Source: Melioribacteraceae bacterium
Lineage (GTDB): Bacteria; Bacteroidota; Ignavibacteria; Ignavibacteriales; Melioribacteraceae
Assembly (NCBI GenBank): GCA_022181065.1
Contig: BQMY01000121.1
Coordinates: forward strand, 1-64,000
Direction of reading: 5' to 3'
Length of the DNA: 64,000 nucleotides
In this document: positions 1 through 64,000 of the stretch, piece by piece
How the letters are laid out: each line of letters opens with the position of its first letter
How positions within the stretch are numbered: position 1 is the first letter of the stretch
Made by a program: the position numbers and the translations under genes
Notes under the pieces: generated by a model
Database searches by the model: none
The model's input: the letters and a program-made list of their open reading frames with translations, nothing else
What the model was told of the DNA's origin: nothing

Positions 1-37
1 GTACCGGTATGGTAAACAGAGAATAAACTAATAATAC

Positions 38-454
38 GTGCAACCCTATTTAGGACGTGACATTTTACGCCTCCCCTCCTCCGCAATTAGTTTCACACCC
101 GACGAAGAAACATTACAAAAACTTTTTGAGGAACGAGCAAAAAAAAGAGAAGCCGCAGGTAATGAAGGAAGGAGACCGGGAATGGGTCGTGGTATGGCCG
201 GGCAGGGAAACAGATCAGAATTCACGGGTCGAGCAGGCAACAATATCAAACAAATCTGGTTTTTAGATGAATCCGATAATCTCGATATGCTAATAGTGCG
301 ACTAGGAATAGATGACGGAAAATATTATGAAATTATCGGTGGTAGAGATGTAGAAGAAGGTATGCAGGTGATCACTTCCAGCAAAACAGAAAAATTACAG
401 ACAAAGAGTGAAAGAAGAATGGGTCCACCGCGTGGAATGGGCGGTCCCTTTTAG
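38..454 (+). CDS. MacA-like efflux adaptor, C-terminal part, 5' end disrupted or cut
   Basis: The readable frame carries the last part of a periplasmic adaptor (HlyD/MacA type): DILRLPSSAISFTP matches the conserved strand after the barrel domain, followed by a Gly/Arg/Met-rich linker and a final beta-rich segment ending at GMGGPF. The family places a GM pair about 15-18 residues before this strand. Here TGM is readable at 3-11 but in another frame, and stops at 24-26, 29-31 and 32-34 separate it from the DILRLP frame; at least two frame changes would be needed to join them. So the GTG at 38 is only where the open frame begins, not a believable start. Position before an ABC ATPase and permease supports the family call. 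It could be a decayed gene or a poor-quality contig end. Confidence 0.6.
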   Translation: MQPYLGRDILRLPSSAISFTPDEETLQKLFEERAKKREAAGNEGRRPGMGRGMAGQGNRSEFTGRAGNNIKQIWFLDESDNLDMLIVRLGIDDGKYYEIIGGRDVEEGMQVITSSKTEKLQTKSERRMGPPRGMGGPF

Positions 455-462
455 GAATAATT

Positions 463-1218
463 ATGAATAATACTATCAATATCAATAACCTTGATAAAAC
501 CTATTTTATCGGAGATATAAAAATTCCGGCACTCAGAAACATCAACCTGTCAATAGAAAGTGGCGAATTTGTTGCCATAATGGGGTATTCGGGTTCCGGG
601 AAATCTACACTAATGAACATTATCGGCTGTCTCGACAAGCCCGATAAAGGCAACTATTTACTCGACGGTTCGGATACAACGAACATGAAAAAGAATGAGT
701 ACGCAAAAATTCGAAATGAAAAAATCGGATTTGTGTTTCAGGGATTTAATCTTTTACCAAAAGCGAACGCTGTTGAAAACGTTGAATTGCCTCTTCTCTA
801 TAACAGGTCTGGAATAACTTCCGAGAATATCAGAAAAAAATCCGTTGCAGCTCTCGAACGGGTAGGATTAGGCGACAGACTTGATCACACACCCGTGCAG
901 TTATCCGGTGGTCAACAGCAGCGTGTAGCGATAGCAAGAGCCCTGGTAAATAGCCCCGCAATTTTACTGGCCGATGAACCCACCGGTAATCTCGATAGCA
1001 AAACCACAATTGATGTATTCCAGCTATTTCAGGAACTAAATGAGCAAGGACTCACAATTATCCTGGTCACCCACGAGAGAGATTTCGCACGTTATTCAAA
1101 ACGTATCGTTGAGTTAAGGGATGGCCGAATAATGAAAGATAAACTCGTAACCGACCGCCGTTACGCGAAGTCAGACCTCCTCTTGCTGGATAAAAACAAT
1201 GAGGAGAATGATTTATGA
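463..1218 (+). CDS. ABC transporter ATP-binding protein, MacB/LolD family
   Basis: This is the nucleotide-binding subunit of a MacB-type (type VII) ABC system that drives periplasmic transport or efflux from the inner membrane. All motifs are visible: Walker A GYSGSGKST, a Q-loop in FVFQGFNLLP, signature LSGGQQQRVAIARAL, Walker B ILLADEPTGNLDS and the switch histidine in LVTHE. The length (251 aa) fits the single-domain ATPases of this family with a short C-terminal extension. It lies 8 bases after the adaptor and its stop overlaps the next start in ATGA, so ATPase and permease are translationally coupled. In E. coli MacB the two parts are fused; here they are separate. The substrate cannot be read from the sequence. 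Confidence 0.93.
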   Translation: MNNTININNLDKTYFIGDIKIPALRNINLSIESGEFVAIMGYSGSGKSTLMNIIGCLDKPDKGNYLLDGSDTTNMKKNEYAKIRNEKIGFVFQGFNLLPKANAVENVELPLLYNRSGITSENIRKKSVAALERVGLGDRLDHTPVQLSGGQQQRVAIARALVNSPAILLADEPTGNLDSKTTIDVFQLFQELNEQGLTIILVTHERDFARYSKRIVELRDGRIMKDKLVTDRRYAKSDLLLLDKNNEENDL

Positions 1219-2432
1219 AATTTTCAAGGTTGCTTAAAGTAGCATTTATCAGCATTATCAGAGTAAAATTACGTAGTCTTTTAACAACGCTGGGAATCAT
1301 TATTGGAACCGCGTCGGTGATAATAATGGTAGGCGTAGGTCAGGGCGCTCAATCTAATATCGAAAAACAAATCCAATCATTAGGCTCTAATCTAATTATA
1401 ATAGCGCCCGGTAGCTCTAAATCAGGGGGTGTACGAGGTGGTCATGGCTCGTTCAACAGATTTACCATGACCGATGTGGAGAACATACAGGAGCAATCAA
1501 TTAATTTGGGTGCCATAAGTCCGGTTCTTGCAAGATTTTTTCAGGTAATCGGCGGAGGAAATAACTGGAACACACAAGTCTTTGGAGTGTCTGAACAATA
1601 TCCGTTGATTCGTGAATGGAAAGTTGAAACCGGCAATTTTTTCGGCGAGCGTGAAATTGCCGGAAGAGCAAAAGTCGCTGTACTTGGCAAGGAAACCGCA
1701 GAGGAATTATTTGGTAATTCTAACCCCGTTGGAGAGCAGATCCGTATAAAAAATATTCCTTTTAAGATAATTGGTGTACTTGAAGAAAAAGGTCAAAGTA
1801 TGACCGGAAGGAGCAATGATGATCTGATACTGATACCTATATCATCCATGCTTTACAGGCTCTCGGGAAGCAGATATATCAGCTTCATTTTCGCCAGCGC
1901 TAAAAGTGTTGAAAATATAGATCAGGCTCAAAATGAAGTAATTAAGATCATGCGCAAATCACATAATATTAATCCGGGACAGGATGATGATTTTATGGTT
2001 CAGAATCAGACTGAAATTACTGAAGCAGCAACGGAAACATCCCAGGTAATGACTTTGCTGCTTGGTGCTGTAGCGGGTGTTTCACTTTTGGTTGGCGGAA
2101 TTGGTATAATGAATATAATGTACGTCTCCGTAACCGAAAGAACAAGAGAAATTGGGATCCGACTTTCCGTCGGAGCACGGGAGCAGGATATATTACTGCA
2201 ATTTCTTTTAGAAGCAATGACGCTTAGTATCATTGGTGGAGTTTTCGGAATTTTATTTTCTATACTAACAATTTATCTGCTGAATGAATTCAGCAATTTA
2301 ACCGCGGTAATAAATCCGCTAATTATAATAATCGCTGTTCTCTTTTCAGCATTTGTTGGAATATTTTTCGGTTTTTATCCGGCAAAAAAAGCTGCTGAAC
2401 TCGATCCAATCATTGCGTTAAGACATGAATAA
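1215..2432 (+). CDS. MacB-type ABC permease (FtsX domain)
   Basis: Membrane partner of the preceding ATPase. It has one N-terminal transmembrane segment (about residues 17-40), a large periplasmic domain (MacB_PCD, roughly 45-265) and a C-terminal FtsX domain with three hydrophobic segments. The cytoplasmic coupling motif VTERTREIGIRLSVGAR is typical of the family, and the protein ends with the usual PAKKAAELDPIIALRHE-like tail. Its length (405 aa) is standard for stand-alone permeases. It starts inside the stop codon of the ATPase gene (ATGA overlap). Together with the adaptor remnant this is a tripartite MacAB-like transporter, but no TolC-type outer membrane gene is in the window. Confidence 0.92.
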   Translation: MKFSRLLKVAFISIIRVKLRSLLTTLGIIIGTASVIIMVGVGQGAQSNIEKQIQSLGSNLIIIAPGSSKSGGVRGGHGSFNRFTMTDVENIQEQSINLGAISPVLARFFQVIGGGNNWNTQVFGVSEQYPLIREWKVETGNFFGEREIAGRAKVAVLGKETAEELFGNSNPVGEQIRIKNIPFKIIGVLEEKGQSMTGRSNDDLILIPISSMLYRLSGSRYISFIFASAKSVENIDQAQNEVIKIMRKSHNINPGQDDDFMVQNQTEITEAATETSQVMTLLLGAVAGVSLLVGGIGIMNIMYVSVTERTREIGIRLSVGAREQDILLQFLLEAMTLSIIGGVFGILFSILTIYLLNEFSNLTAVINPLIIIIAVLFSAFVGIFFGFYPAKKAAELDPIIALRHE

Positions 2433-2456
2433 AACATTAAACAACAGGAGCTAACT

Positions 2457-2858
2457 ATGTTAAATAAAAAGACTTGCCTTATCATTACTACATTATTCTT
2501 ACTTGTGTTTACGAATAGCTTATTCTCTCAAAACATGAGAGGCCGACAAGGTGGTGATCCTAAAGAGCGCCTTGAATCCACCATGAAAGATCTGACTCAA
2601 AAGCTTTCACTAACTGAGGAACAGGCTGAAAATATCAGGGATATTTTTGTGGAGCATTTCAAAAATAGCAGACCACCAATGAATGGCAGAGGCAGAGGAA
2701 AGGCAGACTCTCCCCCACCAATGATGAAAAACCAGGAAGAACTCGATAAGAAAATCATCGAAATGTTAACTGATGAGCAAGTAGTAAAATTCAAAGAATG
2801 GCGTGACGAAATGAATAAAAGAAGGAATAAAGATTTGCCCTCAGGTCTACGTAAATAG
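2457..2858 (+). CDS. Spy/CpxP-like periplasmic LTxxQ protein
   Basis: A small secreted protein (133 aa) with an N-terminal signal peptide (hydrophobic stretch about residues 8-22, probable cleavage after LFSQ). Two LTxxQ-like repeats are visible, LSLTEEQAENI and EMLTDEQVVKF, separated by a Pro/Gly/Arg-rich linker. LTxxQ repeats define the Spy/CpxP periplasmic stress chaperone and sensor family. A good ribosome binding site (ACAGGAG) precedes the ATG. It follows the MacB-like permease by 24 bases and probably belongs to that operon, which suggests a link between the transporter and envelope stress or metal response. The exact role is inferred. Confidence 0.75.
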   Translation: MLNKKTCLIITTLFLLVFTNSLFSQNMRGRQGGDPKERLESTMKDLTQKLSLTEEQAENIRDIFVEHFKNSRPPMNGRGRGKADSPPPMMKNQEELDKKIIEMLTDEQVVKFKEWRDEMNKRRNKDLPSGLRK

Positions 2859-2865
2859 AAGACCG

Positions 2866-2900
2866 GAACATCATCTCCTGTTTTAACGGAGATGATGTTC
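2866..2900. terminator. Bidirectional terminator hairpin between convergent genes
   Basis: A perfect 13-base-pair inverted repeat (arms 2866-2878 and 2888-2900, loop of 9) lies between the stop of the Spy-like gene and the stop of the fructokinase gene, which face each other. There is no long T tract on either side, so its strength is uncertain, but the position and perfect stem fit a shared terminator. Confidence 0.75.
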
Positions 2901-2905
2901 AATTA

Positions 2906-3805
2906 TTAAACTAATTTTGAATCCATTAGTCTGGTGATAAAATGCAGATCAAGTGCCGGGAGTGCGCCCGACTGTGATGCAATGTATGCAGCAACGGCAT
3001 TAGCAAATTTCAACCTATCAACTTCTTGAATATCATCGTTTAATTTTGAAAGATATGCTCCGAGAAACGCGTCACCGGCTCCAACGGTATCTTTAACTTG
3101 TAATTTGAAACCTTTGTGATGAAAGATATCGCCATTATAAAATGATAAAGCTCCTTTTTCACCTAATGTAAGAATAATCCTGTCCAGTGAAAATCGAGCT
3201 GCCAACAGTTCAAGTTTGAACGCCATATCACCATGTACATCGAACCAGGATGAGATTATTTCCAATTCATCATCATTTAATTTGAGAATGTCGGCTTTTT
3301 TTAATGAATCGTAAATTATTTCTTTTGAATAAAAAGGTTCCCTTAAATTTACATCAAAGATTTTTTTAGCCTGTGAGTCAAGTAACTTTCTAATACTTGT
3401 TCGTGATACATTATTTCGCTGTGCCAGCGAACCGAATACAACATAATCATCTCGAGTAATTTTTGACAAGTTGTTTTCATCAATTCTGATGTAATCCCAT
3501 GCCACCGGCTCCACAATATCATATTCAGGTTTTCCATAGTCACTTAATGTAATGTTTACCTTTCCTGTAATATGCTCCCCGTCACGCTGTATAAATTCGG
3601 GAGATAAAAACTCACTTTCCAGATTTTTAATGAGGTTATCACCATCCCAATCAACACCCACGCAGCTAATGAAATCAACTTCACAGCCCCATCTTTTCAG
3701 ATGAATCGCGACATTAAACGGAGCACCACCTGCAACGGTTGAATCAGGTAGCTTGTCCCATAATATTTCACCGATACATATAAATTTTGATTTATTTACT
3801 GTCAT
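2906..3805 (-). CDS. PfkB-family carbohydrate kinase, probably fructokinase
   Basis: A ribokinase/PfkB fold sugar kinase of 299 aa. The N-terminal sugar-binding part carries GEILWDKLPDSTVAGGAPFN, and the C-terminal PfkB signature DTVGAGDAFLGAYLSKL contains the catalytic base Asp and the anion-hole GAGD. It is the last gene of an operon with sucrose-phosphate synthase and sucrose synthase, so fructose is the expected substrate: sucrose synthase releases fructose, which this enzyme would phosphorylate to fructose 6-phosphate and return to the pathway. Its ATG overlaps the end of the sucrose synthase gene by 14 bases, and GGAG lies a few bases upstream. Substrate specificity rests mainly on context. 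Confidence 0.88.
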   Translation of the reverse strand: MTVNKSKFICIGEILWDKLPDSTVAGGAPFNVAIHLKRWGCEVDFISCVGVDWDGDNLIKNLESEFLSPEFIQRDGEHITGKVNITLSDYGKPEYDIVEPVAWDYIRIDENNLSKITRDDYVVFGSLAQRNNVSRTSIRKLLDSQAKKIFDVNLREPFYSKEIIYDSLKKADILKLNDDELEIISSWFDVHGDMAFKLELLAARFSLDRIILTLGEKGALSFYNGDIFHHKGFKLQVKDTVGAGDAFLGAYLSKLNDDIQEVDRLKFANAVAAYIASQSGALPALDLHFITRLMDSKLV

Positions 3806-6179
3806 GTTTCTCCAATAACTTTTTTGCTCTCTGTTTAAATAACAACTGGTAAATTATTTCAAGATAAGCACTTAGTCCATCTTCCTCCAAGTTGTTTGTA
3901 AATTTCCAGAAACCATATATTTTTGCCAAATCGAGTAGCTTTCTGGAATGCAATCTCCAGTTATATGCTTCTTCCACTCGTTTTATGGAGTTATCTGATA
4001 GTTTCTTCCAATACTTTTTATCTTTGGATATTTTTTCGAGTACTTTATTTATTTCCATAGTACTTTCAGTAGCATTAACAGGATCTATGTGGAAACCGTT
4101 CTTACCATGCTGGATAATTTCCAGAGGACCACCGTACTTGGTCGCGATCACAGGTAGCCCTGAAGTCATTGCTTCCAGTACCGTTAATCCGAACCCTTCA
4201 AATAGTCCCGGTTGAACAAATACTCCACCATGCTCCGCAACTAATCTGTAAATCTCACCGGCTTCATCTTTCCTGAGTAATTTTCCAATCCATTTTATTT
4301 TATTATGCAGATTATAATCGTTGATGTAATTATGCATTTTTCGTATTTCGGCAATTTCTTCTTTATCCGAAGAACCTTCCTCACTTATTTTACCAGCAAC
4401 GATAATCAGATTAGCGTGCTCCTGCATTTCTTTGCTTTCACCAAACCACCTGACAAGCGAAGTAAGATTTTTATTACTATCCAATCTCGCCATGGATATT
4501 ACAGGTATTTTTTCAGGATGTTTTAATTGACCTAATACATCAGGGTCTTCCCTGTCCCCGAAAATTATTTCTTTCAGCTCGTTTGCGGTACCTGTTATTC
4601 TGCGATCTTCCTCATAATAAGGGAAATATATGTTTTCATTCACACCGGGAGAAACAATATTAAACTTCGGATGATGCAGATTTATACCATTTTTAACTCT
4701 GAATAATCCCGGTAATGTAAAATGCCGGTGAGTTTCATATTGCCCAACTGTGCTTTCGGTACCTGCTATCTCCTGAAAAGTAGAAGTTATTTGAAAATCG
4801 GAAGAGTTCATTGCAATAAGATCGGCGGTAAACTGTAGCGAAAAGTTGTAATCCTCTTCCATTTGATTCCAATACAGATCACTAAAGAGATATTTACTTT
4901 TTTCGAGCGCGTGGGCGATGCAACTCATAGTTACCCCGAACTTGCGCGATAGCAGATATGCTACAAGATTACCATCAGAATAATTACCAATTACAAGATC
5001 CGGTCTACCATTAAATTCAGCCTTAAGTTGGATAAAAGAATCTTCAGCGAATTCTTCGAGATATGGCCATATTTCAAAACGTGAGATCCAATTATCGGTC
5101 ACTTTTTTGTTGTGCTCCCTGAAGGGCACTCTTATTATCCATACATTTTCAGAATTAATAACTTTTTCTTCTTTCTGATTACATGTGGTTCCACCCGCAT
5201 TTGGTATAAGTCTGGTCAATATTACAATCTTTGGTTTTATTTGCAGCCCGGCAGTTTTGAGTGTCTGTTGCAGACTCTTTTCCAAAGCCTTAACCTGATC
5301 GAGAATATAGACTACCTGTCCGCCGGTATCCGGCATACCCAGGACACCCTCCTGTGCGAAATATCCATGCGGACTCACAATAGCAATGTTGAATATCATT
5401 GGGATCCGTGAAATAAAATCTTTCAGTATTACGTTATCCGGGGAGTTTAGGAGATCATCAAGAAGATTAAGCGTAGTTTTTGTTTCCTTTACGTCTTTTC
5501 CCAAGCCATGGGAAAAACCCAGTTCATGAAGTTTATGGTAAATATCGTCAAATAATTCGTTATCATTTTTTGTGTTAAGAAACTTCAATCCTTTTTTAAC
5601 CGCGGTTTCCAATTCCGAGTAATTCTTTAATTTTCCGTTAATAAGAAGTTGTTGACCTCTGTAACTATGAATTTTCAAAAAATTAAACAGATGCTCCTTC
5701 CATTGATCACCATCATTGAACATTTTACTTGATAAAAATTTGTTTAAATATTCGAACCCGCTGCCAATATTTTTCGCGTCCCTAACCAGTGGGATATCAT
5801 TATAGAAGGGCGCGAAATCCAATGTGGGAATGCTCTCATCTGTTAATTCATCAACAAAACGTTCTTTGACATGCAGATATGAACTAATTGCAATTTGATC
5901 TATATTTAATTCTTCCTGGTTAATGCTATAAAATTCTGATATCCCAATTTTAATTCTGATCTCGAAATAAATTGTATTACTTATGATAATCGCTTCCTGC
6001 ATTAAACTGGTTATTTCTTCAAGTTCATCATTCTTTATATTATGTTCTTCTTTGAATTGATTGAATTTCTCAACAATATCTCCAAGTACCAGTAATTTTT
6101 TATCCTGATTTATCAGATGATTGATATATGAATAAAATTCACCCTGATATTTTTCAACAATGTTTAAAAAATCGTTCAT
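3792..6179 (-). CDS. Sucrose synthase
   Basis: A large GT-B glycosyltransferase (795 aa) matching the bacterial and plant sucrose synthase architecture: an N-terminal regulatory region of about 250 residues, then the Rossmann domain beginning at FNIAIVSPHGYFAQ, the conserved GMPDTGGQVVYILDQVKALE, and the C-terminal nucleotide-sugar site EGFGLTVLEAMTSGLPVIAT with the E-x7-E motif. It interconverts sucrose plus UDP/ADP with NDP-glucose and fructose. The open frame extends to 6209, but the ATG at 6179 has AAAGGA at proper spacing, whereas the longer start would overlap the upstream stop without a site; I use 6179. It sits 23 bases after sucrose-phosphate synthase and overlaps fructokinase. Nucleotide preference cannot be read. 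Confidence 0.93.
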   Translation of the reverse strand: MNDFLNIVEKYQGEFYSYINHLINQDKKLLVLGDIVEKFNQFKEEHNIKNDELEEITSLMQEAIIISNTIYFEIRIKIGISEFYSINQEELNIDQIAISSYLHVKERFVDELTDESIPTLDFAPFYNDIPLVRDAKNIGSGFEYLNKFLSSKMFNDGDQWKEHLFNFLKIHSYRGQQLLINGKLKNYSELETAVKKGLKFLNTKNDNELFDDIYHKLHELGFSHGLGKDVKETKTTLNLLDDLLNSPDNVILKDFISRIPMIFNIAIVSPHGYFAQEGVLGMPDTGGQVVYILDQVKALEKSLQQTLKTAGLQIKPKIVILTRLIPNAGGTTCNQKEEKVINSENVWIIRVPFREHNKKVTDNWISRFEIWPYLEEFAEDSFIQLKAEFNGRPDLVIGNYSDGNLVAYLLSRKFGVTMSCIAHALEKSKYLFSDLYWNQMEEDYNFSLQFTADLIAMNSSDFQITSTFQEIAGTESTVGQYETHRHFTLPGLFRVKNGINLHHPKFNIVSPGVNENIYFPYYEEDRRITGTANELKEIIFGDREDPDVLGQLKHPEKIPVISMARLDSNKNLTSLVRWFGESKEMQEHANLIIVAGKISEEGSSDKEEIAEIRKMHNYINDYNLHNKIKWIGKLLRKDEAGEIYRLVAEHGGVFVQPGLFEGFGLTVLEAMTSGLPVIATKYGGPLEIIQHGKNGFHIDPVNATESTMEINKVLEKISKDKKYWKKLSDNSIKRVEEAYNWRLHSRKLLDLAKIYGFWKFTNNLEEDGLSAYLEIIYQLLFKQRAKKLLEKHDSK

Positions 6180-6202
6180 AAATTTCCTTTCGTAAATTAT
6201 AG

Positions 6203-8356
6203 TTAACAAAAATCGTAATGTTTTATCCCGTCAATTACACCGTTAGCATACTTTTTGTCGGAAAAATAGATTCTTCTTCTTCCCTTTAATTTGGCCAATT
6301 CAGGGCTATGGTTTGCTACAACCACTCCCAGAAGCTCACCCGTTAACATATCTTCATCATTCCCTGAATCACCTCCAACCAGAATTTTATCATGAGGGAT
6401 ATTCCATCTGTAACTTAAATATCGTATTGCCCTTCCCTTACTTGCGCGATATGGTAAAAAGTCAACATAGGTACCATGACTGATGATCAAGTTGGTTTTA
6501 ATTCTTTTTTCACTCAGAATTTTTTTAACCTGTTCCAGATCTTTCAGTGTACCGAGATTATTATAACTAAGTTTAAAGTCCCGCTGATTATCTTCCTCTT
6601 GTTTTTCAAGAAAGTCGAAGTTTCGCATCAAGCCTTCAATACGATCAGGCTTCCAACTGTTTTTTATATGGGCAGCCCAACTCGTTGAATAGGAATATTC
6701 TTTCCCATCGTAATAGTAAATTTCAGAACCAACTGATGAAACAATTAAATCAGGTTTAATAAAACCAATTTCCGAAAGAATATTTATTGCCAGATTCACA
6801 TTCCTGCCCGTCGCTACCCCGAAACCTGCATCTGCTGGTCGGTCTTCCAGCAACTTGCTAAGTGCGGCAATTCCGTCCGGATCACCTGTAATAGTCTCGT
6901 CGATATCGAGCATAATGAGTCGATTGTAATCGAACAATCTCTTTCCTGTAGATATAAACGTTTTAGGATTAGATTCCTGCTGTTCTAATACATTATATAT
7001 AGTTTCAAGATACTTACTTGTATGGGCATCCCACGAATAATAATTATTAATCCGGTTTATTCCATTTCTTGAGCAGTCATTCCAGATTTTTTCATTAGTG
7101 ATAAGATCTAATATACCCTTTGCGATATTGGCTGAATCTTTTACATCAACAAGCCTTCCGTTTTCAAGATTATTGATAATATCATGCGGACCACCAACTT
7201 TTGTACTAACTATTGGTAAACCGGTCGATGCGGCTTCGATTAATGTCAATCCAAAATTTTCATGAAAAGCAGAGTTTACAAAAACTCCTTGTGTATCGGC
7301 TGCAATTCTGTATAATTCGGGTACTTCATACTCAAAATCATGTTTTTTAGGAATTGCCATTTTTCCATAAAGATTATACTTATCCATTAACAAGAGCATT
7401 TCGGTAAGAACATCCTTTTCAATATCAGGCATTTTCTGTATGTCTTTCCTGATACCGGCAAAAATAGCCAGATTAGCTCTCTCCTGTAATTCTTTGTTCT
7501 CTCCGTAAGCTTTTATTAATCCGGAGATATTCTTGCGCTTTTCGGGACGACAAAGTGATAGAATTAGAGGCTTGTTTATGTTGGTGAAAAATTTGAGAAG
7601 TTCATCCCGGATATTGCTTCTAAGCTGAGAGTTTTCACCAGTCCATTCACGAGATTGTATGTACGGATAAAACTTTTCAAGATCCACACCGGGTGGCAGG
7701 ATCACAAATTTTTTATAATCTACATTCTTATAGAAAGCATACTGATGATCTTTTTCATGGTTAGTGCTGGCAATTATTCTATCTGCATAACTTAGAGCCA
7801 TTTCCTCCGCATCAATACGAGTACTTATTTTGTATCTTTTTTCAATATCTTCCACACTCATTCCATCCGTTATCAGGTTTTCCCGTTTTAACCTGCCATG
7901 CGAATGCCCTGTATGAATCATTGGCACTCCCAGTAATCTTGTTAGCTGAGTGCATACATAACCTGCATCAGCATAATGGGAGTGTACAACATCTGGTAAT
8001 CTTTTCCCCGATTTGAGATATTTAATAGACTTATCAACAAATTCTTCGAGATGTTCCCAAAGCAATTCCTTACGAATATATTTCTGTCCGCCACATCTAA
8101 TTCTAACAATTGAAAGTTTTTCATTTACTACTTCATTTTTAACTGAATAATCATCAGATAAACTTTTATCTTTGATCAGTCTGGTTAAAATTTCTACTTT
8201 ATCAACATCAGGATTTTTACTTAATGACTCTGCCAATTCGAGAACATATTTAGTCTGACCGCCGGTATCAGCGTCAACACCCAGCTCAAGATTGTTTCCA
8301 CGTATTAATCCATGAATATTATACAATTGAATGTATAATCCTTTTTTATTTCGCAT
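6203..8356 (-). CDS. Sucrose-phosphate synthase fused to sucrose-phosphate phosphatase
   Basis: A 717-aa bifunctional enzyme. Residues 1 to about 460 are a GT-B sucrose-phosphate synthase: GVDADTGGQTKYVLELA near the N-terminus, HSHYADAGYVCTQL, and the donor-site motif ENFGLTLIEAASTGLPIVST. From about residue 478 a HAD phosphatase follows with a complete active site: DIDET (nucleophile and acid), ATGR (motif II), a conserved Lys near SKGRAIRYL, and GGDSGNDEDML (motif IV). The phosphatase half therefore looks active, not a degenerate tail as in many synthases. It makes sucrose 6-phosphate and then sucrose. It is the first gene of the sucrose operon, preceded by a 281-base intergenic region shared with the divergent adenylate cyclase gene. 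Confidence 0.92.
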   Translation of the reverse strand: MRNKKGLYIQLYNIHGLIRGNNLELGVDADTGGQTKYVLELAESLSKNPDVDKVEILTRLIKDKSLSDDYSVKNEVVNEKLSIVRIRCGGQKYIRKELLWEHLEEFVDKSIKYLKSGKRLPDVVHSHYADAGYVCTQLTRLLGVPMIHTGHSHGRLKRENLITDGMSVEDIEKRYKISTRIDAEEMALSYADRIIASTNHEKDHQYAFYKNVDYKKFVILPPGVDLEKFYPYIQSREWTGENSQLRSNIRDELLKFFTNINKPLILSLCRPEKRKNISGLIKAYGENKELQERANLAIFAGIRKDIQKMPDIEKDVLTEMLLLMDKYNLYGKMAIPKKHDFEYEVPELYRIAADTQGVFVNSAFHENFGLTLIEAASTGLPIVSTKVGGPHDIINNLENGRLVDVKDSANIAKGILDLITNEKIWNDCSRNGINRINNYYSWDAHTSKYLETIYNVLEQQESNPKTFISTGKRLFDYNRLIMLDIDETITGDPDGIAALSKLLEDRPADAGFGVATGRNVNLAINILSEIGFIKPDLIVSSVGSEIYYYDGKEYSYSTSWAAHIKNSWKPDRIEGLMRNFDFLEKQEEDNQRDFKLSYNNLGTLKDLEQVKKILSEKRIKTNLIISHGTYVDFLPYRASKGRAIRYLSYRWNIPHDKILVGGDSGNDEDMLTGELLGVVVANHSPELAKLKGRRRIYFSDKKYANGVIDGIKHYDFC

Positions 8357-8414
8357 TTTATTTTCCGATCAGATTTTATGAAGATTATTGTGTTGTGTTA
8401 TTGTAGGTATATAT

Positions 8415-8443
8415 AAAATATAAAGTTGAAAGTAAGATGCAAA
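8415..8443 (-). promoter_or_regulatory. Possible promoter of the sucrose operon
   Basis: TTTGCA (8438-8443) and TATTTT (8415-8420) lie 17 bases apart on the minus strand, about 60 bases upstream of the synthase ATG. Both boxes match consensus at only 4 of 6 positions in AT-rich DNA, so this is weak. The rest of the 8357-8637 intergenic stretch shows no gene or clear operator. Confidence 0.3.
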
Positions 8444-8637
8444 TTTATCTCATTATCACTATATTATAATTAGACATAATATCTTTATTCATTCATTATA
8501 ATGATTGGATTTTTTTAATGTATTAATTCTTTGTATTAGTTATCTTAAATGGGGATTGTTTTTGGTTTGCGTTCTTTGTGAAAAAGTTTGTCTACGGGAA
8601 GATTCATTCGACAACAATATTAGATTAAGGGGTTTTC

Positions 8638-10362
8638 ATGATAAAGTTTTCTTTACGGAAAAAATTACTCTTCTATTCTGTTATTCTCGCCATCATTCCC
8701 TTAGGAATAGCCAGTTACTACATGATTCAGATTACACAGGATGAACTGAAAAGTGTGGCTAATGATGAATTATCTGTAACAGCTTCCGGCTTGGCAAATG
8801 AGCTGGATGATTTATATCGGGATACATGGCTTGCTCCATTGTTACTTATTAAAAACGGACTCGAAAATGACGACCTCGGCATTAATGAAAAGGTTTCGCT
8901 ACTGAAATCCGCGCTTGATGTCGCTGATATTATCTCTGTTCAATTTAATCTCGACAATCAAAATCTCCCTCCTTTCGTTATATCTAAAGAAGAAGTAACT
9001 GAAAATTTAGGACTTAATAATGATGAGAGTAAATCTTTATTAAGGATTGCGGACTCTGTAATAGTTCCCGCGTTTGGTTCAGGAAATATTTCCAATAGTC
9101 AGATAAAACAATTGGGAAACACACATTTATGGGTCATCGATATAATAATCCCGCTCAATAAAAAAGTGCGTGGATTTGATGCTGTGCTCTCCTCTCGAAT
9201 TAATTTAGAAAGATTAAAAAACAGAATTTCCAATCACCCCTTCAATTCAACGGGTGAAATCAATCTTGTTTTCAATAACGGAAACAGGGTATTCGATATT
9301 GAGAAAACCAATTTACTCGATCGAGCCCTTGTCGCAAATGCTGTAGATATCCTGAATCAGGGAAACAGAACCATCGGAGTAAAACCTTACACAAGAAATA
9401 ATGGTACCGAAATGCTGGGCGCGTTTGCATTCCCCCAAAATTTTCAGTTGACAGTAGTTACCGAAAGAACCGCTGAAGACGCTTACCTTGCAATTTCCAA
9501 AATGCTGAATACTCTCTCAATCTGGATCATTCTCGGTATGCTGATCGCAGGTATTGGCGGGTTTTTCTTCTCAGGTGGAATCAGTAAACCGATCCTTGAA
9601 GTTGGACGTGTTGCGCAGATTGTTGGAAAGGGAGATTTTAGTAAAATGGTTCCCAAATTAAAGTCGGGCGATGAGATAGAGGAACTTGGCAATCGCATGA
9701 ATGAAATGATCGTGGGCTTACGTGAGAGATTCGAACTACAGAAGTTTGTATCAGGCAATACGATTGACGCTATTAAGAAAGCTGATGTTGACGGGATTAA
9801 ACTTGGAGGAACCAGAGAAACTGCTACTGTATTTTTCTCGGATATCCGCGGTTTTACCGCGTTTTCAGAAAAAGTAGAACCTGAAATTGTTATCGAAATG
9901 CTCAACATGTACCTCAGGGCACAAGCATCACTGGTTAAAAAATATGGTGGAGATATTGATAAATATGTCGGGGATGAACTCGTTGCTGTATTCAAAGGCG
10001 AGGAAATGGTCGATAACGCCATGAAATGTGCTGTTGAAATTCATCGTAAAATAGCTGAACTCAATGATGCTGGTGAGATGAATTGGGATATAGCAGTTGG
10101 AATAGGTATAAATTCCGGGGATGTGATCATGGGCGCAATGGGTAGCGAGGAACGTATGGATTACACTGTTTTGGGTGACAATGTAAATCTTGGAGCCCGA
10201 CTTTGCTCGGCTGCGGGGAAAAATCAGACAATTATTTCTGAGGCTAGCTATTCATTTATTTCAGATAAATCAAATTATACCATTGGCGAACTTGAACCAA
10301 TTAAAGTTAAAGGGAAAAGTAAACCATTAACGATTTACGAAGTCACTGATTTTATAAGTTAA
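8638..10362 (+). CDS. Membrane-bound class III adenylate cyclase with HAMP domain
   Basis: A 574-aa signalling protein: transmembrane segment at residues 11-31, an extracytoplasmic sensor region (about 32-290, Cache-like in size), a second transmembrane segment (about 292-314), a HAMP linker (about 315-370) and a C-terminal class III cyclase domain (about 390-574). Metal-binding aspartates are in FFSDIRGFT and KYVGDELVAVF; the Lys of DKYVGDE and Thr of DYTVLGD are the usual adenine-selecting pair, and NLGARL gives the transition-state Asn/Arg. It should therefore make cAMP in response to a periplasmic cue. AAGGGG precedes the ATG. It is followed by two secreted-protein genes on the same strand, possibly co-transcribed. 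No cAMP receptor gene is in the window. Confidence 0.9.
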   Translation: MIKFSLRKKLLFYSVILAIIPLGIASYYMIQITQDELKSVANDELSVTASGLANELDDLYRDTWLAPLLLIKNGLENDDLGINEKVSLLKSALDVADIISVQFNLDNQNLPPFVISKEEVTENLGLNNDESKSLLRIADSVIVPAFGSGNISNSQIKQLGNTHLWVIDIIIPLNKKVRGFDAVLSSRINLERLKNRISNHPFNSTGEINLVFNNGNRVFDIEKTNLLDRALVANAVDILNQGNRTIGVKPYTRNNGTEMLGAFAFPQNFQLTVVTERTAEDAYLAISKMLNTLSIWIILGMLIAGIGGFFFSGGISKPILEVGRVAQIVGKGDFSKMVPKLKSGDEIEELGNRMNEMIVGLRERFELQKFVSGNTIDAIKKADVDGIKLGGTRETATVFFSDIRGFTAFSEKVEPEIVIEMLNMYLRAQASLVKKYGGDIDKYVGDELVAVFKGEEMVDNAMKCAVEIHRKIAELNDAGEMNWDIAVGIGINSGDVIMGAMGSEERMDYTVLGDNVNLGARLCSAAGKNQTIISEASYSFISDKSNYTIGELEPIKVKGKSKPLTIYEVTDFIS

Positions 10363-10446
10363 TTTCATATTAACTTTGTTTATTTGGGTGTTTTTAAGAA
10401 ACAAATAAGATATTTTATATAATATTTTTGTCTTAAATGGGTCAAA

Positions 10447-12774
10447 ATGAAGCATAATCTGATATCAGGATTGAGCATTTTTGCTCTTTTCATTTTATTT
10501 ACCGGGAATCTGCTCAGTCAATCTAAAACTGTTATTTACAGCGCGGATAAAACTCTCAGACAGATAGCCAGGGAATACTTGAATGATTCAAATCTCTGGG
10601 AGGAGATACTCAAGGTAAATGGTCTTAAAAGTATAACAGAACTTAAAAATGGAATGGTTCTTACTCTTCCGGAAGATATTGTTACTAAATCGGAAGAAGA
10701 GATATCGAAGGCACTAAACCTCATCCAGGCAGCGACAACTGCAGGCGCCAGGATTTTCACCCCCTCCCTCATAAATGAAGCGATTGAACTACGAAATAAA
10801 GCAATCAGTGAGCGCCTTGTGAAAAATTGGCAGAGTTCACTGGATTACGCTATTCAGTCTCAAAACATCTCCAAAAAAGCTCGTACGGAAAGTATCAACC
10901 AAAATGATGTATCTGTACAAGCAATTCTAAGCGACCGCCGAGGTACTGTTCAAGATAAGCGGGAGGAATCACTTGTCTGGAATGACACACCCGAAAATTC
11001 CTCACTTAATGAAAACCAGAAGATCAGAACTCTTTCCGAATCTTTCGCCGAGATATCATTTAAAGATGAAAGCCGTTTGAGATTAAACTCCAATTCTCAG
11101 GCTGTTATTCAAAAAATGAGGATGAATCTCATCGAAAACAAGCAGGAATCGGAAGTAAGTCTGCTCGAAGGTGATATTTACGCACTACTTTCCGGCAGCC
11201 CCAGAAGAAAAATGAATATTGATGTTCCGGGTGTTGATACTGAAATAAACTCAAAAAAGTTTTGGATTAACCGTGACGCCAACGATATAAAAGTGGCAAA
11301 TTACGATGGTGAGATAAAATTAAAGACAACCGAATCGACCCTTACTCTCGAAAAAAATAAAGGTACCATGCTTGGTCCGGATGGTACACCTATGAAACCC
11401 ACTGATCTCCTGCCGAAAACAAAATTAAAATTCCCGGATCATAATTCTGTGTATTATAAATCAGGAAAAACAAATTCTGTTGTTTTCGAATGGGAGAATA
11501 TTGACGGAGCTGTTTCCTACTGGTTGGAAATAGGTTATGAAAGATCTTCGTTCAGTAAAACAGTATTAAGCAGACCAAATATAAAAGAGAACAAAATAGA
11601 GATATCCGGCTTTCAGGTTGATGGTGCCTATTATTGGAGAATCGCGGCCGTTGATCAATATGGTTTTCCTGGAAATTCATCCGACGCGTCACTGGTTAAA
11701 GTAATTACTGACACAACAAAACCTTATCTTTATATTCACTCTCCTCCCGAAAACGAATTATTTTCCGAAAGCAGTATTAAAATTTCGGGAGAGACAGAAA
11801 CAGATATCGAATTAAAAATTAATAATAATGATGTAAGCCTGAATGAAGAGGGTGAATTCTCCATTGACTCTGAATTAACGGTTGGCGAGAACATATTTAA
11901 CTTTTCCGCAAAAGATAAAGCAGACAACATCTATACCCTTTCACGAAAAGTTTATTACTCACCATTTGAAGATGTAAAAACTGTCATAACCAAATCATTA
12001 CCTCAAAGTGATAACGGTAAAATAGAAGTTCCGGCAGCGGGTGGAATTCTCTCCGGAAGTATTATTCCTAAAGCAAAAATCAAGCTATTCTCTCCCGAAA
12101 AGAATTTTTACGCTCAGAGTGTTGCTGATTCTTCCGGTAATTATTCCATTTCAATTCCCGATAACTTTGTTAATAGTAATTTCAGTTTTAAGGTTGAGGC
12201 TGAAAATGGTGTCAGTGACCAAAAAGAATTTCTCATCGCCTCCGAACAGCAGCTTCCTGTCTTAAAACTCACAAATGAAATACCCGCGTTTAGCACGCAA
12301 CCGAATCTTGATATTTCACTTGATTTGGAGAATGTGACACTACTTGAAATAAATGAACAACTATTTGAAGATTTGCAGGACAATGTTTCCTCCTCAATTT
12401 CATTAAAACCGGGTGAGAATCTTATAAAGATCAGTGGCTATAACAAATGGGGGGACAATAGTGTTCTTGTCAAATCTGTTATCTTCGATCAACAAGCTCC
12501 TGAATACATCTCTCATACTCTATCTAAAAAACCTTCGGATGATAAACGTATAGCTATAATCTTGAAATTTCGTGAGGATACTAAAGCCGCCAGAATCGCT
12601 GAATATGAATTAAATACTGGAAAGAACAACTATAAAGGTTATCTGATCTTAGATGAAAGCAATAACCTGTACAAGGGCGAATTATATCTTCCCGAAGGAA
12701 ACAGCTATAACATAGTTTTCAAATCAGTTACATTAAAAGATATTTATGGAAATACAAAAACTATTGAATTATAA
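10447..12774 (+). CDS. Secreted FecR-domain protein with LysM-like and Ig/Fn3-like modules
   Basis: A 775-aa exported protein with a signal peptide (residues 1-24, cleavage near LLSQ). Next comes a LysM-like segment (about 27-78: YSADKTLRQIAREYL, NGMVLTLPE), a short helical region, then a FecR-type domain (about 175-310) with AEISFKDESRLRLNSNSQAVIQ and VSLLEGDIYALL. The C-terminal half has an Fn3-like module (SVVFEWENIDGAVSYWLEIG) and several Ig-like/bacterial adhesin-type beta modules. In other bacteria FecR domains work in cell-surface signalling, but proteins combining LysM and FecR are mostly uncharacterised; this is unlikely to be a sigma-factor regulator because no sigma factor is nearby. 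It may contact peptidoglycan. It sits between the cyclase and the PKD giant. Confidence 0.75.
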   Translation: MKHNLISGLSIFALFILFTGNLLSQSKTVIYSADKTLRQIAREYLNDSNLWEEILKVNGLKSITELKNGMVLTLPEDIVTKSEEEISKALNLIQAATTAGARIFTPSLINEAIELRNKAISERLVKNWQSSLDYAIQSQNISKKARTESINQNDVSVQAILSDRRGTVQDKREESLVWNDTPENSSLNENQKIRTLSESFAEISFKDESRLRLNSNSQAVIQKMRMNLIENKQESEVSLLEGDIYALLSGSPRRKMNIDVPGVDTEINSKKFWINRDANDIKVANYDGEIKLKTTESTLTLEKNKGTMLGPDGTPMKPTDLLPKTKLKFPDHNSVYYKSGKTNSVVFEWENIDGAVSYWLEIGYERSSFSKTVLSRPNIKENKIEISGFQVDGAYYWRIAAVDQYGFPGNSSDASLVKVITDTTKPYLYIHSPPENELFSESSIKISGETETDIELKINNNDVSLNEEGEFSIDSELTVGENIFNFSAKDKADNIYTLSRKVYYSPFEDVKTVITKSLPQSDNGKIEVPAAGGILSGSIIPKAKIKLFSPEKNFYAQSVADSSGNYSISIPDNFVNSNFSFKVEAENGVSDQKEFLIASEQQLPVLKLTNEIPAFSTQPNLDISLDLENVTLLEINEQLFEDLQDNVSSSISLKPGENLIKISGYNKWGDNSVLVKSVIFDQQAPEYISHTLSKKPSDDKRIAIILKFREDTKAARIAEYELNTGKNNYKGYLILDESNNLYKGELYLPEGNSYNIVFKSVTLKDIYGNTKTIEL

Positions 12775-12795
12775 TATTACTGAACCGGGGAAATA

Positions 12796-15700
12796 ATGTT
12801 ATATCGTACTATTTACATTCTTTTACTACTCGCAATAAGTCTTGCCGCGCAAAATAATATATTTTTAGTCACATACGGTCCTGAAGCAGAAACAAGAGAA
12901 GGCGATGCGGATTATTCTCAAATAATATATTTGAAAATACCATCCAACATTTCGGACATGTTATTCCTGCGCGTTTATGATGCCGATTGCGGCGGACGAA
13001 ATGACTCACCTTTTGGACCCTATGATACCGAAACCAGATATCGTTTGATTGGTAAAGCCGGCAATTTTAATCTTCCTTCCCTCCTGGAAGGTGGTGGACT
13101 TCTCGACAATATTGACGCGACTGAGTTCCTTGTTGATACAACTCTTGCTGAAGACCCGTTTCTTGATAATAAATGGTACAATCTTGCGCAATTCAATGCA
13201 GCGCAGGGAAAACTTCAGGATAATTACTACTATTTCAAACTGGTAATAACGGGTATGACAGGAAATGATGGTAATGTTTTGAATGTAGCCCTTAGTAATA
13301 ACTCAAAAAGTAATGACACCCCGCCGGGTGTAGAGATTTTGAGTTATGAACCTACAATAAGATTACCCAGAGCCGGTATATTTGCTGAATTGAAATTTTT
13401 TACCCCGGAAGATATGGATAGTATTATTGTATATAATTTTGACGCGGCTAACGCTAAAATTGATGTCAATACTCGATTCAGGGATGATTTGAGGATAAAA
13501 TCAAGCGGACAGGATGAATGGGCATCTGGAGTAGCTCGTTTTAATTCACTCGAAAGAGACAGATTTAACGCGGTTGTCTTTAGAGAAGGAAATGAAATAC
13601 CAAATGACGCTACGTTTTTCTTACTTTCACCTGATGGTAACCCTGTACCTTTTGTAATCCCTGTACCTGCACAGCAGCCAAACAAACACCCCGGTCCTGT
13701 TTTTACTTATAAAGTATTAAGTGATTGTTTTTCAGTGGTATTTGACGCATCCGAATCATATGACCCCGATGATAACGCAATGAATTTCTACTGGGATTTT
13801 GGTGACGGTAAAACAGGCGAAGGTGTCCGAATAGCCCACGTTTACGAAAAAATTGATACATTCAACGTAACGCTAATTGTGGAGGACGAATCAGGTGTTA
13901 TCAGCAATAGCGCGATAACTTCATTTATTGTCGGACTTAATTATTCACCTGTTGCCAACGCGGGAAATGATATCGTAATAGCTCCTGGTGAAGCCGCTAA
14001 TTTTAACGCGTCAGGTTCAACCGATTCTGACGGCAAAATAATGAACTATTACTGGGAATTCGGTGATGGCTCTGATGGTACAGGTATAACCACAAGTCAT
14101 GTTTACGACAAAGTTGGCAGATATCCTGTATTGTTAAGAGTTGAAGATGATTCCGATTCCCCCTGTAACTTCGGTACCGATAAAATCAGTGTTTGGGTCA
14201 ATAGTCCCCCTGAAGTAGAAATAGGAGCTGATAAAATAGCAGCTGTCGGGCAGGAAGTTGATTTTAACGGTGGACAGTCCTTTGATAGCGACGGTGAAAT
14301 TACTGAATACATGTGGGATTATGGAGATGGAAATACAGGCTATGGTGTTGTTTCATCCCATACTTACTCAAACCCCGGAAAATACAAAGTAACATTAAAA
14401 ATAACTGACAACACAACTGTCTCAAATAATTCTGCAAGTGATGTGCTCACCGTTGTAGTGAATGATCGCCCTGTTGCCGAAGCCGGAAACGATCTCCTTA
14501 TCGCTGCTGATGAAACTTTTAGCTTAAACGGCAATTCTACCAGAGATAATGACGGTAAAATTATTGATTTCAACTGGGAACTCGGTGATGGAGCCGTTAA
14601 AAATGGCGCTGTGATTAGTCATAGTTATGATCAACCCGGCGTTTATAAAGTTAAACTGACTGTTCAGGATGATTCAAAATCAATTTCTGATAAGAATAGC
14701 GATTCACTTCAGGTTGTTGTTAACTTCCCGCCCGTAGCAGAAGCGGGAAAAGAGCAGCTTGTCACAGAGAGCCTGGTTCAGTTTGATGGCTCCTCGTCTT
14801 CCGATCAAGATGGAAGCATAACAGCTTATCGGTGGGATTTTGGTGATGGGAAAACATCAGAAGAGATGTCTCCCACTCATATATATGAAAATCCCGGAGA
14901 ATACGATGTCAAATTAGTGGTAACAGACGATTCCAAAACATTATCACAGTATGATAGTTCATTTACGAAGGTAACTGTAAATGAAAAACCGATAGCGAAC
15001 GCGGGTGGAAATCAAGTCGCGGCGCCTGGTGAGAATTTGACTTTTGATGGCTCGAATTCTGTTGACCGGGACGGTTCCGTTAGCAAATACATTTGGAATT
15101 TTGGTGATGGTAAAACCGGTGAAGGTGCAACAGTCAATCATACATTTGAAAAACCGGGTATTTATACCGTTACCCTCGAAGTTGTTGATAACACAAACCA
15201 CCCTCTTGCTAAAGATTACGATGAATTAACAGTAACTGTCAACGCGCCTCCGGTTGCGATTGCCGGTAAAGATATTTTCGCTTCGCCTGGTGATGAAATA
15301 GTCTTCGATTCAGGAGAATCGTTTGATATTGATGGTAATATTGAATATTTCAACTGGAAATTCAGTGATGGTAATGGTGAAGCAAACTCTCCTTCTGTCT
15401 CTCGTTCATTTGAAAAGCCAGGTATATATTATGCCGATTTGATGGTAAGAGATAATCTTAACCAAAGCAATTCGGTGAGTCTGGATCGTGTAAATATATT
15501 TATTAATCATACTCCGAACGCAGATCCCGGCGAAGATATAATTACATGTTCAAACGAAATCACTTTTGACGGATCCTCTTCAGGTGATCCGGATGGCGAC
15601 GCCCTTACGTATATCTGGGATTTTGGTGACGGTTCACCTAAGGATACGGGGATAACCATTACCCATCTTTATGAAGAAAGTGGAACATATCCCGTAATAT

Positions 15701-17610
15701 TAACCGTGGTTGATAATCATAATCTCGCGAACTCAAGCAATTCAAGTTCGATGACGGTTACGATTAACCTGCCCCCGGTTGCAAATGCCGGTAAAGATAA
15801 AACAATTTGTGCGGGTGATATCGTACTGTTCGACGCAGGTAATTCTTATGATCCCGAAGGTGGACTATTGAAATTCTTCTGGGATTTTGGTGATGGTACA
15901 AAAGCAGAAGGAATGAACCCCACGAAAAATTATAAACAAGGCGGTGTGTATAACGTTTCATTATACATCAAAGACGATTCCGGTTTACCTTGTAATTACG
16001 ATATTGATAAAATGGTTGTTACTGTAGCTGAGTCCCCTACCGCCGATGCTGGTCAGGATCAGGTTGTCTGCGCAAATACAGTTGTTGAGTTTGATGGCTC
16101 AGGCTCATTCGATTTTGACGGCGTGGTGAATAATTACTCATGGGATTTCGGTGACGGAAATACAGGTGGTGGCGCTAAACCAACTCACGTCTTCACAGAA
16201 CCGGGTGAATACAGGGTTCTTCTAACAATTACCGGTGACCTTGTGGGCGATTGTGATAATATGGACAAGGATGAATGTATCATTACTGTACTGGATGCAC
16301 CGGAAGCCGCAATGAGTTTCGTTAAAAAGGTTGCTGTAAATTCACCGGTTCAGTTCGATGCTTCCGAATCACAAGGTAATGGCTCCGAGATATTAAATTA
16401 CAACTGGGATATGGGCGATGGCACCACACTTTCCGGTAAAGAAATTGTACACAAGTACACCACTCATGGAAAGTTCTTCATTAAGATGAACATCGAAACT
16501 GACTCCAAAGCTCAGTGCAGTTCAGCACCAACGCAAGATTATATCATTGTTAACGCGCCACCTGTTGCTGTAGCAGGCAAAGATACTATTGTCGATATAA
16601 ATAGCAAATTTGTGTTAAGCGCTTCTGAATCATACGATCCTGATGGAGCGATTAAAAATTATATCTGGGAATTTGACGATGGTATTACAGATAGCGGAAT
16701 TGTGGTGCAGCATCAATTCCTTACTGCCGGGAATCATCAGGTTATTTTAACTGTGATTGATGAAAGTGGAATTGAAAACGATACTGCTATCGACACAATA
16801 AATGTATTCGTTAAACCAAAAAATGACGTTTCATTAGCCATACCGGATTGGGCATGTCCCGGTGATTCCGTGACTTTGTCTGTCTTCGCCTCAGGTGATG
16901 AGAATATTGAGTACGTTTGGAATCCCGGCAATGGTAACACTATCACAGGTAAATCTGTTTTAACTTATTATGAACTCCCCGGCACCTATAATATTAGTCT
17001 TACCGCAGTTGATAAATCGGGTGAACAAAAAACTAAAACCGTTTTTCAACACAAAATAATTGTAAACAGAGCTCCGTTTTTCACTAAACTGCCTGATAAA
17101 ATTGTTTGTCCGGGTGAAGAAGTGGTTTATAAGCTAAGTGACTTAATCGACCGGGATGGTTCGATCAGTGAAATCTCATGGAACACCGGCGACGGTAATA
17201 CACTATACGGAGAAACATTTAATTACAGTTACAATGTTTCAGGCAAATACGATTTAATCGTTGAAGTGAAAGACAATTCACAACTGAATTGCGGAGTCAC
17301 CAGAGATACCGTAACAATTATTTGCAACACCTCACCTGAAGCGTTTGCCGGAGGAGATAAATCAGGATTTACCGGCGGTGCTCATGACGCGCTATATTTT
17401 GACGCGTCAGGCTCAAAAGATGCTGATGGTGACGCGTTAACCTACAAGTGGGATTTTGGTGATGGCAACTCCCGTGAAGGAAAAGTTGTAAGTCACTACT
17501 ATGAAAAACCTGGTATTTATCAGGTAAAACTTATCGTAAACGATGGTACGGGAACAAGCTGTTCTTCAGCACAGGATGTTATTAATGTTGAAATAAAATT
17601 GAGAAGATAA
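12796..17610 (+). CDS. Giant secreted protein with about 15 PKD repeats
   Basis: A 1604-aa exported protein (signal peptide residues 1-18, cleavage near SLAAQ). The first 300 residues are a unique beta-rich domain. From about residue 305 to the end I count 15 PKD-type modules by the W-[DEN]-x-G-[DN]-G core (WDFGDG and variants), each followed by a [HY]-x-[YF]-x-x-x-G-x-[YFH] strand and spaced 80-95 residues. PKD modules are extracellular Ig-like spacers in adhesins, S-layer and surface proteins. The repeats are diverged rather than recently copied: modules 7, 12, 13 and 14 have altered cores (FSDG, FDDG, NPGNG, NTGDG). There is no T9SS sorting domain or anchor at the C-terminus, which ends in a PKD module. 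GGGGA precedes the ATG. Function unknown; likely a stalk or adhesin. Confidence 0.82.
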   Translation: MLYRTIYILLLLAISLAAQNNIFLVTYGPEAETREGDADYSQIIYLKIPSNISDMLFLRVYDADCGGRNDSPFGPYDTETRYRLIGKAGNFNLPSLLEGGGLLDNIDATEFLVDTTLAEDPFLDNKWYNLAQFNAAQGKLQDNYYYFKLVITGMTGNDGNVLNVALSNNSKSNDTPPGVEILSYEPTIRLPRAGIFAELKFFTPEDMDSIIVYNFDAANAKIDVNTRFRDDLRIKSSGQDEWASGVARFNSLERDRFNAVVFREGNEIPNDATFFLLSPDGNPVPFVIPVPAQQPNKHPGPVFTYKVLSDCFSVVFDASESYDPDDNAMNFYWDFGDGKTGEGVRIAHVYEKIDTFNVTLIVEDESGVISNSAITSFIVGLNYSPVANAGNDIVIAPGEAANFNASGSTDSDGKIMNYYWEFGDGSDGTGITTSHVYDKVGRYPVLLRVEDDSDSPCNFGTDKISVWVNSPPEVEIGADKIAAVGQEVDFNGGQSFDSDGEITEYMWDYGDGNTGYGVVSSHTYSNPGKYKVTLKITDNTTVSNNSASDVLTVVVNDRPVAEAGNDLLIAADETFSLNGNSTRDNDGKIIDFNWELGDGAVKNGAVISHSYDQPGVYKVKLTVQDDSKSISDKNSDSLQVVVNFPPVAEAGKEQLVTESLVQFDGSSSSDQDGSITAYRWDFGDGKTSEEMSPTHIYENPGEYDVKLVVTDDSKTLSQYDSSFTKVTVNEKPIANAGGNQVAAPGENLTFDGSNSVDRDGSVSKYIWNFGDGKTGEGATVNHTFEKPGIYTVTLEVVDNTNHPLAKDYDELTVTVNAPPVAIAGKDIFASPGDEIVFDSGESFDIDGNIEYFNWKFSDGNGEANSPSVSRSFEKPGIYYADLMVRDNLNQSNSVSLDRVNIFINHTPNADPGEDIITCSNEITFDGSSSGDPDGDALTYIWDFGDGSPKDTGITITHLYEESGTYPVILTVVDNHNLANSSNSSSMTVTINLPPVANAGKDKTICAGDIVLFDAGNSYDPEGGLLKFFWDFGDGTKAEGMNPTKNYKQGGVYNVSLYIKDDSGLPCNYDIDKMVVTVAESPTADAGQDQVVCANTVVEFDGSGSFDFDGVVNNYSWDFGDGNTGGGAKPTHVFTEPGEYRVLLTITGDLVGDCDNMDKDECIITVLDAPEAAMSFVKKVAVNSPVQFDASESQGNGSEILNYNWDMGDGTTLSGKEIVHKYTTHGKFFIKMNIETDSKAQCSSAPTQDYIIVNAPPVAVAGKDTIVDINSKFVLSASESYDPDGAIKNYIWEFDDGITDSGIVVQHQFLTAGNHQVILTVIDESGIENDTAIDTINVFVKPKNDVSLAIPDWACPGDSVTLSVFASGDENIEYVWNPGNGNTITGKSVLTYYELPGTYNISLTAVDKSGEQKTKTVFQHKIIVNRAPFFTKLPDKIVCPGEEVVYKLSDLIDRDGSISEISWNTGDGNTLYGETFNYSYNVSGKYDLIVEVKDNSQLNCGVTRDTVTIICNTSPEAFAGGDKSGFTGGAHDALYFDASGSKDADGDALTYKWDFGDGNSREGKVVSHYYEKPGIYQVKLIVNDGTGTSCSSAQDVINVEIKLRR

Positions 17611-17612
17611 TT

Positions 17613-18515
17613 ATGCGTCAGTTATTACACCCCGATGGGCCGGAATTTTCTAAATTTATTGCCGGAATGTGGAGATTAAGAAATTGGAATCTATCAGAAA
17701 ATGAACTCGAATATTATATAAAAACATGTATTGATAGCGGGATTACAACTTTCGATCATGCTGATATATACGGATGTTATTCATGTGAGAATATTTTCGG
17801 TCAGGTTCTCAAAAAACATCCCGAAGTAAGAAACAGGATTGAACTAGTTTCCAAATGCGGAATTATGCTGAAATGTGAAAAAACCACTGACCGGAAACTT
17901 GGGTATTACGATACCTCGGCAAAACATATTATACAATCCGCTGAGAATTCACTTAAAGCGCTTAATACTGACTTTCTTGATTTGCTTCTTATCCATCGAC
18001 CTGACCCGTTGATGGATCCGGAAGAAATCGCCTCCGCGTTTTATGAGCTTCAATCTTCTGGAAAAGTAAAGCACTTTGGTGTATCAAACTTCACTGTATC
18101 CCAATATGATATGTTGCAGGCATATTGCGATTTCCCGATAGTAACAAACCAGATTGAATTTAACCTGTTTTGCACTCAGCCCATATATGATGGTACGCTG
18201 GATCAATCAATAAAGTATAAAGCATACCCCATGATTTGGTCCCCTCTGGCTGGCGGCAGAATATTTAAACCTGAAGATGAACGATCTCACAGGCTCTATA
18301 ATGAATTAAATGTAATAAAAGAAGAAGTTAACGCGGAAGGTATTGATCAGATTGCCATAGCATGGCTGTTAAAACATCCTTCCCGACCTTTTATCGTGCT
18401 GGGAAGTGGGCAAATAAACAGAATCCTGTCTCAGGCTAGATCCGGCAAAGTCGAATTATCCCGTGAACAATGGTTTCGTTTGCTCAAAGCATCACACGGA
18501 CATGATGTGCCCTGA
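17613..18515 (+). CDS. Aldo/keto reductase, YdhF-like
   Basis: A TIM-barrel NADPH-dependent oxidoreductase of 300 aa. The catalytic tetrad is visible: Asp and Tyr in FDHADIYG, Lys in ELVSKCGI and His in LLIHRPD. The cofactor region (KHFGVSNFT, IWSPLAGGRIF, VLGSGQINRI) is also typical. It resembles the E. coli YdhF group of uncharacterised AKRs. It starts 2 bases after the PKD gene, so it may be co-transcribed with it, and lies about 80 bases before the C39/RimK/GCS2 trio. Substrate unknown; a role in the trio's pathway is possible but only inferred from proximity. Confidence 0.9.
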   Translation: MRQLLHPDGPEFSKFIAGMWRLRNWNLSENELEYYIKTCIDSGITTFDHADIYGCYSCENIFGQVLKKHPEVRNRIELVSKCGIMLKCEKTTDRKLGYYDTSAKHIIQSAENSLKALNTDFLDLLLIHRPDPLMDPEEIASAFYELQSSGKVKHFGVSNFTVSQYDMLQAYCDFPIVTNQIEFNLFCTQPIYDGTLDQSIKYKAYPMIWSPLAGGRIFKPEDERSHRLYNELNVIKEEVNAEGIDQIAIAWLLKHPSRPFIVLGSGQINRILSQARSGKVELSREQWFRLLKASHGHDVP

Positions 18516-18596
18516 AAATATTTTCTTAATCTGATATTTTTCTCTATGAACTGATTGGAAATTGTATTAAATATCCATCCAATTTTTGAGAAATTG

Positions 18597-19304
18597 ATGA
18601 AAAAGATAAGAATTGCAAGTCAACCAGATGATGTTACTTGCGGTCCAACCTCCCTCCACGCTGTGTATGACTATTATGACGATTCCGTCTCACTCACAGA
18701 AGTCATAAACAGTATTACTTATCTTGAAGAAGGGGGTACACTCGGTGTACATTTGGGCATTCATGCACTTAAACGTGGATACACTGCCAACATTTACACT
18801 TATAATCTTCAACTTTTTGATCCCACCTGGTTTCACAATCCATCCGGGCAGAGATTGTTAGAATTTCTATCGTTGCAAAAAAAAGTTAAGCCCCAAAAAA
18901 AACTCGTGAAAGCTACCAATGCTTATATAGAATTCCTCAAACTCGGGGGCACAGTTAATTTTAAGGAATTGTCTCCACAATTGCTAAAAGGCTTTTTTGA
19001 TAAACAAGTACCTGTTCTTACCGGATTAAACGCCACCTATCTTTACAATACTTCAAGAGAGTTTGTGGAAGAAGATGGTAGAATATCATATGATAACTTG
19101 CGCGGAACTTCCAGCGGTCATTTTGTTGTGCTCGGAGGTTACGATGAAGTCAGAAAGAGAATAATTGTCGCTGACCCGTATTCCGATAATCCCCTAACCC
19201 GAGGTAAATATTACGCTGTAAATGTTCACAGATTATTAAATTCTATTATGTTGGGCATAATTACTTATGACGCAAACCTATTAATTATACATCCGGGAAA
19301 ATAA
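18597..19304 (+). CDS. C39-like papain-fold cysteine peptidase
   Basis: A soluble 235-aa protein with the bacteriocin-processing (C39-like) peptidase core. With the ATG at 18597 as start, I see the oxyanion Gln9 and nucleophile Cys15 in SQPDDVTCGPTSLHAVY, His175 in SSGHFVVLGGYDE and Asp193 in VADPYSDNP, so the active site is complete. The open frame extends to a TTG at 18555, but nothing favours that start. No signal peptide or ABC-transporter domain is present, unlike true C39 exporters. One base separates it from the RimK-like ligase gene, so it works with the two amide-bond-forming enzymes that follow, either trimming the product or transferring an acyl group. Related loci often carry this domain fused to an acetyltransferase; here it stands alone. 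Confidence 0.78.
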   Translation: MKKIRIASQPDDVTCGPTSLHAVYDYYDDSVSLTEVINSITYLEEGGTLGVHLGIHALKRGYTANIYTYNLQLFDPTWFHNPSGQRLLEFLSLQKKVKPQKKLVKATNAYIEFLKLGGTVNFKELSPQLLKGFFDKQVPVLTGLNATYLYNTSREFVEEDGRISYDNLRGTSSGHFVVLGGYDEVRKRIIVADPYSDNPLTRGKYYAVNVHRLLNSIMLGIITYDANLLIIHPGK

Positions 19305-19305
19305 A

Positions 19306-20778
19306 ATGAAAAATCTGGTTGTCGTGAACAACCCTAAAGATTGGAATTTCCAGATCAACGAAGTGGAAATTGCATCGGCGAAAGAATATTTAACCGATAA
19401 AAAATATTTTGATATGCGAAACGTACGAATTTACAATTTGTGCCGAAGTTACAAGTACCAGTCCGCCGGTTATTACGTTTCATTGATAGCTGAAGCCAGA
19501 GGTCATAAATCCTTTCCTAACGTTGCGACTATTCAGGATTTGCGCAGTAATTCTTTGGTAAAAATAATTTCAGAGGATTTAGACCTGCAGATTCAGATCG
19601 ACCTGAAAAAGATCAAATCGAAAGAATTTACCCTCAGTATATATTTTGAACAGAATATCGCCAAACAGTATAAAAAACTGTCTAAACAACTTGCGAATCT
19701 GTTTCAGGCTCCTTTACTGCGGGCACAATTTATTTTTAACAAAAAATGGGTACTTCAATCAATCCGCCCCATTCCCGTTAATGAAATTACCGAATCACAC
19801 AAACCATATCTGGAAGATTTTGCCCGTACATATTTCGCTAAAAAAAGAATCTATAGCGCAAAGATTTCCAAGTATAAATATGAACTCGCTATACTTATTG
19901 ATCCGGCAGAAAAGGAACCTCCTTCCGATAAAATCGCGATAGAACATTTTATAAACGCCGCTGACAACCTCGATTTAAGAACTACATTAATTACCAGGGA
20001 TGATTTCAACCGACTTCCAGAATTCGACGCGCTTTTCATTCGCGAAACTACATCGGTAAATCATCATACTTATAAATTTTCAAGGCGTGCTTTTACAGAA
20101 GGTATTGTTGTTATTGACGATCCTGCATCAATTATAAAATGTACGAATAAAGTTTATCTCGCTGAACTCCTGACGAAATATAAAATACATACTCCTAAAA
20201 CCATGATAGTTCATAAAGAGAACCAAACAGTTCTCGAACAGGAACTTGGATTTCCTGTTGTATTAAAACAGCCCGACAGTTCTTTTTCACAAGGTGTCAT
20301 AAAAGTTGAAAGCAGAGAAGAACTTCAAAATAATCTAAAAATGATGCTGGATAGTTCTGATCTGGTTATAGCGCAGGAATATTTATACTCTGAATTCGAC
20401 TGGAGAATTGGCATCCTGGATAAAAAGCCGATTTATGCCTGCAAGTACTTTATGGCAAAGGATCACTGGCAAATATATAACTGGAAACAAAGCGGTAAGG
20501 ATAAAGAAGGTGAGTTTAAAACCTTCCCTGTTGATGTTGTGGATAGTGATATTGTAAAAACGGCAGTTAAAGCCGCTAACCTTATCGGGGACGGTCTTTA
20601 CGGTGTCGATTTGAAAAAAATTGATAATAAGGTGTATGTTATTGAAGTTAATGATAATCCGAGTATCACATCCGGTGTGGAAGACGCGATTCTTCAGCAG
20701 GACTTATACAGAATAATTATTGAATCATTTTATGAAAGACTTGAAAAGTCGCGCATGGTAAAAGAGGTGCAATTATGA
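19306..20778 (+). CDS. RimK-family ATP-grasp ligase with RLAN N-terminal domain
   Basis: A 490-aa amide or peptide ligase. The first 170 or so residues match the RLAN domain that precedes some RimK-like ATP-grasps (VNNPKDW, VRIYNLCRSYKYQSAGYYVSL, EARGHKSFP). The ATP-grasp part follows: a pre-ATP-grasp segment with ALFIRETTSVNHHTYKFSR, the phosphate loop region VVLKQPDSSFSQGVIKV, and the metal/ATP site GVDLKKIDNKVYVIEVNDNPSI. RimK-type ligases join an amino acid or peptide to a carboxylate with ATP. The gene follows the C39-like peptidase by 1 base and overlaps the next gene by 4 (ATGA), which argues for a shared pathway. The substrate is unknown. Confidence 0.85.
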   Translation: MKNLVVVNNPKDWNFQINEVEIASAKEYLTDKKYFDMRNVRIYNLCRSYKYQSAGYYVSLIAEARGHKSFPNVATIQDLRSNSLVKIISEDLDLQIQIDLKKIKSKEFTLSIYFEQNIAKQYKKLSKQLANLFQAPLLRAQFIFNKKWVLQSIRPIPVNEITESHKPYLEDFARTYFAKKRIYSAKISKYKYELAILIDPAEKEPPSDKIAIEHFINAADNLDLRTTLITRDDFNRLPEFDALFIRETTSVNHHTYKFSRRAFTEGIVVIDDPASIIKCTNKVYLAELLTKYKIHTPKTMIVHKENQTVLEQELGFPVVLKQPDSSFSQGVIKVESREELQNNLKMMLDSSDLVIAQEYLYSEFDWRIGILDKKPIYACKYFMAKDHWQIYNWKQSGKDKEGEFKTFPVDVVDSDIVKTAVKAANLIGDGLYGVDLKKIDNKVYVIEVNDNPSITSGVEDAILQQDLYRIIIESFYERLEKSRMVKEVQL

Positions 20779-22004
20779 GTGTTCTTCATATTTATGAAGG
20801 GTTCGGCATAGAGTTGGAATATATGATCGTTGATCGGGATACGCTAAAAGCTAAACCAATCAGTGATGAAATACTAAAAGTGGTTACCGGCGCTTACAAC
20901 TCGGATTATGATAATGGAAACATCTCCTGGTCAAATGAGCTCGTACTCCATGTTATTGAAATAAAAACCAACGGTCCAAGAAATAAACTATGCGGTTTGG
21001 AAAATGATTTTTTGATCAACATAAATGAAATTACGGAAATCCTGAAAAATTTTAACGCTAAACTCCTCCCTACCGGCGCACACCCGCTTTTTATTCCACG
21101 CGATGAGACTAAATTATGGCCTCATGAAAACAATCCCGTATATGACGCATACAACCGGATATTCAACTGTGACGGACATGGATGGTCGAATTTGCAGTCA
21201 ACCCATATAAATTTACCGTTCGCGAATGATGATGAATTTTACAGGTTACATACAGCAATTCGTTGTGTACTGCCGATAATTCCCGCTCTAACCGCAAGTA
21301 CACCGTTAATCGAAGGTAAAAACACCGGTATTATAGACACACGGCTTGATTTTTATAAGAACAATCAGAAAAAAATCCTGAGTCTTGCAGGTGATGTTAT
21401 CCCGGAATTGATCACTTCTAAGGGAGAATACCAAAATAAAATATTTAGTCGGATATTTGCCGATATCGAAAAATATGATACTGATGATATATTAAAAAAC
21501 GAGTGGTTGAATTCCCGTGGAGCAATCGCGAGATTCGACAGAAACGCTATAGAAATAAGAATAATAGACTTGCAGGAATCACCCATCGCGGATGTATCGT
21601 TGGCTGCACTAATTATTGAAGTTATACATTTAATTTCTGAAGATCCTCAGATGCTCGCCAGTGCCGCAACATTATCCCAGAAAGAGCTGGTCTCGATTTT
21701 AAACTCAACAATTAAATATGGTGAACAGGTAGTCATAACAAATGAGGATTATTTGTCATTATTTGAAATGAAATCCGAAATTAAAGCGGGTGAACTATGG
21801 GCAATCCTGTTAGAAAATATCGGACAGAATCCAATATTTATGTCAGAGGCTCAGCTCAAAACCGCCAAAGAAATAATAAAGCGGGGCACACTTTCCAGTC
21901 GTATTATTACTGCTATCAAAAATGATTACAGTATGCAAAATATAAAATCAGTTTATCAGCGGTTGTCAGCTTGCCTTTTGAATAACGAAATATTTCACCC
22001 TTAA
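20775..22004 (+). CDS. GCS2-type glutamate-cysteine ligase family protein
   Basis: A 409-aa member of the GCS2/carboxylate-amine ligase family (glutamine-synthetase-like fold). Supporting motifs: GIELEYMIVD near the N-terminus (metal Glu residues), NELVLHVIEIKTNGP, STHINLPF with a conserved His, and RNAIEIRIIDLQESP towards the C-terminus. Family members form gamma-glutamyl or other amide bonds with ATP; true gamma-glutamylcysteine synthesis is not implied. Translational coupling (ATGA) to the RLAN/RimK gene means two different amide ligases and a peptidase are made together. Its stop codon lies in the palindrome TTAACCGGTTAA at 22001-22012, which also holds the stop of the convergent ilvA gene. 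Confidence 0.82.
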   Translation: MSVLHIYEGFGIELEYMIVDRDTLKAKPISDEILKVVTGAYNSDYDNGNISWSNELVLHVIEIKTNGPRNKLCGLENDFLININEITEILKNFNAKLLPTGAHPLFIPRDETKLWPHENNPVYDAYNRIFNCDGHGWSNLQSTHINLPFANDDEFYRLHTAIRCVLPIIPALTASTPLIEGKNTGIIDTRLDFYKNNQKKILSLAGDVIPELITSKGEYQNKIFSRIFADIEKYDTDDILKNEWLNSRGAIARFDRNAIEIRIIDLQESPIADVSLAALIIEVIHLISEDPQMLASAATLSQKELVSILNSTIKYGEQVVITNEDYLSLFEMKSEIKAGELWAILLENIGQNPIFMSEAQLKTAKEIIKRGTLSSRIITAIKNDYSMQNIKSVYQRLSACLLNNEIFHP

Positions 22005-22008
22005 CCGG

Positions 22009-23289
22009 TTAAACAAGATATTGGAATAAATCCGGTTTGTTGTTCAGGTATTCGTACTTAAAGCCGGATTTTTTCATTCTATCAACGAGTGGTAGAAAAT
22101 CACTACTCTGTTTTAACTCTATTCCAACGAGTGCCGGACCTTTTTCCCTGTTATGTTTTTTGGAATACTCGAATAGAGTAATGTTGTCATCAGTACCAAG
22201 TACATCATTTACAAACTGCTTCAAAGCTCCTGCCCTTTGAGGGAATCGGATTATAAAATAATGTTTCAGACCTTCATAAAGCAGAGAACGTTCCTTTATT
22301 TCCTCAGTTCTTGTGATATCATTATTACTACCACTTACGATGCAGACCACATTTTTGTTTTTTATCTCTTCTTTATAAAAATCAAGCGCGGTTATCGATA
22401 ATGCTCCCGCAGGTTCTACAACAAGCGCGTCAAGATTATAAAGTTCAAGAATGGTCGTACAAATTTTTCCTTCGGGCACAGTAATAAAATCGTCGATATA
22501 TTGCCGGCACATCTCAAATGTTTTTTCACCCGGTTTTTGCACAGCAGCACCATCAACAAATTTGTCAATTTCATCCAGCTCAGTTACAGCATCATTTTTA
22601 ATTGAAAGCCCCATCGCTGCTGCCCCTTCGGGTTCAACACCGATAATTTTAACCTCAGGTGCAAGGTTTTTAATCGCTGATCCAACACCTGACGCTAGTC
22701 CTCCGCCACCTGTTGGGAGGAACACATAATCAGGTATCTCACTCATCTGTTGCAGTATTTCCAAACCGATCGTTCCCTGTCCCGATATTACCTTTTCATC
22801 ATCAAAGGGATGAATAAAACTTGCGTTATTTTCTTTGCAATACTCCATCGCAAAACTCGATGTATCGTCATATGTATCACCGAGCAACTCAATCTCGATG
22901 AAATCACCGCCAAAAAGTTTCACCTGATTGATTTTCTGCTGCGGGGTGGTTACAGGCATAAATATTTTACCTGTTATTTTTAGCAGACTACATGAGTAGG
23001 CTACGCCTTGTGCATGATTCCCGGCGCTGGCACACACAACACCTCTGGATATTTCTGCTTTGGATAACGAGCTGATTTTATTGTACGCCCCCCTGATTTT
23101 ATAGGAACGCACAATCTGCAAGTCTTCACGTTTCAGGAATATATTTGCGCTGTAACGTTTGGAAAGTAATTGATTTCGAAGAAGCGGGGTTGTATTTACA
23201 ACCCCGTTCAATTTTTCTTGCGCCAAAACTATATCAGAAATTTTATCACTTTTGTAATTAATATATTTGCTGCTGTATTGTTCAAACAT
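22009..23289 (-). CDS. ilvA: Threonine dehydratase (isoleucine biosynthesis)
   Basis: PLP enzyme that converts threonine to 2-oxobutanoate, the first step towards isoleucine. The PLP lysine is in VRSYKIRGAYN; the phosphate-binding glycine loop is PTGGGGLASGVG. After the catalytic domain comes a single ACT-like regulatory domain (about residues 335-426, HYFIIRFPQRAGALKQFV), shorter than the double domain of E. coli IlvA and as seen in Bacteroidota-type enzymes. The ATG at 23289 has AGGTG at good spacing and is preferred over the in-frame GTG at 23295. It is the last gene of the ilv operon, 13 bases after ilvC. Confidence 0.94.
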   Translation of the reverse strand: MFEQYSSKYINYKSDKISDIVLAQEKLNGVVNTTPLLRNQLLSKRYSANIFLKREDLQIVRSYKIRGAYNKISSLSKAEISRGVVCASAGNHAQGVAYSCSLLKITGKIFMPVTTPQQKINQVKLFGGDFIEIELLGDTYDDTSSFAMEYCKENNASFIHPFDDEKVISGQGTIGLEILQQMSEIPDYVFLPTGGGGLASGVGSAIKNLAPEVKIIGVEPEGAAAMGLSIKNDAVTELDEIDKFVDGAAVQKPGEKTFEMCRQYIDDFITVPEGKICTTILELYNLDALVVEPAGALSITALDFYKEEIKNKNVVCIVSGSNNDITRTEEIKERSLLYEGLKHYFIIRFPQRAGALKQFVNDVLGTDDNITLFEYSKKHNREKGPALVGIELKQSSDFLPLVDRMKKSGFKYEYLNNKPDLFQYLV

Positions 23290-23302
23290 AAGCACCTGTG
23301 AT

Positions 23303-24349
23303 TTATTGATTTTCAGGACGAAGTTTTCTTACCTGCGCGCCTGCCTGCCATAATTCCGAATCACGAATTTCTTTTAATTCTACTTCAAGCTTTTCACGAT
23401 AATCGGGTTTACTGTTTGCTTCTATAACAATTTCAGCTTCATTACCGCTTGCGACACTCTTGTACAAATCTTCAAATACAGGTGAAACAGCCTCTCTGAA
23501 TTTGTGTCGCCAATCGAGAGCACCTCGCTGCGCTGTAACTGATGTATTCGCGTACATCCAGTCCATTCCGTTTTCGGCGACTAAAGGCATTAAACTTTGT
23601 GTGAGTTCTTCTACTGTTTCATTAAACGCTTCGGAAGGTGAATGCCCGTTTTTTCTGAGAACATTATACTGTGCCTCAAAAACTCCGGCGAGAGCACCCA
23701 TCAGAATACCTCTCTCACCAGTAAGATCACTGAATACTTCCTTTTTGAAATCTGTTTCAAACAGATACCCTGACCCTACAGCCATTCCAAGCGCCTTAAC
23801 TCTTTCATGAGCCTTTCCTGTAGCGTCCTGGAAGACGGCATAGCTTGAATTAATTCCTTTACCCTGCACGAACATTCTTCTTAGTGAAGTTCCTGAACCC
23901 TTGGGCGCGACAAGAATAACATCCACATCGGCAGGTGGTACAATTCCGGTTTTATCCTTGTATGTGATTCCGAATCCATGTGAAAAGTACAATGCTTTAC
24001 CGGGGGTTAAATGTTTTTTAATGGTTTCCCACTGTGATATTTGCCCCGCGTCAGAAAGGAGGTATTGAACTATAGTTGCTTTTTCAGCGGCTTCTTCAAT
24101 TTCAAACAAAGTTTTTCCCGGTTCCCAGCCATCGGAAACAGCTTTATCCCACGTTTTGCTTCCTTTTCTCTGTCCTACAATCACATTAAAACCGTTATCC
24201 TTCATATTCAAAGATTGACCCGGCCCCTGAACTCCGTAGCCTATCACCGCTATCACTTCAGCTTTTAGTACTTCACGCGCTTTTTCGAGTGAAAATTCTT
24301 CACGTGTTACAACATTTTCTTCTACTCCGCCAAAATTTAGTTTCGCCAT
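23303..24349 (-). CDS. ilvC: Ketol-acid reductoisomerase
   Basis: 348-aa class I (short) ketol-acid reductoisomerase, acting second in Ile/Val synthesis. The N-terminal Rossmann domain has IAVIGYGVQGPGQ and the cofactor loop GQRKGSKTW, whose basic and Ser residues fit NADPH. The C-terminal knotted domain has the metal ligands in DLTGERGILMGALAG and VEELTQSLMPL. Its ATG overlaps the ilvN stop by one base (TAATG), so the two are coupled. Nothing unusual. Confidence 0.96.
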   Translation of the reverse strand: MAKLNFGGVEENVVTREEFSLEKAREVLKAEVIAVIGYGVQGPGQSLNMKDNGFNVIVGQRKGSKTWDKAVSDGWEPGKTLFEIEEAAEKATIVQYLLSDAGQISQWETIKKHLTPGKALYFSHGFGITYKDKTGIVPPADVDVILVAPKGSGTSLRRMFVQGKGINSSYAVFQDATGKAHERVKALGMAVGSGYLFETDFKKEVFSDLTGERGILMGALAGVFEAQYNVLRKNGHSPSEAFNETVEELTQSLMPLVAENGMDWMYANTSVTAQRGALDWRHKFREAVSPVFEDLYKSVASGNEAEIVIEANSKPDYREKLEVELKEIRDSELWQAGAQVRKLRPENQ

Positions 24350-24873
24350 TATACTTCCTCGTTATATTCAAGTTTTTCAAATTCATTTACTGTGTCTTTC
24401 ATTATAGCCACTCTCCCGGATCTCACAAACTCAACTATTCCGAACGGCTTTAATTTTTCAAATAATTCGGCTGTTTCTTCTTTATGTCCGGTTTTTTCGA
24501 TTATCAGATGATCTTTTTCGATTGTCAGCAATCTCGCGTTATTTTCTCTGATGATTGTTTCAATTCCCAATCCGTCCCTGATAGCGGAAACAGATAGTTT
24601 ATACAGCGCGATTTCCTGATATATCAACTCATCAGTTTTATGATAATGCGCTCTGATAACATCAACCTGTTTTTCAATTTGTTTTACAACTTTTTGTACC
24701 TGTTCCAATTCTTCCCGAATAACTATAGTATATCTGTGTATTCCTTCAACTTCAGATTGTGATGCTGTAATACTTTCTATATTGATATGTCTTCGAGTGA
24801 ATATGATCGTTACTCTATGAAGCATACCGATATGGTTTTCGGTAAAAATTGAAAGTGTATATTCCTGTTTCAT
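24349..24873 (-). CDS. ilvN: Acetolactate synthase small (regulatory) subunit
   Basis: 174-aa regulatory subunit of acetolactate synthase. The N-terminal ACT domain starts with YTLSIFTENHIGMLHRVTIIFTRR-like sequence, where the conserved Asn/His/Gly motif for valine binding is visible (TENHIGMLHR). A C-terminal ALS_ss domain follows (about 85-165, ending in FVRSGRVAIMKD). It controls feedback inhibition of the catalytic subunit encoded just upstream (9 bases away). Gene names ilvN and ilvH are both used for this subunit. Confidence 0.95.
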   Translation of the reverse strand: MKQEYTLSIFTENHIGMLHRVTIIFTRRHINIESITASQSEVEGIHRYTIVIREELEQVQKVVKQIEKQVDVIRAHYHKTDELIYQEIALYKLSVSAIRDGLGIETIIRENNARLLTIEKDHLIIEKTGHKEETAELFEKLKPFGIVEFVRSGRVAIMKDTVNEFEKLEYNEEV

Positions 24874-24882
24874 TTTAACTCC

Positions 24883-26655
24883 TTATGATAACCTTATTTC
24901 GGAAACAGAAGCACCTGTAGGTACCATCGGAAATACATTATCCTCCTGCTCAACCATTACTTCCAGAAAATATGGTCCTTCTGTACTTAACATCTCATCG
25001 ATGCTCGAATCCAGATGTTCTCGCTGATCTAAACGTCTGCCGGGAATACCAAATCCATCAGCGATCTTTACAAAATCGGGGTTGGTCATTTCCGTAAATG
25101 AATAGCGACTCTCAAAAAAGAGTTCCTGCCATTGCCGAACCATACCCAGAAATTGGTTATTTAACACAACTATTTTTATACCAATTTTGTATTGCGCTAT
25201 CGTTGCCAATTCCTGAATAGTCATCTGAAAACCACCGTCTCCAATAATGGCAAGAACAGACTTATCCGTACTGCCAATTTTTGCTCCCATGGATGCCGGC
25301 AGACAAAATCCCATAGTTCCCAAACCTCCGGAGGTTATGGACAACGATTTTCCCGAATGTTCAAAATATCTCGCCGTAACCATTTGATGTTGTCCTACAT
25401 CGGTAACAACAATTGTATCATCAGGAGTCTTTTCAGAAAGTTTTTTTACAACTTCTGCCATTCTCAATTTTCCGGCATCAGGTTTAATTTCTTTGGAAAT
25501 CACCTGATCAAACTCCTCATCATAAAGTGTGTTAAAAGATGAAAGCCATTTTTCATGATTTTTTTTATCAACAAAATTCACTAATGATGTTAACGCTTCT
25601 TTTGCGTCGGCATGTACCGCGACATCAGTTTTTACATTCTTGTCGATTTCGGCGTCATCAATTTCGATATGAATTATTTTTGCGTTGGTAGCATACCGCT
25701 TCAGATCACCGGTGACCCTGTCGTCAAAACGCATACCAATCGCGATAATTAAATCTGCCTCATTAGTAAGTTTGTTTGGCCCATAATTACCGTGCATACC
25801 CAACATTCCAACATTTAACGGATGAGTCGTTGGCAAGGAAGATATACCGAGCAAAGTCCATGCAGCCGGGATACCGGTTTTTTCGATGAATTTCCTGAAT
25901 TCGGTATCAGCTCCTGATAAGCTTACCCCCTGCCCGAAGAGTACCAGAGGTTTTTCGGATTTATTAATAAGTGTAGCGGCAGCTTTTACCTGTTCTATAT
26001 TCAATTTTGGTTTGGGTTGATAGCTTCTTATTTTTTTCGCGGACTGATAATAATAAACAAACTCACTAAACTGGGCATCTTTTGTAATATCAATAACAAC
26101 AGGCCCCGGTCTTCCCGATTTAGCAATGTAAAAAGCGTTTGCTATTGCTGTGGGAATTTCCTCGGCGTTTGTTACCTGATAATTCCACTTGGTAACTGGC
26201 ATTGAAATACCAACAACATCAGTCTCCTGAAACGCGTCTGTTCCCAACAGAAAAGATCCAACCTGCCCCGTAATACATACAAGCGGAGTAGAATCAATAA
26301 AGGCATCTGCAATACCGGTTATCAGATTAGTTGCTCCCGGACCCGAGGTAGCAAAACATACTCCCACCTTTCCTGATGCCCGCGCGTAGCCCTGAGCAGC
26401 GTGAACAGCTCCCTGCTCATGCCTTGTAAGTACATGATTTACTTTATCCCTGTAGTCATAAAGCGCGTCATAAACAGGCATAATAGCGCCGCCGGGATAC
26501 CCGAAAATTGTTTCCACTCCTTCCATAAGTAGCGATTTAATTATTGCTTCCGCTCCGGAAACCTTGGCGGGTTTATTTAGCTCCGGATTGAAATTATCCG
26601 GGAATGAGTATGTCCCTTTCAAATTTCCCGCGGATGAAAATTCAGATCCTTTCAC
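24883..26655 (-). CDS. ilvB: Acetolactate synthase large (catalytic) subunit
   Basis: 590-aa ThDP- and FAD-dependent enzyme joining pyruvate with pyruvate or 2-oxobutanoate. Visible are the catalytic Glu region (TRHEQGAVHAAQGYARASG), the FAD domain, and the ThDP/Mg motif GDGGFQMTIQELATIAQY...NNQFLGM. The start is GTG at 26655 with GGAG 7 bases upstream; about 30 residues precede the usual family N-terminus. It follows ilvD by 18 bases and precedes the regulatory subunit. Confidence 0.95.
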   Translation of the reverse strand: MKGSEFSSAGNLKGTYSFPDNFNPELNKPAKVSGAEAIIKSLLMEGVETIFGYPGGAIMPVYDALYDYRDKVNHVLTRHEQGAVHAAQGYARASGKVGVCFATSGPGATNLITGIADAFIDSTPLVCITGQVGSFLLGTDAFQETDVVGISMPVTKWNYQVTNAEEIPTAIANAFYIAKSGRPGPVVIDITKDAQFSEFVYYYQSAKKIRSYQPKPKLNIEQVKAAATLINKSEKPLVLFGQGVSLSGADTEFRKFIEKTGIPAAWTLLGISSLPTTHPLNVGMLGMHGNYGPNKLTNEADLIIAIGMRFDDRVTGDLKRYATNAKIIHIEIDDAEIDKNVKTDVAVHADAKEALTSLVNFVDKKNHEKWLSSFNTLYDEEFDQVISKEIKPDAGKLRMAEVVKKLSEKTPDDTIVVTDVGQHQMVTARYFEHSGKSLSITSGGLGTMGFCLPASMGAKIGSTDKSVLAIIGDGGFQMTIQELATIAQYKIGIKIVVLNNQFLGMVRQWQELFFESRYSFTEMTNPDFVKIADGFGIPGRRLDQREHLDSSIDEMLSTEGPYFLEVMVEQEDNVFPMVPTGASVSEIRLS

Positions 26656-26673
26656 GATAGAACTCCTTCCATT

Positions 26674-28341
26674 TTAAAGATCAGTCAAGCAGCCGTGAGA
26701 AGCGTCGGTCACACTTTTGGCGTACTTAAATAAATATCCGTTTTTAACACGTAAATCTGGTTTGCTCCATTCTGATTTTCTTTTTAACAGCTCTTTCTCA
26801 TCCACAAGGAGTTGAAGAACTTTATGTGTGGTATCAATTTTGATTTTGTCACCATCTTTAATTAATGCAATGGTTCCACCTTCCATCGCTTCCGGGGTAA
26901 TATGCCCCACAACAAAACCATGAGTTCCCCCTGAGAATCGACCGTCGGTAATTAGCGCAACATCTTTTCCCAATCCCGCGCCCATTATCGCCGATGTAGG
27001 TTTTAACATTTCCGGCATGCCGGGTCCACCTTTGGGTCCCTCATAACGAATCACTACCACATCACCCTTTTTAACTTTTCCTGCTGCGATGCCTTCATTA
27101 GCTTCAAATTCGCTGTTAAACACTACGGCTGTACCTTCGAAGTAATCTCCCTCTTTACCAGTTATTTTCGCTACAGAACCTTTTTCAGCAAGATTACCAT
27201 ACAATATTTGTATGTGTCCCGATTTTTTGATCGGATTTTCGATCGGAAAGACTACATCCTGACTTTTCCCGATCGGACGAATATCCTCGAGATTTTCTCC
27301 GAGTGTTTTGCCGGTTACGGTTAAACAATCACCATTCAACAATTTGTTTTTCAGTAAATATTTCATCAATGCGGGTACACCTCCAGAATTATGCAGGTCT
27401 TCCATCAAATATTTACCGGATGGTTTCAGGTCAGAGAGATATGGAGTTCTGTCACTGATTTCCTGAAAATCATCAAGTGTGAATTCTATTCCGCAGGTTT
27501 TTGTGATTGCCAGAAAATGTAAAACAGCATTGGTGCTGCCACCCAGAGCCATCACAAGAGTAAGCGCGTTTGTAACAGATTCACGCGTAATTATATCAAG
27601 TGGCTTTATATCTTTTTGAAGCAGATTATTTATCGCGGATGCGATATGTTTTGGTTCGAGCTTTTTAATATTGGATTGTGCCGGATTTGAGGAATTATAC
27701 GGGAGTGACATACCCATAGCTTCTATTGCCGACGCCATGGTGTTCGCGGTGTACATTCCTCCGCATGCACCTGGTCCTGGACAAGCCCTTTTTATCACAT
27801 TATTGTAATCATCCTCTGATATCTTCCCGGATACATGCTCCCCCCAAGCCTCGAATGCGGAAACAATATTAAGCTTCTCACCTTTATATTCTCCGGGTGA
27901 AATTGTACCCCCGTAAACCAAAATTGAGGGTCTGTTTAATCTTGCCATCGCCATGATAGCGCCCGGCATATTTTTATCACAACCGGTAATAGCAACCAAA
28001 CCATCGTAATAATGCGCGCTGCTGATTGTTTCGATAGAATCGGCTATAATTTCACGGCTCGGAAGCGAAAATCGCATCCCGAAAGTCCCCATTGAAATCC
28101 CGTCACTGACACCGATGGTGTTAAAACGCAAGCCTTTTAGTCCCTTCCTGTTTACTTCAGCTTTAATATCATCCGCTATCTCATTTAGATGCATATTACA
28201 CGGGTTGCCGTCATATCCCGTACTCGCTATACCAACTATACTTTTATCAAAATCTTGATCGTTGAACCCTGCACCATACAACATTGCCAGTGAAGCCGGG
28301 AGAGATTTATCATTTGTTAGAGTTTTGCTAAATTTTTTCAT
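26674..28341 (-). CDS. ilvD: Dihydroxy-acid dehydratase
   Basis: 555-aa iron-sulphur dehydratase, third common step of Ile/Val synthesis. The cluster cysteines are in [27 protein letters not shown] and [20 protein letters not shown]; the C-terminal domain carries the usual [15 protein letters not shown] and [15 protein letters not shown]. Length and motifs are standard. It lies 6 bases after ilvE and 18 before ilvB in the ilv operon. Confidence 0.96.
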
Positions 28342-28347
28342 TGTTTT

Positions 28348-29238
28348 TTACATCGCCCTTTTTGACTGATCAAATTTGTTCCTTACAATTAGCTCATATT
28401 GTTCTTTAAGCATTTTGCCTATTGAATTTTCCCATTTTATCGGAAAGGTATATTCATCCATTGATTCCATACCCACAACCTCTGCCGCGGTACCAGTAAA
28501 AAACGCGGAATCAGCGGATTTTAATTCTGCTGGAGTAATATCTTTTTCTACAACCTCAATTTGATTTGAAAGCGCCAATTCAATTATTACAGAGCGGGTA
28601 ATTCCGGGAAGAATATGTCCTTTTTGCGGAGTGAATAATTTGCCATCTTTTTCAACAAACACATTCGCGCCTGGTCCCTCTGCAACATTGCCGTTCATAT
28701 CCAGCAGCAACGCTTCATCGTAACCTCTGCTTTTTGCTTCATTTACAGCAAGAATCGAGTTTATGTAATGTCCCGCTATTTTAGCGTCAACAAAACTGGA
28801 ATTCGGATTGGGTCTTTGAAACGGTGATAAAGTTACTCTCAGAAGTTTTTCACCAAGATAAGGTGGCCACTCCCAGGCACATATAAACAGATTCACCTCG
28901 TCACTCGATTTGAGGCTCATGTCAACGCCTGTATAAACCAGGGGTCTGATATACGCGTCAGTGAATCTGTTCATTTCCAGTAATTCATAGGTGGCATCCA
29001 ACATCTCTTCAGGAGATAAATTAAGTTTCAGACTCATCTTATCGGCTGAATATTTAAGTCGTTGGAAGTGTTCGAGTCCCATGAAAATCTTCGCGCCATT
29101 TTCAGTTGAGTACGATTTGATACCTTCAAACACAGCATTACCATAGTGTAACGATTGCGAGTAGAGGTTAACCGAGCAATCTCTTGCATTTAGAAAACCC
29201 CCGTTGAGAAAGACAATACTTTTTTCAGTGAAATACAT
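28348..29238 (-). CDS. ilvE: Branched-chain amino acid aminotransferase
   Basis: Class IV PLP aminotransferase that makes Ile, Val and Leu from their keto acids. The PLP lysine is in VDAKIAGHYINSIL, followed by GYDEALLLDMNGNVAEGPGANVF, a class signature. The open frame extends to 29274, but the ATG at 29238 has GGAG five bases upstream, and the longer start would begin inside the terminator stem of the second attenuator; I take 29238 (296 aa). It is the first structural gene of ilvE-D-B-N-C-A and so lies directly under control of the tandem attenuators at 29256-29504. Confidence 0.95.
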   Translation of the reverse strand: MYFTEKSIVFLNGGFLNARDCSVNLYSQSLHYGNAVFEGIKSYSTENGAKIFMGLEHFQRLKYSADKMSLKLNLSPEEMLDATYELLEMNRFTDAYIRPLVYTGVDMSLKSSDEVNLFICAWEWPPYLGEKLLRVTLSPFQRPNPNSSFVDAKIAGHYINSILAVNEAKSRGYDEALLLDMNGNVAEGPGANVFVEKDGKLFTPQKGHILPGITRSVIIELALSNQIEVVEKDITPAELKSADSAFFTGTAAEVVGMESMDEYTFPIKWENSIGKMLKEQYELIVRNKFDQSKRAM

Positions 29239-29255
29239 AATAGCTCCGGATGAAT

Positions 29256-29291
29256 AAAAAAAAAGCCCTTCCACATTTGGTGAAAGAGCTT
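29256..29291 (-). terminator. Attenuator 2 terminator before ilvE
   Basis: On the minus strand a 12-base-pair stem (arms at 29280-29291 and 29263-29274, two G-U pairs, 5-base loop) is followed by nine U (29256-29264). This is a strong Rho-independent terminator 18 bases before ilvE. Its 5' arm (29280-29290) can pair instead with 29317-29327, an 11-base match with one mismatch and one G-U, which overlaps the stop codon of the second leader. That alternative pairing would prevent termination. Confidence 0.9.
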
Positions 29292-29323
29292 TATAATTTT
29301 CTTTAATTTTATTTACAGCACTC

Positions 29324-29395
29324 TCACCCGTCGATTATTCCAATAATGACGATAATAATAATGCTGATAATTATATGTGAATTCGTTTTATACAT
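29324..29395 (-). CDS. Ile-rich leader peptide 2 of the ilv operon
   Basis: A 23-codon open frame on the minus strand, too short for usual gene finders. It begins MYKTNSH and then has 11 Ile codons within residues 8-21, with one Val, one Ser and one Gly among them, and no Leu. The stop (29324-29326) lies in the 5' arm of the antiterminator of the second terminator. This is the expected geometry of a ribosome-mediated attenuator: stalling at Ile codons leaves the antiterminator free. The ATG begins just after the U tract of terminator 1 and has no Shine-Dalgarno. Its core matches leader 1 nearly codon for codon. Confidence 0.85.
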   Translation of the reverse strand: MYKTNSHIIISIIIIVIIGIIDG

Positions 29396-29398
29396 AAT

Positions 29399-29426
29399 AA
29401 AAAAGCCATCCCAATTGGAATGGCTT
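29399..29426 (-). terminator. Attenuator 1 terminator
   Basis: A 10-base-pair stem (29417-29426 with 29403-29412, one G-U pair, loop AATT) followed by six U on the minus strand. The 7-base sequence at 29440-29446, four bases beyond the stop of leader 1, is perfectly complementary to part of the terminator's 5' arm (29417-29423) and would form the antiterminator. Confidence 0.9.
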
Positions 29427-29450
29427 ATAAAAATCTATACCATTCCCGGG

Positions 29451-29504
29451 TCATCCGATAATGACAATAATAATAATGATAATATTTATAATCGTGTTTT
29501 TCAT
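29451..29504 (-). CDS. Ile-rich leader peptide 1 of the ilv operon
   Basis: A 17-codon open frame on the minus strand reading MKNTIINIIIIIIVIIG: ten Ile codons (ATT, ATC and one ATA), one Val, no Leu. It is followed by the antiterminator and terminator described for attenuator 1. The codons IIIIVIIG are shared with leader 2, and the DNA of the two cores differs at only a few positions plus one inserted codon, which points to duplication of an attenuator unit. No clear Shine-Dalgarno is seen; start sites lacking one occur elsewhere in this window. By analogy with the ilvGMEDA leader of E. coli it senses charged tRNA-Ile, but here the bias is to Ile alone. Confidence 0.87.
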   Translation of the reverse strand: MKNTIINIIIIIIVIIG

Positions 29505-29518
29505 ATTTATTGAATGTG

Positions 29519-29547
29519 AAAATATTACACTAAGGTTGTCCAGTCAA
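29519..29547 (-). promoter_or_regulatory. Probable promoter of the ilv operon
   Basis: On the minus strand TTGACT (29542-29547) and TATTTT (29519-29524) are 17 bases apart, ending about 15 bases upstream of the ATG of leader 1. The same TTGACT box occurs in the prkA promoter at 48360-48365. It implies a very short 5' leader before the first peptide. Confidence 0.6.
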
Positions 29548-29628
29548 GAAAAAATATTTGTTTGCTAAAAATAATAATGATACCGTTAATATTTATGCAT
29601 GATAAACGTATAAATAAATCTGCACTTC

Positions 29629-29657
29629 TTGTTATTACAAATAATTAAATATAATTT
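29629..29657 (+). promoter_or_regulatory. Possible promoter of the Omp28/T9SS gene
   Basis: TTGTTA (29629-29634), a 17-base spacer and TAATTT (29652-29657) lie about 40 bases upstream of the ATG at 29698. The surrounding DNA is very AT-rich, so chance matches are likely. Confidence 0.35.
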
Positions 29658-29697
29658 TTATAGATACTTTAATAATAATATCTTTTTACGAGGTCAC

Positions 29698-31395
29698 ATG
29701 AAAATATTTTACATAATAATGCTTGTAACTTCAATACTGTTTTCGCAGGATAATAGATCATTCAGAACAGATGACATTACTCCATATCCTGATCAGTCTG
29801 TCACATCCGGAATTCAATATCAATATCTCGGAATCACAAAATCCCCTCTAAGTAAAGTAGTTCGCAAAGTTTTACTCGAGGAAGGAACAAATACATCATG
29901 TGGATATTGCGCGCAATACAACCCGGGAATCAAACAATTTATGGATCAACATCCCGATTCGCTGGTCAATGTAACTTATCATGTTTATTGGCCCGGAAAT
30001 AATGACCCGATGTATCAGGCAAACACTACTCAAATTGCACAACGAATAAACTATATCGGAATTAATGCGGTTCCAAGAGTTGATATCGATGGAATTGTTA
30101 AAGATGTATGGCCATTAACACCCTCGGGGTTGAACAATGTTTTCAACCAACGACAAGACGCGCTCACAAATCTTGATATAAGTGTTGTAGATGAAATGAT
30201 TGGTGAAGATTCAATCCGCGCTACAATTACCGTTGATATTCTGGAAGAGCTGCCGACAGGTAATTATAAATTGCGCGTTTATTCGCTTGACCGTAAAATT
30301 GTCTATCCATATGCGCCGGGCAATAACGGTGAAAAAGAGTTTGAATATGTATTCAGAAGAGGATATCCCGATATGTCAGGTACATCAATTCCTCTTACGG
30401 TTGGCACCCATGAATATACCATTACTTATGAAAGGGAAGAAATCTGGGGTTCTGGTTTGATATATACAATTGCTTTTGTCCAGAATGATAACAATAAAGA
30501 GATCCTGAATGCGGATATGAGTAATTTTTATTATTTGCCACAGTCAGCTCCATTGGCCTCACCTCAAAACAATAAAGTTACAGAGTCATCATCGGTTATC
30601 TTAAGCTGGAATGAAGCTGTAAATGCTGACAAATATAGACTTGAGTTATCAGAATCAGAGAATTTCACAGAATATTACCACTATTCAAATTTACTTTCTG
30701 AAACTACTTATAATCTCGGTGAGCTTGGTGAATCAAAAAAACTATACTGGCGCGTAAAAGCATTCAGTGATTCAGATTCAGCGCTTTATTCAGAAGTCTG
30801 GAATTTCGCCACACCACTCAATAAACCTTATAATCTCGATGGTGAACACCTGACAGATAAAATAAGTCTGAATTGGAACGATTTTTCTGAATACGAAACC
30901 GGCTTTGTAATTGAGCGCGCGATTACTCAGGGAATTGGTATAATGTTTCGTGAACTCGATACGGTTAACTCTAATATTACAACTTATGATGATAACGATA
31001 TTTCAGCCACCGGATTTTACTATTATCGGATTAAAGCAATCAGTGATGTTTCACACTCAGCTTATAGCGATAGCGTGATGTATGATTTGAAGGTTGGTGT
31101 TGAAGAAGTTGATCTTGCGGAATTGACGTTTACTCTGGATCAAAATTTCCCGAATCCGTTTAACCCTGTAACTAATATTAGTTTTACAATCCCGGTAGAA
31201 CGAAACAATAAAGAAGCTTCATTAATTATCTATGACATGTTGGGTAAAGAAGTTGAAGTATTACATCAAGGAGAATTAACTTCAGGCAAACATCAGATAC
31301 AGTTTACTCCCGAAAACTTAACGAGTGGAATTTATTTTTATAACCTGGTATCAGGCGAATATTCACTTACTAAAAAGTTAGTTTACCTTAAATAG
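29698..31395 (+). CDS. Omp28-related secreted protein with T9SS sorting domain
   Basis: A 565-aa exported protein. The ATG at 29698 has GAGGT at good spacing and gives a normal signal peptide (cleavage near ILFSQ); the frame extends upstream to 29629 without support. After the signal comes an Omp28-related, thioredoxin-like region with EEGTNTSCGYCAQYNPGI, including a CxxC pair, followed by beta modules, an Fn3-like domain (about 280-370) and a second one. The last 85 residues are a type A T9SS sorting domain: LDQNFPNPFNPVTNISFTIP at its start and TSGIYFYNLVSGEYSLTKKL near the end. It would be exported across the outer membrane and attached or released. Function unknown; the CxxC suggests a redox or folding role. 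Confidence 0.88.
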   Translation: MKIFYIIMLVTSILFSQDNRSFRTDDITPYPDQSVTSGIQYQYLGITKSPLSKVVRKVLLEEGTNTSCGYCAQYNPGIKQFMDQHPDSLVNVTYHVYWPGNNDPMYQANTTQIAQRINYIGINAVPRVDIDGIVKDVWPLTPSGLNNVFNQRQDALTNLDISVVDEMIGEDSIRATITVDILEELPTGNYKLRVYSLDRKIVYPYAPGNNGEKEFEYVFRRGYPDMSGTSIPLTVGTHEYTITYEREEIWGSGLIYTIAFVQNDNNKEILNADMSNFYYLPQSAPLASPQNNKVTESSSVILSWNEAVNADKYRLELSESENFTEYYHYSNLLSETTYNLGELGESKKLYWRVKAFSDSDSALYSEVWNFATPLNKPYNLDGEHLTDKISLNWNDFSEYETGFVIERAITQGIGIMFRELDTVNSNITTYDDNDISATGFYYYRIKAISDVSHSAYSDSVMYDLKVGVEEVDLAELTFTLDQNFPNPFNPVTNISFTIPVERNNKEASLIIYDMLGKEVEVLHQGELTSGKHQIQFTPENLTSGIYFYNLVSGEYSLTKKLVYLK

Positions 31396-31404
31396 TATTT
31401 TTTC

Positions 31405-31426
31405 AGACCGGGTTATTGCCCGGTCT
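31405..31426. terminator. Inverted repeat between convergent genes, possible terminator
   Basis: An 8-base-pair perfect stem (31405-31412 with 31419-31426, 6-base loop) directly after the T9SS gene and overlapping the last codons of the convergent gene ending at 31413. T runs lie on its 5' side on the plus strand rather than after it, so a Rho-independent mechanism is doubtful in either direction. Confidence 0.45.
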
Positions 31427-32168
31427 TACCCTTCTCTAAAAGTTCATTCATCACTTTGAAAGCGATTTCATCTTTATCCTCTAGTGAGGACACATATTCT
31501 TTTAATTCGGTTTGCTTTCGTTTAAATATCTCATATTTCAAGAGAAAAGCCACTTTATCAAACTTTTTTGATTTAACATAATTATCCAGAATATCAAAAA
31601 ATACTCTGCGTTCGAACAGTGGTGATCGAGGTAAATAGATATTCAGGAAATACAATATCTGCTCAAACGTTTCGTACGCATTTTCTCTGTCGTTAATTCT
31701 GGAAAAATACTTTGCTTTTTCATATAAACTGGACACCAGAACATCTGTTATGCCAAGTACTGAGCCAATCTCAATATTTGAATTTAACAAATTAAGAGTT
31801 ATCACAGAATCAAGTGAGTCTTCATTGATAATTTCAGTCTGGATCTGAAGTCTTCTATATTGGATCTCCTTCCATTTATATGTTTCACCGGTAGTTTCAG
31901 CCAGAGAAATCGCTATTTTATATAAGGAATCCGCTTTTGAAAAGTTGTGCAGGTAAGTGTTGGCATTTGCCAGGTAAAAAAGAGCAACCATTCTTTGTTT
32001 TTCAAACCCGGTTTCGAACAAGTATTGCTCTACAGGAGGCATATGCACGAGTACAGAGTCATATTGACCGGCATTGTGAAAGTCCTCCGCCCGCTGCCAG
32101 TCAAAACTTATATCCTGCGCAGTTATATTTGTAATAATTAGAAATAATAATGAAATGATATATCTCAA
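31413..32168 (-). CDS. Secreted TPR-like protein of unknown function
   Basis: A 251-aa protein with a signal peptide (hydrophobic residues 3-16, cleavage near NITAQ). The rest is helical with a TPR-like spacing of small and aromatic residues (AEDFHNAGQYDSVL, ALFYLANANTYLHNFSKADSLYKIAI, YEKAKYFSRINDRENAYETFEQIL), suggesting three or four TPR-type repeats and a protein-binding role in the periplasm. The start codon appears to be TTG at 32168; no other start would keep the signal peptide. I do not recognise a specific family. It is transcribed alone, after a 340-base gap. Confidence 0.65.
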   Translation of the reverse strand: MRYIISLLFLIITNITAQDISFDWQRAEDFHNAGQYDSVLVHMPPVEQYLFETGFEKQRMVALFYLANANTYLHNFSKADSLYKIAISLAETTGETYKWKEIQYRRLQIQTEIINEDSLDSVITLNLLNSNIEIGSVLGITDVLVSSLYEKAKYFSRINDRENAYETFEQILYFLNIYLPRSPLFERRVFFDILDNYVKSKKFDKVAFLLKYEIFKRKQTELKEYVSSLEDKDEIAFKVMNELLEKGKTGQ

Positions 32169-32508
32169 AACGGTCTCGTTTAGTTTAATTTCAGGTGTTA
32201 AAAATAATAAAATATTTGTGACTTGAATATTGAATAATTTTTCCGTTTCTTTAAAAAAGGAAGGTGCTAAGCACGTAGCAGGAATTTACGTTACTTGCAC
32301 CTTCAGTAGACCGACCGTTACAAATGAAAGGAGTGTTTTATTAGGAGTGTTAAACTTTTATTTTCTTCCTTATAAACTTCGATTTATTTTCTACTAAAAT
32401 AAACTATTGCTACTTTTAATGCAAAACATAAATTATTTTTTTTAAATATACAAATATCATATTGATATTTTTTTTAATAAAAATAACTAATTGGTGATAT
32501 TTAATACC
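32169..32508. other. Intergenic region, AT-rich, one hairpin, no gene seen
   Basis: A 340-base stretch between two minus-strand genes. I find no convincing small ORF or known RNA. The only structure is the hairpin at 32253-32304 (listed separately) and a short tandem motif AGGAGTGTT at about 32329-32352 (plus strand). Most of the rest is A/T runs. Confidence 0.6.
32253..32304 (-). terminator. Long hairpin with U tract, terminator or leader element
   Basis: On the minus strand, arms GAAGGTGC (32297-32304) and GCACCTTC (32260-32267) enclose a second pair, ACGTA/TACGT (32287-32291 with 32273-32277), with a small internal loop, and are followed by six U (32253-32258). It would stop transcription from the hexosaminidase operon about 205 bases past its last stop, or act in the 5' leader of the TPR-like gene 85 bases downstream. 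Confidence 0.6.
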
Positions 32509-34509
32509 TTATTTTAGATGTGCATAAAGTTTCTTCAATGGATTGAGTACAATTAACTCAACTTGACCGGCAGGTTTTGAGCTATTTTCGAACTTTTCAC
32601 TAAGAGATTCTTCTCCCTCAATTTTTTTTCCTTCAAGCAATACTAACATTTTCCCTGAAATGTAACTCAAATCCGAGGATAATTCTCTTATCTCTTCAAG
32701 TATAGGGTTCTTGCTAATAATTTCGTTCAACTTAATATCATTCTTGCTCCATATTTTAAGGAAGTCAGTGACCTCATCCTTTCCGGAACCATCACTTATA
32801 TATTGATCTACCAACAAATTAAATAGTCTTGCGTCTGGTGCATCGGGTACGGCAGCGTCAACAACTCTCGTGAGAGGTGACTGCTGTGTATAATCTTTTA
32901 ACTGTCCCCTTCTATAATTTTTGACGGGTTCAACAACATCAAGAAATGTTTTCAATGGAGTTAAATTTGATTCATTGTTTGTCAATCTTCTCATCATCAT
33001 TTGCTGATTCTTAATATGCAACAACCCCAGCTCTTCCATCCTGAAACTAATATAATTGAGGCGCTCGTACATATCATCAATATCATTGGAAAGATTTTTA
33101 GACCATAATCGTTCAGCAATGGCAGCTGTTCTGGGCCATATGCGGGAATCAACGGTTTCTTCTGTAACAAACTCTGCCCACATCGTTGCTTCTCCACCAA
33201 GAACCAGTTTTTTCTCTTCATCCGAAAGATCAATATCTTCCGGTAAAGGATCATTCAGATAATGATCTCTGGCCGGATGTATCAAGTCAATATAATAACC
33301 GTTCGAAAGTATAACCTGGAAACCAGATTTTGCCGCTTTTTCAAGTCCGGTTTTACCACGCCACGATTGTATCACGATGTTCTTTGGCATATCGTCATGC
33401 TGAATTTCATCCCATCCAACCATTTTTTTATCATATTTGGTCAATATCTTCAGAACCCGATTGTTGAAATATGCTTGTAGCGCGTGATTGTCCTTTATAT
33501 CGTTTTGCTGCATAAACAACTGAATTTCCGGGTTGGAATCCCAGTGTTTTCCGCTATTTTCGTCGCCACCGATATGGAAATATTGGTCAGGGAACAAAGA
33601 AGTCATTTCTGCAAATAAGGTATCAAGAAAATTATATGTGTATTCATTAATAGGATTCAAGGTTGCATCGAATATACCCCACTTCCTTTCGATGGAATAT
33701 TCCTGCTTTTTACTGGAGAGTTCAGGGTAACCTACAAGCCAGCTTGTAGCATGTCCGGGTATATCAAACTCAGGAACTACTCTGATTCCGAAAAGTGATG
33801 CGTAATTTATAATTTCCTTTATCTGCTCCTGGGTAAAATATAAGCCATCAGAACCCATCTGTGTCAGTAACGGATACTCCCTGCTCTCTACTCTGAATCC
33901 CTGATCTTCACTAAGATGTAGATGAAGCACATTCATTTTTGCAGCGGCAAGCCCTCTGATATTTCTCTTTATCACTTCAAGTGGCATAAAATGACGGCAC
34001 ACATCCATCAGGAGTCCGCGCCAAACAAATCGCGGTTCATCTTCTATTTCGCATCCGACAAAATAATAAGATTTATCCGCACCCGATAACTGGAGTAGTG
34101 TTTCCAATCCTCTGATCGCGCCGATATCTGTTTTTGCCTTCAATAATATTTTATTCGATAAAACAGTTAGTTTATAAGATTCATCTTCCCCGGGTTTTAG
34201 TTCACCCTCCCGATCAATAGAAATGACTAGAGAGGGGTTATCAACCTTTGCATTTTCATTTATAAGACCCTGCTTGAAAAATGTGCCGGTTCTCCCATCA
34301 AGTCGTTTAATAAAATGATTAGCATTAAAAATGAGTCTCTCTGTAATGATCTTGTCAAAACCAATCGTAAAGTTCTCTTCTATTTCAAACCTGGAGTTAT
34401 TATATTCTATTTTTTCCGGTATTGGCATTAAAATCGGTTCCGCGACTTGCCCAAGTACACCACCAAACAATAAAAACGATACTATAATTATTCTGACTAA
34501 TTTTGACAT
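32509..34509 (-). CDS. Beta-N-acetylhexosaminidase (GH20)
   Basis: A 666-aa secreted glycoside hydrolase (signal peptide residues 1-20). A GH20b-type N-terminal domain (about 25-150) precedes the TIM barrel: RGLLMDVCRHFMPLEVIKRN, NVLHLHLSEDQGFRVES and the catalytic Asp-Glu pair in HIGGDENSGKHW. Downstream aromatic residues QSWRG and GGEATMWAEFV line the -1 site of the family. The last 150 residues are a helical tail. GH20 enzymes remove terminal GlcNAc or GalNAc by substrate-assisted catalysis. It lies 11 bases after the GH29 fucosidase and under the ROK-type regulator, suggesting use of fucosylated, N-acetylhexosamine-containing glycans. Confidence 0.93.
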   Translation of the reverse strand: MSKLVRIIIVSFLLFGGVLGQVAEPILMPIPEKIEYNNSRFEIEENFTIGFDKIITERLIFNANHFIKRLDGRTGTFFKQGLINENAKVDNPSLVISIDREGELKPGEDESYKLTVLSNKILLKAKTDIGAIRGLETLLQLSGADKSYYFVGCEIEDEPRFVWRGLLMDVCRHFMPLEVIKRNIRGLAAAKMNVLHLHLSEDQGFRVESREYPLLTQMGSDGLYFTQEQIKEIINYASLFGIRVVPEFDIPGHATSWLVGYPELSSKKQEYSIERKWGIFDATLNPINEYTYNFLDTLFAEMTSLFPDQYFHIGGDENSGKHWDSNPEIQLFMQQNDIKDNHALQAYFNNRVLKILTKYDKKMVGWDEIQHDDMPKNIVIQSWRGKTGLEKAAKSGFQVILSNGYYIDLIHPARDHYLNDPLPEDIDLSDEEKKLVLGGEATMWAEFVTEETVDSRIWPRTAAIAERLWSKNLSNDIDDMYERLNYISFRMEELGLLHIKNQQMMMRRLTNNESNLTPLKTFLDVVEPVKNYRRGQLKDYTQQSPLTRVVDAAVPDAPDARLFNLLVDQYISDGSGKDEVTDFLKIWSKNDIKLNEIISKNPILEEIRELSSDLSYISGKMLVLLEGKKIEGEESLSEKFENSSKPAGQVELIVLNPLKKLYAHLK

Positions 34510-34520
34510 GATTCACCCGA

Positions 34521-36617
34521 TTAGTTTTCTATAAAAATATTTTCGCCGGTAACTTTTGTTCTGCTGATATTATCCAAAGTGTATTCCAGGATCAATTCAT
34601 CGTCACCTTCTGCTTCAAAATATTCCACTCTTATTTTTTGATATCCTTCATCCAGAGCTACTTCACCAATTTTCTCATCTGAACTGTCATGTCTTCCATC
34701 ATTATCAACAATCAATTTGTCATTTATATATAACCTGCTACCATCATCAGACCTAAGGAAAAACTTGTACAAACCTTTGGTATCTGCTTTGAGATATCCC
34801 TCAAATATAATCTGATAATGATCCCCCGCATTCGAGACATCATTCGGATGCAGTTTTTTTGATATTCCTTCTCTGAGTAGTTTAGAATTCATTCCAGAAA
34901 AGGATTCGATATTCTGTTCGTAGTATTTATACCTTATACCCTGAACCGGATTCTCAATTTTATGAGGGGAATCATACTCTAATTTATTCAATACAACCTG
35001 ACGGGTAATACTCCTTACCTTACCACCCGCCTGGACAAAGTATTTAACCGTGGAAGTTTTATTCACTTTGAATGGGGCTTCGTATTTTGTTGAATTATAA
35101 TCGGGTTCGGAACCATCTGTTGTGTAATAATAATGTGTACCCGGTTTTTCCGGGAAATACAATTCAATCTCATCAACAAAATTTAGTTTGTCAAAATCGT
35201 TATTGTCTTTGGTCTCAATATTATAAGCTTCGCTTAATACAGAAGGTTCACCAATAATTTTGAAGCCATAAGCAGCGGTTTCAGGAAACCTGAATTCATC
35301 TCTTATCTCTGCGGGAATATGGATAATAGTTCCTTCTCTATCAATGAACTCCCACTCAAGTGGTTTATCATAACCCAGGAGATATATCTCACTTCCGGTA
35401 TCCGGTTTAATCTGTAACAAATTTAATTTGTTTTTCGGCCATTCGTATGTGAAAGCATATACCGCCGAACTATCTTTTTTAATTGTATATCGAACATTAT
35501 ATCCGTCATTTTGATGCACCCATTTTCGGGTTTCGTAAATTCCCTCTCCATTTGTCTCAAGCCACTCACCCATCTGTAGGAGTCTTTCCTGCATAATAAC
35601 CGGTATTCTGCCATCCGCGGTAGGACCAATATTGAGTAGTAGATTTCCTCCGTTACTCACCAAATCGACAAACATTCTGATCAAGTCCTCTGAAGTCTGA
35701 TACTCATAAATCGATTCATTTCTGTTAAAGCCAAAAGAGTCACCAATTCCCCTGCACTCTTCCCACGGATGTGAAGTATTACTCATACCGGTTGTATATT
35801 CGGTTGCGAAATATCCACCCCTCTTAAAATTTACATCTTTTCCCCAGCGGTCATTCACAACAACATATTCCCCTATAGCGGGATGATTGTATAACCACGC
35901 CAGAATTTGCTTGCTTTGCCACACCTCGGATGTATGATCCCAATCTCCATCGGCGAAAATAATATCAGGTTTATAGGTATTAACCAGATCAGTAAATTGC
36001 GGGATCATCTGCTCTTGTACATACTTCTCAACTTTACCTTTTGGTGAGTCATTAGTCCATTCATAAATTGGATTATACCATTCCGGGAGTGAATAGTATA
36101 ATCCCATCCTTACACTGGTTTTTCTCACTGCATCTGTTAACGTACCGATTATATCTACACCCGGTCCATTATCGATAACATTCCAGCCCGGACGATGTTT
36201 GCTACCCCATAAACAGTAGCCGTCATGATGTTTTGAGGTAAGAATTACGTATTTCGCACCGCTATTTTCAAAATAGCCGGCCCACTCATCCGGATCATAA
36301 AAGGTAGTTTTAAAATCTTTAGCAAAATTTTTGTAATGAAAATCTTCACCATAAACCTTTTTGTGGAAATCCCATACCGGCTCTCTTTTTTCTCTCCAGT
36401 ATTTATAATACCATTCGGCATATTCCCCTTTTGCGTTAAAGGAGGGAACCGAATAAACGCCCCAGTGAATGAATATTCCTAATTTAGCGTCTCTGAACCA
36501 TTCAGGCGTTTCTCTTTGATCAAGCGAATTCCAATCAGGAATATATTTTGTATTATTCTGACCAAATAAAATCGTAGAAAAGAACAAGATCAAAAAAATG
36601 AGGTGAAGTTTTTTCAT
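34521..36617 (-). CDS. Alpha-L-fucosidase (GH29) with C-terminal PA14 domain
   Basis: A 698-aa secreted enzyme. The ATG at 36617 has GGAG five bases upstream and gives a proper signal peptide (cleavage near TILFGQ); the frame extends to 36632 without support. The GH29 barrel shows WFRDAKLGIFIHWGVYSVP, the HHDGYCLW motif and the probable nucleophile Asp in DIIFADGDWDH. After the barrel come a beta domain, a chitobiase-type segment (ELYFPEKPGTHYYYTTDGSE) and a PA14 carbohydrate-binding domain (about 565-698: YKFFLRSDDGSRLYINDKLI). PA14 on a fucosidase implies binding to a polymeric glycan. It is co-oriented with the GH20 gene. Confidence 0.93.
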   Translation of the reverse strand: MKKLHLIFLILFFSTILFGQNNTKYIPDWNSLDQRETPEWFRDAKLGIFIHWGVYSVPSFNAKGEYAEWYYKYWREKREPVWDFHKKVYGEDFHYKNFAKDFKTTFYDPDEWAGYFENSGAKYVILTSKHHDGYCLWGSKHRPGWNVIDNGPGVDIIGTLTDAVRKTSVRMGLYYSLPEWYNPIYEWTNDSPKGKVEKYVQEQMIPQFTDLVNTYKPDIIFADGDWDHTSEVWQSKQILAWLYNHPAIGEYVVVNDRWGKDVNFKRGGYFATEYTTGMSNTSHPWEECRGIGDSFGFNRNESIYEYQTSEDLIRMFVDLVSNGGNLLLNIGPTADGRIPVIMQERLLQMGEWLETNGEGIYETRKWVHQNDGYNVRYTIKKDSSAVYAFTYEWPKNKLNLLQIKPDTGSEIYLLGYDKPLEWEFIDREGTIIHIPAEIRDEFRFPETAAYGFKIIGEPSVLSEAYNIETKDNNDFDKLNFVDEIELYFPEKPGTHYYYTTDGSEPDYNSTKYEAPFKVNKTSTVKYFVQAGGKVRSITRQVVLNKLEYDSPHKIENPVQGIRYKYYEQNIESFSGMNSKLLREGISKKLHPNDVSNAGDHYQIIFEGYLKADTKGLYKFFLRSDDGSRLYINDKLIVDNDGRHDSSDEKIGEVALDEGYQKIRVEYFEAEGDDELILEYTLDNISRTKVTGENIFIEN

Positions 36618-36640
36618 TTTATCTCCATACAATTATTAAA

Positions 36641-36669
36641 AAACCCAAAACCTTGTTAGTCCCGGGTTT
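36641..36669 (-). terminator. Weak inverted repeat between the ROK gene and fucosidase
   Basis: AAACCC (36664-36669 read on minus) and GGGTTT (36641-36646) flank a 17-base loop and are followed by further T residues on the minus strand. It could be a weak terminator after the ROK gene or an operator before the fucosidase; six base pairs is marginal. Confidence 0.3.
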
Positions 36670-36717
36670 GATAAACAATCTAATAAATTTTTCAATAACA
36701 TAAATCTAACGAATTGA

Positions 36718-37911
36718 TTACGCCTGAGTCTCCCAATTGCGTGGCACAGATATTTGAGGCACCTTGAAGTATTCGTTCAATATCAGGCACGCTGCACCAA
36801 CCGCGACGGAATGATAACCATCAACACTTGTAACAATCTTGAGCGCTTCACTCGTTAAACTGAGAAGTTCCAACTCTATTACGTCCCTGACAGGTTCAAT
36901 TATAAGATCTCCCAATTCGGATATATCTCCTGAAATAATTAGCCCCTCTGGATTCAGAAGCGCGATTGGAGTTGAGATCAGCGTTCCAATAATGTGTCCG
37001 AGGCGTTTTATAAATACTTTCGCTACCTGATCTTCCTGCTTTGCGGCTTCAATAATAACTTTTAAATCTATCGCGCTAATATTATCGCAATAGTGCTTTA
37101 AAACGTGCCCTTCTTCAAGTTTATTGTTAATGGAGATCAGTACATCCCTTATCTTGGGTAAATGTTTATTCAACTCGCCGGCACAGCTGCTTTTACCACG
37201 GTGCAGTTTGCCATTTAGGATCAGTCCTATACCAATTCCACCAACATTCTGGTTGAATTGAGCCAGCACAGTTATTGAATTCACAAAACCTTTACCCTTA
37301 CCTACCCATGCTGCTCCGAGAGCTGCTACATTCGCGTTATTATCAATCATAACCGGGAAATCAAAAACCTCTTCCAAACCGGTCATTACATCAAAATTAA
37401 GCATCGGGATAACATCTGTTGTAACAATTTTCCCCTCAATGCTGTTAATTACTCCGGCGAACGCAATTCCTACCCCAATAAATTTTTCTTTCTCAATCTT
37501 TGATTCCAGAATTACCGAATCAACGCAAAGTTTAATATTTTGAACCAGATCGGGGAGATCTTTGGCAACACTCATAGGATAACTGTGGGCGGTTACAACT
37601 TCACCCTCGAGGTTGAGTACCACCGCTTTAATCTCTCTTGACTCAACATCAAGCCCGACTACATAATGCGAATGGCCATTTAATTTCCAGATAAACGGCT
37701 TTTTACCACCTTTGTCTGTAGACTCCCCTTTACCCAGATTTGTAACGAGATCTTTATTTGAGAGATCCTTGAGAATATTAAATATTGTGGAGGGGCGCAT
37801 ACCCGTTGCCTGAACAAGCTCACTGCTGGAAATTATGTTGTTTTCCCTTATAAGATTAAGAACGATTTGCTCGTTCATATTCTTCAAAAACTTAAAGTCA
37901 CCCTTTAGCAT
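36718..37911 (-). CDS. ROK-family transcriptional regulator (NagC/XylR-like)
   Basis: A 397-aa regulator: N-terminal winged helix-turn-helix (about residues 12-75, NIISSSELVQATGMRPSTIFNILKDLSNKDLV) and a C-terminal ROK sugar-binding domain. The ROK part keeps the sugar-site FPVMIDNNANVAALGAAWVG but lacks the CxCGxxGC zinc motif of NagC and ROK kinases (the region reads HRGKSSCAGELNKHLPK) and has no good ATP phosphate motif (GLDVESREIKAV). So it is a sugar-responsive regulator, not a kinase, and perhaps metal-free. It is followed by GH29 and GH20 genes on the same strand, so it probably controls them in response to fucose, GlcNAc or a fragment thereof. Confidence 0.85.
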   Translation of the reverse strand: MLKGDFKFLKNMNEQIVLNLIRENNIISSSELVQATGMRPSTIFNILKDLSNKDLVTNLGKGESTDKGGKKPFIWKLNGHSHYVVGLDVESREIKAVVLNLEGEVVTAHSYPMSVAKDLPDLVQNIKLCVDSVILESKIEKEKFIGVGIAFAGVINSIEGKIVTTDVIPMLNFDVMTGLEEVFDFPVMIDNNANVAALGAAWVGKGKGFVNSITVLAQFNQNVGGIGIGLILNGKLHRGKSSCAGELNKHLPKIRDVLISINNKLEEGHVLKHYCDNISAIDLKVIIEAAKQEDQVAKVFIKRLGHIIGTLISTPIALLNPEGLIISGDISELGDLIIEPVRDVIELELLSLTSEALKIVTSVDGYHSVAVGAACLILNEYFKVPQISVPRNWETQA

Positions 37912-38072
37912 CTGAAACCCGTATATATCTTCCTAAATACCATTATTAAAATAATAAATTTGTTCGAATCACTTTAACTTATTTGATCAATTGTATAATA
38001 TTTATTACTTACTATAAAAAAAACCATTATTGTTACGATGATATAAGTGGGAAAATTAAAGATTGCTGGACT

Positions 38073-38939
38073 ATGAAATATTTACCAATACTACTAATTG
38101 TACTATTATCATTACCTGGTTGTAAGGAAGAAGATAGCCCCGTTGAATCGGCGGGCAATCTTCTCGGAAATATTACCGGAATAATAACCGATTCAGAAAC
38201 GGGCAATGTAATTCCGCAGGTACTCGTCACTACCCAGAACTCCACAAGCTCTGTTATAACTGATATTGATGGTGTGTTTTTTATCGAGAATGTATCCCCG
38301 GGTAATTATACACTGGTTGCCGAAAAAGCGGAATATGTAGTTTCACAAGTAAGTGTTCGCGTTGATAGCGGTTTAACAACTACGGCAGATATTGTCCTGA
38401 CTAAAGAGAAAGATCCCGAAAGCGGGATTCTTGAGGGACAGGTTATAAATGCATCTGATGATTCCGGCATCGAGACTGCGGTAGTAACAATAACATCCGA
38501 AGATGAATCAAATAGTATTAACCTTACCAAAATATCTGACACGAATGGTAATTATCAGTTTCTTGATATTCCTCCAGGTAATTATGCCGTTTCAGCCAGT
38601 AAGTTTGATTACGTTACCAAGACAATAAACATAAATATAATTGCCGATAGTACTTCTTTTGCCGCTATTCAATTGGTGCCAAAGTATGGAATAATAGAAG
38701 GAACGGTGACAGATAAAGCGACCAATCTCCCTATTGAAGGAGCTCTGATTAGCACAACTCCCGCTACTAACACTGTAACAACAGATTCTGAAGGGAAATA
38801 TAAAATTGATTACGCTCCAACAGCTACCGGAGTGAGTGTTAATTATACCATCAGTGCCGTAAAAGATGGATACACGGATGCTTCTGTGCAAGTCAATGTG
38901 AATCCGGGAAGAACCACAACAGCCAATATTCAGATGTAG
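38073..38939 (+). CDS. Lipoprotein with three CarboxypepD_reg-like repeats
   Basis: 288 aa from the ATG at 38073; the frame extends upstream to 37983 but only the later start begins with a lipoprotein signal (LPILLIVLLSLPGC, lipobox LPGC). Three repeats of about 80-90 residues follow, each opening with G-x-I/V-x-(D/N) strands (LLGNITGIITDSETG, GILEGQVINASDD, GIIEGTVTDKATN) and containing YxxxAxKxxY-like strands (YTLVAEKAEYV, YAVSASKFDYV, YTISAVKDGYT). These are carboxypeptidase regulatory-like beta-sandwich domains, common in outer-membrane and surface proteins of this group. First gene of a three-gene surface cluster. Confidence 0.85.
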   Translation: MKYLPILLIVLLSLPGCKEEDSPVESAGNLLGNITGIITDSETGNVIPQVLVTTQNSTSSVITDIDGVFFIENVSPGNYTLVAEKAEYVVSQVSVRVDSGLTTTADIVLTKEKDPESGILEGQVINASDDSGIETAVVTITSEDESNSINLTKISDTNGNYQFLDIPPGNYAVSASKFDYVTKTININIIADSTSFAAIQLVPKYGIIEGTVTDKATNLPIEGALISTTPATNTVTTDSEGKYKIDYAPTATGVSVNYTISAVKDGYTDASVQVNVNPGRTTTANIQM

Positions 38940-38941
38940 GT

Positions 38942-39658
38942 ATGAGAAAATTAACTCTGCTTTTTATACTGTTACTTTTTACTATAAATCACACTTCCGC
39001 ACAAAAGAAAGACGGAATTCCTGTTTTATCTGATGTACTGGAATATTTTTCCGGATTGGAAAATGATTCGTTGACATTTCTTGAGACTAACTGGTGGAAT
39101 AACAAAGAAATTTCAGAAGTTCTTTCAGGTATCAGGTTTTCCGGGTATTACACAGAAGATAAAACACAGGGAATTGTCCTTTACGAAGTTACAGGATTAC
39201 CGGTTTGGCTTGAGGGACCTGATAATTTTAAGTTTGGCGCTTCCTCGGGGTTTACGCTTAATCCGTTTATTATCCAGTTCAACTATTCAGAACATGAGAT
39301 TGACCTCGGCGAAGCAGATTTAATATTTGCTTTACCACCAATCAATCCGGATGCAAAGTCAGTATTAGTTGATGCGCTTATAGTGAAAGATGTTCATGTT
39401 GAAATTGATTATGTTCCCCTTTCCCTTTTCTGGGGTTATCTCCATTTAACAACAGGAATGATCCTCAATACAAAAATGTATTTTCACGATGAAACGAGCA
39501 AAAGCTATTTTTCACTTGGGCTTCAGACCGGTGCCTTTGTAAAGTATAAAAATATTTTTGTGGGGGCATCAATCGCAAGATTTATGATAAAACCCGACCA
39601 CTTTAAGCACTCTGATGATGTTAAATTTGAAGCAGGATTATGGTTCGATGCGTTTTAA
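38942..39658 (+). CDS. Secreted protein of unknown function, possible outer-membrane barrel
   Basis: 238 aa with a signal peptide (cleavage near NHTSAQ). I do not recognise the family. The second half alternates hydrophobic and polar residues and ends in FEAGLWFDAF with a C-terminal Phe, compatible with an outer-membrane beta-strand protein. It starts 2 bases after the lipoprotein gene and its end overlaps the next start by 11 bases, so the three genes are co-expressed. Confidence 0.6.
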   Translation: MRKLTLLFILLLFTINHTSAQKKDGIPVLSDVLEYFSGLENDSLTFLETNWWNNKEISEVLSGIRFSGYYTEDKTQGIVLYEVTGLPVWLEGPDNFKFGASSGFTLNPFIIQFNYSEHEIDLGEADLIFALPPINPDAKSVLVDALIVKDVHVEIDYVPLSLFWGYLHLTTGMILNTKMYFHDETSKSYFSLGLQTGAFVKYKNIFVGASIARFMIKPDHFKHSDDVKFEAGLWFDAF

Positions 39659-40925
39659 TAAAGCCTTTATATTGATAACTATACTTTCTGCATTAACAAT
39701 TTCCGGGCAGTCCACGATTAACCTTAATCTTCTGGTCAGGTTCAATTCAATACTGAATAGTTCCGAATATCGAATGATTGGATTACCCGGTAATTCCGGT
39801 TTTAAGATATCAGAGTTGATTGACGGTAAATCGGGCTATGACTGGCTTGCCTTTTACGATGATGGAACGGGAAAACTTATCCCCCACACCGATGGTATTG
39901 ATCATGAATTTACTTTTGAAACGGGTCTGGCGTTCTGGTTGATCAGCAAAGAGAATTTCAGGCTACAAAACCTGACAGCCCCTGTTTCAGAGAAAACTGA
40001 AGGCGCAGCCAGAATTTCACTCCATTCAGGTTGGAATATGATAACTAATCCTTACGATACCAGTATAAGTTGGGATGTTGTAAAATCGGCTAATAATATT
40101 AATGACCGGATTTACTATTTCAAAGAAGGCAGATATTCAAACAATTCACTGAGAATGGAACCATATCTTGGTTATTATTTCTTTAATAGATTTGATAAAG
40201 AATATCTTGAGATTCCTGCATCAAGCGGTACAATTTATAAAGAAAATGGTTGTACAGATATTGACACCGTAAAAATTGTATTGAAGTCAGGGATGGAGAT
40301 TTTATCCTCCTATACATTGTTGCTTTCAGAATATGATATCGAAAATGATGTTTATACACAATTTGCGCCACCCGGGAATTTCTCAAAAACCGATATTTTC
40401 ACGCAAGACTATTTCCATTCGCTACCAACAAGTGAAAATATAATTACCTTGGACGATCAGGTTACTATTCCAGTTACAATAAAAAACAAAGTTAACAATA
40501 TTGAATTTGAAATTGTCTCATCAAATAAAAGTATTGATATAAAATTGACGGATCATTTTGGATATGAAGTCGATTATATTCCATCATCTGAAACAGCTTT
40601 TAATTATAATCTGTATATACAAAAAACAGATAGTGATCCTGCTTCTCCAATTCCCGGTAATTATTTGGTAAGTTCGGCGTACCCTAATCCATTTAATCCG
40701 GCAACCAAGATAAGAGTCGCACTCCCCGAGGCCTCAGAAGTAACTCTTGAGGTATTTTCATCCATAGGTGAATTGGTAAAAGTCGTAAATAACAGTTATT
40801 CTTCACCTGGTTACTATGATATTCCTGTTGTGCTATCCGAAAGATCCTCAGGTGTCTATATTTACAGGATACAAAACACAACAGGCGAGTTATTCGCGAC
40901 CGGTAAAATTATGCTTCAGAAATAG
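39648..40925 (+). CDS. Secreted protein with T9SS type A sorting domain
   Basis: 425 aa from the ATG at 39648, which gives a clean signal peptide (FNKAFILITILSALTISGQ); the frame extends to 39615 without support. The N-terminal two thirds is a beta-rich domain of unknown family with FRLQNLTAPVSE and HSGWNMITNPYDTSISW. The last 85 residues are a T9SS type A domain (SSAYPNPFNPATKIRVALP, ERSSGVYIYRIQN, GKIMLQK). It overlaps the preceding gene by 11 bases. It is a likely surface or secreted cargo of a T9SS encoded elsewhere. Confidence 0.8.
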   Translation: MRFNKAFILITILSALTISGQSTINLNLLVRFNSILNSSEYRMIGLPGNSGFKISELIDGKSGYDWLAFYDDGTGKLIPHTDGIDHEFTFETGLAFWLISKENFRLQNLTAPVSEKTEGAARISLHSGWNMITNPYDTSISWDVVKSANNINDRIYYFKEGRYSNNSLRMEPYLGYYFFNRFDKEYLEIPASSGTIYKENGCTDIDTVKIVLKSGMEILSSYTLLLSEYDIENDVYTQFAPPGNFSKTDIFTQDYFHSLPTSENIITLDDQVTIPVTIKNKVNNIEFEIVSSNKSIDIKLTDHFGYEVDYIPSSETAFNYNLYIQKTDSDPASPIPGNYLVSSAYPNPFNPATKIRVALPEASEVTLEVFSSIGELVKVVNNSYSSPGYYDIPVVLSERSSGVYIYRIQNTTGELFATGKIMLQK

Positions 40926-40944
40926 CAGCCACTCACGCTTTATT

Positions 40945-40972
40945 AGAGGATATTAAGAACATCCCTCTTTTC
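40945..40972 (+). terminator. Terminator after the T9SS gene
   Basis: Arms AGAGGAT (40945-40951) and ATCCCTCT (40961-40968) pair with one bulged C around a 9-base loop, followed by a T-rich stretch on the plus strand. It lies between convergent genes; the T run favours the plus direction. Confidence 0.5.
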
Positions 40973-40980
40973 TATTGAGC

Positions 40981-43260
40981 TTAATCTTTGAATTTTTCGT
41001 AAATCTTTTCTGTCAACACATACAATGAAATCTGTTTGGATCCCTCAAGTGTGTAATTAAATTCTGACATCAGATTTTTTATCAGATGTTTTACCTGATC
41101 TTTGGTGCGGTCATCATATACATCAAACTTTTTAGTACCATATTCCCTTACAGCGTTTTCGAAGGAGGTAAACTTTACCAGAGGTTCAAAAATGTTTTCA
41201 CGAAGGTTCTTCAAATAACTGTTGTGCAATTCTTTATACAAATAGGTACTTTCAATTTTATCATCACTAACCTGAATTTCTTGCAATATCGTAGTGAATT
41301 TGGAAGCCAGATTGTTTCTGTGCAATTTTCTTTCAGCCTCGTTCATCCGCTTGCGATACAGATTGTTTTCAATCAATTGCAGATAATTATCACTCACCTC
41401 AATATTATCTCCTGTGTATGGTGAGACAATTTTTTCTCCCATATCATAATTGAGGCAAAAGAGATAATTCATAATATCTTTGTTAATTCTCTCTTCATTC
41501 TTCTGGAATAATGCCTCCTTCATTTGCTGCAGCACACCAAAGTCATAAAGACGTATAAGCGATTCAATAAATCCGCTTGGTATTTTCTTCGAATAATCAG
41601 GATTTTTATCAAAGAACGCTTTGATATGCTGCATTGTGATGAGCGTATTTTGTTTATTATCCTTGGAGTCTGATATTTTCTTTTTAACATAATTGTAGAA
41701 CTCATTAAACAGATTGATCGACTCCCTGCCTGAAAAACCAATTCTTCCTTCATTTTCCGATTCATCAATCAATTTACGTCTGATATTTTTATCAAACTTG
41801 TTATAATCTTCATCAGATAACCATTTTGGAATTTTATTATTGTAGATACTAAGTTTGAGAAGAAGCAGATTATCGTCGCAATATTGTTTATACTGCTCCG
41901 GTTTCTTAATCCAGGCCTTTAACCCGTCAGAAACAGTATTTAACCTTGAACTAATTATGATTTTTGCAAAATTATTTAATACACCCGGTAAAAATTTCAT
42001 TTTTATCTGTGAACCAAATGAATGATAATAAATCTTTACCTCTTCGGTATAGTTCAGAATATAATTTACACTTATCTCCTGAATTCTGTCTTTGAAAGAT
42101 TCTTTAGAGGCAATTCTGCGTTTATCCTCTGGATTCATAACGGCAATAAAGAGAGAATTTATATTTTCTTCAATATCATCAATTTTATGAGTTCCTTCAC
42201 TAATAATACCATGTAAGTCATCAAATCGCTTCTCATTATTCCCTTTTACATCCATTAAAACGTAAACACCGTTATTGGTTTTGGAGTATTTTGAAAATTT
42301 GTACTGAACCAGATTACTATTCTTAAATCTTAATCCTAACTCGTTCTGTATAACTTCATTTGTGAAAACCTTATCCTCAGGTTCATTATCTCCGGGATTA
42401 AATACAGATATACCACGCGCTAATCTTCGATCAAAAATATATCTTCTTACATAGATCATACTAAAAATATCAGCGGGATTTTTTAACCGAGACTGCAATG
42501 TTTCATAAAGAGAGGTACAGATGGTACAAGGCTCATTTTTGAACATCCACTCAAATTCTTTCTTATGAAGAATTTTTATTTTGTCCTCACCGCTGAACAT
42601 TTGTTCAATCACATCATGCCTGTGTTCCTTTGGTATCATCAATATCGGATGGTCATGATTCGGGCATGGTACTTCAAGAATATCGGTCTTATGATTAATT
42701 ATATTTCCAGATGTAATTTGGTAATAGTCTTCCAAAGCTGCATGAATTTGAGAAGATAATTGAGGTCCCAACTTTTCATCATCCAGTCGCCATACAACTT
42801 CATGATAGATACCCTCCGGTCGAGAAGTGTATTCCTGAAATTTCTTCAACAAATTTGTCAGAAATGTACTTTTACCACTTCCGGGAGGGCCTATAAAAAT
42901 ATATATTTTGTTTTGCTGAGTACCTTCATGGAAGGACTCTGATAATCGCATTAACCTGTTAGCCAGAGGCAGATCTGCAAAAAATGGTGTATCAGTATCA
43001 GTTACGAGAAGGTTATCACTATTGATCGTTTTGTAACTGATATTTTGTGGATCATCTTTATACTCATCCTCCTGATTAGTATAAAAAACAATCATGTCAG
43101 AGAATAGCTGAAAGATACTCCTTAAATAGATTAAGGGGTTATCTGCGGCTTTTGACAAATATTCATTAAATGAAATGAGATTACTCCTCTCATCCCGCTT
43201 AATTTTTTTGTTGAGAAATGTGATAACGTCACGAACATTTTTTCTGGATCGGGAAGGCAT
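40981..43260 (-). CDS. Divergent second PrkA-like ATPase/kinase
   Basis: A 759-aa protein at the end of the prkA operon, 2 bases after spoVR. It has an AAA+-type Walker A, IFIGPPGSGKST (about residues 122-132), after a PrkA-like N-terminal region, and a long helical C-terminal half. Between Walker A and the later part is an insertion with CPNHDHP (Cys199, His202, His204) and CTIC (Cys245, Cys248), which could form a metal site. It shares layout with PrkA (serine kinase YeaG type) but is strongly diverged from the 688-aa PrkA in the same operon and should not be assumed active as a kinase. The pairing of two PrkA-type proteins suggests a heteromeric or hierarchical partner. Specific function unknown. 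Confidence 0.7.
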   Translation of the reverse strand: MPSRSRKNVRDVITFLNKKIKRDERSNLISFNEYLSKAADNPLIYLRSIFQLFSDMIVFYTNQEDEYKDDPQNISYKTINSDNLLVTDTDTPFFADLPLANRLMRLSESFHEGTQQNKIYIFIGPPGSGKSTFLTNLLKKFQEYTSRPEGIYHEVVWRLDDEKLGPQLSSQIHAALEDYYQITSGNIINHKTDILEVPCPNHDHPILMIPKEHRHDVIEQMFSGEDKIKILHKKEFEWMFKNEPCTICTSLYETLQSRLKNPADIFSMIYVRRYIFDRRLARGISVFNPGDNEPEDKVFTNEVIQNELGLRFKNSNLVQYKFSKYSKTNNGVYVLMDVKGNNEKRFDDLHGIISEGTHKIDDIEENINSLFIAVMNPEDKRRIASKESFKDRIQEISVNYILNYTEEVKIYYHSFGSQIKMKFLPGVLNNFAKIIISSRLNTVSDGLKAWIKKPEQYKQYCDDNLLLLKLSIYNNKIPKWLSDEDYNKFDKNIRRKLIDESENEGRIGFSGRESINLFNEFYNYVKKKISDSKDNKQNTLITMQHIKAFFDKNPDYSKKIPSGFIESLIRLYDFGVLQQMKEALFQKNEERINKDIMNYLFCLNYDMGEKIVSPYTGDNIEVSDNYLQLIENNLYRKRMNEAERKLHRNNLASKFTTILQEIQVSDDKIESTYLYKELHNSYLKNLRENIFEPLVKFTSFENAVREYGTKKFDVYDDRTKDQVKHLIKNLMSEFNYTLEGSKQISLYVLTEKIYEKFKD

Positions 43261-43262
43261 GA

Positions 43263-44903
43263 TTACGTACCAATTTTTTCTCTGACAATTTTTTTATCTT
43301 TTACGGTATATCTTATTTTTTCATAAACCGGTTCGATATCGGCCGGATTTATATTATCTTTTCTGGCAATTTCCTGATATTTCCTTTGCATTTTTTCCCA
43401 ATCTACTTCCCTGGTGTGCAGAATAACTTTTTCACCCCATAGAAATTCAATTCCTGTCAGTGTATTTGAAATGAAATCACGATAGAGCTCTTTCCCTTCG
43501 AAGACATGCTGCAATATCAGTTCACCATTATCCCCTACTTCAAATTTGATTGATGGAGGGTGATAAAGGCTTTCAAGGATCATATGCTTATAATCAGCTG
43601 CTTTTCTACTCTTGACATAATATTCTTTCACATTCTTTTGCTGATTTATCCTTTGTCCGACAACCATAAGATTGTATTTATCAACAAAATCCTGATTTAT
43701 GAAACTGTTCAGGAAAGTAAAATCGCAATAATTTTCTCGAACATTAAAGATGAAGTCTCTCCCGTTACCACTTTTGCTGTCGAAAGCTTTCCTCAACTCA
43801 AAATCCTGTATCCTCTTAAATTTATAACTCATTTTACCTTTATTCTGCATCTCTTCAATAAACATAAATAAACGCCAGCCAATAGCGTACGGATTTAATC
43901 CCACCTTGCTGATACTTGTAACTTTGGCATTAATTCTCGCGAATGCCACTTCATGACCATGAATCCGGTCATCATTCATAAAAAGTTTTTCATGCCAGTA
44001 ACTAGCCCACCCTTCATTCATTGTTTTAGTTCTTATCTGTGGGGAGAAATAAAGAGAAGTATCCCTCACTATACCCATCACAGTTTTGATCCAGACATTT
44101 TTAGGGTCGTTAAGTTTTTTACTTTCCTGAGCAATAAACTGCATTAAGTCATTGTTTTTAGTTTTTTCTTTTCCCGCTTTGTACTTCCTGAATAAATCTT
44201 CAAACTCCGGATGGATTTTCTCCAATTCCTTAAAATACTTTTTCTCACCATCTTTTGATTCAGTTTCCTGATTAAATTTTTCTATAATTTTTAGAAAATC
44301 TTTCTGACCCGTTTTTTTAACCTCGGGTAAAAACTTATTGAAGTAATAATCAGCTCTGTCACTTAGCGCAAAAAGGTCACCCTGTTCTGTATTATTCACA
44401 TCATCAAAATACCCGACCAGGTTATCAATACCCCTCGAAAACTCCATTGCGTAATCAGCTTCTCTACCATATTTAGCTCTCAACTTTGCCATGATACGTT
44501 TTTCAGTGAGTGCTTTTTCCTTAAAATCATACTCCCAGGTTCTCTCAAAAAACTTATTATTCTGGAAGAAATCTATGTGAGCAATCACATGATAAAAAAT
44601 CATCACATTGAGCCAATCAGGATTATTATCGTTGTAAAACGAGATCGCCGGCCTTGTATTTATTACCGTTTCATAAGGGTTGTGCGGAAATACTTCATAT
44701 TCACCTTTACCACGCAAAACCTGTATATCCTGAAGCCAGTAGTCATAAAGAGTAGGTATCATGTTTTTAGGACTTAACTCAAGCATATCCGTATTGGTAA
44801 CGATATATTCCAAAGTTTCCTTATCGAACTTCAAACCGGCATCGAGCGCGCGTTCCTTGCACCCTTCCATGATCTTTTTTGTATGTTGATTTATTAACTG
44901 CAT
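43263..44903 (-). CDS. SpoVR family protein
   Basis: 546 aa, matching SpoVR/YcgB proteins, a conserved but poorly understood family linked to spore cortex formation in Bacillus and to stress in other bacteria. Conserved features seen: EVFPHNPYETVINTRPAISF, a His-rich segment YHVIAHIDFFQNNKFFERT, and the family core TKTMNEGWASYWHEKLF. The C-terminal part has REVDWEKMQRKYQEIA. It lies 4 bases after the yhbH gene and 2 before the second PrkA-like gene. This group is not known to sporulate, so a stress or stationary-phase role with PrkA is more likely. Confidence 0.92.
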   Translation of the reverse strand: MQLINQHTKKIMEGCKERALDAGLKFDKETLEYIVTNTDMLELSPKNMIPTLYDYWLQDIQVLRGKGEYEVFPHNPYETVINTRPAISFYNDNNPDWLNVMIFYHVIAHIDFFQNNKFFERTWEYDFKEKALTEKRIMAKLRAKYGREADYAMEFSRGIDNLVGYFDDVNNTEQGDLFALSDRADYYFNKFLPEVKKTGQKDFLKIIEKFNQETESKDGEKKYFKELEKIHPEFEDLFRKYKAGKEKTKNNDLMQFIAQESKKLNDPKNVWIKTVMGIVRDTSLYFSPQIRTKTMNEGWASYWHEKLFMNDDRIHGHEVAFARINAKVTSISKVGLNPYAIGWRLFMFIEEMQNKGKMSYKFKRIQDFELRKAFDSKSGNGRDFIFNVRENYCDFTFLNSFINQDFVDKYNLMVVGQRINQQKNVKEYYVKSRKAADYKHMILESLYHPPSIKFEVGDNGELILQHVFEGKELYRDFISNTLTGIEFLWGEKVILHTREVDWEKMQRKYQEIARKDNINPADIEPVYEKIRYTVKDKKIVREKIGT

Positions 44904-44907
44904 ATTA

Positions 44908-46221
44908 TCAGGAAATTAGTTCTTTAATACTTTTTATGAGTCTGGATTCATCAGCTTCATCAGCACGGAATGAGTCAAAATGAAGTTTCTCCCTTTCGTT
45001 ATCGAGTATTCCCGATTTCTTGAGATATCGCTCCATTGTAGATTCACCTCTTCTTGAGTAAGTGTTTTCAGCTACTGTAATTCCCATCCTGTTTGTATGT
45101 TGAAGCAATATTTTTAGCTGCGCCATAGTGTTTACACCTTCATTATCCCAGTCATCTCCGTCAGTGCCGTGAAATACATAGATATTATATTGGCTCGCTA
45201 AATTTTCTTCTTCAATTATTTTATTCACAAGTTTGTAAGCTGCTGTAACTTCTGTTCCGCCTGCTACATTTTTATTGTAATAAGTATAAAAATCAGGTAC
45301 TTCAACGGCTTCAGTATCATGCAAGATAAATCTACTTATTACTTGTCTGTTGTATTGATAAACCAGCCAGGAGTTAATATAAACATGCTGAGTAACGACA
45401 GCTTCTGTAGGTTTTCCATGCATCGAACCCGAATAATCCCGAACGAAAAAAACGATTGCCTGTGACTCATAATCTTTTTCTTTCGATAATATTTTGAACA
45501 TTCTGTCGCCGGGACTCAGGATCATTTTTGAAGTATCAATACGATCTTTTGCGTTGATATACCCAAGTGACAGATTTGTTGAAACCAACCTTTTCAAAGT
45601 TGCTTTTTTATCAAGTATTTGACCGTGACCTCTATTCTTGTCAGTTAAGTCATAGGTATATTTTGTAAGAGAGGTCTTTTTACCTTTATCTTTAATATTG
45701 GGAAGCTCGAATTGTTCAGTCAGAACTTTACCTATGTCGTAGCTATCGGTCCCCATACTATGTTCACCACCTTTACCCTGACCGGCACCTTGTCCTTCAC
45801 CTTCCCCTTCGCGTAACGGCTCTTCACCAATTACTTCTCCCTCACCTTCCTCCCCGCTACCGCCGGTGGAAGGTCCTTCACCCATTCGAGGATCATTATT
45901 CTGATGATAAAATTTCTCCTCACTTGCGGTAGGAACAACAATAATTTTATTTTTACCATCACTGGAAGGTTTTACGAGTTTCCCAAGTCTGATCTTACGC
46001 GGAAATCCATCCTTTTCACGCATCTTATCTTTTGCCAAAAGCCGATCGAGATCAAATATACGTGTTGCGCTGGCACCCACTGATTCGAGAGCAGCGAACG
46101 TGTTATAATCGGTAAAATCGTAAATACCGCGCGGCATACTGCTGAGTTTAAAGAAATCCTTTGTCGTTAGAGGTTCTTTAAGCTCTTTAATCTTCTCTAT
46201 ATTTTTCTTTTTTTCTTCCAT
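44908..46221 (-). CDS. YhbH/YeaH family protein (DUF444)
   Basis: 437 aa. The N-terminal part is charged, followed by a low-complexity Gly/Glu-rich linker (about residues 130-165), then a VWA-like domain with a MIDAS-type motif: VRDYSGSM (DxSxS), GGTEV and HGTDGDDW. This architecture is that of YeaH/YhbH, always found with PrkA. It starts 1 base after the prkA stop and ends 4 bases before spoVR. It probably acts as a partner or substrate of PrkA, which is known of E. coli YeaG/YeaH only at the level of shared stress phenotypes. Confidence 0.93.
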   Translation of the reverse strand: MEEKKKNIEKIKELKEPLTTKDFFKLSSMPRGIYDFTDYNTFAALESVGASATRIFDLDRLLAKDKMREKDGFPRKIRLGKLVKPSSDGKNKIIVVPTASEEKFYHQNNDPRMGEGPSTGGSGEEGEGEVIGEEPLREGEGEGQGAGQGKGGEHSMGTDSYDIGKVLTEQFELPNIKDKGKKTSLTKYTYDLTDKNRGHGQILDKKATLKRLVSTNLSLGYINAKDRIDTSKMILSPGDRMFKILSKEKDYESQAIVFFVRDYSGSMHGKPTEAVVTQHVYINSWLVYQYNRQVISRFILHDTEAVEVPDFYTYYNKNVAGGTEVTAAYKLVNKIIEEENLASQYNIYVFHGTDGDDWDNEGVNTMAQLKILLQHTNRMGITVAENTYSRRGESTMERYLKKSGILDNEREKLHFDSFRADEADESRLIKSIKELIS

Positions 46222-46222
46222 A

Positions 46223-48289
46223 TTATGACTGATGATCTTGAGTACAGAAAAATTCTATTGTTTTTTCGGCACAGGTTTTACAATAATTGAGTTTGTTCAT
46301 CATTGTATCAACAATACGATTATAAAGTTTTTCATTATCTTCATTAGTCCTGTTGGCCAAAGCACCTACCAATCCACCCGCTGAAGCTATATCAGAGTTT
46401 AATCTTGTATCTGTGACTGCCTTAACCAAATCAACGTTATCCATAAAGTCATAATTTTTTTCCGTCTGTAGTTTCTGCGCGTAAATTTTTCTAATCTGAC
46501 TCCTGAATGATTCCTTCTGCTCTGCCGTTTTCATTTCAAGTTCATTTTCAACGGCATTTACAAATCTTTCATCAATTTTGATGGGTTGAGTTTTACCTGT
46601 TTGAGGATCGCGATAAGTAATTATTTTATCAGCGCCAAGGTCTGACCGCCCCATCCCGATTATCATATTGACATACATCATAACATCTTTTTTAATAGCG
46701 GCAGGCTCATCCATAAACGCGTTGAACATTTCTGTACGAATACGTTTTCTGTAAAGACTCTTTGCAATTTTCAGGTCTTCGAAATATTTTGCGCGATCAT
46801 TATTATCCTGAACATAATCGAGTATAATATCTTCAGCCGCCTTGAATGCGTCCAGAGCGAAAATACATCGTCCCTCATTAGTTTCAGGGAATCCGCGCTG
46901 TGTGTTTATCATTCTTGCCAAATCACGCTGACCAAGTCCTTTCTGACCAAATCTTTTTGATATATCAGATTCGTGCTCAAGTTCTTCAACTATTTCCGCA
47001 AGAGCTTTCATACTCTTTTCACCGGCAACTTCCCCTGCGGCAAGTTTCATCATTTCAACAGGAGTTAATTTATCTTCTGACCTCGGGAGCCTGCTTAATG
47101 TAACTATTACTGAGAGCGCATAAATCAAATTCGGATCGATATGCAATTCTTCACCCGTAAATGAAGTTTTGATACCACCGCCAAGCGCGTAACGGGTAAG
47201 CTTTTCCTGAAGTTTATAGTTGGTATTATGAGAAACATAACAGAATTTACACCTGTCCAGGATAGGTTTCTCTTCACCATTTGCTCGATAATTTTGAACA
47301 TCCGCATTATTACTTGTAGCAATAATAAATGTATCAATGGGCCATTTGAACGCGTCGATTTCTATTACCCTGTTCTGAACTACACCGAGATAAATCTTCA
47401 TCAGGTCAGTTTTATTTTTGAATATCTCATCAGCAAAGTGAATACCTCCACCACCAACTCTTGCCAGAGCTCCCCTTCGCAGATCGAAACGATATGGATT
47501 ATTCGTATTGGTTATGTGTAATAATCTCTGGATACTCTCCTCACCAACCAAATCCACACCTGAAGATGTAAGTTTATCCTTGGCTGGATATTTTCCTGTT
47601 ATCGTTCCGAGAGTGGACGAAACAGGAACACGAATAACATCAATCTGTTCGAGTACTTTGGTTAAATCATCCTCATAAAACTCGCGCAAATCATTCAAAA
47701 TGAATTCAGAGTCAGCTCCTAAAGGTCTGTAATTTGAATAGAAGTGATCGATATCTTTTGCGGAGAAACCCATTTTAGTCAGGTTTTCCTGATTTTCTCC
47801 CTCTTTCTCAAATATATTCATAGCAAGAATAACCGGGTCTTCAAAAGTTTGAGATTCAATTGTGTTAATACCACCATATCCTTCCAAACCTTCCGGAATC
47901 TTATATCTGAATGTGTATTTACTATTTTCCGGAATCGAAACAAAATCACGGTACATTGCTGAAAGGTAGTCAACAAAGAAGGTCTTTCCGTTACCGGGTT
48001 CACCAACCAGGACAAAAGCCATTTCTTTACTTTCACCATCTTCGGCAGCATCTTTAATAAAAGCCACGAAATTATTGATAACCTCGTACAACCCTATAAT
48101 ATGCTTTTTCCCTGTGCGGAATCTTAAAAAGTCGTAGGTCGTACGACCATTCACAATTATTTTATTGATCCGGGATGAATCGGTGAACAACATACGGGCT
48201 AGCATTTGAAATACGTTTTCAAATCGATGTTCACCTTCCTTAAGTTCGGACATGTATTTTTGGAATGTTACCGGTTTTGATAAAGCCAT
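46223..48289 (-). CDS. prkA: PrkA-type serine protein kinase (AAA+)
   Basis: 688 aa; N-terminal AAA+ domain with Walker A GEPGNGKT (residues 96-103) and Walker B-like GGGIHFADEIF, sensor-like IATSNNADVQNY, and the C-terminal PrkA kinase region, ending in a Cys pair (NYCKTCAEK). Family members (YeaG in E. coli, PrkA in Bacillus) are nutrient-stress kinases/ATPases. The ATG has GAGGTG about six bases upstream. It is first in the operon prkA-yhbH-spoVR-prkA2, behind the promoter at 48337-48365. The protein is about 45 residues longer than YeaG. Confidence 0.94.
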   Translation of the reverse strand: MALSKPVTFQKYMSELKEGEHRFENVFQMLARMLFTDSSRINKIIVNGRTTYDFLRFRTGKKHIIGLYEVINNFVAFIKDAAEDGESKEMAFVLVGEPGNGKTFFVDYLSAMYRDFVSIPENSKYTFRYKIPEGLEGYGGINTIESQTFEDPVILAMNIFEKEGENQENLTKMGFSAKDIDHFYSNYRPLGADSEFILNDLREFYEDDLTKVLEQIDVIRVPVSSTLGTITGKYPAKDKLTSSGVDLVGEESIQRLLHITNTNNPYRFDLRRGALARVGGGGIHFADEIFKNKTDLMKIYLGVVQNRVIEIDAFKWPIDTFIIATSNNADVQNYRANGEEKPILDRCKFCYVSHNTNYKLQEKLTRYALGGGIKTSFTGEELHIDPNLIYALSVIVTLSRLPRSEDKLTPVEMMKLAAGEVAGEKSMKALAEIVEELEHESDISKRFGQKGLGQRDLARMINTQRGFPETNEGRCIFALDAFKAAEDIILDYVQDNNDRAKYFEDLKIAKSLYRKRIRTEMFNAFMDEPAAIKKDVMMYVNMIIGMGRSDLGADKIITYRDPQTGKTQPIKIDERFVNAVENELEMKTAEQKESFRSQIRKIYAQKLQTEKNYDFMDNVDLVKAVTDTRLNSDIASAGGLVGALANRTNEDNEKLYNRIVDTMMNKLNYCKTCAEKTIEFFCTQDHQS

Positions 48290-48336
48290 ATCAACACCTC
48301 AATCGGAATGTTCTGCAATTAGTCTTTTTTTGCAAG

Positions 48337-48365
48337 ATATTAGCAAATTACTTTTGCATAGTCAA
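48337..48365 (-). promoter_or_regulatory. Strong promoter of the prkA operon
   Basis: On the minus strand TTGACT (48360-48365), a 17-base spacer and TAATAT (48337-48342) closely match a sigma-70 consensus promoter, 47 bases before the prkA ATG. This suggests housekeeping-sigma control rather than a specialised stress sigma. Confidence 0.75.
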
Positions 48366-48424
48366 TGGGGAAAATTATTACCGATTTCTAATTATACTTC
48401 CAGACAATTAAGATGCGAAATTAT

Positions 48425-50917
48425 TCATTCTAATGTATTTTTATACGGCAAACCATTAACCCAATTATTATCTTTTTTGGGTGGTATTCCTTCAGTTTTG
48501 AAAAGGATATTATCCGGATCTGATTTTTCCTGCTCGCCAAAATAAAGGACTTCTGTCGGACAATTAACAACGCACGCCGAACATCTGACGCACTCAACAT
48601 CATTCATCGGTATTCCCTTATTTGCGTAGTTCATAACATCTATACCCATATGGCAGACCTTCGTACAGATATTGCACGATATACACTTTTTCTTCTCAGC
48701 GAATATTCTGTATTTTGTGAATCTGTTATAAATATGCATCAGAGCCGCAAGTGGACATCCGAATCGGCACCAAACTCTTCCGCTTAGAAAAAAGTAAACA
48801 CCAACCCCAAGTACTCCTGCAAAAATCACATCAATAGATATATAATATATTTTGTGGAATACATCGGTTACATAAGATATCTTTTCATTTATTATTGGTA
48901 TTTCGACATTGTACAGGATGCTTAAAAGTTTAACCGCTGTAATGATAAAAGCGAACAGTAATATCCATTGCCCGATATTCTCCCACTTTTTGGCTTTGTG
49001 TCCGTGAGGAGCTTTTGTTCTATACTCGTCCCCCAATGTTTCAGCCATTGCGCCACAAGAACAGATCCAGCCGCAATATGCTCCTTTCCCCCATTTATAG
49101 ACAATCAAGGGAATAAATACGAATGTTTGAACAAGACTAAACACCAGCCAGAAAGTTGTGATATTACTGTTATACAGATTTGAAAAATTGAGAGGCCATG
49201 CCAAAATGAAACCATATGAACGCCAGTAACTCTCCTTAGGAAAAACCTGAGTCATAATAAACCCGGCATCCGAGCCGAGCGCGCCAATATTACCAAGCCA
49301 CGGAAAGACAAATTCAGGAAGTATAAACAATGGCAGAGCTTGTATCAGTATTAATGCGGTAGTCTGATACTTTATATATTTCGTTGGTTTTACATAAATT
49401 CTTCTTAAACCAAAAATCAGAATAGTAAGTGAGTAGAGTCCTGTGTACCAAAACCCCTGGGATTTCCCAAGAAATTCGTACCCAAAATATCTGCCCCCGA
49501 AAAAGACTATTACAAAAAATAAACCAACAAAAATGAAATAAGAATATTTAAGTGTATTCCAGTCATATCTAATGTTTTTTACATTTTTTCTGACAAATTT
49601 ATAGAGTAAGTAAGCTCCAATAATTCCCGCTCCAACAAATGAGATATATGCGACAACAGCATTTATATATTTTGTGACACTCCATATTCTAATTTTATCA
49701 GAGAATAATGTTTCTAACAGGATGTAGGGCAAACTCAATAACTTCAGTAAAACTTCCGGTTGAAATAACTTTCCCGCAATATCTAAAATCGTGTCGGAAG
49801 TTGTCCCTGTTATTTCTTTATAAAAACTCGCGGAACTTTTACCAAAATAGATTACACCACTTATCAGTATCAAAAGGAGAAATTGCAACTTTATGATTAA
49901 GTCAAAATCTCCATCCATTTTTATATCTGATTTCCTGAAAAAACTGACAGGCAATTCTCTCCCAATCATTGAAAACACAATGTCATTCTCATTTTCTTCA
50001 CTACCCGCTTCAGTATTCAGAATAACCTTATCTGTTTTTATCTCCTGTATATTTGTATTAAGGTGTAACTGAATTTTACCTTCTTTAACCAATGAGTTAA
50101 ATTTTTCCAGGTTACCTTCCTTCGGACGCGCAAAGGAATTACCCCTGTAAATTAGAGTTACTGATTTAGCAAAATTTGATGCCGCGATTGCTGTTTCCAG
50201 AGCGGAATCGCCTCCTCCAACGACCAGCACATTCTTCCCGGAAGTATCAGCCGGATCAAACATTCTGTTATATACCTTATCCATGTCCTCACCCGGCACA
50301 TTCAGTCGTCTTGAATCTCCCGATTTCCCGATAGCTATCAATACCCTTTGAGCCTGGAAATTTTGATTCGCGCACTCTAATTCAAATAGTCCGGCTTTTT
50401 CGGTTATTTTCGAAATTTTACATTCTTCCTTGATATTCAGTTGATGGTAAGATTTAATTTTGTAAAGCTGTTCAAGCAAGGACTCCTTTGTGCCATCATC
50501 AATTTTTAATTCGGAATGTTGTTTATAATTTTTTGGTTCGGCAAATATGGGTTTACCTTTGGGGAAATTCTGAATTGTGTTGAAAACTTTACTACTTTCA
50601 ATAATTATATAAGAAATACCCGCTTTTTCAGCTTCAATTCCGGCAGCTATTCCGGCAGGACCTGCGCCTAAAATGGCTATCTGGTAAACATTCGGGTTCA
50701 AATCTTTCATTGGTAAATCGTTGTTTATTATATGTTCAATGGTTGATTTACCATTTTCTGCTGCAAACTTTAACAATGGAATACCGGTTAAATCACCGGC
50801 AATATAAATTCCTTTTTTAGAAGTTTGACCATGTTCATCTATTTCGGGGTATTTTTCAACATCACCGGTTGGATTATCTTTTTGTAGCCACGAAAAATAA
50901 GAATCGAATATACCCAT
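48425..50917 (-). CDS. Fused flavin/NAD(P) oxidoreductase and NapH/NosR-like membrane ferredoxin
   Basis: An 830-aa fusion. A short N-terminal piece repeats a thioredoxin-reductase-like end (GIYIAGDLTGIPLLKFAA, residues 36-52), then a pyridine nucleotide-disulphide oxidoreductase domain follows with FAD motif GAGPAG (84-89) and NAD(P) motif GGGDSA (234-239), but no redox-active CxxC. From residue 341 on are six or more transmembrane segments, then cysteine motifs CGWICSCGAMAE and CRFGCPLAAL typical of NapH/NosR/CcoG-type proteins, and two 4Fe-4S sets: CISCNICTKVC (from about residue 745) and CVRCSACVVNCP (from about 776). It would carry electrons from NAD(P)H through FAD and Fe-S clusters at the membrane to an unknown acceptor. 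It stands alone, 59 bases from its neighbours' promoter. Confidence 0.85.
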   Translation of the reverse strand: MGIFDSYFSWLQKDNPTGDVEKYPEIDEHGQTSKKGIYIAGDLTGIPLLKFAAENGKSTIEHIINNDLPMKDLNPNVYQIAILGAGPAGIAAGIEAEKAGISYIIIESSKVFNTIQNFPKGKPIFAEPKNYKQHSELKIDDGTKESLLEQLYKIKSYHQLNIKEECKISKITEKAGLFELECANQNFQAQRVLIAIGKSGDSRRLNVPGEDMDKVYNRMFDPADTSGKNVLVVGGGDSALETAIAASNFAKSVTLIYRGNSFARPKEGNLEKFNSLVKEGKIQLHLNTNIQEIKTDKVILNTEAGSEENENDIVFSMIGRELPVSFFRKSDIKMDGDFDLIIKLQFLLLILISGVIYFGKSSASFYKEITGTTSDTILDIAGKLFQPEVLLKLLSLPYILLETLFSDKIRIWSVTKYINAVVAYISFVGAGIIGAYLLYKFVRKNVKNIRYDWNTLKYSYFIFVGLFFVIVFFGGRYFGYEFLGKSQGFWYTGLYSLTILIFGLRRIYVKPTKYIKYQTTALILIQALPLFILPEFVFPWLGNIGALGSDAGFIMTQVFPKESYWRSYGFILAWPLNFSNLYNSNITTFWLVFSLVQTFVFIPLIVYKWGKGAYCGWICSCGAMAETLGDEYRTKAPHGHKAKKWENIGQWILLFAFIITAVKLLSILYNVEIPIINEKISYVTDVFHKIYYISIDVIFAGVLGVGVYFFLSGRVWCRFGCPLAALMHIYNRFTKYRIFAEKKKCISCNICTKVCHMGIDVMNYANKGIPMNDVECVRCSACVVNCPTEVLYFGEQEKSDPDNILFKTEGIPPKKDNNWVNGLPYKNTLE

Positions 50918-51020
50918 TTAGAATCCATTAGTTGTGAATTTCAATATTACAGGAAATATCATGTTATTATTTATGAATGGCAATGTTAAACAGGAGGTAT
51001 GTAAAATTTAAGGCAGGAAA

Positions 51021-51042
51021 AGGGGGAATTTACACTCCCCCT
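51021..51042 (-). terminator. Terminator after the M3 peptidase gene
   Basis: A 7-base-pair GC-rich stem (51036-51042 with 51021-51027, 8-base loop), followed on the minus strand by a short T run (TTTT), 8 bases past the stop of the peptidase gene. Confidence 0.6.
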
Positions 51043-51049
51043 CTAAAAA

Positions 51050-53173
51050 TTATTTTAATCCACGTTTTATAAGAAGTGGTTCTACTTCAGGTTCTTCTCC
51101 TCTGAATGCTACGTATAGATCCATAGGATCATCAGCACCACCCTTTTCTAAAATATTCTCTTTGAACTTTTTGGCCAGATCCTCATTGAATATACCTTGC
51201 TCAGTGAAAGCCGCAAATGCGTCAGCGTCGAGAATTTCTGACCAGATATAACTGTAATATCCCGCAGAATAACCTCCGGCAAAAATGTGGTTGAAGTAAG
51301 TACTTCTGTATCTAGGTACAATTTCTTCTACTAGTCCACGCTTATTCATTGAATTATTTTCAAAATCACGAACATCAATGTTATCAAAGCTGTTTAATGT
51401 ATGCCAGTCCATATCCAGATAGGATGCCGCAAGGTACTCAACCATGGCAAAGCCCTGATTAAACTTACCTGATTTTTTAATTTTTTCGATAAGTTCATCC
51501 GGCATAGGTTCACCGGTTTCGTAATGTTTTGCGTATAATTTCAGCACTTCCGGTTCCATCGCCCAGTTTTCCATCACCTGCGAAGGAAATTCAACAAAAT
51601 CTCTTGGTACAGATGTTCCTGTGATTTTGGGATATTTACCTTTCGACAACAACCCGTGTAAAGCGTGACCAAATTCATGGAATAAAGTTAAAGTTTCATC
51701 CAGACTTAATAGTGATGGTTTATCACCAACCGGTTTCGAGAAATTACCCACATTTATAATAACAGGTGTAACAAAATCACCATTGATATTACTCTGCTTT
51801 CTGATCGCGTCCATCCATGCGCCGCCTCTTTTTGAAGCACGAGGGAAGTAATCGGTGTATAGAATGCCTACGTGCGAGTTATCTTCCTTGTTCAAAACTT
51901 CGTAAACAATAACATCTTCATGATATTTCTGTATATCATTTCTCTCTTTAAGCTCAATTCCGAACAATTTACCCGAAACTTCAAAAACTCCTTTTTTTAC
52001 GTTTTCTAACTCAAAATAAGGGCGTAAATCTTCTTCATCAAGATCGTATTTTGCTTTTTTCACTCTTTCAGCATAAAACCACCAGTCCCATGGCTCAAGT
52101 TTGAAATTTCCACCTTCTTTATCTATTATTTCCTGCATCGATTTTGCTTCCTGTTCGGCAACCTGCAATGCGGGAGCCCAGAGTTCATCCAGTCTCTGGT
52201 AAACGTTTGCAGGATTTTTGGCCATATTGGATTCAAGTACATAGTGAGCGTGTGTTTCATATCCAAGTAACTGTGCTTTCTCATACCTCAGGGTCACAAG
52301 TTCTTTGATGATTGCGCGAGTATCATTTTCGTTACCCTGATCACCTTTATTGATATATCCCTTGAACATTTTTTCTCTTAATTCTCTGTTCTCGGCGTAT
52401 TGCAGGAAAGGGATCAAACTTGGTTTATGCAAGGTAAAGAGGTATTCACCTTCTCGCCCTTCGGCGGTAGCGGCTTCTTTAGCCCCGGCTATTGCTGCAT
52501 CAGGTAATCCGGCGAGATCAGCTTCGTCCTTTATGAACAATTTGAAACTATTAGTTTCGTTAAGGATTTTATCACCAAAATCCAGGGTAAGCGAAGATAG
52601 TTTTTGATTTATCTCCTTAATACGCTCTTTATCTTTACCTTTTAAAGCCGCGCCATTTTTGGCATAATCATCATAATATTTCTTGAGAACCGCTTTCTGC
52701 TCATCAGTTAAACCTGAATTTTCTTTATTATCGTAAACAATTTTAATCCTGCTAAACAGCTTTTCATTCAGTTTTATATTATCGCTGTGTTGAGCGAGAA
52801 CCGGAGTTATCTCTTTTGCAATCTTGTTAAAAGTTTCATTTGTGTGGGCTGATTTCAGGTTACTGAATACATTATTGACCCTGGAAAGTAGTTCTCCGCT
52901 TTTTTCAAGCGCAACGATTGTATTTTCAAAAGAAGGAGCTTCTGTTGAATTAATGATCTCATCAATCTCTTTATTGTGTACTTCCAGAGCTTTGTAATAA
53001 GCAGGTAAATAATGCTCATTTTTTATTTTTTCAAATGGTGGTGTGCCGTATGGTGTGTCATATTCGGTAAAAAATGGATTATCGTTCATATTAGATTCCG
53101 TTTTATCCATGCAAGACATAACAAGAAATGAAGTTAATAGCAGCAATGTGAGTGAAGTTAATTTTATTCGCAT
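51050..53173 (-). CDS. M3-family oligopeptidase (Dcp-like), lipoprotein
   Basis: 707 aa zinc metallopeptidase of the M3 (thimet) family. The active site is complete: LFHEFGHALHGLLSK (HExxH) with downstream Glu in the helix FVEFPSQVMENWA. The overall layout and the conserved tail with YRSTYFNHIFAGGYSAGYYSYIWSE match dipeptidyl carboxypeptidase/oligopeptidase A. The N-terminus has a lipoprotein signal (LLLLTSFLVMSC), so it is anchored to the envelope, whereas E. coli Dcp and OpdA are cytoplasmic. It degrades short peptides, probably for nutrition or turnover in the periplasm. Monocistronic, with a terminator after it. Confidence 0.94.
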   Translation of the reverse strand: MRIKLTSLTLLLLTSFLVMSCMDKTESNMNDNPFFTEYDTPYGTPPFEKIKNEHYLPAYYKALEVHNKEIDEIINSTEAPSFENTIVALEKSGELLSRVNNVFSNLKSAHTNETFNKIAKEITPVLAQHSDNIKLNEKLFSRIKIVYDNKENSGLTDEQKAVLKKYYDDYAKNGAALKGKDKERIKEINQKLSSLTLDFGDKILNETNSFKLFIKDEADLAGLPDAAIAGAKEAATAEGREGEYLFTLHKPSLIPFLQYAENRELREKMFKGYINKGDQGNENDTRAIIKELVTLRYEKAQLLGYETHAHYVLESNMAKNPANVYQRLDELWAPALQVAEQEAKSMQEIIDKEGGNFKLEPWDWWFYAERVKKAKYDLDEEDLRPYFELENVKKGVFEVSGKLFGIELKERNDIQKYHEDVIVYEVLNKEDNSHVGILYTDYFPRASKRGGAWMDAIRKQSNINGDFVTPVIINVGNFSKPVGDKPSLLSLDETLTLFHEFGHALHGLLSKGKYPKITGTSVPRDFVEFPSQVMENWAMEPEVLKLYAKHYETGEPMPDELIEKIKKSGKFNQGFAMVEYLAASYLDMDWHTLNSFDNIDVRDFENNSMNKRGLVEEIVPRYRSTYFNHIFAGGYSAGYYSYIWSEILDADAFAAFTEQGIFNEDLAKKFKENILEKGGADDPMDLYVAFRGEEPEVEPLLIKRGLK

Positions 53174-53276
53174 ATCATATCCAATTAGTTTTTGAGGAAT
53201 GGCAAATATAAAAAGAATTCCCGCAAGATATGATGTAAAAATTTAGCCGAAAACAAATTAATTCCGAAAAGTATCT

Positions 53277-54437
53277 CTAATTGAAATTATCCTGGCTCTT
53301 ATTAGATCTCTTGGGATTTTCGATGATATAATTTTTTATTATTTCTTCCGGGTCGGGTAGATCGTCTCTCGAAACCAGTTCAGTTATCTGCAACACCGAT
53401 TTTATGTTCACTTCATCATCGTCCTTAAAAAGTTCATGATGATGATAATGAACCGATTCAACGATTAAATCAGGGAGCCCCCATAACCCCAGCAAATAAG
53501 CTCCCACATCTCCGTGTGAAGTATTAAAATAGGAGAGTTCAGCTTCATAAAAAGAGCATTGTAAAGTTTTTGATCTTTCCGTTACCTCTTCATAGTAGTT
53601 ATTGTATGAAAGCAATACCAGCTTACCAATATCATGTAAAATTCCTGCGGCGTATGCATTGTCTATTTCATCCTGGGTAAAATGAAGTTCTTTTGCTATG
53701 TCACGCGCTATGCTTGCTGCTGTCAGGGAGTGATGCCAAATTTCATTTTGTACTTTTAATAATTGTGGCGCAATTTTTATTGTTGCTGTAACACTCAAAT
53801 AGAGCACCAGAGTTTTGATGATCTTAAGACCGAGGAACGATATTGCCTGGGTTAAATCTGATATATTTTTGGAAAACCCAAAGAAAGCTGAATTTACCAA
53901 TTGCAGAATTTTTGCTACCAGTGCAGGATCATGAGCTATTAAATTTTTCACTTCTGCAATAGACACATCAGGCTGTTCTAGCATTTTTTCAAGTTTGTAA
54001 TAAAACTCGGGCAGAACCGGTATTTCATTTATTCCGGCGATAAGCTTGCGAAGATTTTCGTTTTGGATATACTCCTTTAACGATAGTGTTTTGTATATTT
54101 TATCTTTTAGCTGGAATGATTCGATGGGCTTCAGGAAAAGTTGATGCGCTTTCTGAATAGCCTGTAGTGCTGTCGCTTCAAGGGAATATCCGGTTAGGAT
54201 AACTCTAATAACTCCGGGATAGTTTTCTTTCGTATAATCAAGGAGGGGTTGACCCGAATCAACGTACATATCCAGGTCACAAACAACCATATCCACATCA
54301 CTTTCGGATAAAGCCGCTGCCGCCTCTTCAGCGTCATTGAAAAAAAAAGTTTTAAGGTTACCGTTTTCTGTTTCGAGAATTCTTTTCAGTATTTTTAATA
54401 TTTTCTCTTCCCGATCCGCAAAAATAATTTTATACAT
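53277..54437 (-). CDS. Response regulator with HDOD domain
   Basis: 386 aa: N-terminal receiver domain (residues 1-120) with the phosphoacceptor Asp in MVVCDLDMY, conserved Thr in VILTGYSLEA and Lys in LFLKPIE, followed by an HDOD domain (about 135-330) with IPVLPEFYYKLEKML, AHDPALVAKILQLVNSAFFG and AGILHDIGKLVLLS. Receiver-HDOD proteins are signalling outputs without known enzymatic activity, although this one keeps the HD residues (LHDIGK). No histidine kinase is encoded nearby. A GAGGG site precedes the ATG. Confidence 0.9.
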   Translation of the reverse strand: MYKIIFADREEKILKILKRILETENGNLKTFFFNDAEEAAAALSESDVDMVVCDLDMYVDSGQPLLDYTKENYPGVIRVILTGYSLEATALQAIQKAHQLFLKPIESFQLKDKIYKTLSLKEYIQNENLRKLIAGINEIPVLPEFYYKLEKMLEQPDVSIAEVKNLIAHDPALVAKILQLVNSAFFGFSKNISDLTQAISFLGLKIIKTLVLYLSVTATIKIAPQLLKVQNEIWHHSLTAASIARDIAKELHFTQDEIDNAYAAGILHDIGKLVLLSYNNYYEEVTERSKTLQCSFYEAELSYFNTSHGDVGAYLLGLWGLPDLIVESVHYHHHELFKDDDEVNIKSVLQITELVSRDDLPDPEEIIKNYIIENPKRSNKSQDNFN

Positions 54438-54595
54438 TTATCCCTCAGGAATACAACAATATAGGTTCTGAGAATTAACTATTCCCCAAATCATAATCGT
54501 AAGATTATATCAATAGTTAAATAGGAACAAGAAATATCGTATTCTCTGAGGGATAAATCAATTTATTTTCCCGAGATATTAAAAGAATACTCTAT

Positions 54596-55954
<1,359 letters not shown>

Positions 55955-55966
55955 TTAAAATTTTCT

Positions 55967-56064
55967 TTCATCTTCCCCGAATAATACGGGCAGGAGTTGG
56001 CACCTAACTTAAGTAGGTTGCCAAGGTGTCACAGGGCCTGTTCCCTCGACCTTTCTTGATAAAT
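55967..56064 (-). promoter_or_regulatory. SAM-I riboswitch (S box) controlling metY
   Basis: The minus-strand RNA has the conserved SAM-I core: TTTATCAAGAAAGGTCGAGG at the 5' end, then GGGAACAGGCCC, the signature GACACCTTGGCAACC, and TAGGTGCCAACTCCTGC. A closing helix can form between TTTATC (about 56059-56064) and GATGAA (55967-55972). High SAM should stabilise the aptamer and allow the downstream terminator, switching metY off. The tandem placement with metY supports the call. Confidence 0.95.
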
Positions 56065-56094
56065 CTTATATCCAAAGAACAATAATTGACAACG

Positions 56095-56123
56095 AATCTA
56101 ATTTAATATTTTATCTTTGTCAA
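56095..56123 (-). promoter_or_regulatory. Promoter of the metY riboswitch transcript
   Basis: TTGACA (56118-56123), 17-base spacer, TAGATT (56095-56100) on the minus strand, about 30 bases upstream of the aptamer. It starts just 3 bases past the asd stop codon, so metY has a promoter embedded immediately at the end of the his-thr-asd operon. Confidence 0.75.
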
Positions 56124-56126
56124 GGA

Positions 56127-57170
56127 TTATTTTATTATTCCATTTTTTTCAAGTAATTCGGCAATAAGTATTGTACCTCCGGCGGCGCCTCTGACTGTGT
56201 TGTGTGATAATACAACAAATTTGTAATCGAAAAACTTGCACTCACGTAATCTGCCGGTGCTTACTGTCATACCATTGCCCAGATTACGATGAATTCTTGG
56301 CTGTGGATAGTTATCCTCATGGAAATATCTGATCGGATTTTTTGGTGCAGAATAACACCCTTCTTTGTATGGAATAGATTCGAAATCATGCCAGGCTTCG
56401 ATGATCTGTACTTTCTCTACTTTTTTATCAAATGTTACCTGAATAGTTTCCAGATGACCATCAATTACATTTACCCTGTTGCACTGTGCTGATATTTTAA
56501 TATTCTCGTGTTCGATTATACCATTTTCTGATAATTTGCCGAATATTTTATTTGGCTCGGTCTCAATTTTATCCTCCTCACCGGAAATATATGGCACAAC
56601 GTTATCGAAAATGTCCATCGATGATAACCCGGGATAACCGGCGCCACTCATTGCCTGCATGGTTACAATGTTAAGCTTTTTGATCCCAAACTTGTCATGC
56701 AAAGGTTTAAGCGCGAGAACAGCCCCAATAGTTGAGCAATTAGGATTCGTAACAATAAATCCTTCACCATATTTCTGATATTTTATCATTTCAAGATGTT
56801 CAGGATTTACTTCCGGGATTATCAAAGGCACATCCGGGTCAGTCCTGTGATTCCTCGCGTTTGAGATAACCGCATGACCGTTTTTAGCATAGTATGTTTC
56901 CAACTCACCCGCTACACCTGAATCGAGCGCGGAGAAAAGCACTCGTGATTCCAGTTTTTCTCCGGCTTTTTTTATGATTTTTTTTCCAATATTTTCATTT
57001 AACTCGGCATCAAGAATCCACTTCATAGCGTTTTTATAAACTTTGCCCGCTGATCTTTCCGAAGCAGCCAATTCATGGATTTCAAATACAGGATGATCAG
57101 AAAGCAGACTAATAAATTTTTGTCCGACCGACCCGGTAGCACCCAGTATTCCAACTTTAATTTTTTCCAT
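56127..57170 (-). CDS. asd: Aspartate-semialdehyde dehydrogenase
   Basis: 347 aa; reduces aspartyl phosphate to the semialdehyde for threonine, methionine and lysine synthesis. The NADP loop is GILGATGSVGQKF, the catalytic Cys is in NPNCSTIGAV and the His in the RVNVIDGH segment. The ATG at 57170 has AGGA five bases upstream; the in-frame ATG at 57176 would overlap that site. It begins 2 bases after the thrA stop. Last gene of the eight-gene run. Confidence 0.95.
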   Translation of the reverse strand: MEKIKVGILGATGSVGQKFISLLSDHPVFEIHELAASERSAGKVYKNAMKWILDAELNENIGKKIIKKAGEKLESRVLFSALDSGVAGELETYYAKNGHAVISNARNHRTDPDVPLIIPEVNPEHLEMIKYQKYGEGFIVTNPNCSTIGAVLALKPLHDKFGIKKLNIVTMQAMSGAGYPGLSSMDIFDNVVPYISGEEDKIETEPNKIFGKLSENGIIEHENIKISAQCNRVNVIDGHLETIQVTFDKKVEKVQIIEAWHDFESIPYKEGCYSAPKNPIRYFHEDNYPQPRIHRNLGNGMTVSTGRLRECKFFDYKFVVLSHNTVRGAAGGTILIAELLEKNGIIK

Positions 57171-57172
57171 AA

Positions 57173-59626
57173 TCATCCTAAAAATTTGGCAATTCTAATA
57201 ATATCATCAAATACACCCGCTGAAGTAACTCGAGCACCAGCTCCGTTTCCCCTTATTACCAGCGGAATATCGTAATAAATATTTGTACGAATCGAAATAA
57301 TATTTTCACTTCCGGAAAGGTTAAAGAAGGGATGCGACGGATTTATACTTTCAACTTTAACAGTAGCTTTTCCATCACAATATGACGCTATGTAACAGAG
57401 TTTTTCACCCTTCTTCACAGATTCATCCCGTTTTTTATTTATTGTTTCCTGCTCGGTTTCAAGTATATCCCAGAATTCATTCACGGATACATTTTCTCCT
57501 CTCGCCGATTCCGGCACCAGGGATTCAACCTCGATATCTTCAAGTTCAAGCTGATACTCGCTTTCACGCAGCAGGATTAGCAGTTTTCTTGCAGCATCTG
57601 TACCGCTAAGATCATCACGCGGATCAGGTTCCGTGAAGCCGTGGCTCCGGGCTTTTTTTACGACATTATAAAAGTCTTCATTGCCGAATGAATTGAATAT
57701 ATAACTCAATGACCCTGAAACTACAGATTGTATTTCAGTAATCTTATCCCCGCAACCGGTTCTGTCTTTTATAATTTCGACAAATGGAAGACCGGCTCCA
57801 ACATTAGTACTGTATCGAAATTGTACGTTATGTTTATCAGCTTCATTTCTAATATTGGTGTAAAATTCTCTTTTTTGTGTGTTTGCGATTTTATTAGGCG
57901 TCACAACGGAAATACTATGAGATAATATCTCTGAATATTTATGGATAAGTAAAGCAGACGAGGTACAATCAACAAATATTGAATTGCTTAAATTCATTTT
58001 TATCATCTCTTGAACAAACTCATCCAGATTTGAATCTGATCCATCGCTCGAGAGTATTTCTTGCCACTTCGCTGGATTTAGACCTTTTGTTTTGATCAGC
58101 ATTTTTTTACTGTTGGCTAATCCAGTCAGTTTAATTTTAATGTTCATCGAATTTTTAAGTACCGATTCCCTGCTGATAAAACTATCTAACAATGCTGAGC
58201 CCACAAGCCCCGGACCAACCATAAAAACATTAATGATTTTTTCATTGGATAATCCTAATGAATCGTGGAGAACATTAAGAGCTTTTTGTAACTGACTTTT
58301 TCTTACAACTACACTGATATTTAGCTGAGACGATCCCTGCGCGGTAGCGACAATATTAATCCCGTTTTTACCAAGCGCCTGAAAAACTTTACCTGAAACA
58401 CCAGGTGTATCTATCATATCCTCACCAACTATCGCTATAATAGAGTGTTCATGCAGAATGGTAATTTCTTCTATTTCATTTTGCAGGAGTTCAAGGCGAA
58501 ACTCTGAAAGCAACGCTTCTTTTGCTAAATCCGCGGTATCAGGAGTAATCGCGATACTGATGCTATTCCCTGATGAACCCTGCGTGATCAACAATACAGA
58601 AATATCGGCACCGGCAAGAGCGTTAAAAATCCTTGCTATTGTTCGTTCAATACTGCGCATTCCACCACCCTTGACTCGCAGGATTGAAATATTATCGATT
58701 GAAGAAATCCCCTTCAAATTAAACCTTACCGAAGGTTCTTTTTCGATGATCACTGTCCCTTTATGGGAAGGATTGAATGTATTTTTAATTCTTAGTTTAA
58801 TTTTTTTGGATAATGCGGGCAACATTGTTGGAGGATGGATTACCTTCGCACCAAAGTAGGATAATTCAATAGCTTCTTCATAAGTAACCGCTTTAATCGT
58901 TCGCACATCAGCAACTTTATTTGGATCGGCAGTCATGATACCGTCAACATCTGTCCATATAACAATCTCCTCCGAGTCTAATGCGGCACCTAAAATTGAC
59001 GCTGTATAATCCGATCCACCTCTGCCCAGAGTCGTAGTTTCATTATTATCGGTAGAACTGATAAAACCGGTTACAACATAAACTTTATTATTCGGAGAAA
59101 TTATCTTATTAATGAGCTTATTAGTTTTATCAAAATCGACTTTAGCTTTTTCAAATTGGTCGTTAGTTTTTATTATCCTTCGCGCGTCAACAAATATGGC
59201 GTCCAGACCTGAATCCTTAAAAAATGCTGTTATTATGGTACAGGAAAGAATCTCTCCATAAGAAAGGAGTCTCGCTTTGGTTCTTTGTGTAAGTTCGTGA
59301 AGAATAAAAACCCCGTAAAGAAGGTTTTCGAACTCATAAAAATAATGATCTATTTCTTTCTGAAGTTCCAGATAATTCTTTACACCTAGCTCCTCGATCA
59401 CGTTTCGATGCCTCAATTTGAGTTCTTCGAAATGTTCCTTGTAGAGCAGGTCACCATTCTCAGCCAATTTTGATATCGTAATAATTTCATCCGTCACACC
59501 CTGAAAAGCTGAGAAAACTACAGCGATAGATTTTTCCTCTACAAGAGTATTGGTGAGTATATCTTTTACCTTTATTATCCTTTCGGCATTCCCGACTGAG
59601 GAACCCCCGAACTTGAAAACTTTCAT
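57173..59626 (-). CDS. thrA: Bifunctional aspartate kinase / homoserine dehydrogenase
   Basis: 817 aa. The N-terminal aspartokinase starts with VFKFGGSSVGNAERI, and carries ACT regulatory modules (about residues 310-455, SILRVKGGGMRS). The homoserine dehydrogenase half begins near residue 465 (INVFMVGPGLVGSALLDSF) and has GLPFVEIIKD and the substrate segment around GFTEPDPRDDLSGTDAARKL. This is the ThrA/MetL fused type. It sits in ATGA overlap with hisIE upstream and 2 bases before asd, thus making the homoserine supply co-transcribed with histidine genes. Feedback specificity (Thr, Met or none) cannot be assigned. Confidence 0.94.
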   Translation of the reverse strand: MKVFKFGGSSVGNAERIIKVKDILTNTLVEEKSIAVVFSAFQGVTDEIITISKLAENGDLLYKEHFEELKLRHRNVIEELGVKNYLELQKEIDHYFYEFENLLYGVFILHELTQRTKARLLSYGEILSCTIITAFFKDSGLDAIFVDARRIIKTNDQFEKAKVDFDKTNKLINKIISPNNKVYVVTGFISSTDNNETTTLGRGGSDYTASILGAALDSEEIVIWTDVDGIMTADPNKVADVRTIKAVTYEEAIELSYFGAKVIHPPTMLPALSKKIKLRIKNTFNPSHKGTVIIEKEPSVRFNLKGISSIDNISILRVKGGGMRSIERTIARIFNALAGADISVLLITQGSSGNSISIAITPDTADLAKEALLSEFRLELLQNEIEEITILHEHSIIAIVGEDMIDTPGVSGKVFQALGKNGINIVATAQGSSQLNISVVVRKSQLQKALNVLHDSLGLSNEKIINVFMVGPGLVGSALLDSFISRESVLKNSMNIKIKLTGLANSKKMLIKTKGLNPAKWQEILSSDGSDSNLDEFVQEMIKMNLSNSIFVDCTSSALLIHKYSEILSHSISVVTPNKIANTQKREFYTNIRNEADKHNVQFRYSTNVGAGLPFVEIIKDRTGCGDKITEIQSVVSGSLSYIFNSFGNEDFYNVVKKARSHGFTEPDPRDDLSGTDAARKLLILLRESEYQLELEDIEVESLVPESARGENVSVNEFWDILETEQETINKKRDESVKKGEKLCYIASYCDGKATVKVESINPSHPFFNLSGSENIISIRTNIYYDIPLVIRGNGAGARVTSAGVFDDIIRIAKFLG

Positions 59627-60231
59627 TCTATTTTATGCCTGTTTCTAAGATTTGTAGTTATATCATTTAAAGAAATATTTTTTTCTGCGAGCATTACCAT
59701 TAAATGAAAAATAAGATCGGATGTTTCTTCAACAATCTCTTCCCTATCGTTATTTTTCGCGGCAATAACTGTTTCAATTGCTTCTTCACCCACTTTCTGA
59801 ATAATTCTGTTCTCGCCACTCTTAAACAGCTTTGTTGTGTAGGAGTTTTCGGGTAATGTATCTTTTCTCTGTTTTATAATCTCTTCAAGTTGATTCAGAA
59901 AACCCAAATTGTTGAACTCTCCATTAAAACAAGTGTAGGTTCCATTATGACAAACAGGACCTTCAGGGATTACAGAAATTAGTAATGTATCATTATCACA
60001 GTCAGCAGTTACAGATTTTAAATTAAGAAAGTTACCACTGGTTTCACCTTTTTTCCACAATCTTTTTTTACTTCTGCTGAAAAAAGTAACTTTTCCCGAA
60101 TTTATAGTTTCTTCAATTGACGATTTATTCATATACCCGAGCATAAGTACTTCCCTGGTTATATAATCCGTTATTATTGCCGGAATCAAACCATCACCCT
60201 TGTCAAAATTGAGTTCACCAATATTTATCAT
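59623..60231 (-). CDS. hisIE: Bifunctional phosphoribosyl-AMP cyclohydrolase/phosphoribosyl-ATP pyrophosphatase
   Basis: 202 aa fusion of HisI (residues 1-105, with the zinc residues in CDNDTLLISV and PVCHNGTYTCF) and HisE (from about 110, KVGEEAIETVIAAKNNDREEIVEETSD). Both active-site sets are intact. It overlaps hisF and thrA by four bases each (ATGA). Confidence 0.95.
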   Translation of the reverse strand: MINIGELNFDKGDGLIPAIITDYITREVLMLGYMNKSSIEETINSGKVTFFSRSKKRLWKKGETSGNFLNLKSVTADCDNDTLLISVIPEGPVCHNGTYTCFNGEFNNLGFLNQLEEIIKQRKDTLPENSYTTKLFKSGENRIIQKVGEEAIETVIAAKNNDREEIVEETSDLIFHLMVMLAEKNISLNDITTNLRNRHKIE

Positions 60232-60983
60232 GTTCTAATCTCGATATTATTTTTAGCCAATTCATTCTTTAATAGTGTTATTTCAACATCCCCGTAATGA
60301 AATATTCCCGCCGCCAACGCAGCGTCAACATCAGTTTCAGCGAATAGATCAACAAAATGTTTGGTATTTCCCGCACCCCCGGAAGCAATAAGAGGTATCG
60401 ATATAACATCCTGGATAATCAATAGTAGTTCTATATCAAATCCGCTTCTTGTGCCGTCTTTATCCATCGATGTGAGCAATATTTCTCCGGCGCCCAGTTC
60501 TTCAACTTCTTTGCACCACTCTATTGCTTCTCTCTCAGTTTCAGTTTTACCGGCATTAATAAATACTTTATATTTTTTACCAACTTTTTTCACATCAATC
60601 GCTGCAACAACTGCCTGACTTCCGGCAATTGACGCCGCATCTGTAATTAACTGTGGATTTCTAACGATCGCGCTATTTAGTGATATTTTATCAGCACCGG
60701 CTTTTAGTAATAAATCAATATCCTGGATTTCAGAAATTCCTCCGCCTACGGTAAAAGGTATCCTAATTACCTTTGATACCTCGTTTACCAGTTCGAGCAA
60801 AGTTTTTCTCTTTTCCAAAGTGGCGGTTATATCGAGAAAAATCAACTCATCCGCACCAACTTCCGAATATTTCCTCGCAAGCTCAATGGCGTTTCCAGCA
60901 TATTTTAGATTGACGAAATTTGTACCCTTCACTACATCACCATTTTTTACATCCAGACAAGGTATTATTCTTTTAGCAGGCAT
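60228..60983 (-). CDS. hisF: Imidazole glycerol phosphate synthase cyclase subunit
   Basis: 251 aa TIM barrel. Catalytic Asp in IIPCLDVKNGDVVKGTNFV and Asp in LTSMDKDGTRSGFDIELL; phosphate sites IPFTVGGGI and PLIASGGAGN. With HisH it makes imidazole glycerol phosphate and AICAR. It overlaps hisA by 11 bases and hisIE by 4. Confidence 0.96.
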   Translation of the reverse strand: MPAKRIIPCLDVKNGDVVKGTNFVNLKYAGNAIELARKYSEVGADELIFLDITATLEKRKTLLELVNEVSKVIRIPFTVGGGISEIQDIDLLLKAGADKISLNSAIVRNPQLITDAASIAGSQAVVAAIDVKKVGKKYKVFINAGKTETEREAIEWCKEVEELGAGEILLTSMDKDGTRSGFDIELLLIIQDVISIPLIASGGAGNTKHFVDLFAETDVDAALAAGIFHYGDVEITLLKNELAKNNIEIRT

Positions 60984-61692
60984 ATTTTTTCAAATCCTCT
61001 AGATCAATTTTATTTTCGTATATCGCTTTTCCGACCACAACCGCAAAATAATTTTCAGCTGCCAATTTTTTAATATCAGTCATAGATGATACACCTCCGG
61101 AAGCTATAATTTTAATCCCTGATATTTTTTCCTTTATTTCATTATATAATGCGAATGAAGGGCCTTTTAGAGTACCGTCAAGCGAGATATCAGTAATTAA
61201 AAATTCACTTATCCCTAACCTTTTACCATCCGTGATAAACTCAAAAACATTTTTACCCGAAGATTCTGTCCACCCCTTAATTTTGACGATTCTGTCTAAA
61301 ACGTCGGCGGCGAGGATAAATCGGTTTTCTCCATAAATCGCTACTGCTTTTTCGAATTCTTTATAATTTGTAAAAAACATCGATCCAACAATCAGTTTAT
61401 CAATTCCATATTCGATCAGAATTTCTATGTCGCGGATTGTTCTTATTCCACCACCGAACTCAATTACCAAATTATGTTTTGATTTAATCTTTTTCAGAAG
61501 TTGCAGAATTCCGCTTTTTCCATCACGCGAACCTTCCAGATCAACTATGTGAATGCGCCTGAACCCGAGCTCGACAAATTTTTCAATCATTGCTTCCGGA
61601 TTCTCGCTATAGACCGACACCTGGTCATAATCACCCTTATGCAGCCTTACTACTTTTTCGTTTTTTATATCAATTGCCGGTATTGCTAACAT
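60973..61692 (-). CDS. hisA: ProFAR isomerase
   Basis: 239 aa TIM barrel paralogous to HisF. Asp in IPAIDIKNEKVVRLHKGDY, GGGIRTIRDIE and IIASGGVSSMTDIKKL are the typical motifs. It isomerises ProFAR to PRFAR. Overlaps hisH by 7 bases upstream and hisF by 11 downstream. Confidence 0.95.
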   Translation of the reverse strand: MLAIPAIDIKNEKVVRLHKGDYDQVSVYSENPEAMIEKFVELGFRRIHIVDLEGSRDGKSGILQLLKKIKSKHNLVIEFGGGIRTIRDIEILIEYGIDKLIVGSMFFTNYKEFEKAVAIYGENRFILAADVLDRIVKIKGWTESSGKNVFEFITDGKRLGISEFLITDISLDGTLKGPSFALYNEIKEKISGIKIIASGGVSSMTDIKKLAAENYFAVVVGKAIYENKIDLEDLKKYAC

Positions 61693-62273
61693 AATTTTAT
61701 AAAGTTCTCCAATAATTTTAGTCCTGCTTTACCTGATTTCTCAGGATGAAATTGCACTCCCCAAAAATTGCCTTTGTTTACAGCCGATGAGAATAACCCA
61801 TTATAATTAGTTGCCGCAATTGAAAAGTCATTCACGGGAGCATAATAACTGTTAGCGAAATAGAAATACTCACCAGTTTTTATTCCATCAAAGAGGGATG
61901 TTTCCTTTTCAAATTTCACCTTACTCCAGCCCATATGCGGTACCTTCATATTCTCAGAATTAAAACGCGTTACTTTACCGGCAATAACACCGAGACATTG
62001 AGTATTGTTTTCTTCCGATCTATCAAACAGGAGCTGCATTCCTAGACATATTCCCAAAACTGGTTTATCTGATTTTCCCAAATAATCATCCAGAGAATTT
62101 ATTTTTAATCGTTTCATTGCTGAAGAAGCTTCTCCAACACCGGGAAAGATAATTTTGTCACATTTATCCAGTTCTTCACTATCTGACGTTAACGAAAATT
62201 TAACTCCTAATTCACTCAACGCGTTTTTGACAGATGTGGTATTTCCTGCTCCGTAATCGATTATACCAATCAT
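61686..62273 (-). CDS. hisH: Imidazole glycerol phosphate synthase glutaminase subunit
   Basis: 195 aa class I glutamine amidotransferase. The nucleophile Cys is in PVLGICLGMQLLFD and the His/Glu pair in GVQFHPEKSG. Feeds ammonia to HisF. Overlaps hisB by 4 bases and hisA by 7. Confidence 0.96.
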   Translation of the reverse strand: MIGIIDYGAGNTTSVKNALSELGVKFSLTSDSEELDKCDKIIFPGVGEASSAMKRLKINSLDDYLGKSDKPVLGICLGMQLLFDRSEENNTQCLGVIAGKVTRFNSENMKVPHMGWSKVKFEKETSLFDGIKTGEYFYFANSYYAPVNDFSIAATNYNGLFSSAVNKGNFWGVQFHPEKSGKAGLKLLENFIKLC

Positions 62274-63133
62274 AATAGCCCCTTGGTAGAAGGTAATCCG
62301 GCAACTCTTTCATCAAGCCGACACGCCTCATTGATACATTTCGCAAAACCTTTAAAAATTGATTCAATTTTGTGGTGGTCATTAGTTCCTTCACAACTGA
62401 TATGAAGATTAACGAGTGCACTATTAGTAAAACCCCTGAAAAACTCCTCCACCAATTCGGTGGGGAAATCTCCAACTTTTTCTCTCTTAAAATCACTATT
62501 GAATTTTAGATATGGTCTTCCGCCAAAATCAATTGCTACCGTCGCGGTTGAATCATCCATTGGCAAGACAAATCCATATCGTTTGATACCCAATTTATTA
62601 CCCAGCGCCGATTTAATTACTTCACCGAGAGCAATTCCCGTATCCTCCACCGTATGATGCTCATCTACATGCAAATCACCTGTTGTCTTCAAATCGAGAT
62701 CAATGTTGGCATGTCTTGATATTTGATCGAGCATATGGTCGAAAAATCCGATACCGGTCTGGATATTACTTTTTCCGCTACCATCAAGATTTACATTTAC
62801 GAATATCTCAGTCTCTCTCGTCTTTCGAGTGATCTGTGCAGTGCGGCTGAAGAGAACAGATTTTTCAAGCAGATCATAGAAATCCTTATATTCTTCTCCA
62901 TCACTGCAAGATAATACTCCATCCTTTAGGCTTATAGAGGAATCTGCTAATGCTCGATCAGAAACTGCAATACCTATCCCCTCTAATGAGATGAATCGAG
63001 AAATAAATTCCGGTAAATTATCAGCCAACAATTCATGCCCGCGTTTATTGGATTCTTCCACAAATTTGAGAATACCCGCTGAAGAACGAGATTTTAGATT
63101 AAATAATTCTCCGGATACAAATATTTTACTCAT
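62270..63133 (-). CDS. hisB: Imidazoleglycerol-phosphate dehydratase with unusual N-terminal extension
   Basis: 287 aa. Residues about 95-287 are a normal IGPD domain: metal motifs FFDHMLDQISRH, VDEHHTVEDTGIALGE and GTNDHHKIESIFKGF. The first about 95 residues are extra. E. coli HisB carries a HAD histidinol phosphatase of about 165 residues there, but this extension is shorter and lacks the DxDGT catalytic motif (it opens MSKIFVSGELFNL), though it has a helical element and GHELLADN reminiscent of a HAD core. Either a degenerate HAD remnant or an unrelated domain; not expected to have phosphatase activity. Confidence 0.92.
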   Translation of the reverse strand: MSKIFVSGELFNLKSRSSAGILKFVEESNKRGHELLADNLPEFISRFISLEGIGIAVSDRALADSSISLKDGVLSCSDGEEYKDFYDLLEKSVLFSRTAQITRKTRETEIFVNVNLDGSGKSNIQTGIGFFDHMLDQISRHANIDLDLKTTGDLHVDEHHTVEDTGIALGEVIKSALGNKLGIKRYGFVLPMDDSTATVAIDFGGRPYLKFNSDFKREKVGDFPTELVEEFFRGFTNSALVNLHISCEGTNDHHKIESIFKGFAKCINEACRLDERVAGLPSTKGLL

Positions 63134-64000
63134 AAAACTTCCTGATTAAATTCATTGCGATATCATTTTCTTCTGGTGTACCGATAGTTATTCTCAGACA
63201 GTTTTCCAGGTTAAGTTGTGTACTCCTGTTTCTTATGATCACACCATTCTTTTTGAGATAATTAAATAATTCCAAAGATTTATCAGTTCTAAAAAGCACA
63301 AAATTTGCATCGCTCTGAAAAACTCTGTCAATGCCTTCCTGTTGAGATAAAAACTTATAGACCCTCAATCGTTCACTTAATAAAGTCTCTATTTTTATGT
63401 TCACCTTCTCAGCGTTGTTTAAAGCTTTTATTGCCATTTTTTGAGAGTAACAATTCAGGCTGTAAGGCGGTTTTACCCGATATAAAAAGTCGATGATTTG
63501 TTTATCCGCAATACAATACCCTATCCTCAAACCGGCAAGTCCCCGGGCTTTTGAGAATGTTCTCATCACGATAACATTTGGACATGTATTCAAATAATCT
63601 ATAGAATCGTTTATAGCAAATTCTGCATAAGCTTCGTCGAGTAGTACTATGCCATCGAAATTGTCAGCGATATACTTTATTCTTTCGCTATTTAACAAAT
63701 TACCCGTAGGATTGTTGGGAGAACATAAAAAGATCAACTTGGTATCCGGATTGATCAATTGGTTAATCACCTCTGTATCCGGCTGAAAATCGTCATCAAG
63801 GGCGCAACTCTTTACACTTACATCGTTCAACTCGGCAGCGACCTTGTACATCCCATAGGTTGGCTCCGGAATTACAACATTATCTTTGCCCGGGATACAA
63901 AATATCCGATAAATCAAATCTATAATTTCGTCTGAACCCGAGCCGACAAAAATATTTTCAACAGGCGCATTATGATATTGCGACAACCTTTCTCTCAAAT
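63126..64000 (-). CDS. hisC: Histidinol-phosphate aminotransferase, 5' end outside window
   Basis: C-terminal about 290 residues of a class I/II PLP aminotransferase; the N-terminus is cut by the window edge. Conserved: GSGSDEIIDLI, EPTYGMY, SPNNPTGN, DEAYAEFA and the PLP lysine in MRTFSKARGLAGLRIGY. It overlaps hisB by 8 bases. hisG and hisD are expected further upstream, beyond the window. Confidence 0.95.
   Translation of the reverse strand, partial: LRERLSQYHNAPVENIFVGSGSDEIIDLIYRIFCIPGKDNVVIPEPTYGMYKVAAELNDVSVKSCALDDDFQPDTEVINQLINPDTKLIFLCSPNNPTGNLLNSERIKYIADNFDGIVLLDEAYAEFAINDSIDYLNTCPNVIVMRTFSKARGLAGLRIGYCIADKQIIDFLYRVKPPYSLNCYSQKMAIKALNNAEKVNIKIETLLSERLRVYKFLSQQEGIDRVFQSDANFVLFRTDKSLELFNYLKKNGVIIRNRSTQLNLENCLRITIGTPEENDIAMNLIRKFYE

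Follow-up and report, generated by a model that had tools for sequence, protein, structure and literature searches.

Two predicted isoleucine-sensing attenuators in series before the ilvEDBNCA operon of a Melioribacteraceae bacterium, and recurrence of the layout in Bacteroidota

INTRODUCTION

Control of ilv operons by leader-peptide attenuation is textbook knowledge, and enterobacteria carry single attenuators of this kind, ilvL before ilvGMEDA and ivbL before ilvBN. Corynebacterium ilvBNC is likewise preceded by a single leader-peptide attenuator (PMC11857589), the same type of control has been predicted for ilv operons of Actinobacteria (PMC1262725), and leader-peptide attenuation has been inferred 5′ of amino-acid operons in F. 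psychrophilum (PMC9723704). Tandem attenuators are represented by Salmonella mgtCBR, presented as ‘a singular example’, the leader of which senses ATP and proline and is contrasted in the same paper with that of metE, which has two terminator sites (PMC3641672). For tandem riboswitches and T-boxes (metE, glycine and the trpE T-box), more regulatory capacity or more digital control has been proposed (PMC4342826, PMC2864571).

In the present study we analysed the window, a 64,000-nt stretch of DNA from a Melioribacteraceae bacterium. Judging from its sequence, the 5′ leader of the ilvEDBNCA operon in the window very probably consists of two complete ribosome-mediated attenuators acting in series, both sensing charged tRNA-Ile. 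No description of a tandem ilv attenuator, or of any tandem leader-peptide attenuator for one amino acid, was found in open-access main texts or Rfam. The preliminary description of the locus, which knew of no tandem ilv attenuator, thus holds for the open-access literature; the arrangement is not unique, however, as it recurs in Bacteroidota.

EXPERIMENTAL

A unit was scored as an ORF with at least six Ile, Leu or Val codons in an eight-codon stretch plus an intrinsic terminator no more than 90 nt further on. The survey covered the 700 nt 5′ of the first gene (ilvE or ilvD) at 185 Bacteroidota-type ilvD loci from GTDB genomes, and the ranking of 113 leaders by Ile fraction used the detector with ATG starts. 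A leader DNA search of 58 relatives returned, apart from one genome (G002), short low-complexity matches only, and relatives were therefore located through ilvD. Switch behaviour was computed, as equilibrium energies, with a per-codon ribosome model having a footprint to +13, in which, at each position, the free RNA 3′ of the ribosome was folded in two states, with the terminator 3′ arm still untranscribed and with it present. Four switches were modelled, the two window units and the two units of the related genome IGN16.

RESULTS AND DISCUSSION

Organization of the operon and its leader

The gene order ilvE-D-B-N-C-A was confirmed with NCBIfam models (Table 1). The operon makes Ile and Val, and the gene beyond its ilvA end is convergent. 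Both leader units sit between a divergent gene at 29629 and ilvE (ATG 29238), and no same-strand gene that terminator 1 could serve was found upstream. The divergent gene (29629–31395, plus strand), the start of which is separated by approximately 125 bases from that of LP1 on the opposite strand, has a probably secreted product whose C-terminus is of the sorting type (NFPNPFNPVTNISFTIP...KLVYLK). The plus-strand region 19306–22004 is a two-gene unit, in which the gene for a RimK/LysX-like ATP-grasp ligase comes first and that for a remote glutamate-cysteine-ligase-like protein second; the two products score far below curated model cut-offs and form a possible peptide or glutathione-like ligase pair.

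Table 1 Features of the ilv operon and its leader in the window
Feature	Position	Strand	Details
Probable promoter 5′ of LP1	29547-29519	minus	TTGACT-17-TATTTT, consensus scan only
Leader peptide ORF 1 (LP1)	29504-29451	minus	MKNTIINIIIIIIVIIG, then stop; ATG 29504; 17 codons
Antiterminator arm 1	29446-29440	minus	GGAATGG; partner CCATTCC of terminator 1
Intrinsic terminator 1	29426-29403	minus	AAGCCATTCCAATTGGGATGGCTT + T tract
Leader peptide ORF 2 (LP2)	29395-29324	minus	MYKTNSHIIISIIIIVIIGIIDG, then stop; ATG 29395; 23 codons
Antiterminator arm 2	29328-29317	minus	GGTGAGAGTGCT; includes LP2 stop codon
Intrinsic terminator 2	29292-29262	minus	AAAGCTCTTTCACCAAATGTGGAAGGGCTTT + T tract
ilvE, branched-chain aminotransferase	28348..29238	minus	First gene; NF005146 and TIGR01122 above cut-off
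ilvD, dihydroxy-acid dehydratase	26674..28341	minus	TIGR00110 above cut-off
ilvB, acetolactate synthase large subunit	24883..26655	minus	TIGR00118 above cut-off
ilvN, acetolactate synthase small subunit	24349..24873	minus	TIGR00119 above cut-off
ilvC, ketol-acid reductoisomerase	23303..24349	minus	TIGR00465 above cut-off
ilvA, threonine ammonia-lyase (Ile branch)	22009..23295	minus	Last gene; TIGR02079 and NF006390 above cut-off

Direct reading gave 10 Ile codons in LP1 and 11 in LP2, with one Val and no Leu codon in each, Ile making up 10/11 and 11/12 of their Ile, Leu and Val codons respectively. These counts, the lengths of the leaders and the positions of arms and terminators agree with the preliminary description. 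The stem of terminator 1 has a folding energy of −14.5 kcal/mol (z −4.2) and its duplex with arm 1 one of −13.4 kcal/mol; the corresponding values for unit 2 are −16.1 kcal/mol (z −5.3) for the stem and −17.5 kcal/mol for the duplex between arm 2 and the terminator 5′ arm. Neither duplex was matched by any of 100 shuffles. The candidate promoter of unit 1 is a moderate match (9/12 consensus positions).

A consensus terminator scan of the 501-nt leader region returned exactly these two terminators (shuffle expectation 0.1). The unit detector recovered both units and yielded none in 300 dinucleotide shuffles of the region; applied to both strands of the whole window, it returned the two units and one implausible long ORF. 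A second leader match in the same genome (C77) falls where an unrelated long ORF begins and was rejected, being no attenuator. No leader family of Rfam matched the window leader or the loci of 13 relatives at gathering score. Thr_leader (RF00506) scored 28.8 bits over unit 2, far under its gathering score of 55, and unit 2 is thus not a member. Elsewhere in the 13 relatives' loci SAM-II and Flavo-1 were matched; a SAM-II riboswitch (64 bits) lies at 3392–3333 of the Gaetbulibacter locus (L096), on the opposite strand near the tandem ilv leader region.

Switch behaviour of the modelled units

In all four modelled switches, a ribosome placed in the Ile run left the terminator 5′ arm paired upstream (approximately −10 to −21 kcal/mol), and this pairing was lost with the ribosome at the stop codon. 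For unit 1, the 5′ arm was paired upstream through codon 16 (nine pairs, −12 to −17 kcal/mol), the folding energy was −3.7 at codon 17, and at the LP1 stop, where the ribosome masks antiterminator arm 1, upstream pairing was absent. For unit 2, the arm was paired through codon 19 (11–16 pairs, −15 to −21 kcal/mol) and the pairing had nearly gone from codon 21 to the stop (−0.1 to −1.3). Measured from the end of the branched-chain amino acid codon run, the switch point of both IGN16 units was the same as in the window. Folding of the leaders thus gave alternative terminator and antiterminator structures with the right switch point. When the full leader was folded at equilibrium, the terminator was preferred at most ribosome positions (P 0.5–0.96), so that antitermination would have to rest on the order of folding, antiterminator first, as it does in known attenuators.

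Age of the pair

Within the family of the window genome, ilvD was scored in 40 of 79 genomes, mostly at 43–49% identity with that of the window, and an ilvD of the same type (69% identical) was found only in G002, ‘Ignavibacteriae bacterium IGN16’ (contig JABFGH010000007.1, locus L033). This genome also has two leaders, MKTIKNILVLIISIIIIQ and MKNFSLINIILLIIVIIIPGYWE, directly before the ilvD of an operon ilvD-B-N-C-A (genes named by likeness to those of the window). MKTIKNILVLIISIIIIQ is the counterpart of LP1, and the stem of terminator 1 is near-identical in the two genomes (GCCATTCC..GAATGGC in IGN16). The LP1 unit of the window scored 41 in alignment with that of IGN16 and 32 with the LP2 unit of the window, and the two LP1 units are each other's best match; the window pair is therefore not a recent copy, and the ‘duplicated unit’ of the preliminary description stands in the broad sense only. 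The two leader cores, described as nearly identical, are indeed alike; they are largely ATT/ATC runs, however, so that this resemblance argues only weakly for duplication. Similarity does not settle orthology for the second units. The simple duplex test failed for the unit 2 arm of IGN16 (85 of 100 shuffles were as good), and a full fold with loop pairing recovered it. Since the pair precedes ilvD in IGN16 and ilvE in the window, it has been kept despite a different adjoining gene, and comparison of the two loci suggests that the tandem pair probably predates both genomes, the adjoining gene having changed meanwhile.

The ilv operon of the window (22009–29238) is of the Bacteroidota/flavobacterial type, with an ilvD approximately 67% identical. 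Within the family only the window genome and IGN16 carry an operon of this type, the ilvD of other members being approximately 45% identical, which suggests horizontal acquisition or differential retention. In an ilvD tree the window sequence is on a long branch (0.58), and its branching place is not fixed by the tree.

Recurrence of units and pairs in Bacteroidota

In the survey a unit was present in 100 of the 185 loci, compared with none of 555 dinucleotide shuffles and one of 185 reverse strands. A single unit was detected in 86 of the 100, a count that may hide missed second units, and two in 14. These were the window, IGN16, Lutibacter (L068), Tenacibaculum caenipelagi (L070), Myroides (L073), Aquimarina (L093), Gaetbulibacter (L096), two Chryseobacterium loci (L116 and L138), and G292 (L243), G387 (L172), G179 (L229), G176 (L197) and G337 (L231). 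At the level of sequence, the single unit is thus ordinary in Bacteroidota and its serial use for one amino acid a recurrent variant.

For 98 of 114 units, the segment separating leader from terminator formed a duplex with the terminator 5′ arm that surpassed 95% of shuffles. The arm pairs are CCATTCC/GGAATGG in the window, CTGTATC/GATACAG and CTTCC/GGAAG in flavobacteria, and CCGTTTC/GAAACGG in Chryseobacterium; this difference across lineages is covariation, the three segments of the predicted switch changing together. Comparison with related genomes thus favours the attenuator reading of the preliminary description on both counts, with a recurring tandem layout and covarying arms.

Some pairs are old, as unit-1-like and unit-2-like terminators are common to several genera, and distinct unit-1 and unit-2 terminators recur in Tenacibaculum, Lutibacter, Gaetbulibacter and two further genomes. 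Others are recent copies, the two Ile units of G337 being 96% identical and the Aquimarina units 80%. G337, which we name Flavobacterium because its genus code is common with Flavobacterium-like loci, has three units in a row before ilvE if the first may begin with TTG; read on the reverse complement of L231, the series opens with a unit of the kind usual in Flavobacterium, and the two behind it are Ile-only and almost identical to each other. Reading of the Myroides locus also gave a third unit, MYNSIIISSIIFTGVVSQSEGE; the final copy there runs across N at a scaffold gap and could be an artefact of assembly. At this locus (Myroides sp. 1354, L073, 2500–3110) the attenuator repeat stands on both sides of 100 N. 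The break in this assembly falls within the repeated leader, so that counts of units from draft genomes may be wrong.

On the ilvD tree the tandem state is scattered, with at least seven label changes, which points to repeated gain or loss. The tandem loci were no more clustered on this tree than shuffled labels, and what the tree gives is this lower bound on label changes, not a number of tandem origins.

Serial layout and proposed mechanism

The stem of terminator 1 is 7 nt from the start of LP2 in the window, and in all tandem pairs LP2 starts 7–33 nt past that stem. Shortly before unit 1, several tandem relatives have a TTG-N19-21-TAnnTTTG-like promoter match, which is perfect (9/9) in three Chryseobacterium-type loci; 5′ of unit 2 no promoter match beat shuffles in any tandem locus. 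As laid out, two complete units are on one predicted transcript, with Ile-rich leader ORFs, terminators, mutually exclusive antiterminators and a layout conserved in relatives. The folds, the complementarity of the arms, the recurrence and the inter-unit gap, too short to hold a promoter, agree with the preliminary claim of two Ile-sensing attenuators in series.

In the proposed mechanism, when Ile-tRNA is plentiful the ribosome would reach the leader stop codon and cover the antiterminator arm, so that the terminator would form and RNA polymerase stop. When Ile-tRNA is short, the ribosome would stall in the Ile run, the antiterminator would form and polymerase continue. Leader 2 would be transcribed only once polymerase is past terminator 1, and read-through into the operon would thus approximate the product of two read-through probabilities. 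The expected benefit over one attenuator would be a lower leak and a steeper and wider response to Ile starvation.

A different reading is that one unit regulates, probably that nearest ilvE, its partner being a copy that is neutral or in decay. Most relatives have one detected unit (86 of 100), and the scatter over the ilvD tree implies unit loss; both window units, however, retain a start codon, an Ile run, an antiterminator arm, a strong terminator and the switch point, IGN16 keeps both, and the distinct unit-1 and unit-2 terminators recur in the five other genomes mentioned above. We consider regulation by one unit unlikely. The two attenuators might instead report different signals, as tandem attenuators do in mgtCBR (PMC3641672), and in some Bacteroidota pairs the two units are unequal in Leu and Val. 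With both window leaders being Ile runs, by the codon shares given above, a division of signals is very unlikely at this locus. Separate promoters could drive the two leaders, placing the attenuators in parallel on two transcripts, and a weak sigma-70-like match does occur inside LP2 (29381–29352). A transcript from this match would start inside LP2 and lose its start codon, and the 7-nt gap and the failure of any match 5′ of LP2 to beat shuffles in the tandem loci make parallel transcripts slightly less credible still. Chance formation of Ile-rich ORFs and hairpins in AT-rich DNA, in which ATT and ATA are Ile codons, is refuted for this AT-rich region by the shuffles of the region (0/300) and of homologous regions (0/555) and by the repetition of the layout in relatives. 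Serial attenuation by both units is thus the reading that we prefer.

Serial attenuators for the same amino acid make a test prediction, namely that steepness and dynamic range grow with unit number. Bacteroidota hold natural sets of one, two and three units, near-identical recent copies included, so that this prediction is directly testable; engineered serial attenuators have been reported to give a better dynamic range (PMC3753616).

Exploratory link to leucine synthesis

Model TIGR00973, which found leuA in 14 of 14 control genomes, gave no leuA in the window genome (4.9 Mb, 164 contigs, completeness 100), and for leuC only aconitase-like partial matches were obtained there. Among 136 ilvD-bearing genomes of known quality, leuA was missing only in the window genome and G337, which are probable leucine auxotrophs with Ile/Val synthesis retained. 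Both of these high-quality genomes have multiple units, and their leaders have the four highest Ile fractions of the 113 ranked (1.00, 1.00, 0.92 and 0.91; median 0.57). Six of a further 46 genomes were without leuA, several being metagenome bins that are possibly incomplete; Myroides, for which the absence had been expected from its Ile-rich leader, was among them. In an association noticed post hoc and, with n=6, a lead only, Ile fraction was higher without leuA (medians 0.81 compared with 0.55; 6 and 96 loci; one-sided Mann–Whitney p 0.003), and tandem units were commoner (3/6 compared with 12/96 loci; p 0.04). Leu fraction did not differ by leuA status among the scored loci (p 0.45). As a tentative proposal, Bacteroidota may tune the leak and steepness of Ile-responsive ilv expression by gain and loss of whole serial cassettes (one, two or, in one case, three), with leader codons that reflect pathway content and with genomes that have lost leucine synthesis carrying multiplied, Ile-pure units.

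Comparison with known systems

The leaders described here add Bacteroidota ilv leaders, which are without an Rfam family, to the map of ribosome-mediated attenuation. They resemble the ilv leaders of enterobacteria and Corynebacterium in having a leader rich in branched-chain amino acid codons and exclusive antiterminator and terminator structures before ilv genes. Whereas those leaders have one unit with mixed Ile, Val and Leu codons, the window has two that are almost purely Ile; the phyla differ, and no sequence similarity is claimed. In its order of leader, antiterminator and terminator, unit 2 is like Thr_leader of Rfam. The main text of the F. psychrophilum study mentions neither tandem units nor ilv (PMC9723704). 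The window shares with mgtCBR two short ORFs in one leader as serial attenuators; mgtCBR responds to two different signals, whereas both window leaders are Ile-rich and are each followed by an intrinsic terminator of their own. Tandem riboswitches and T-boxes similarly place repeated sensor units in series but rely on binding of a ligand or tRNA by the RNA, whereas the window units would sense through the translating ribosome.
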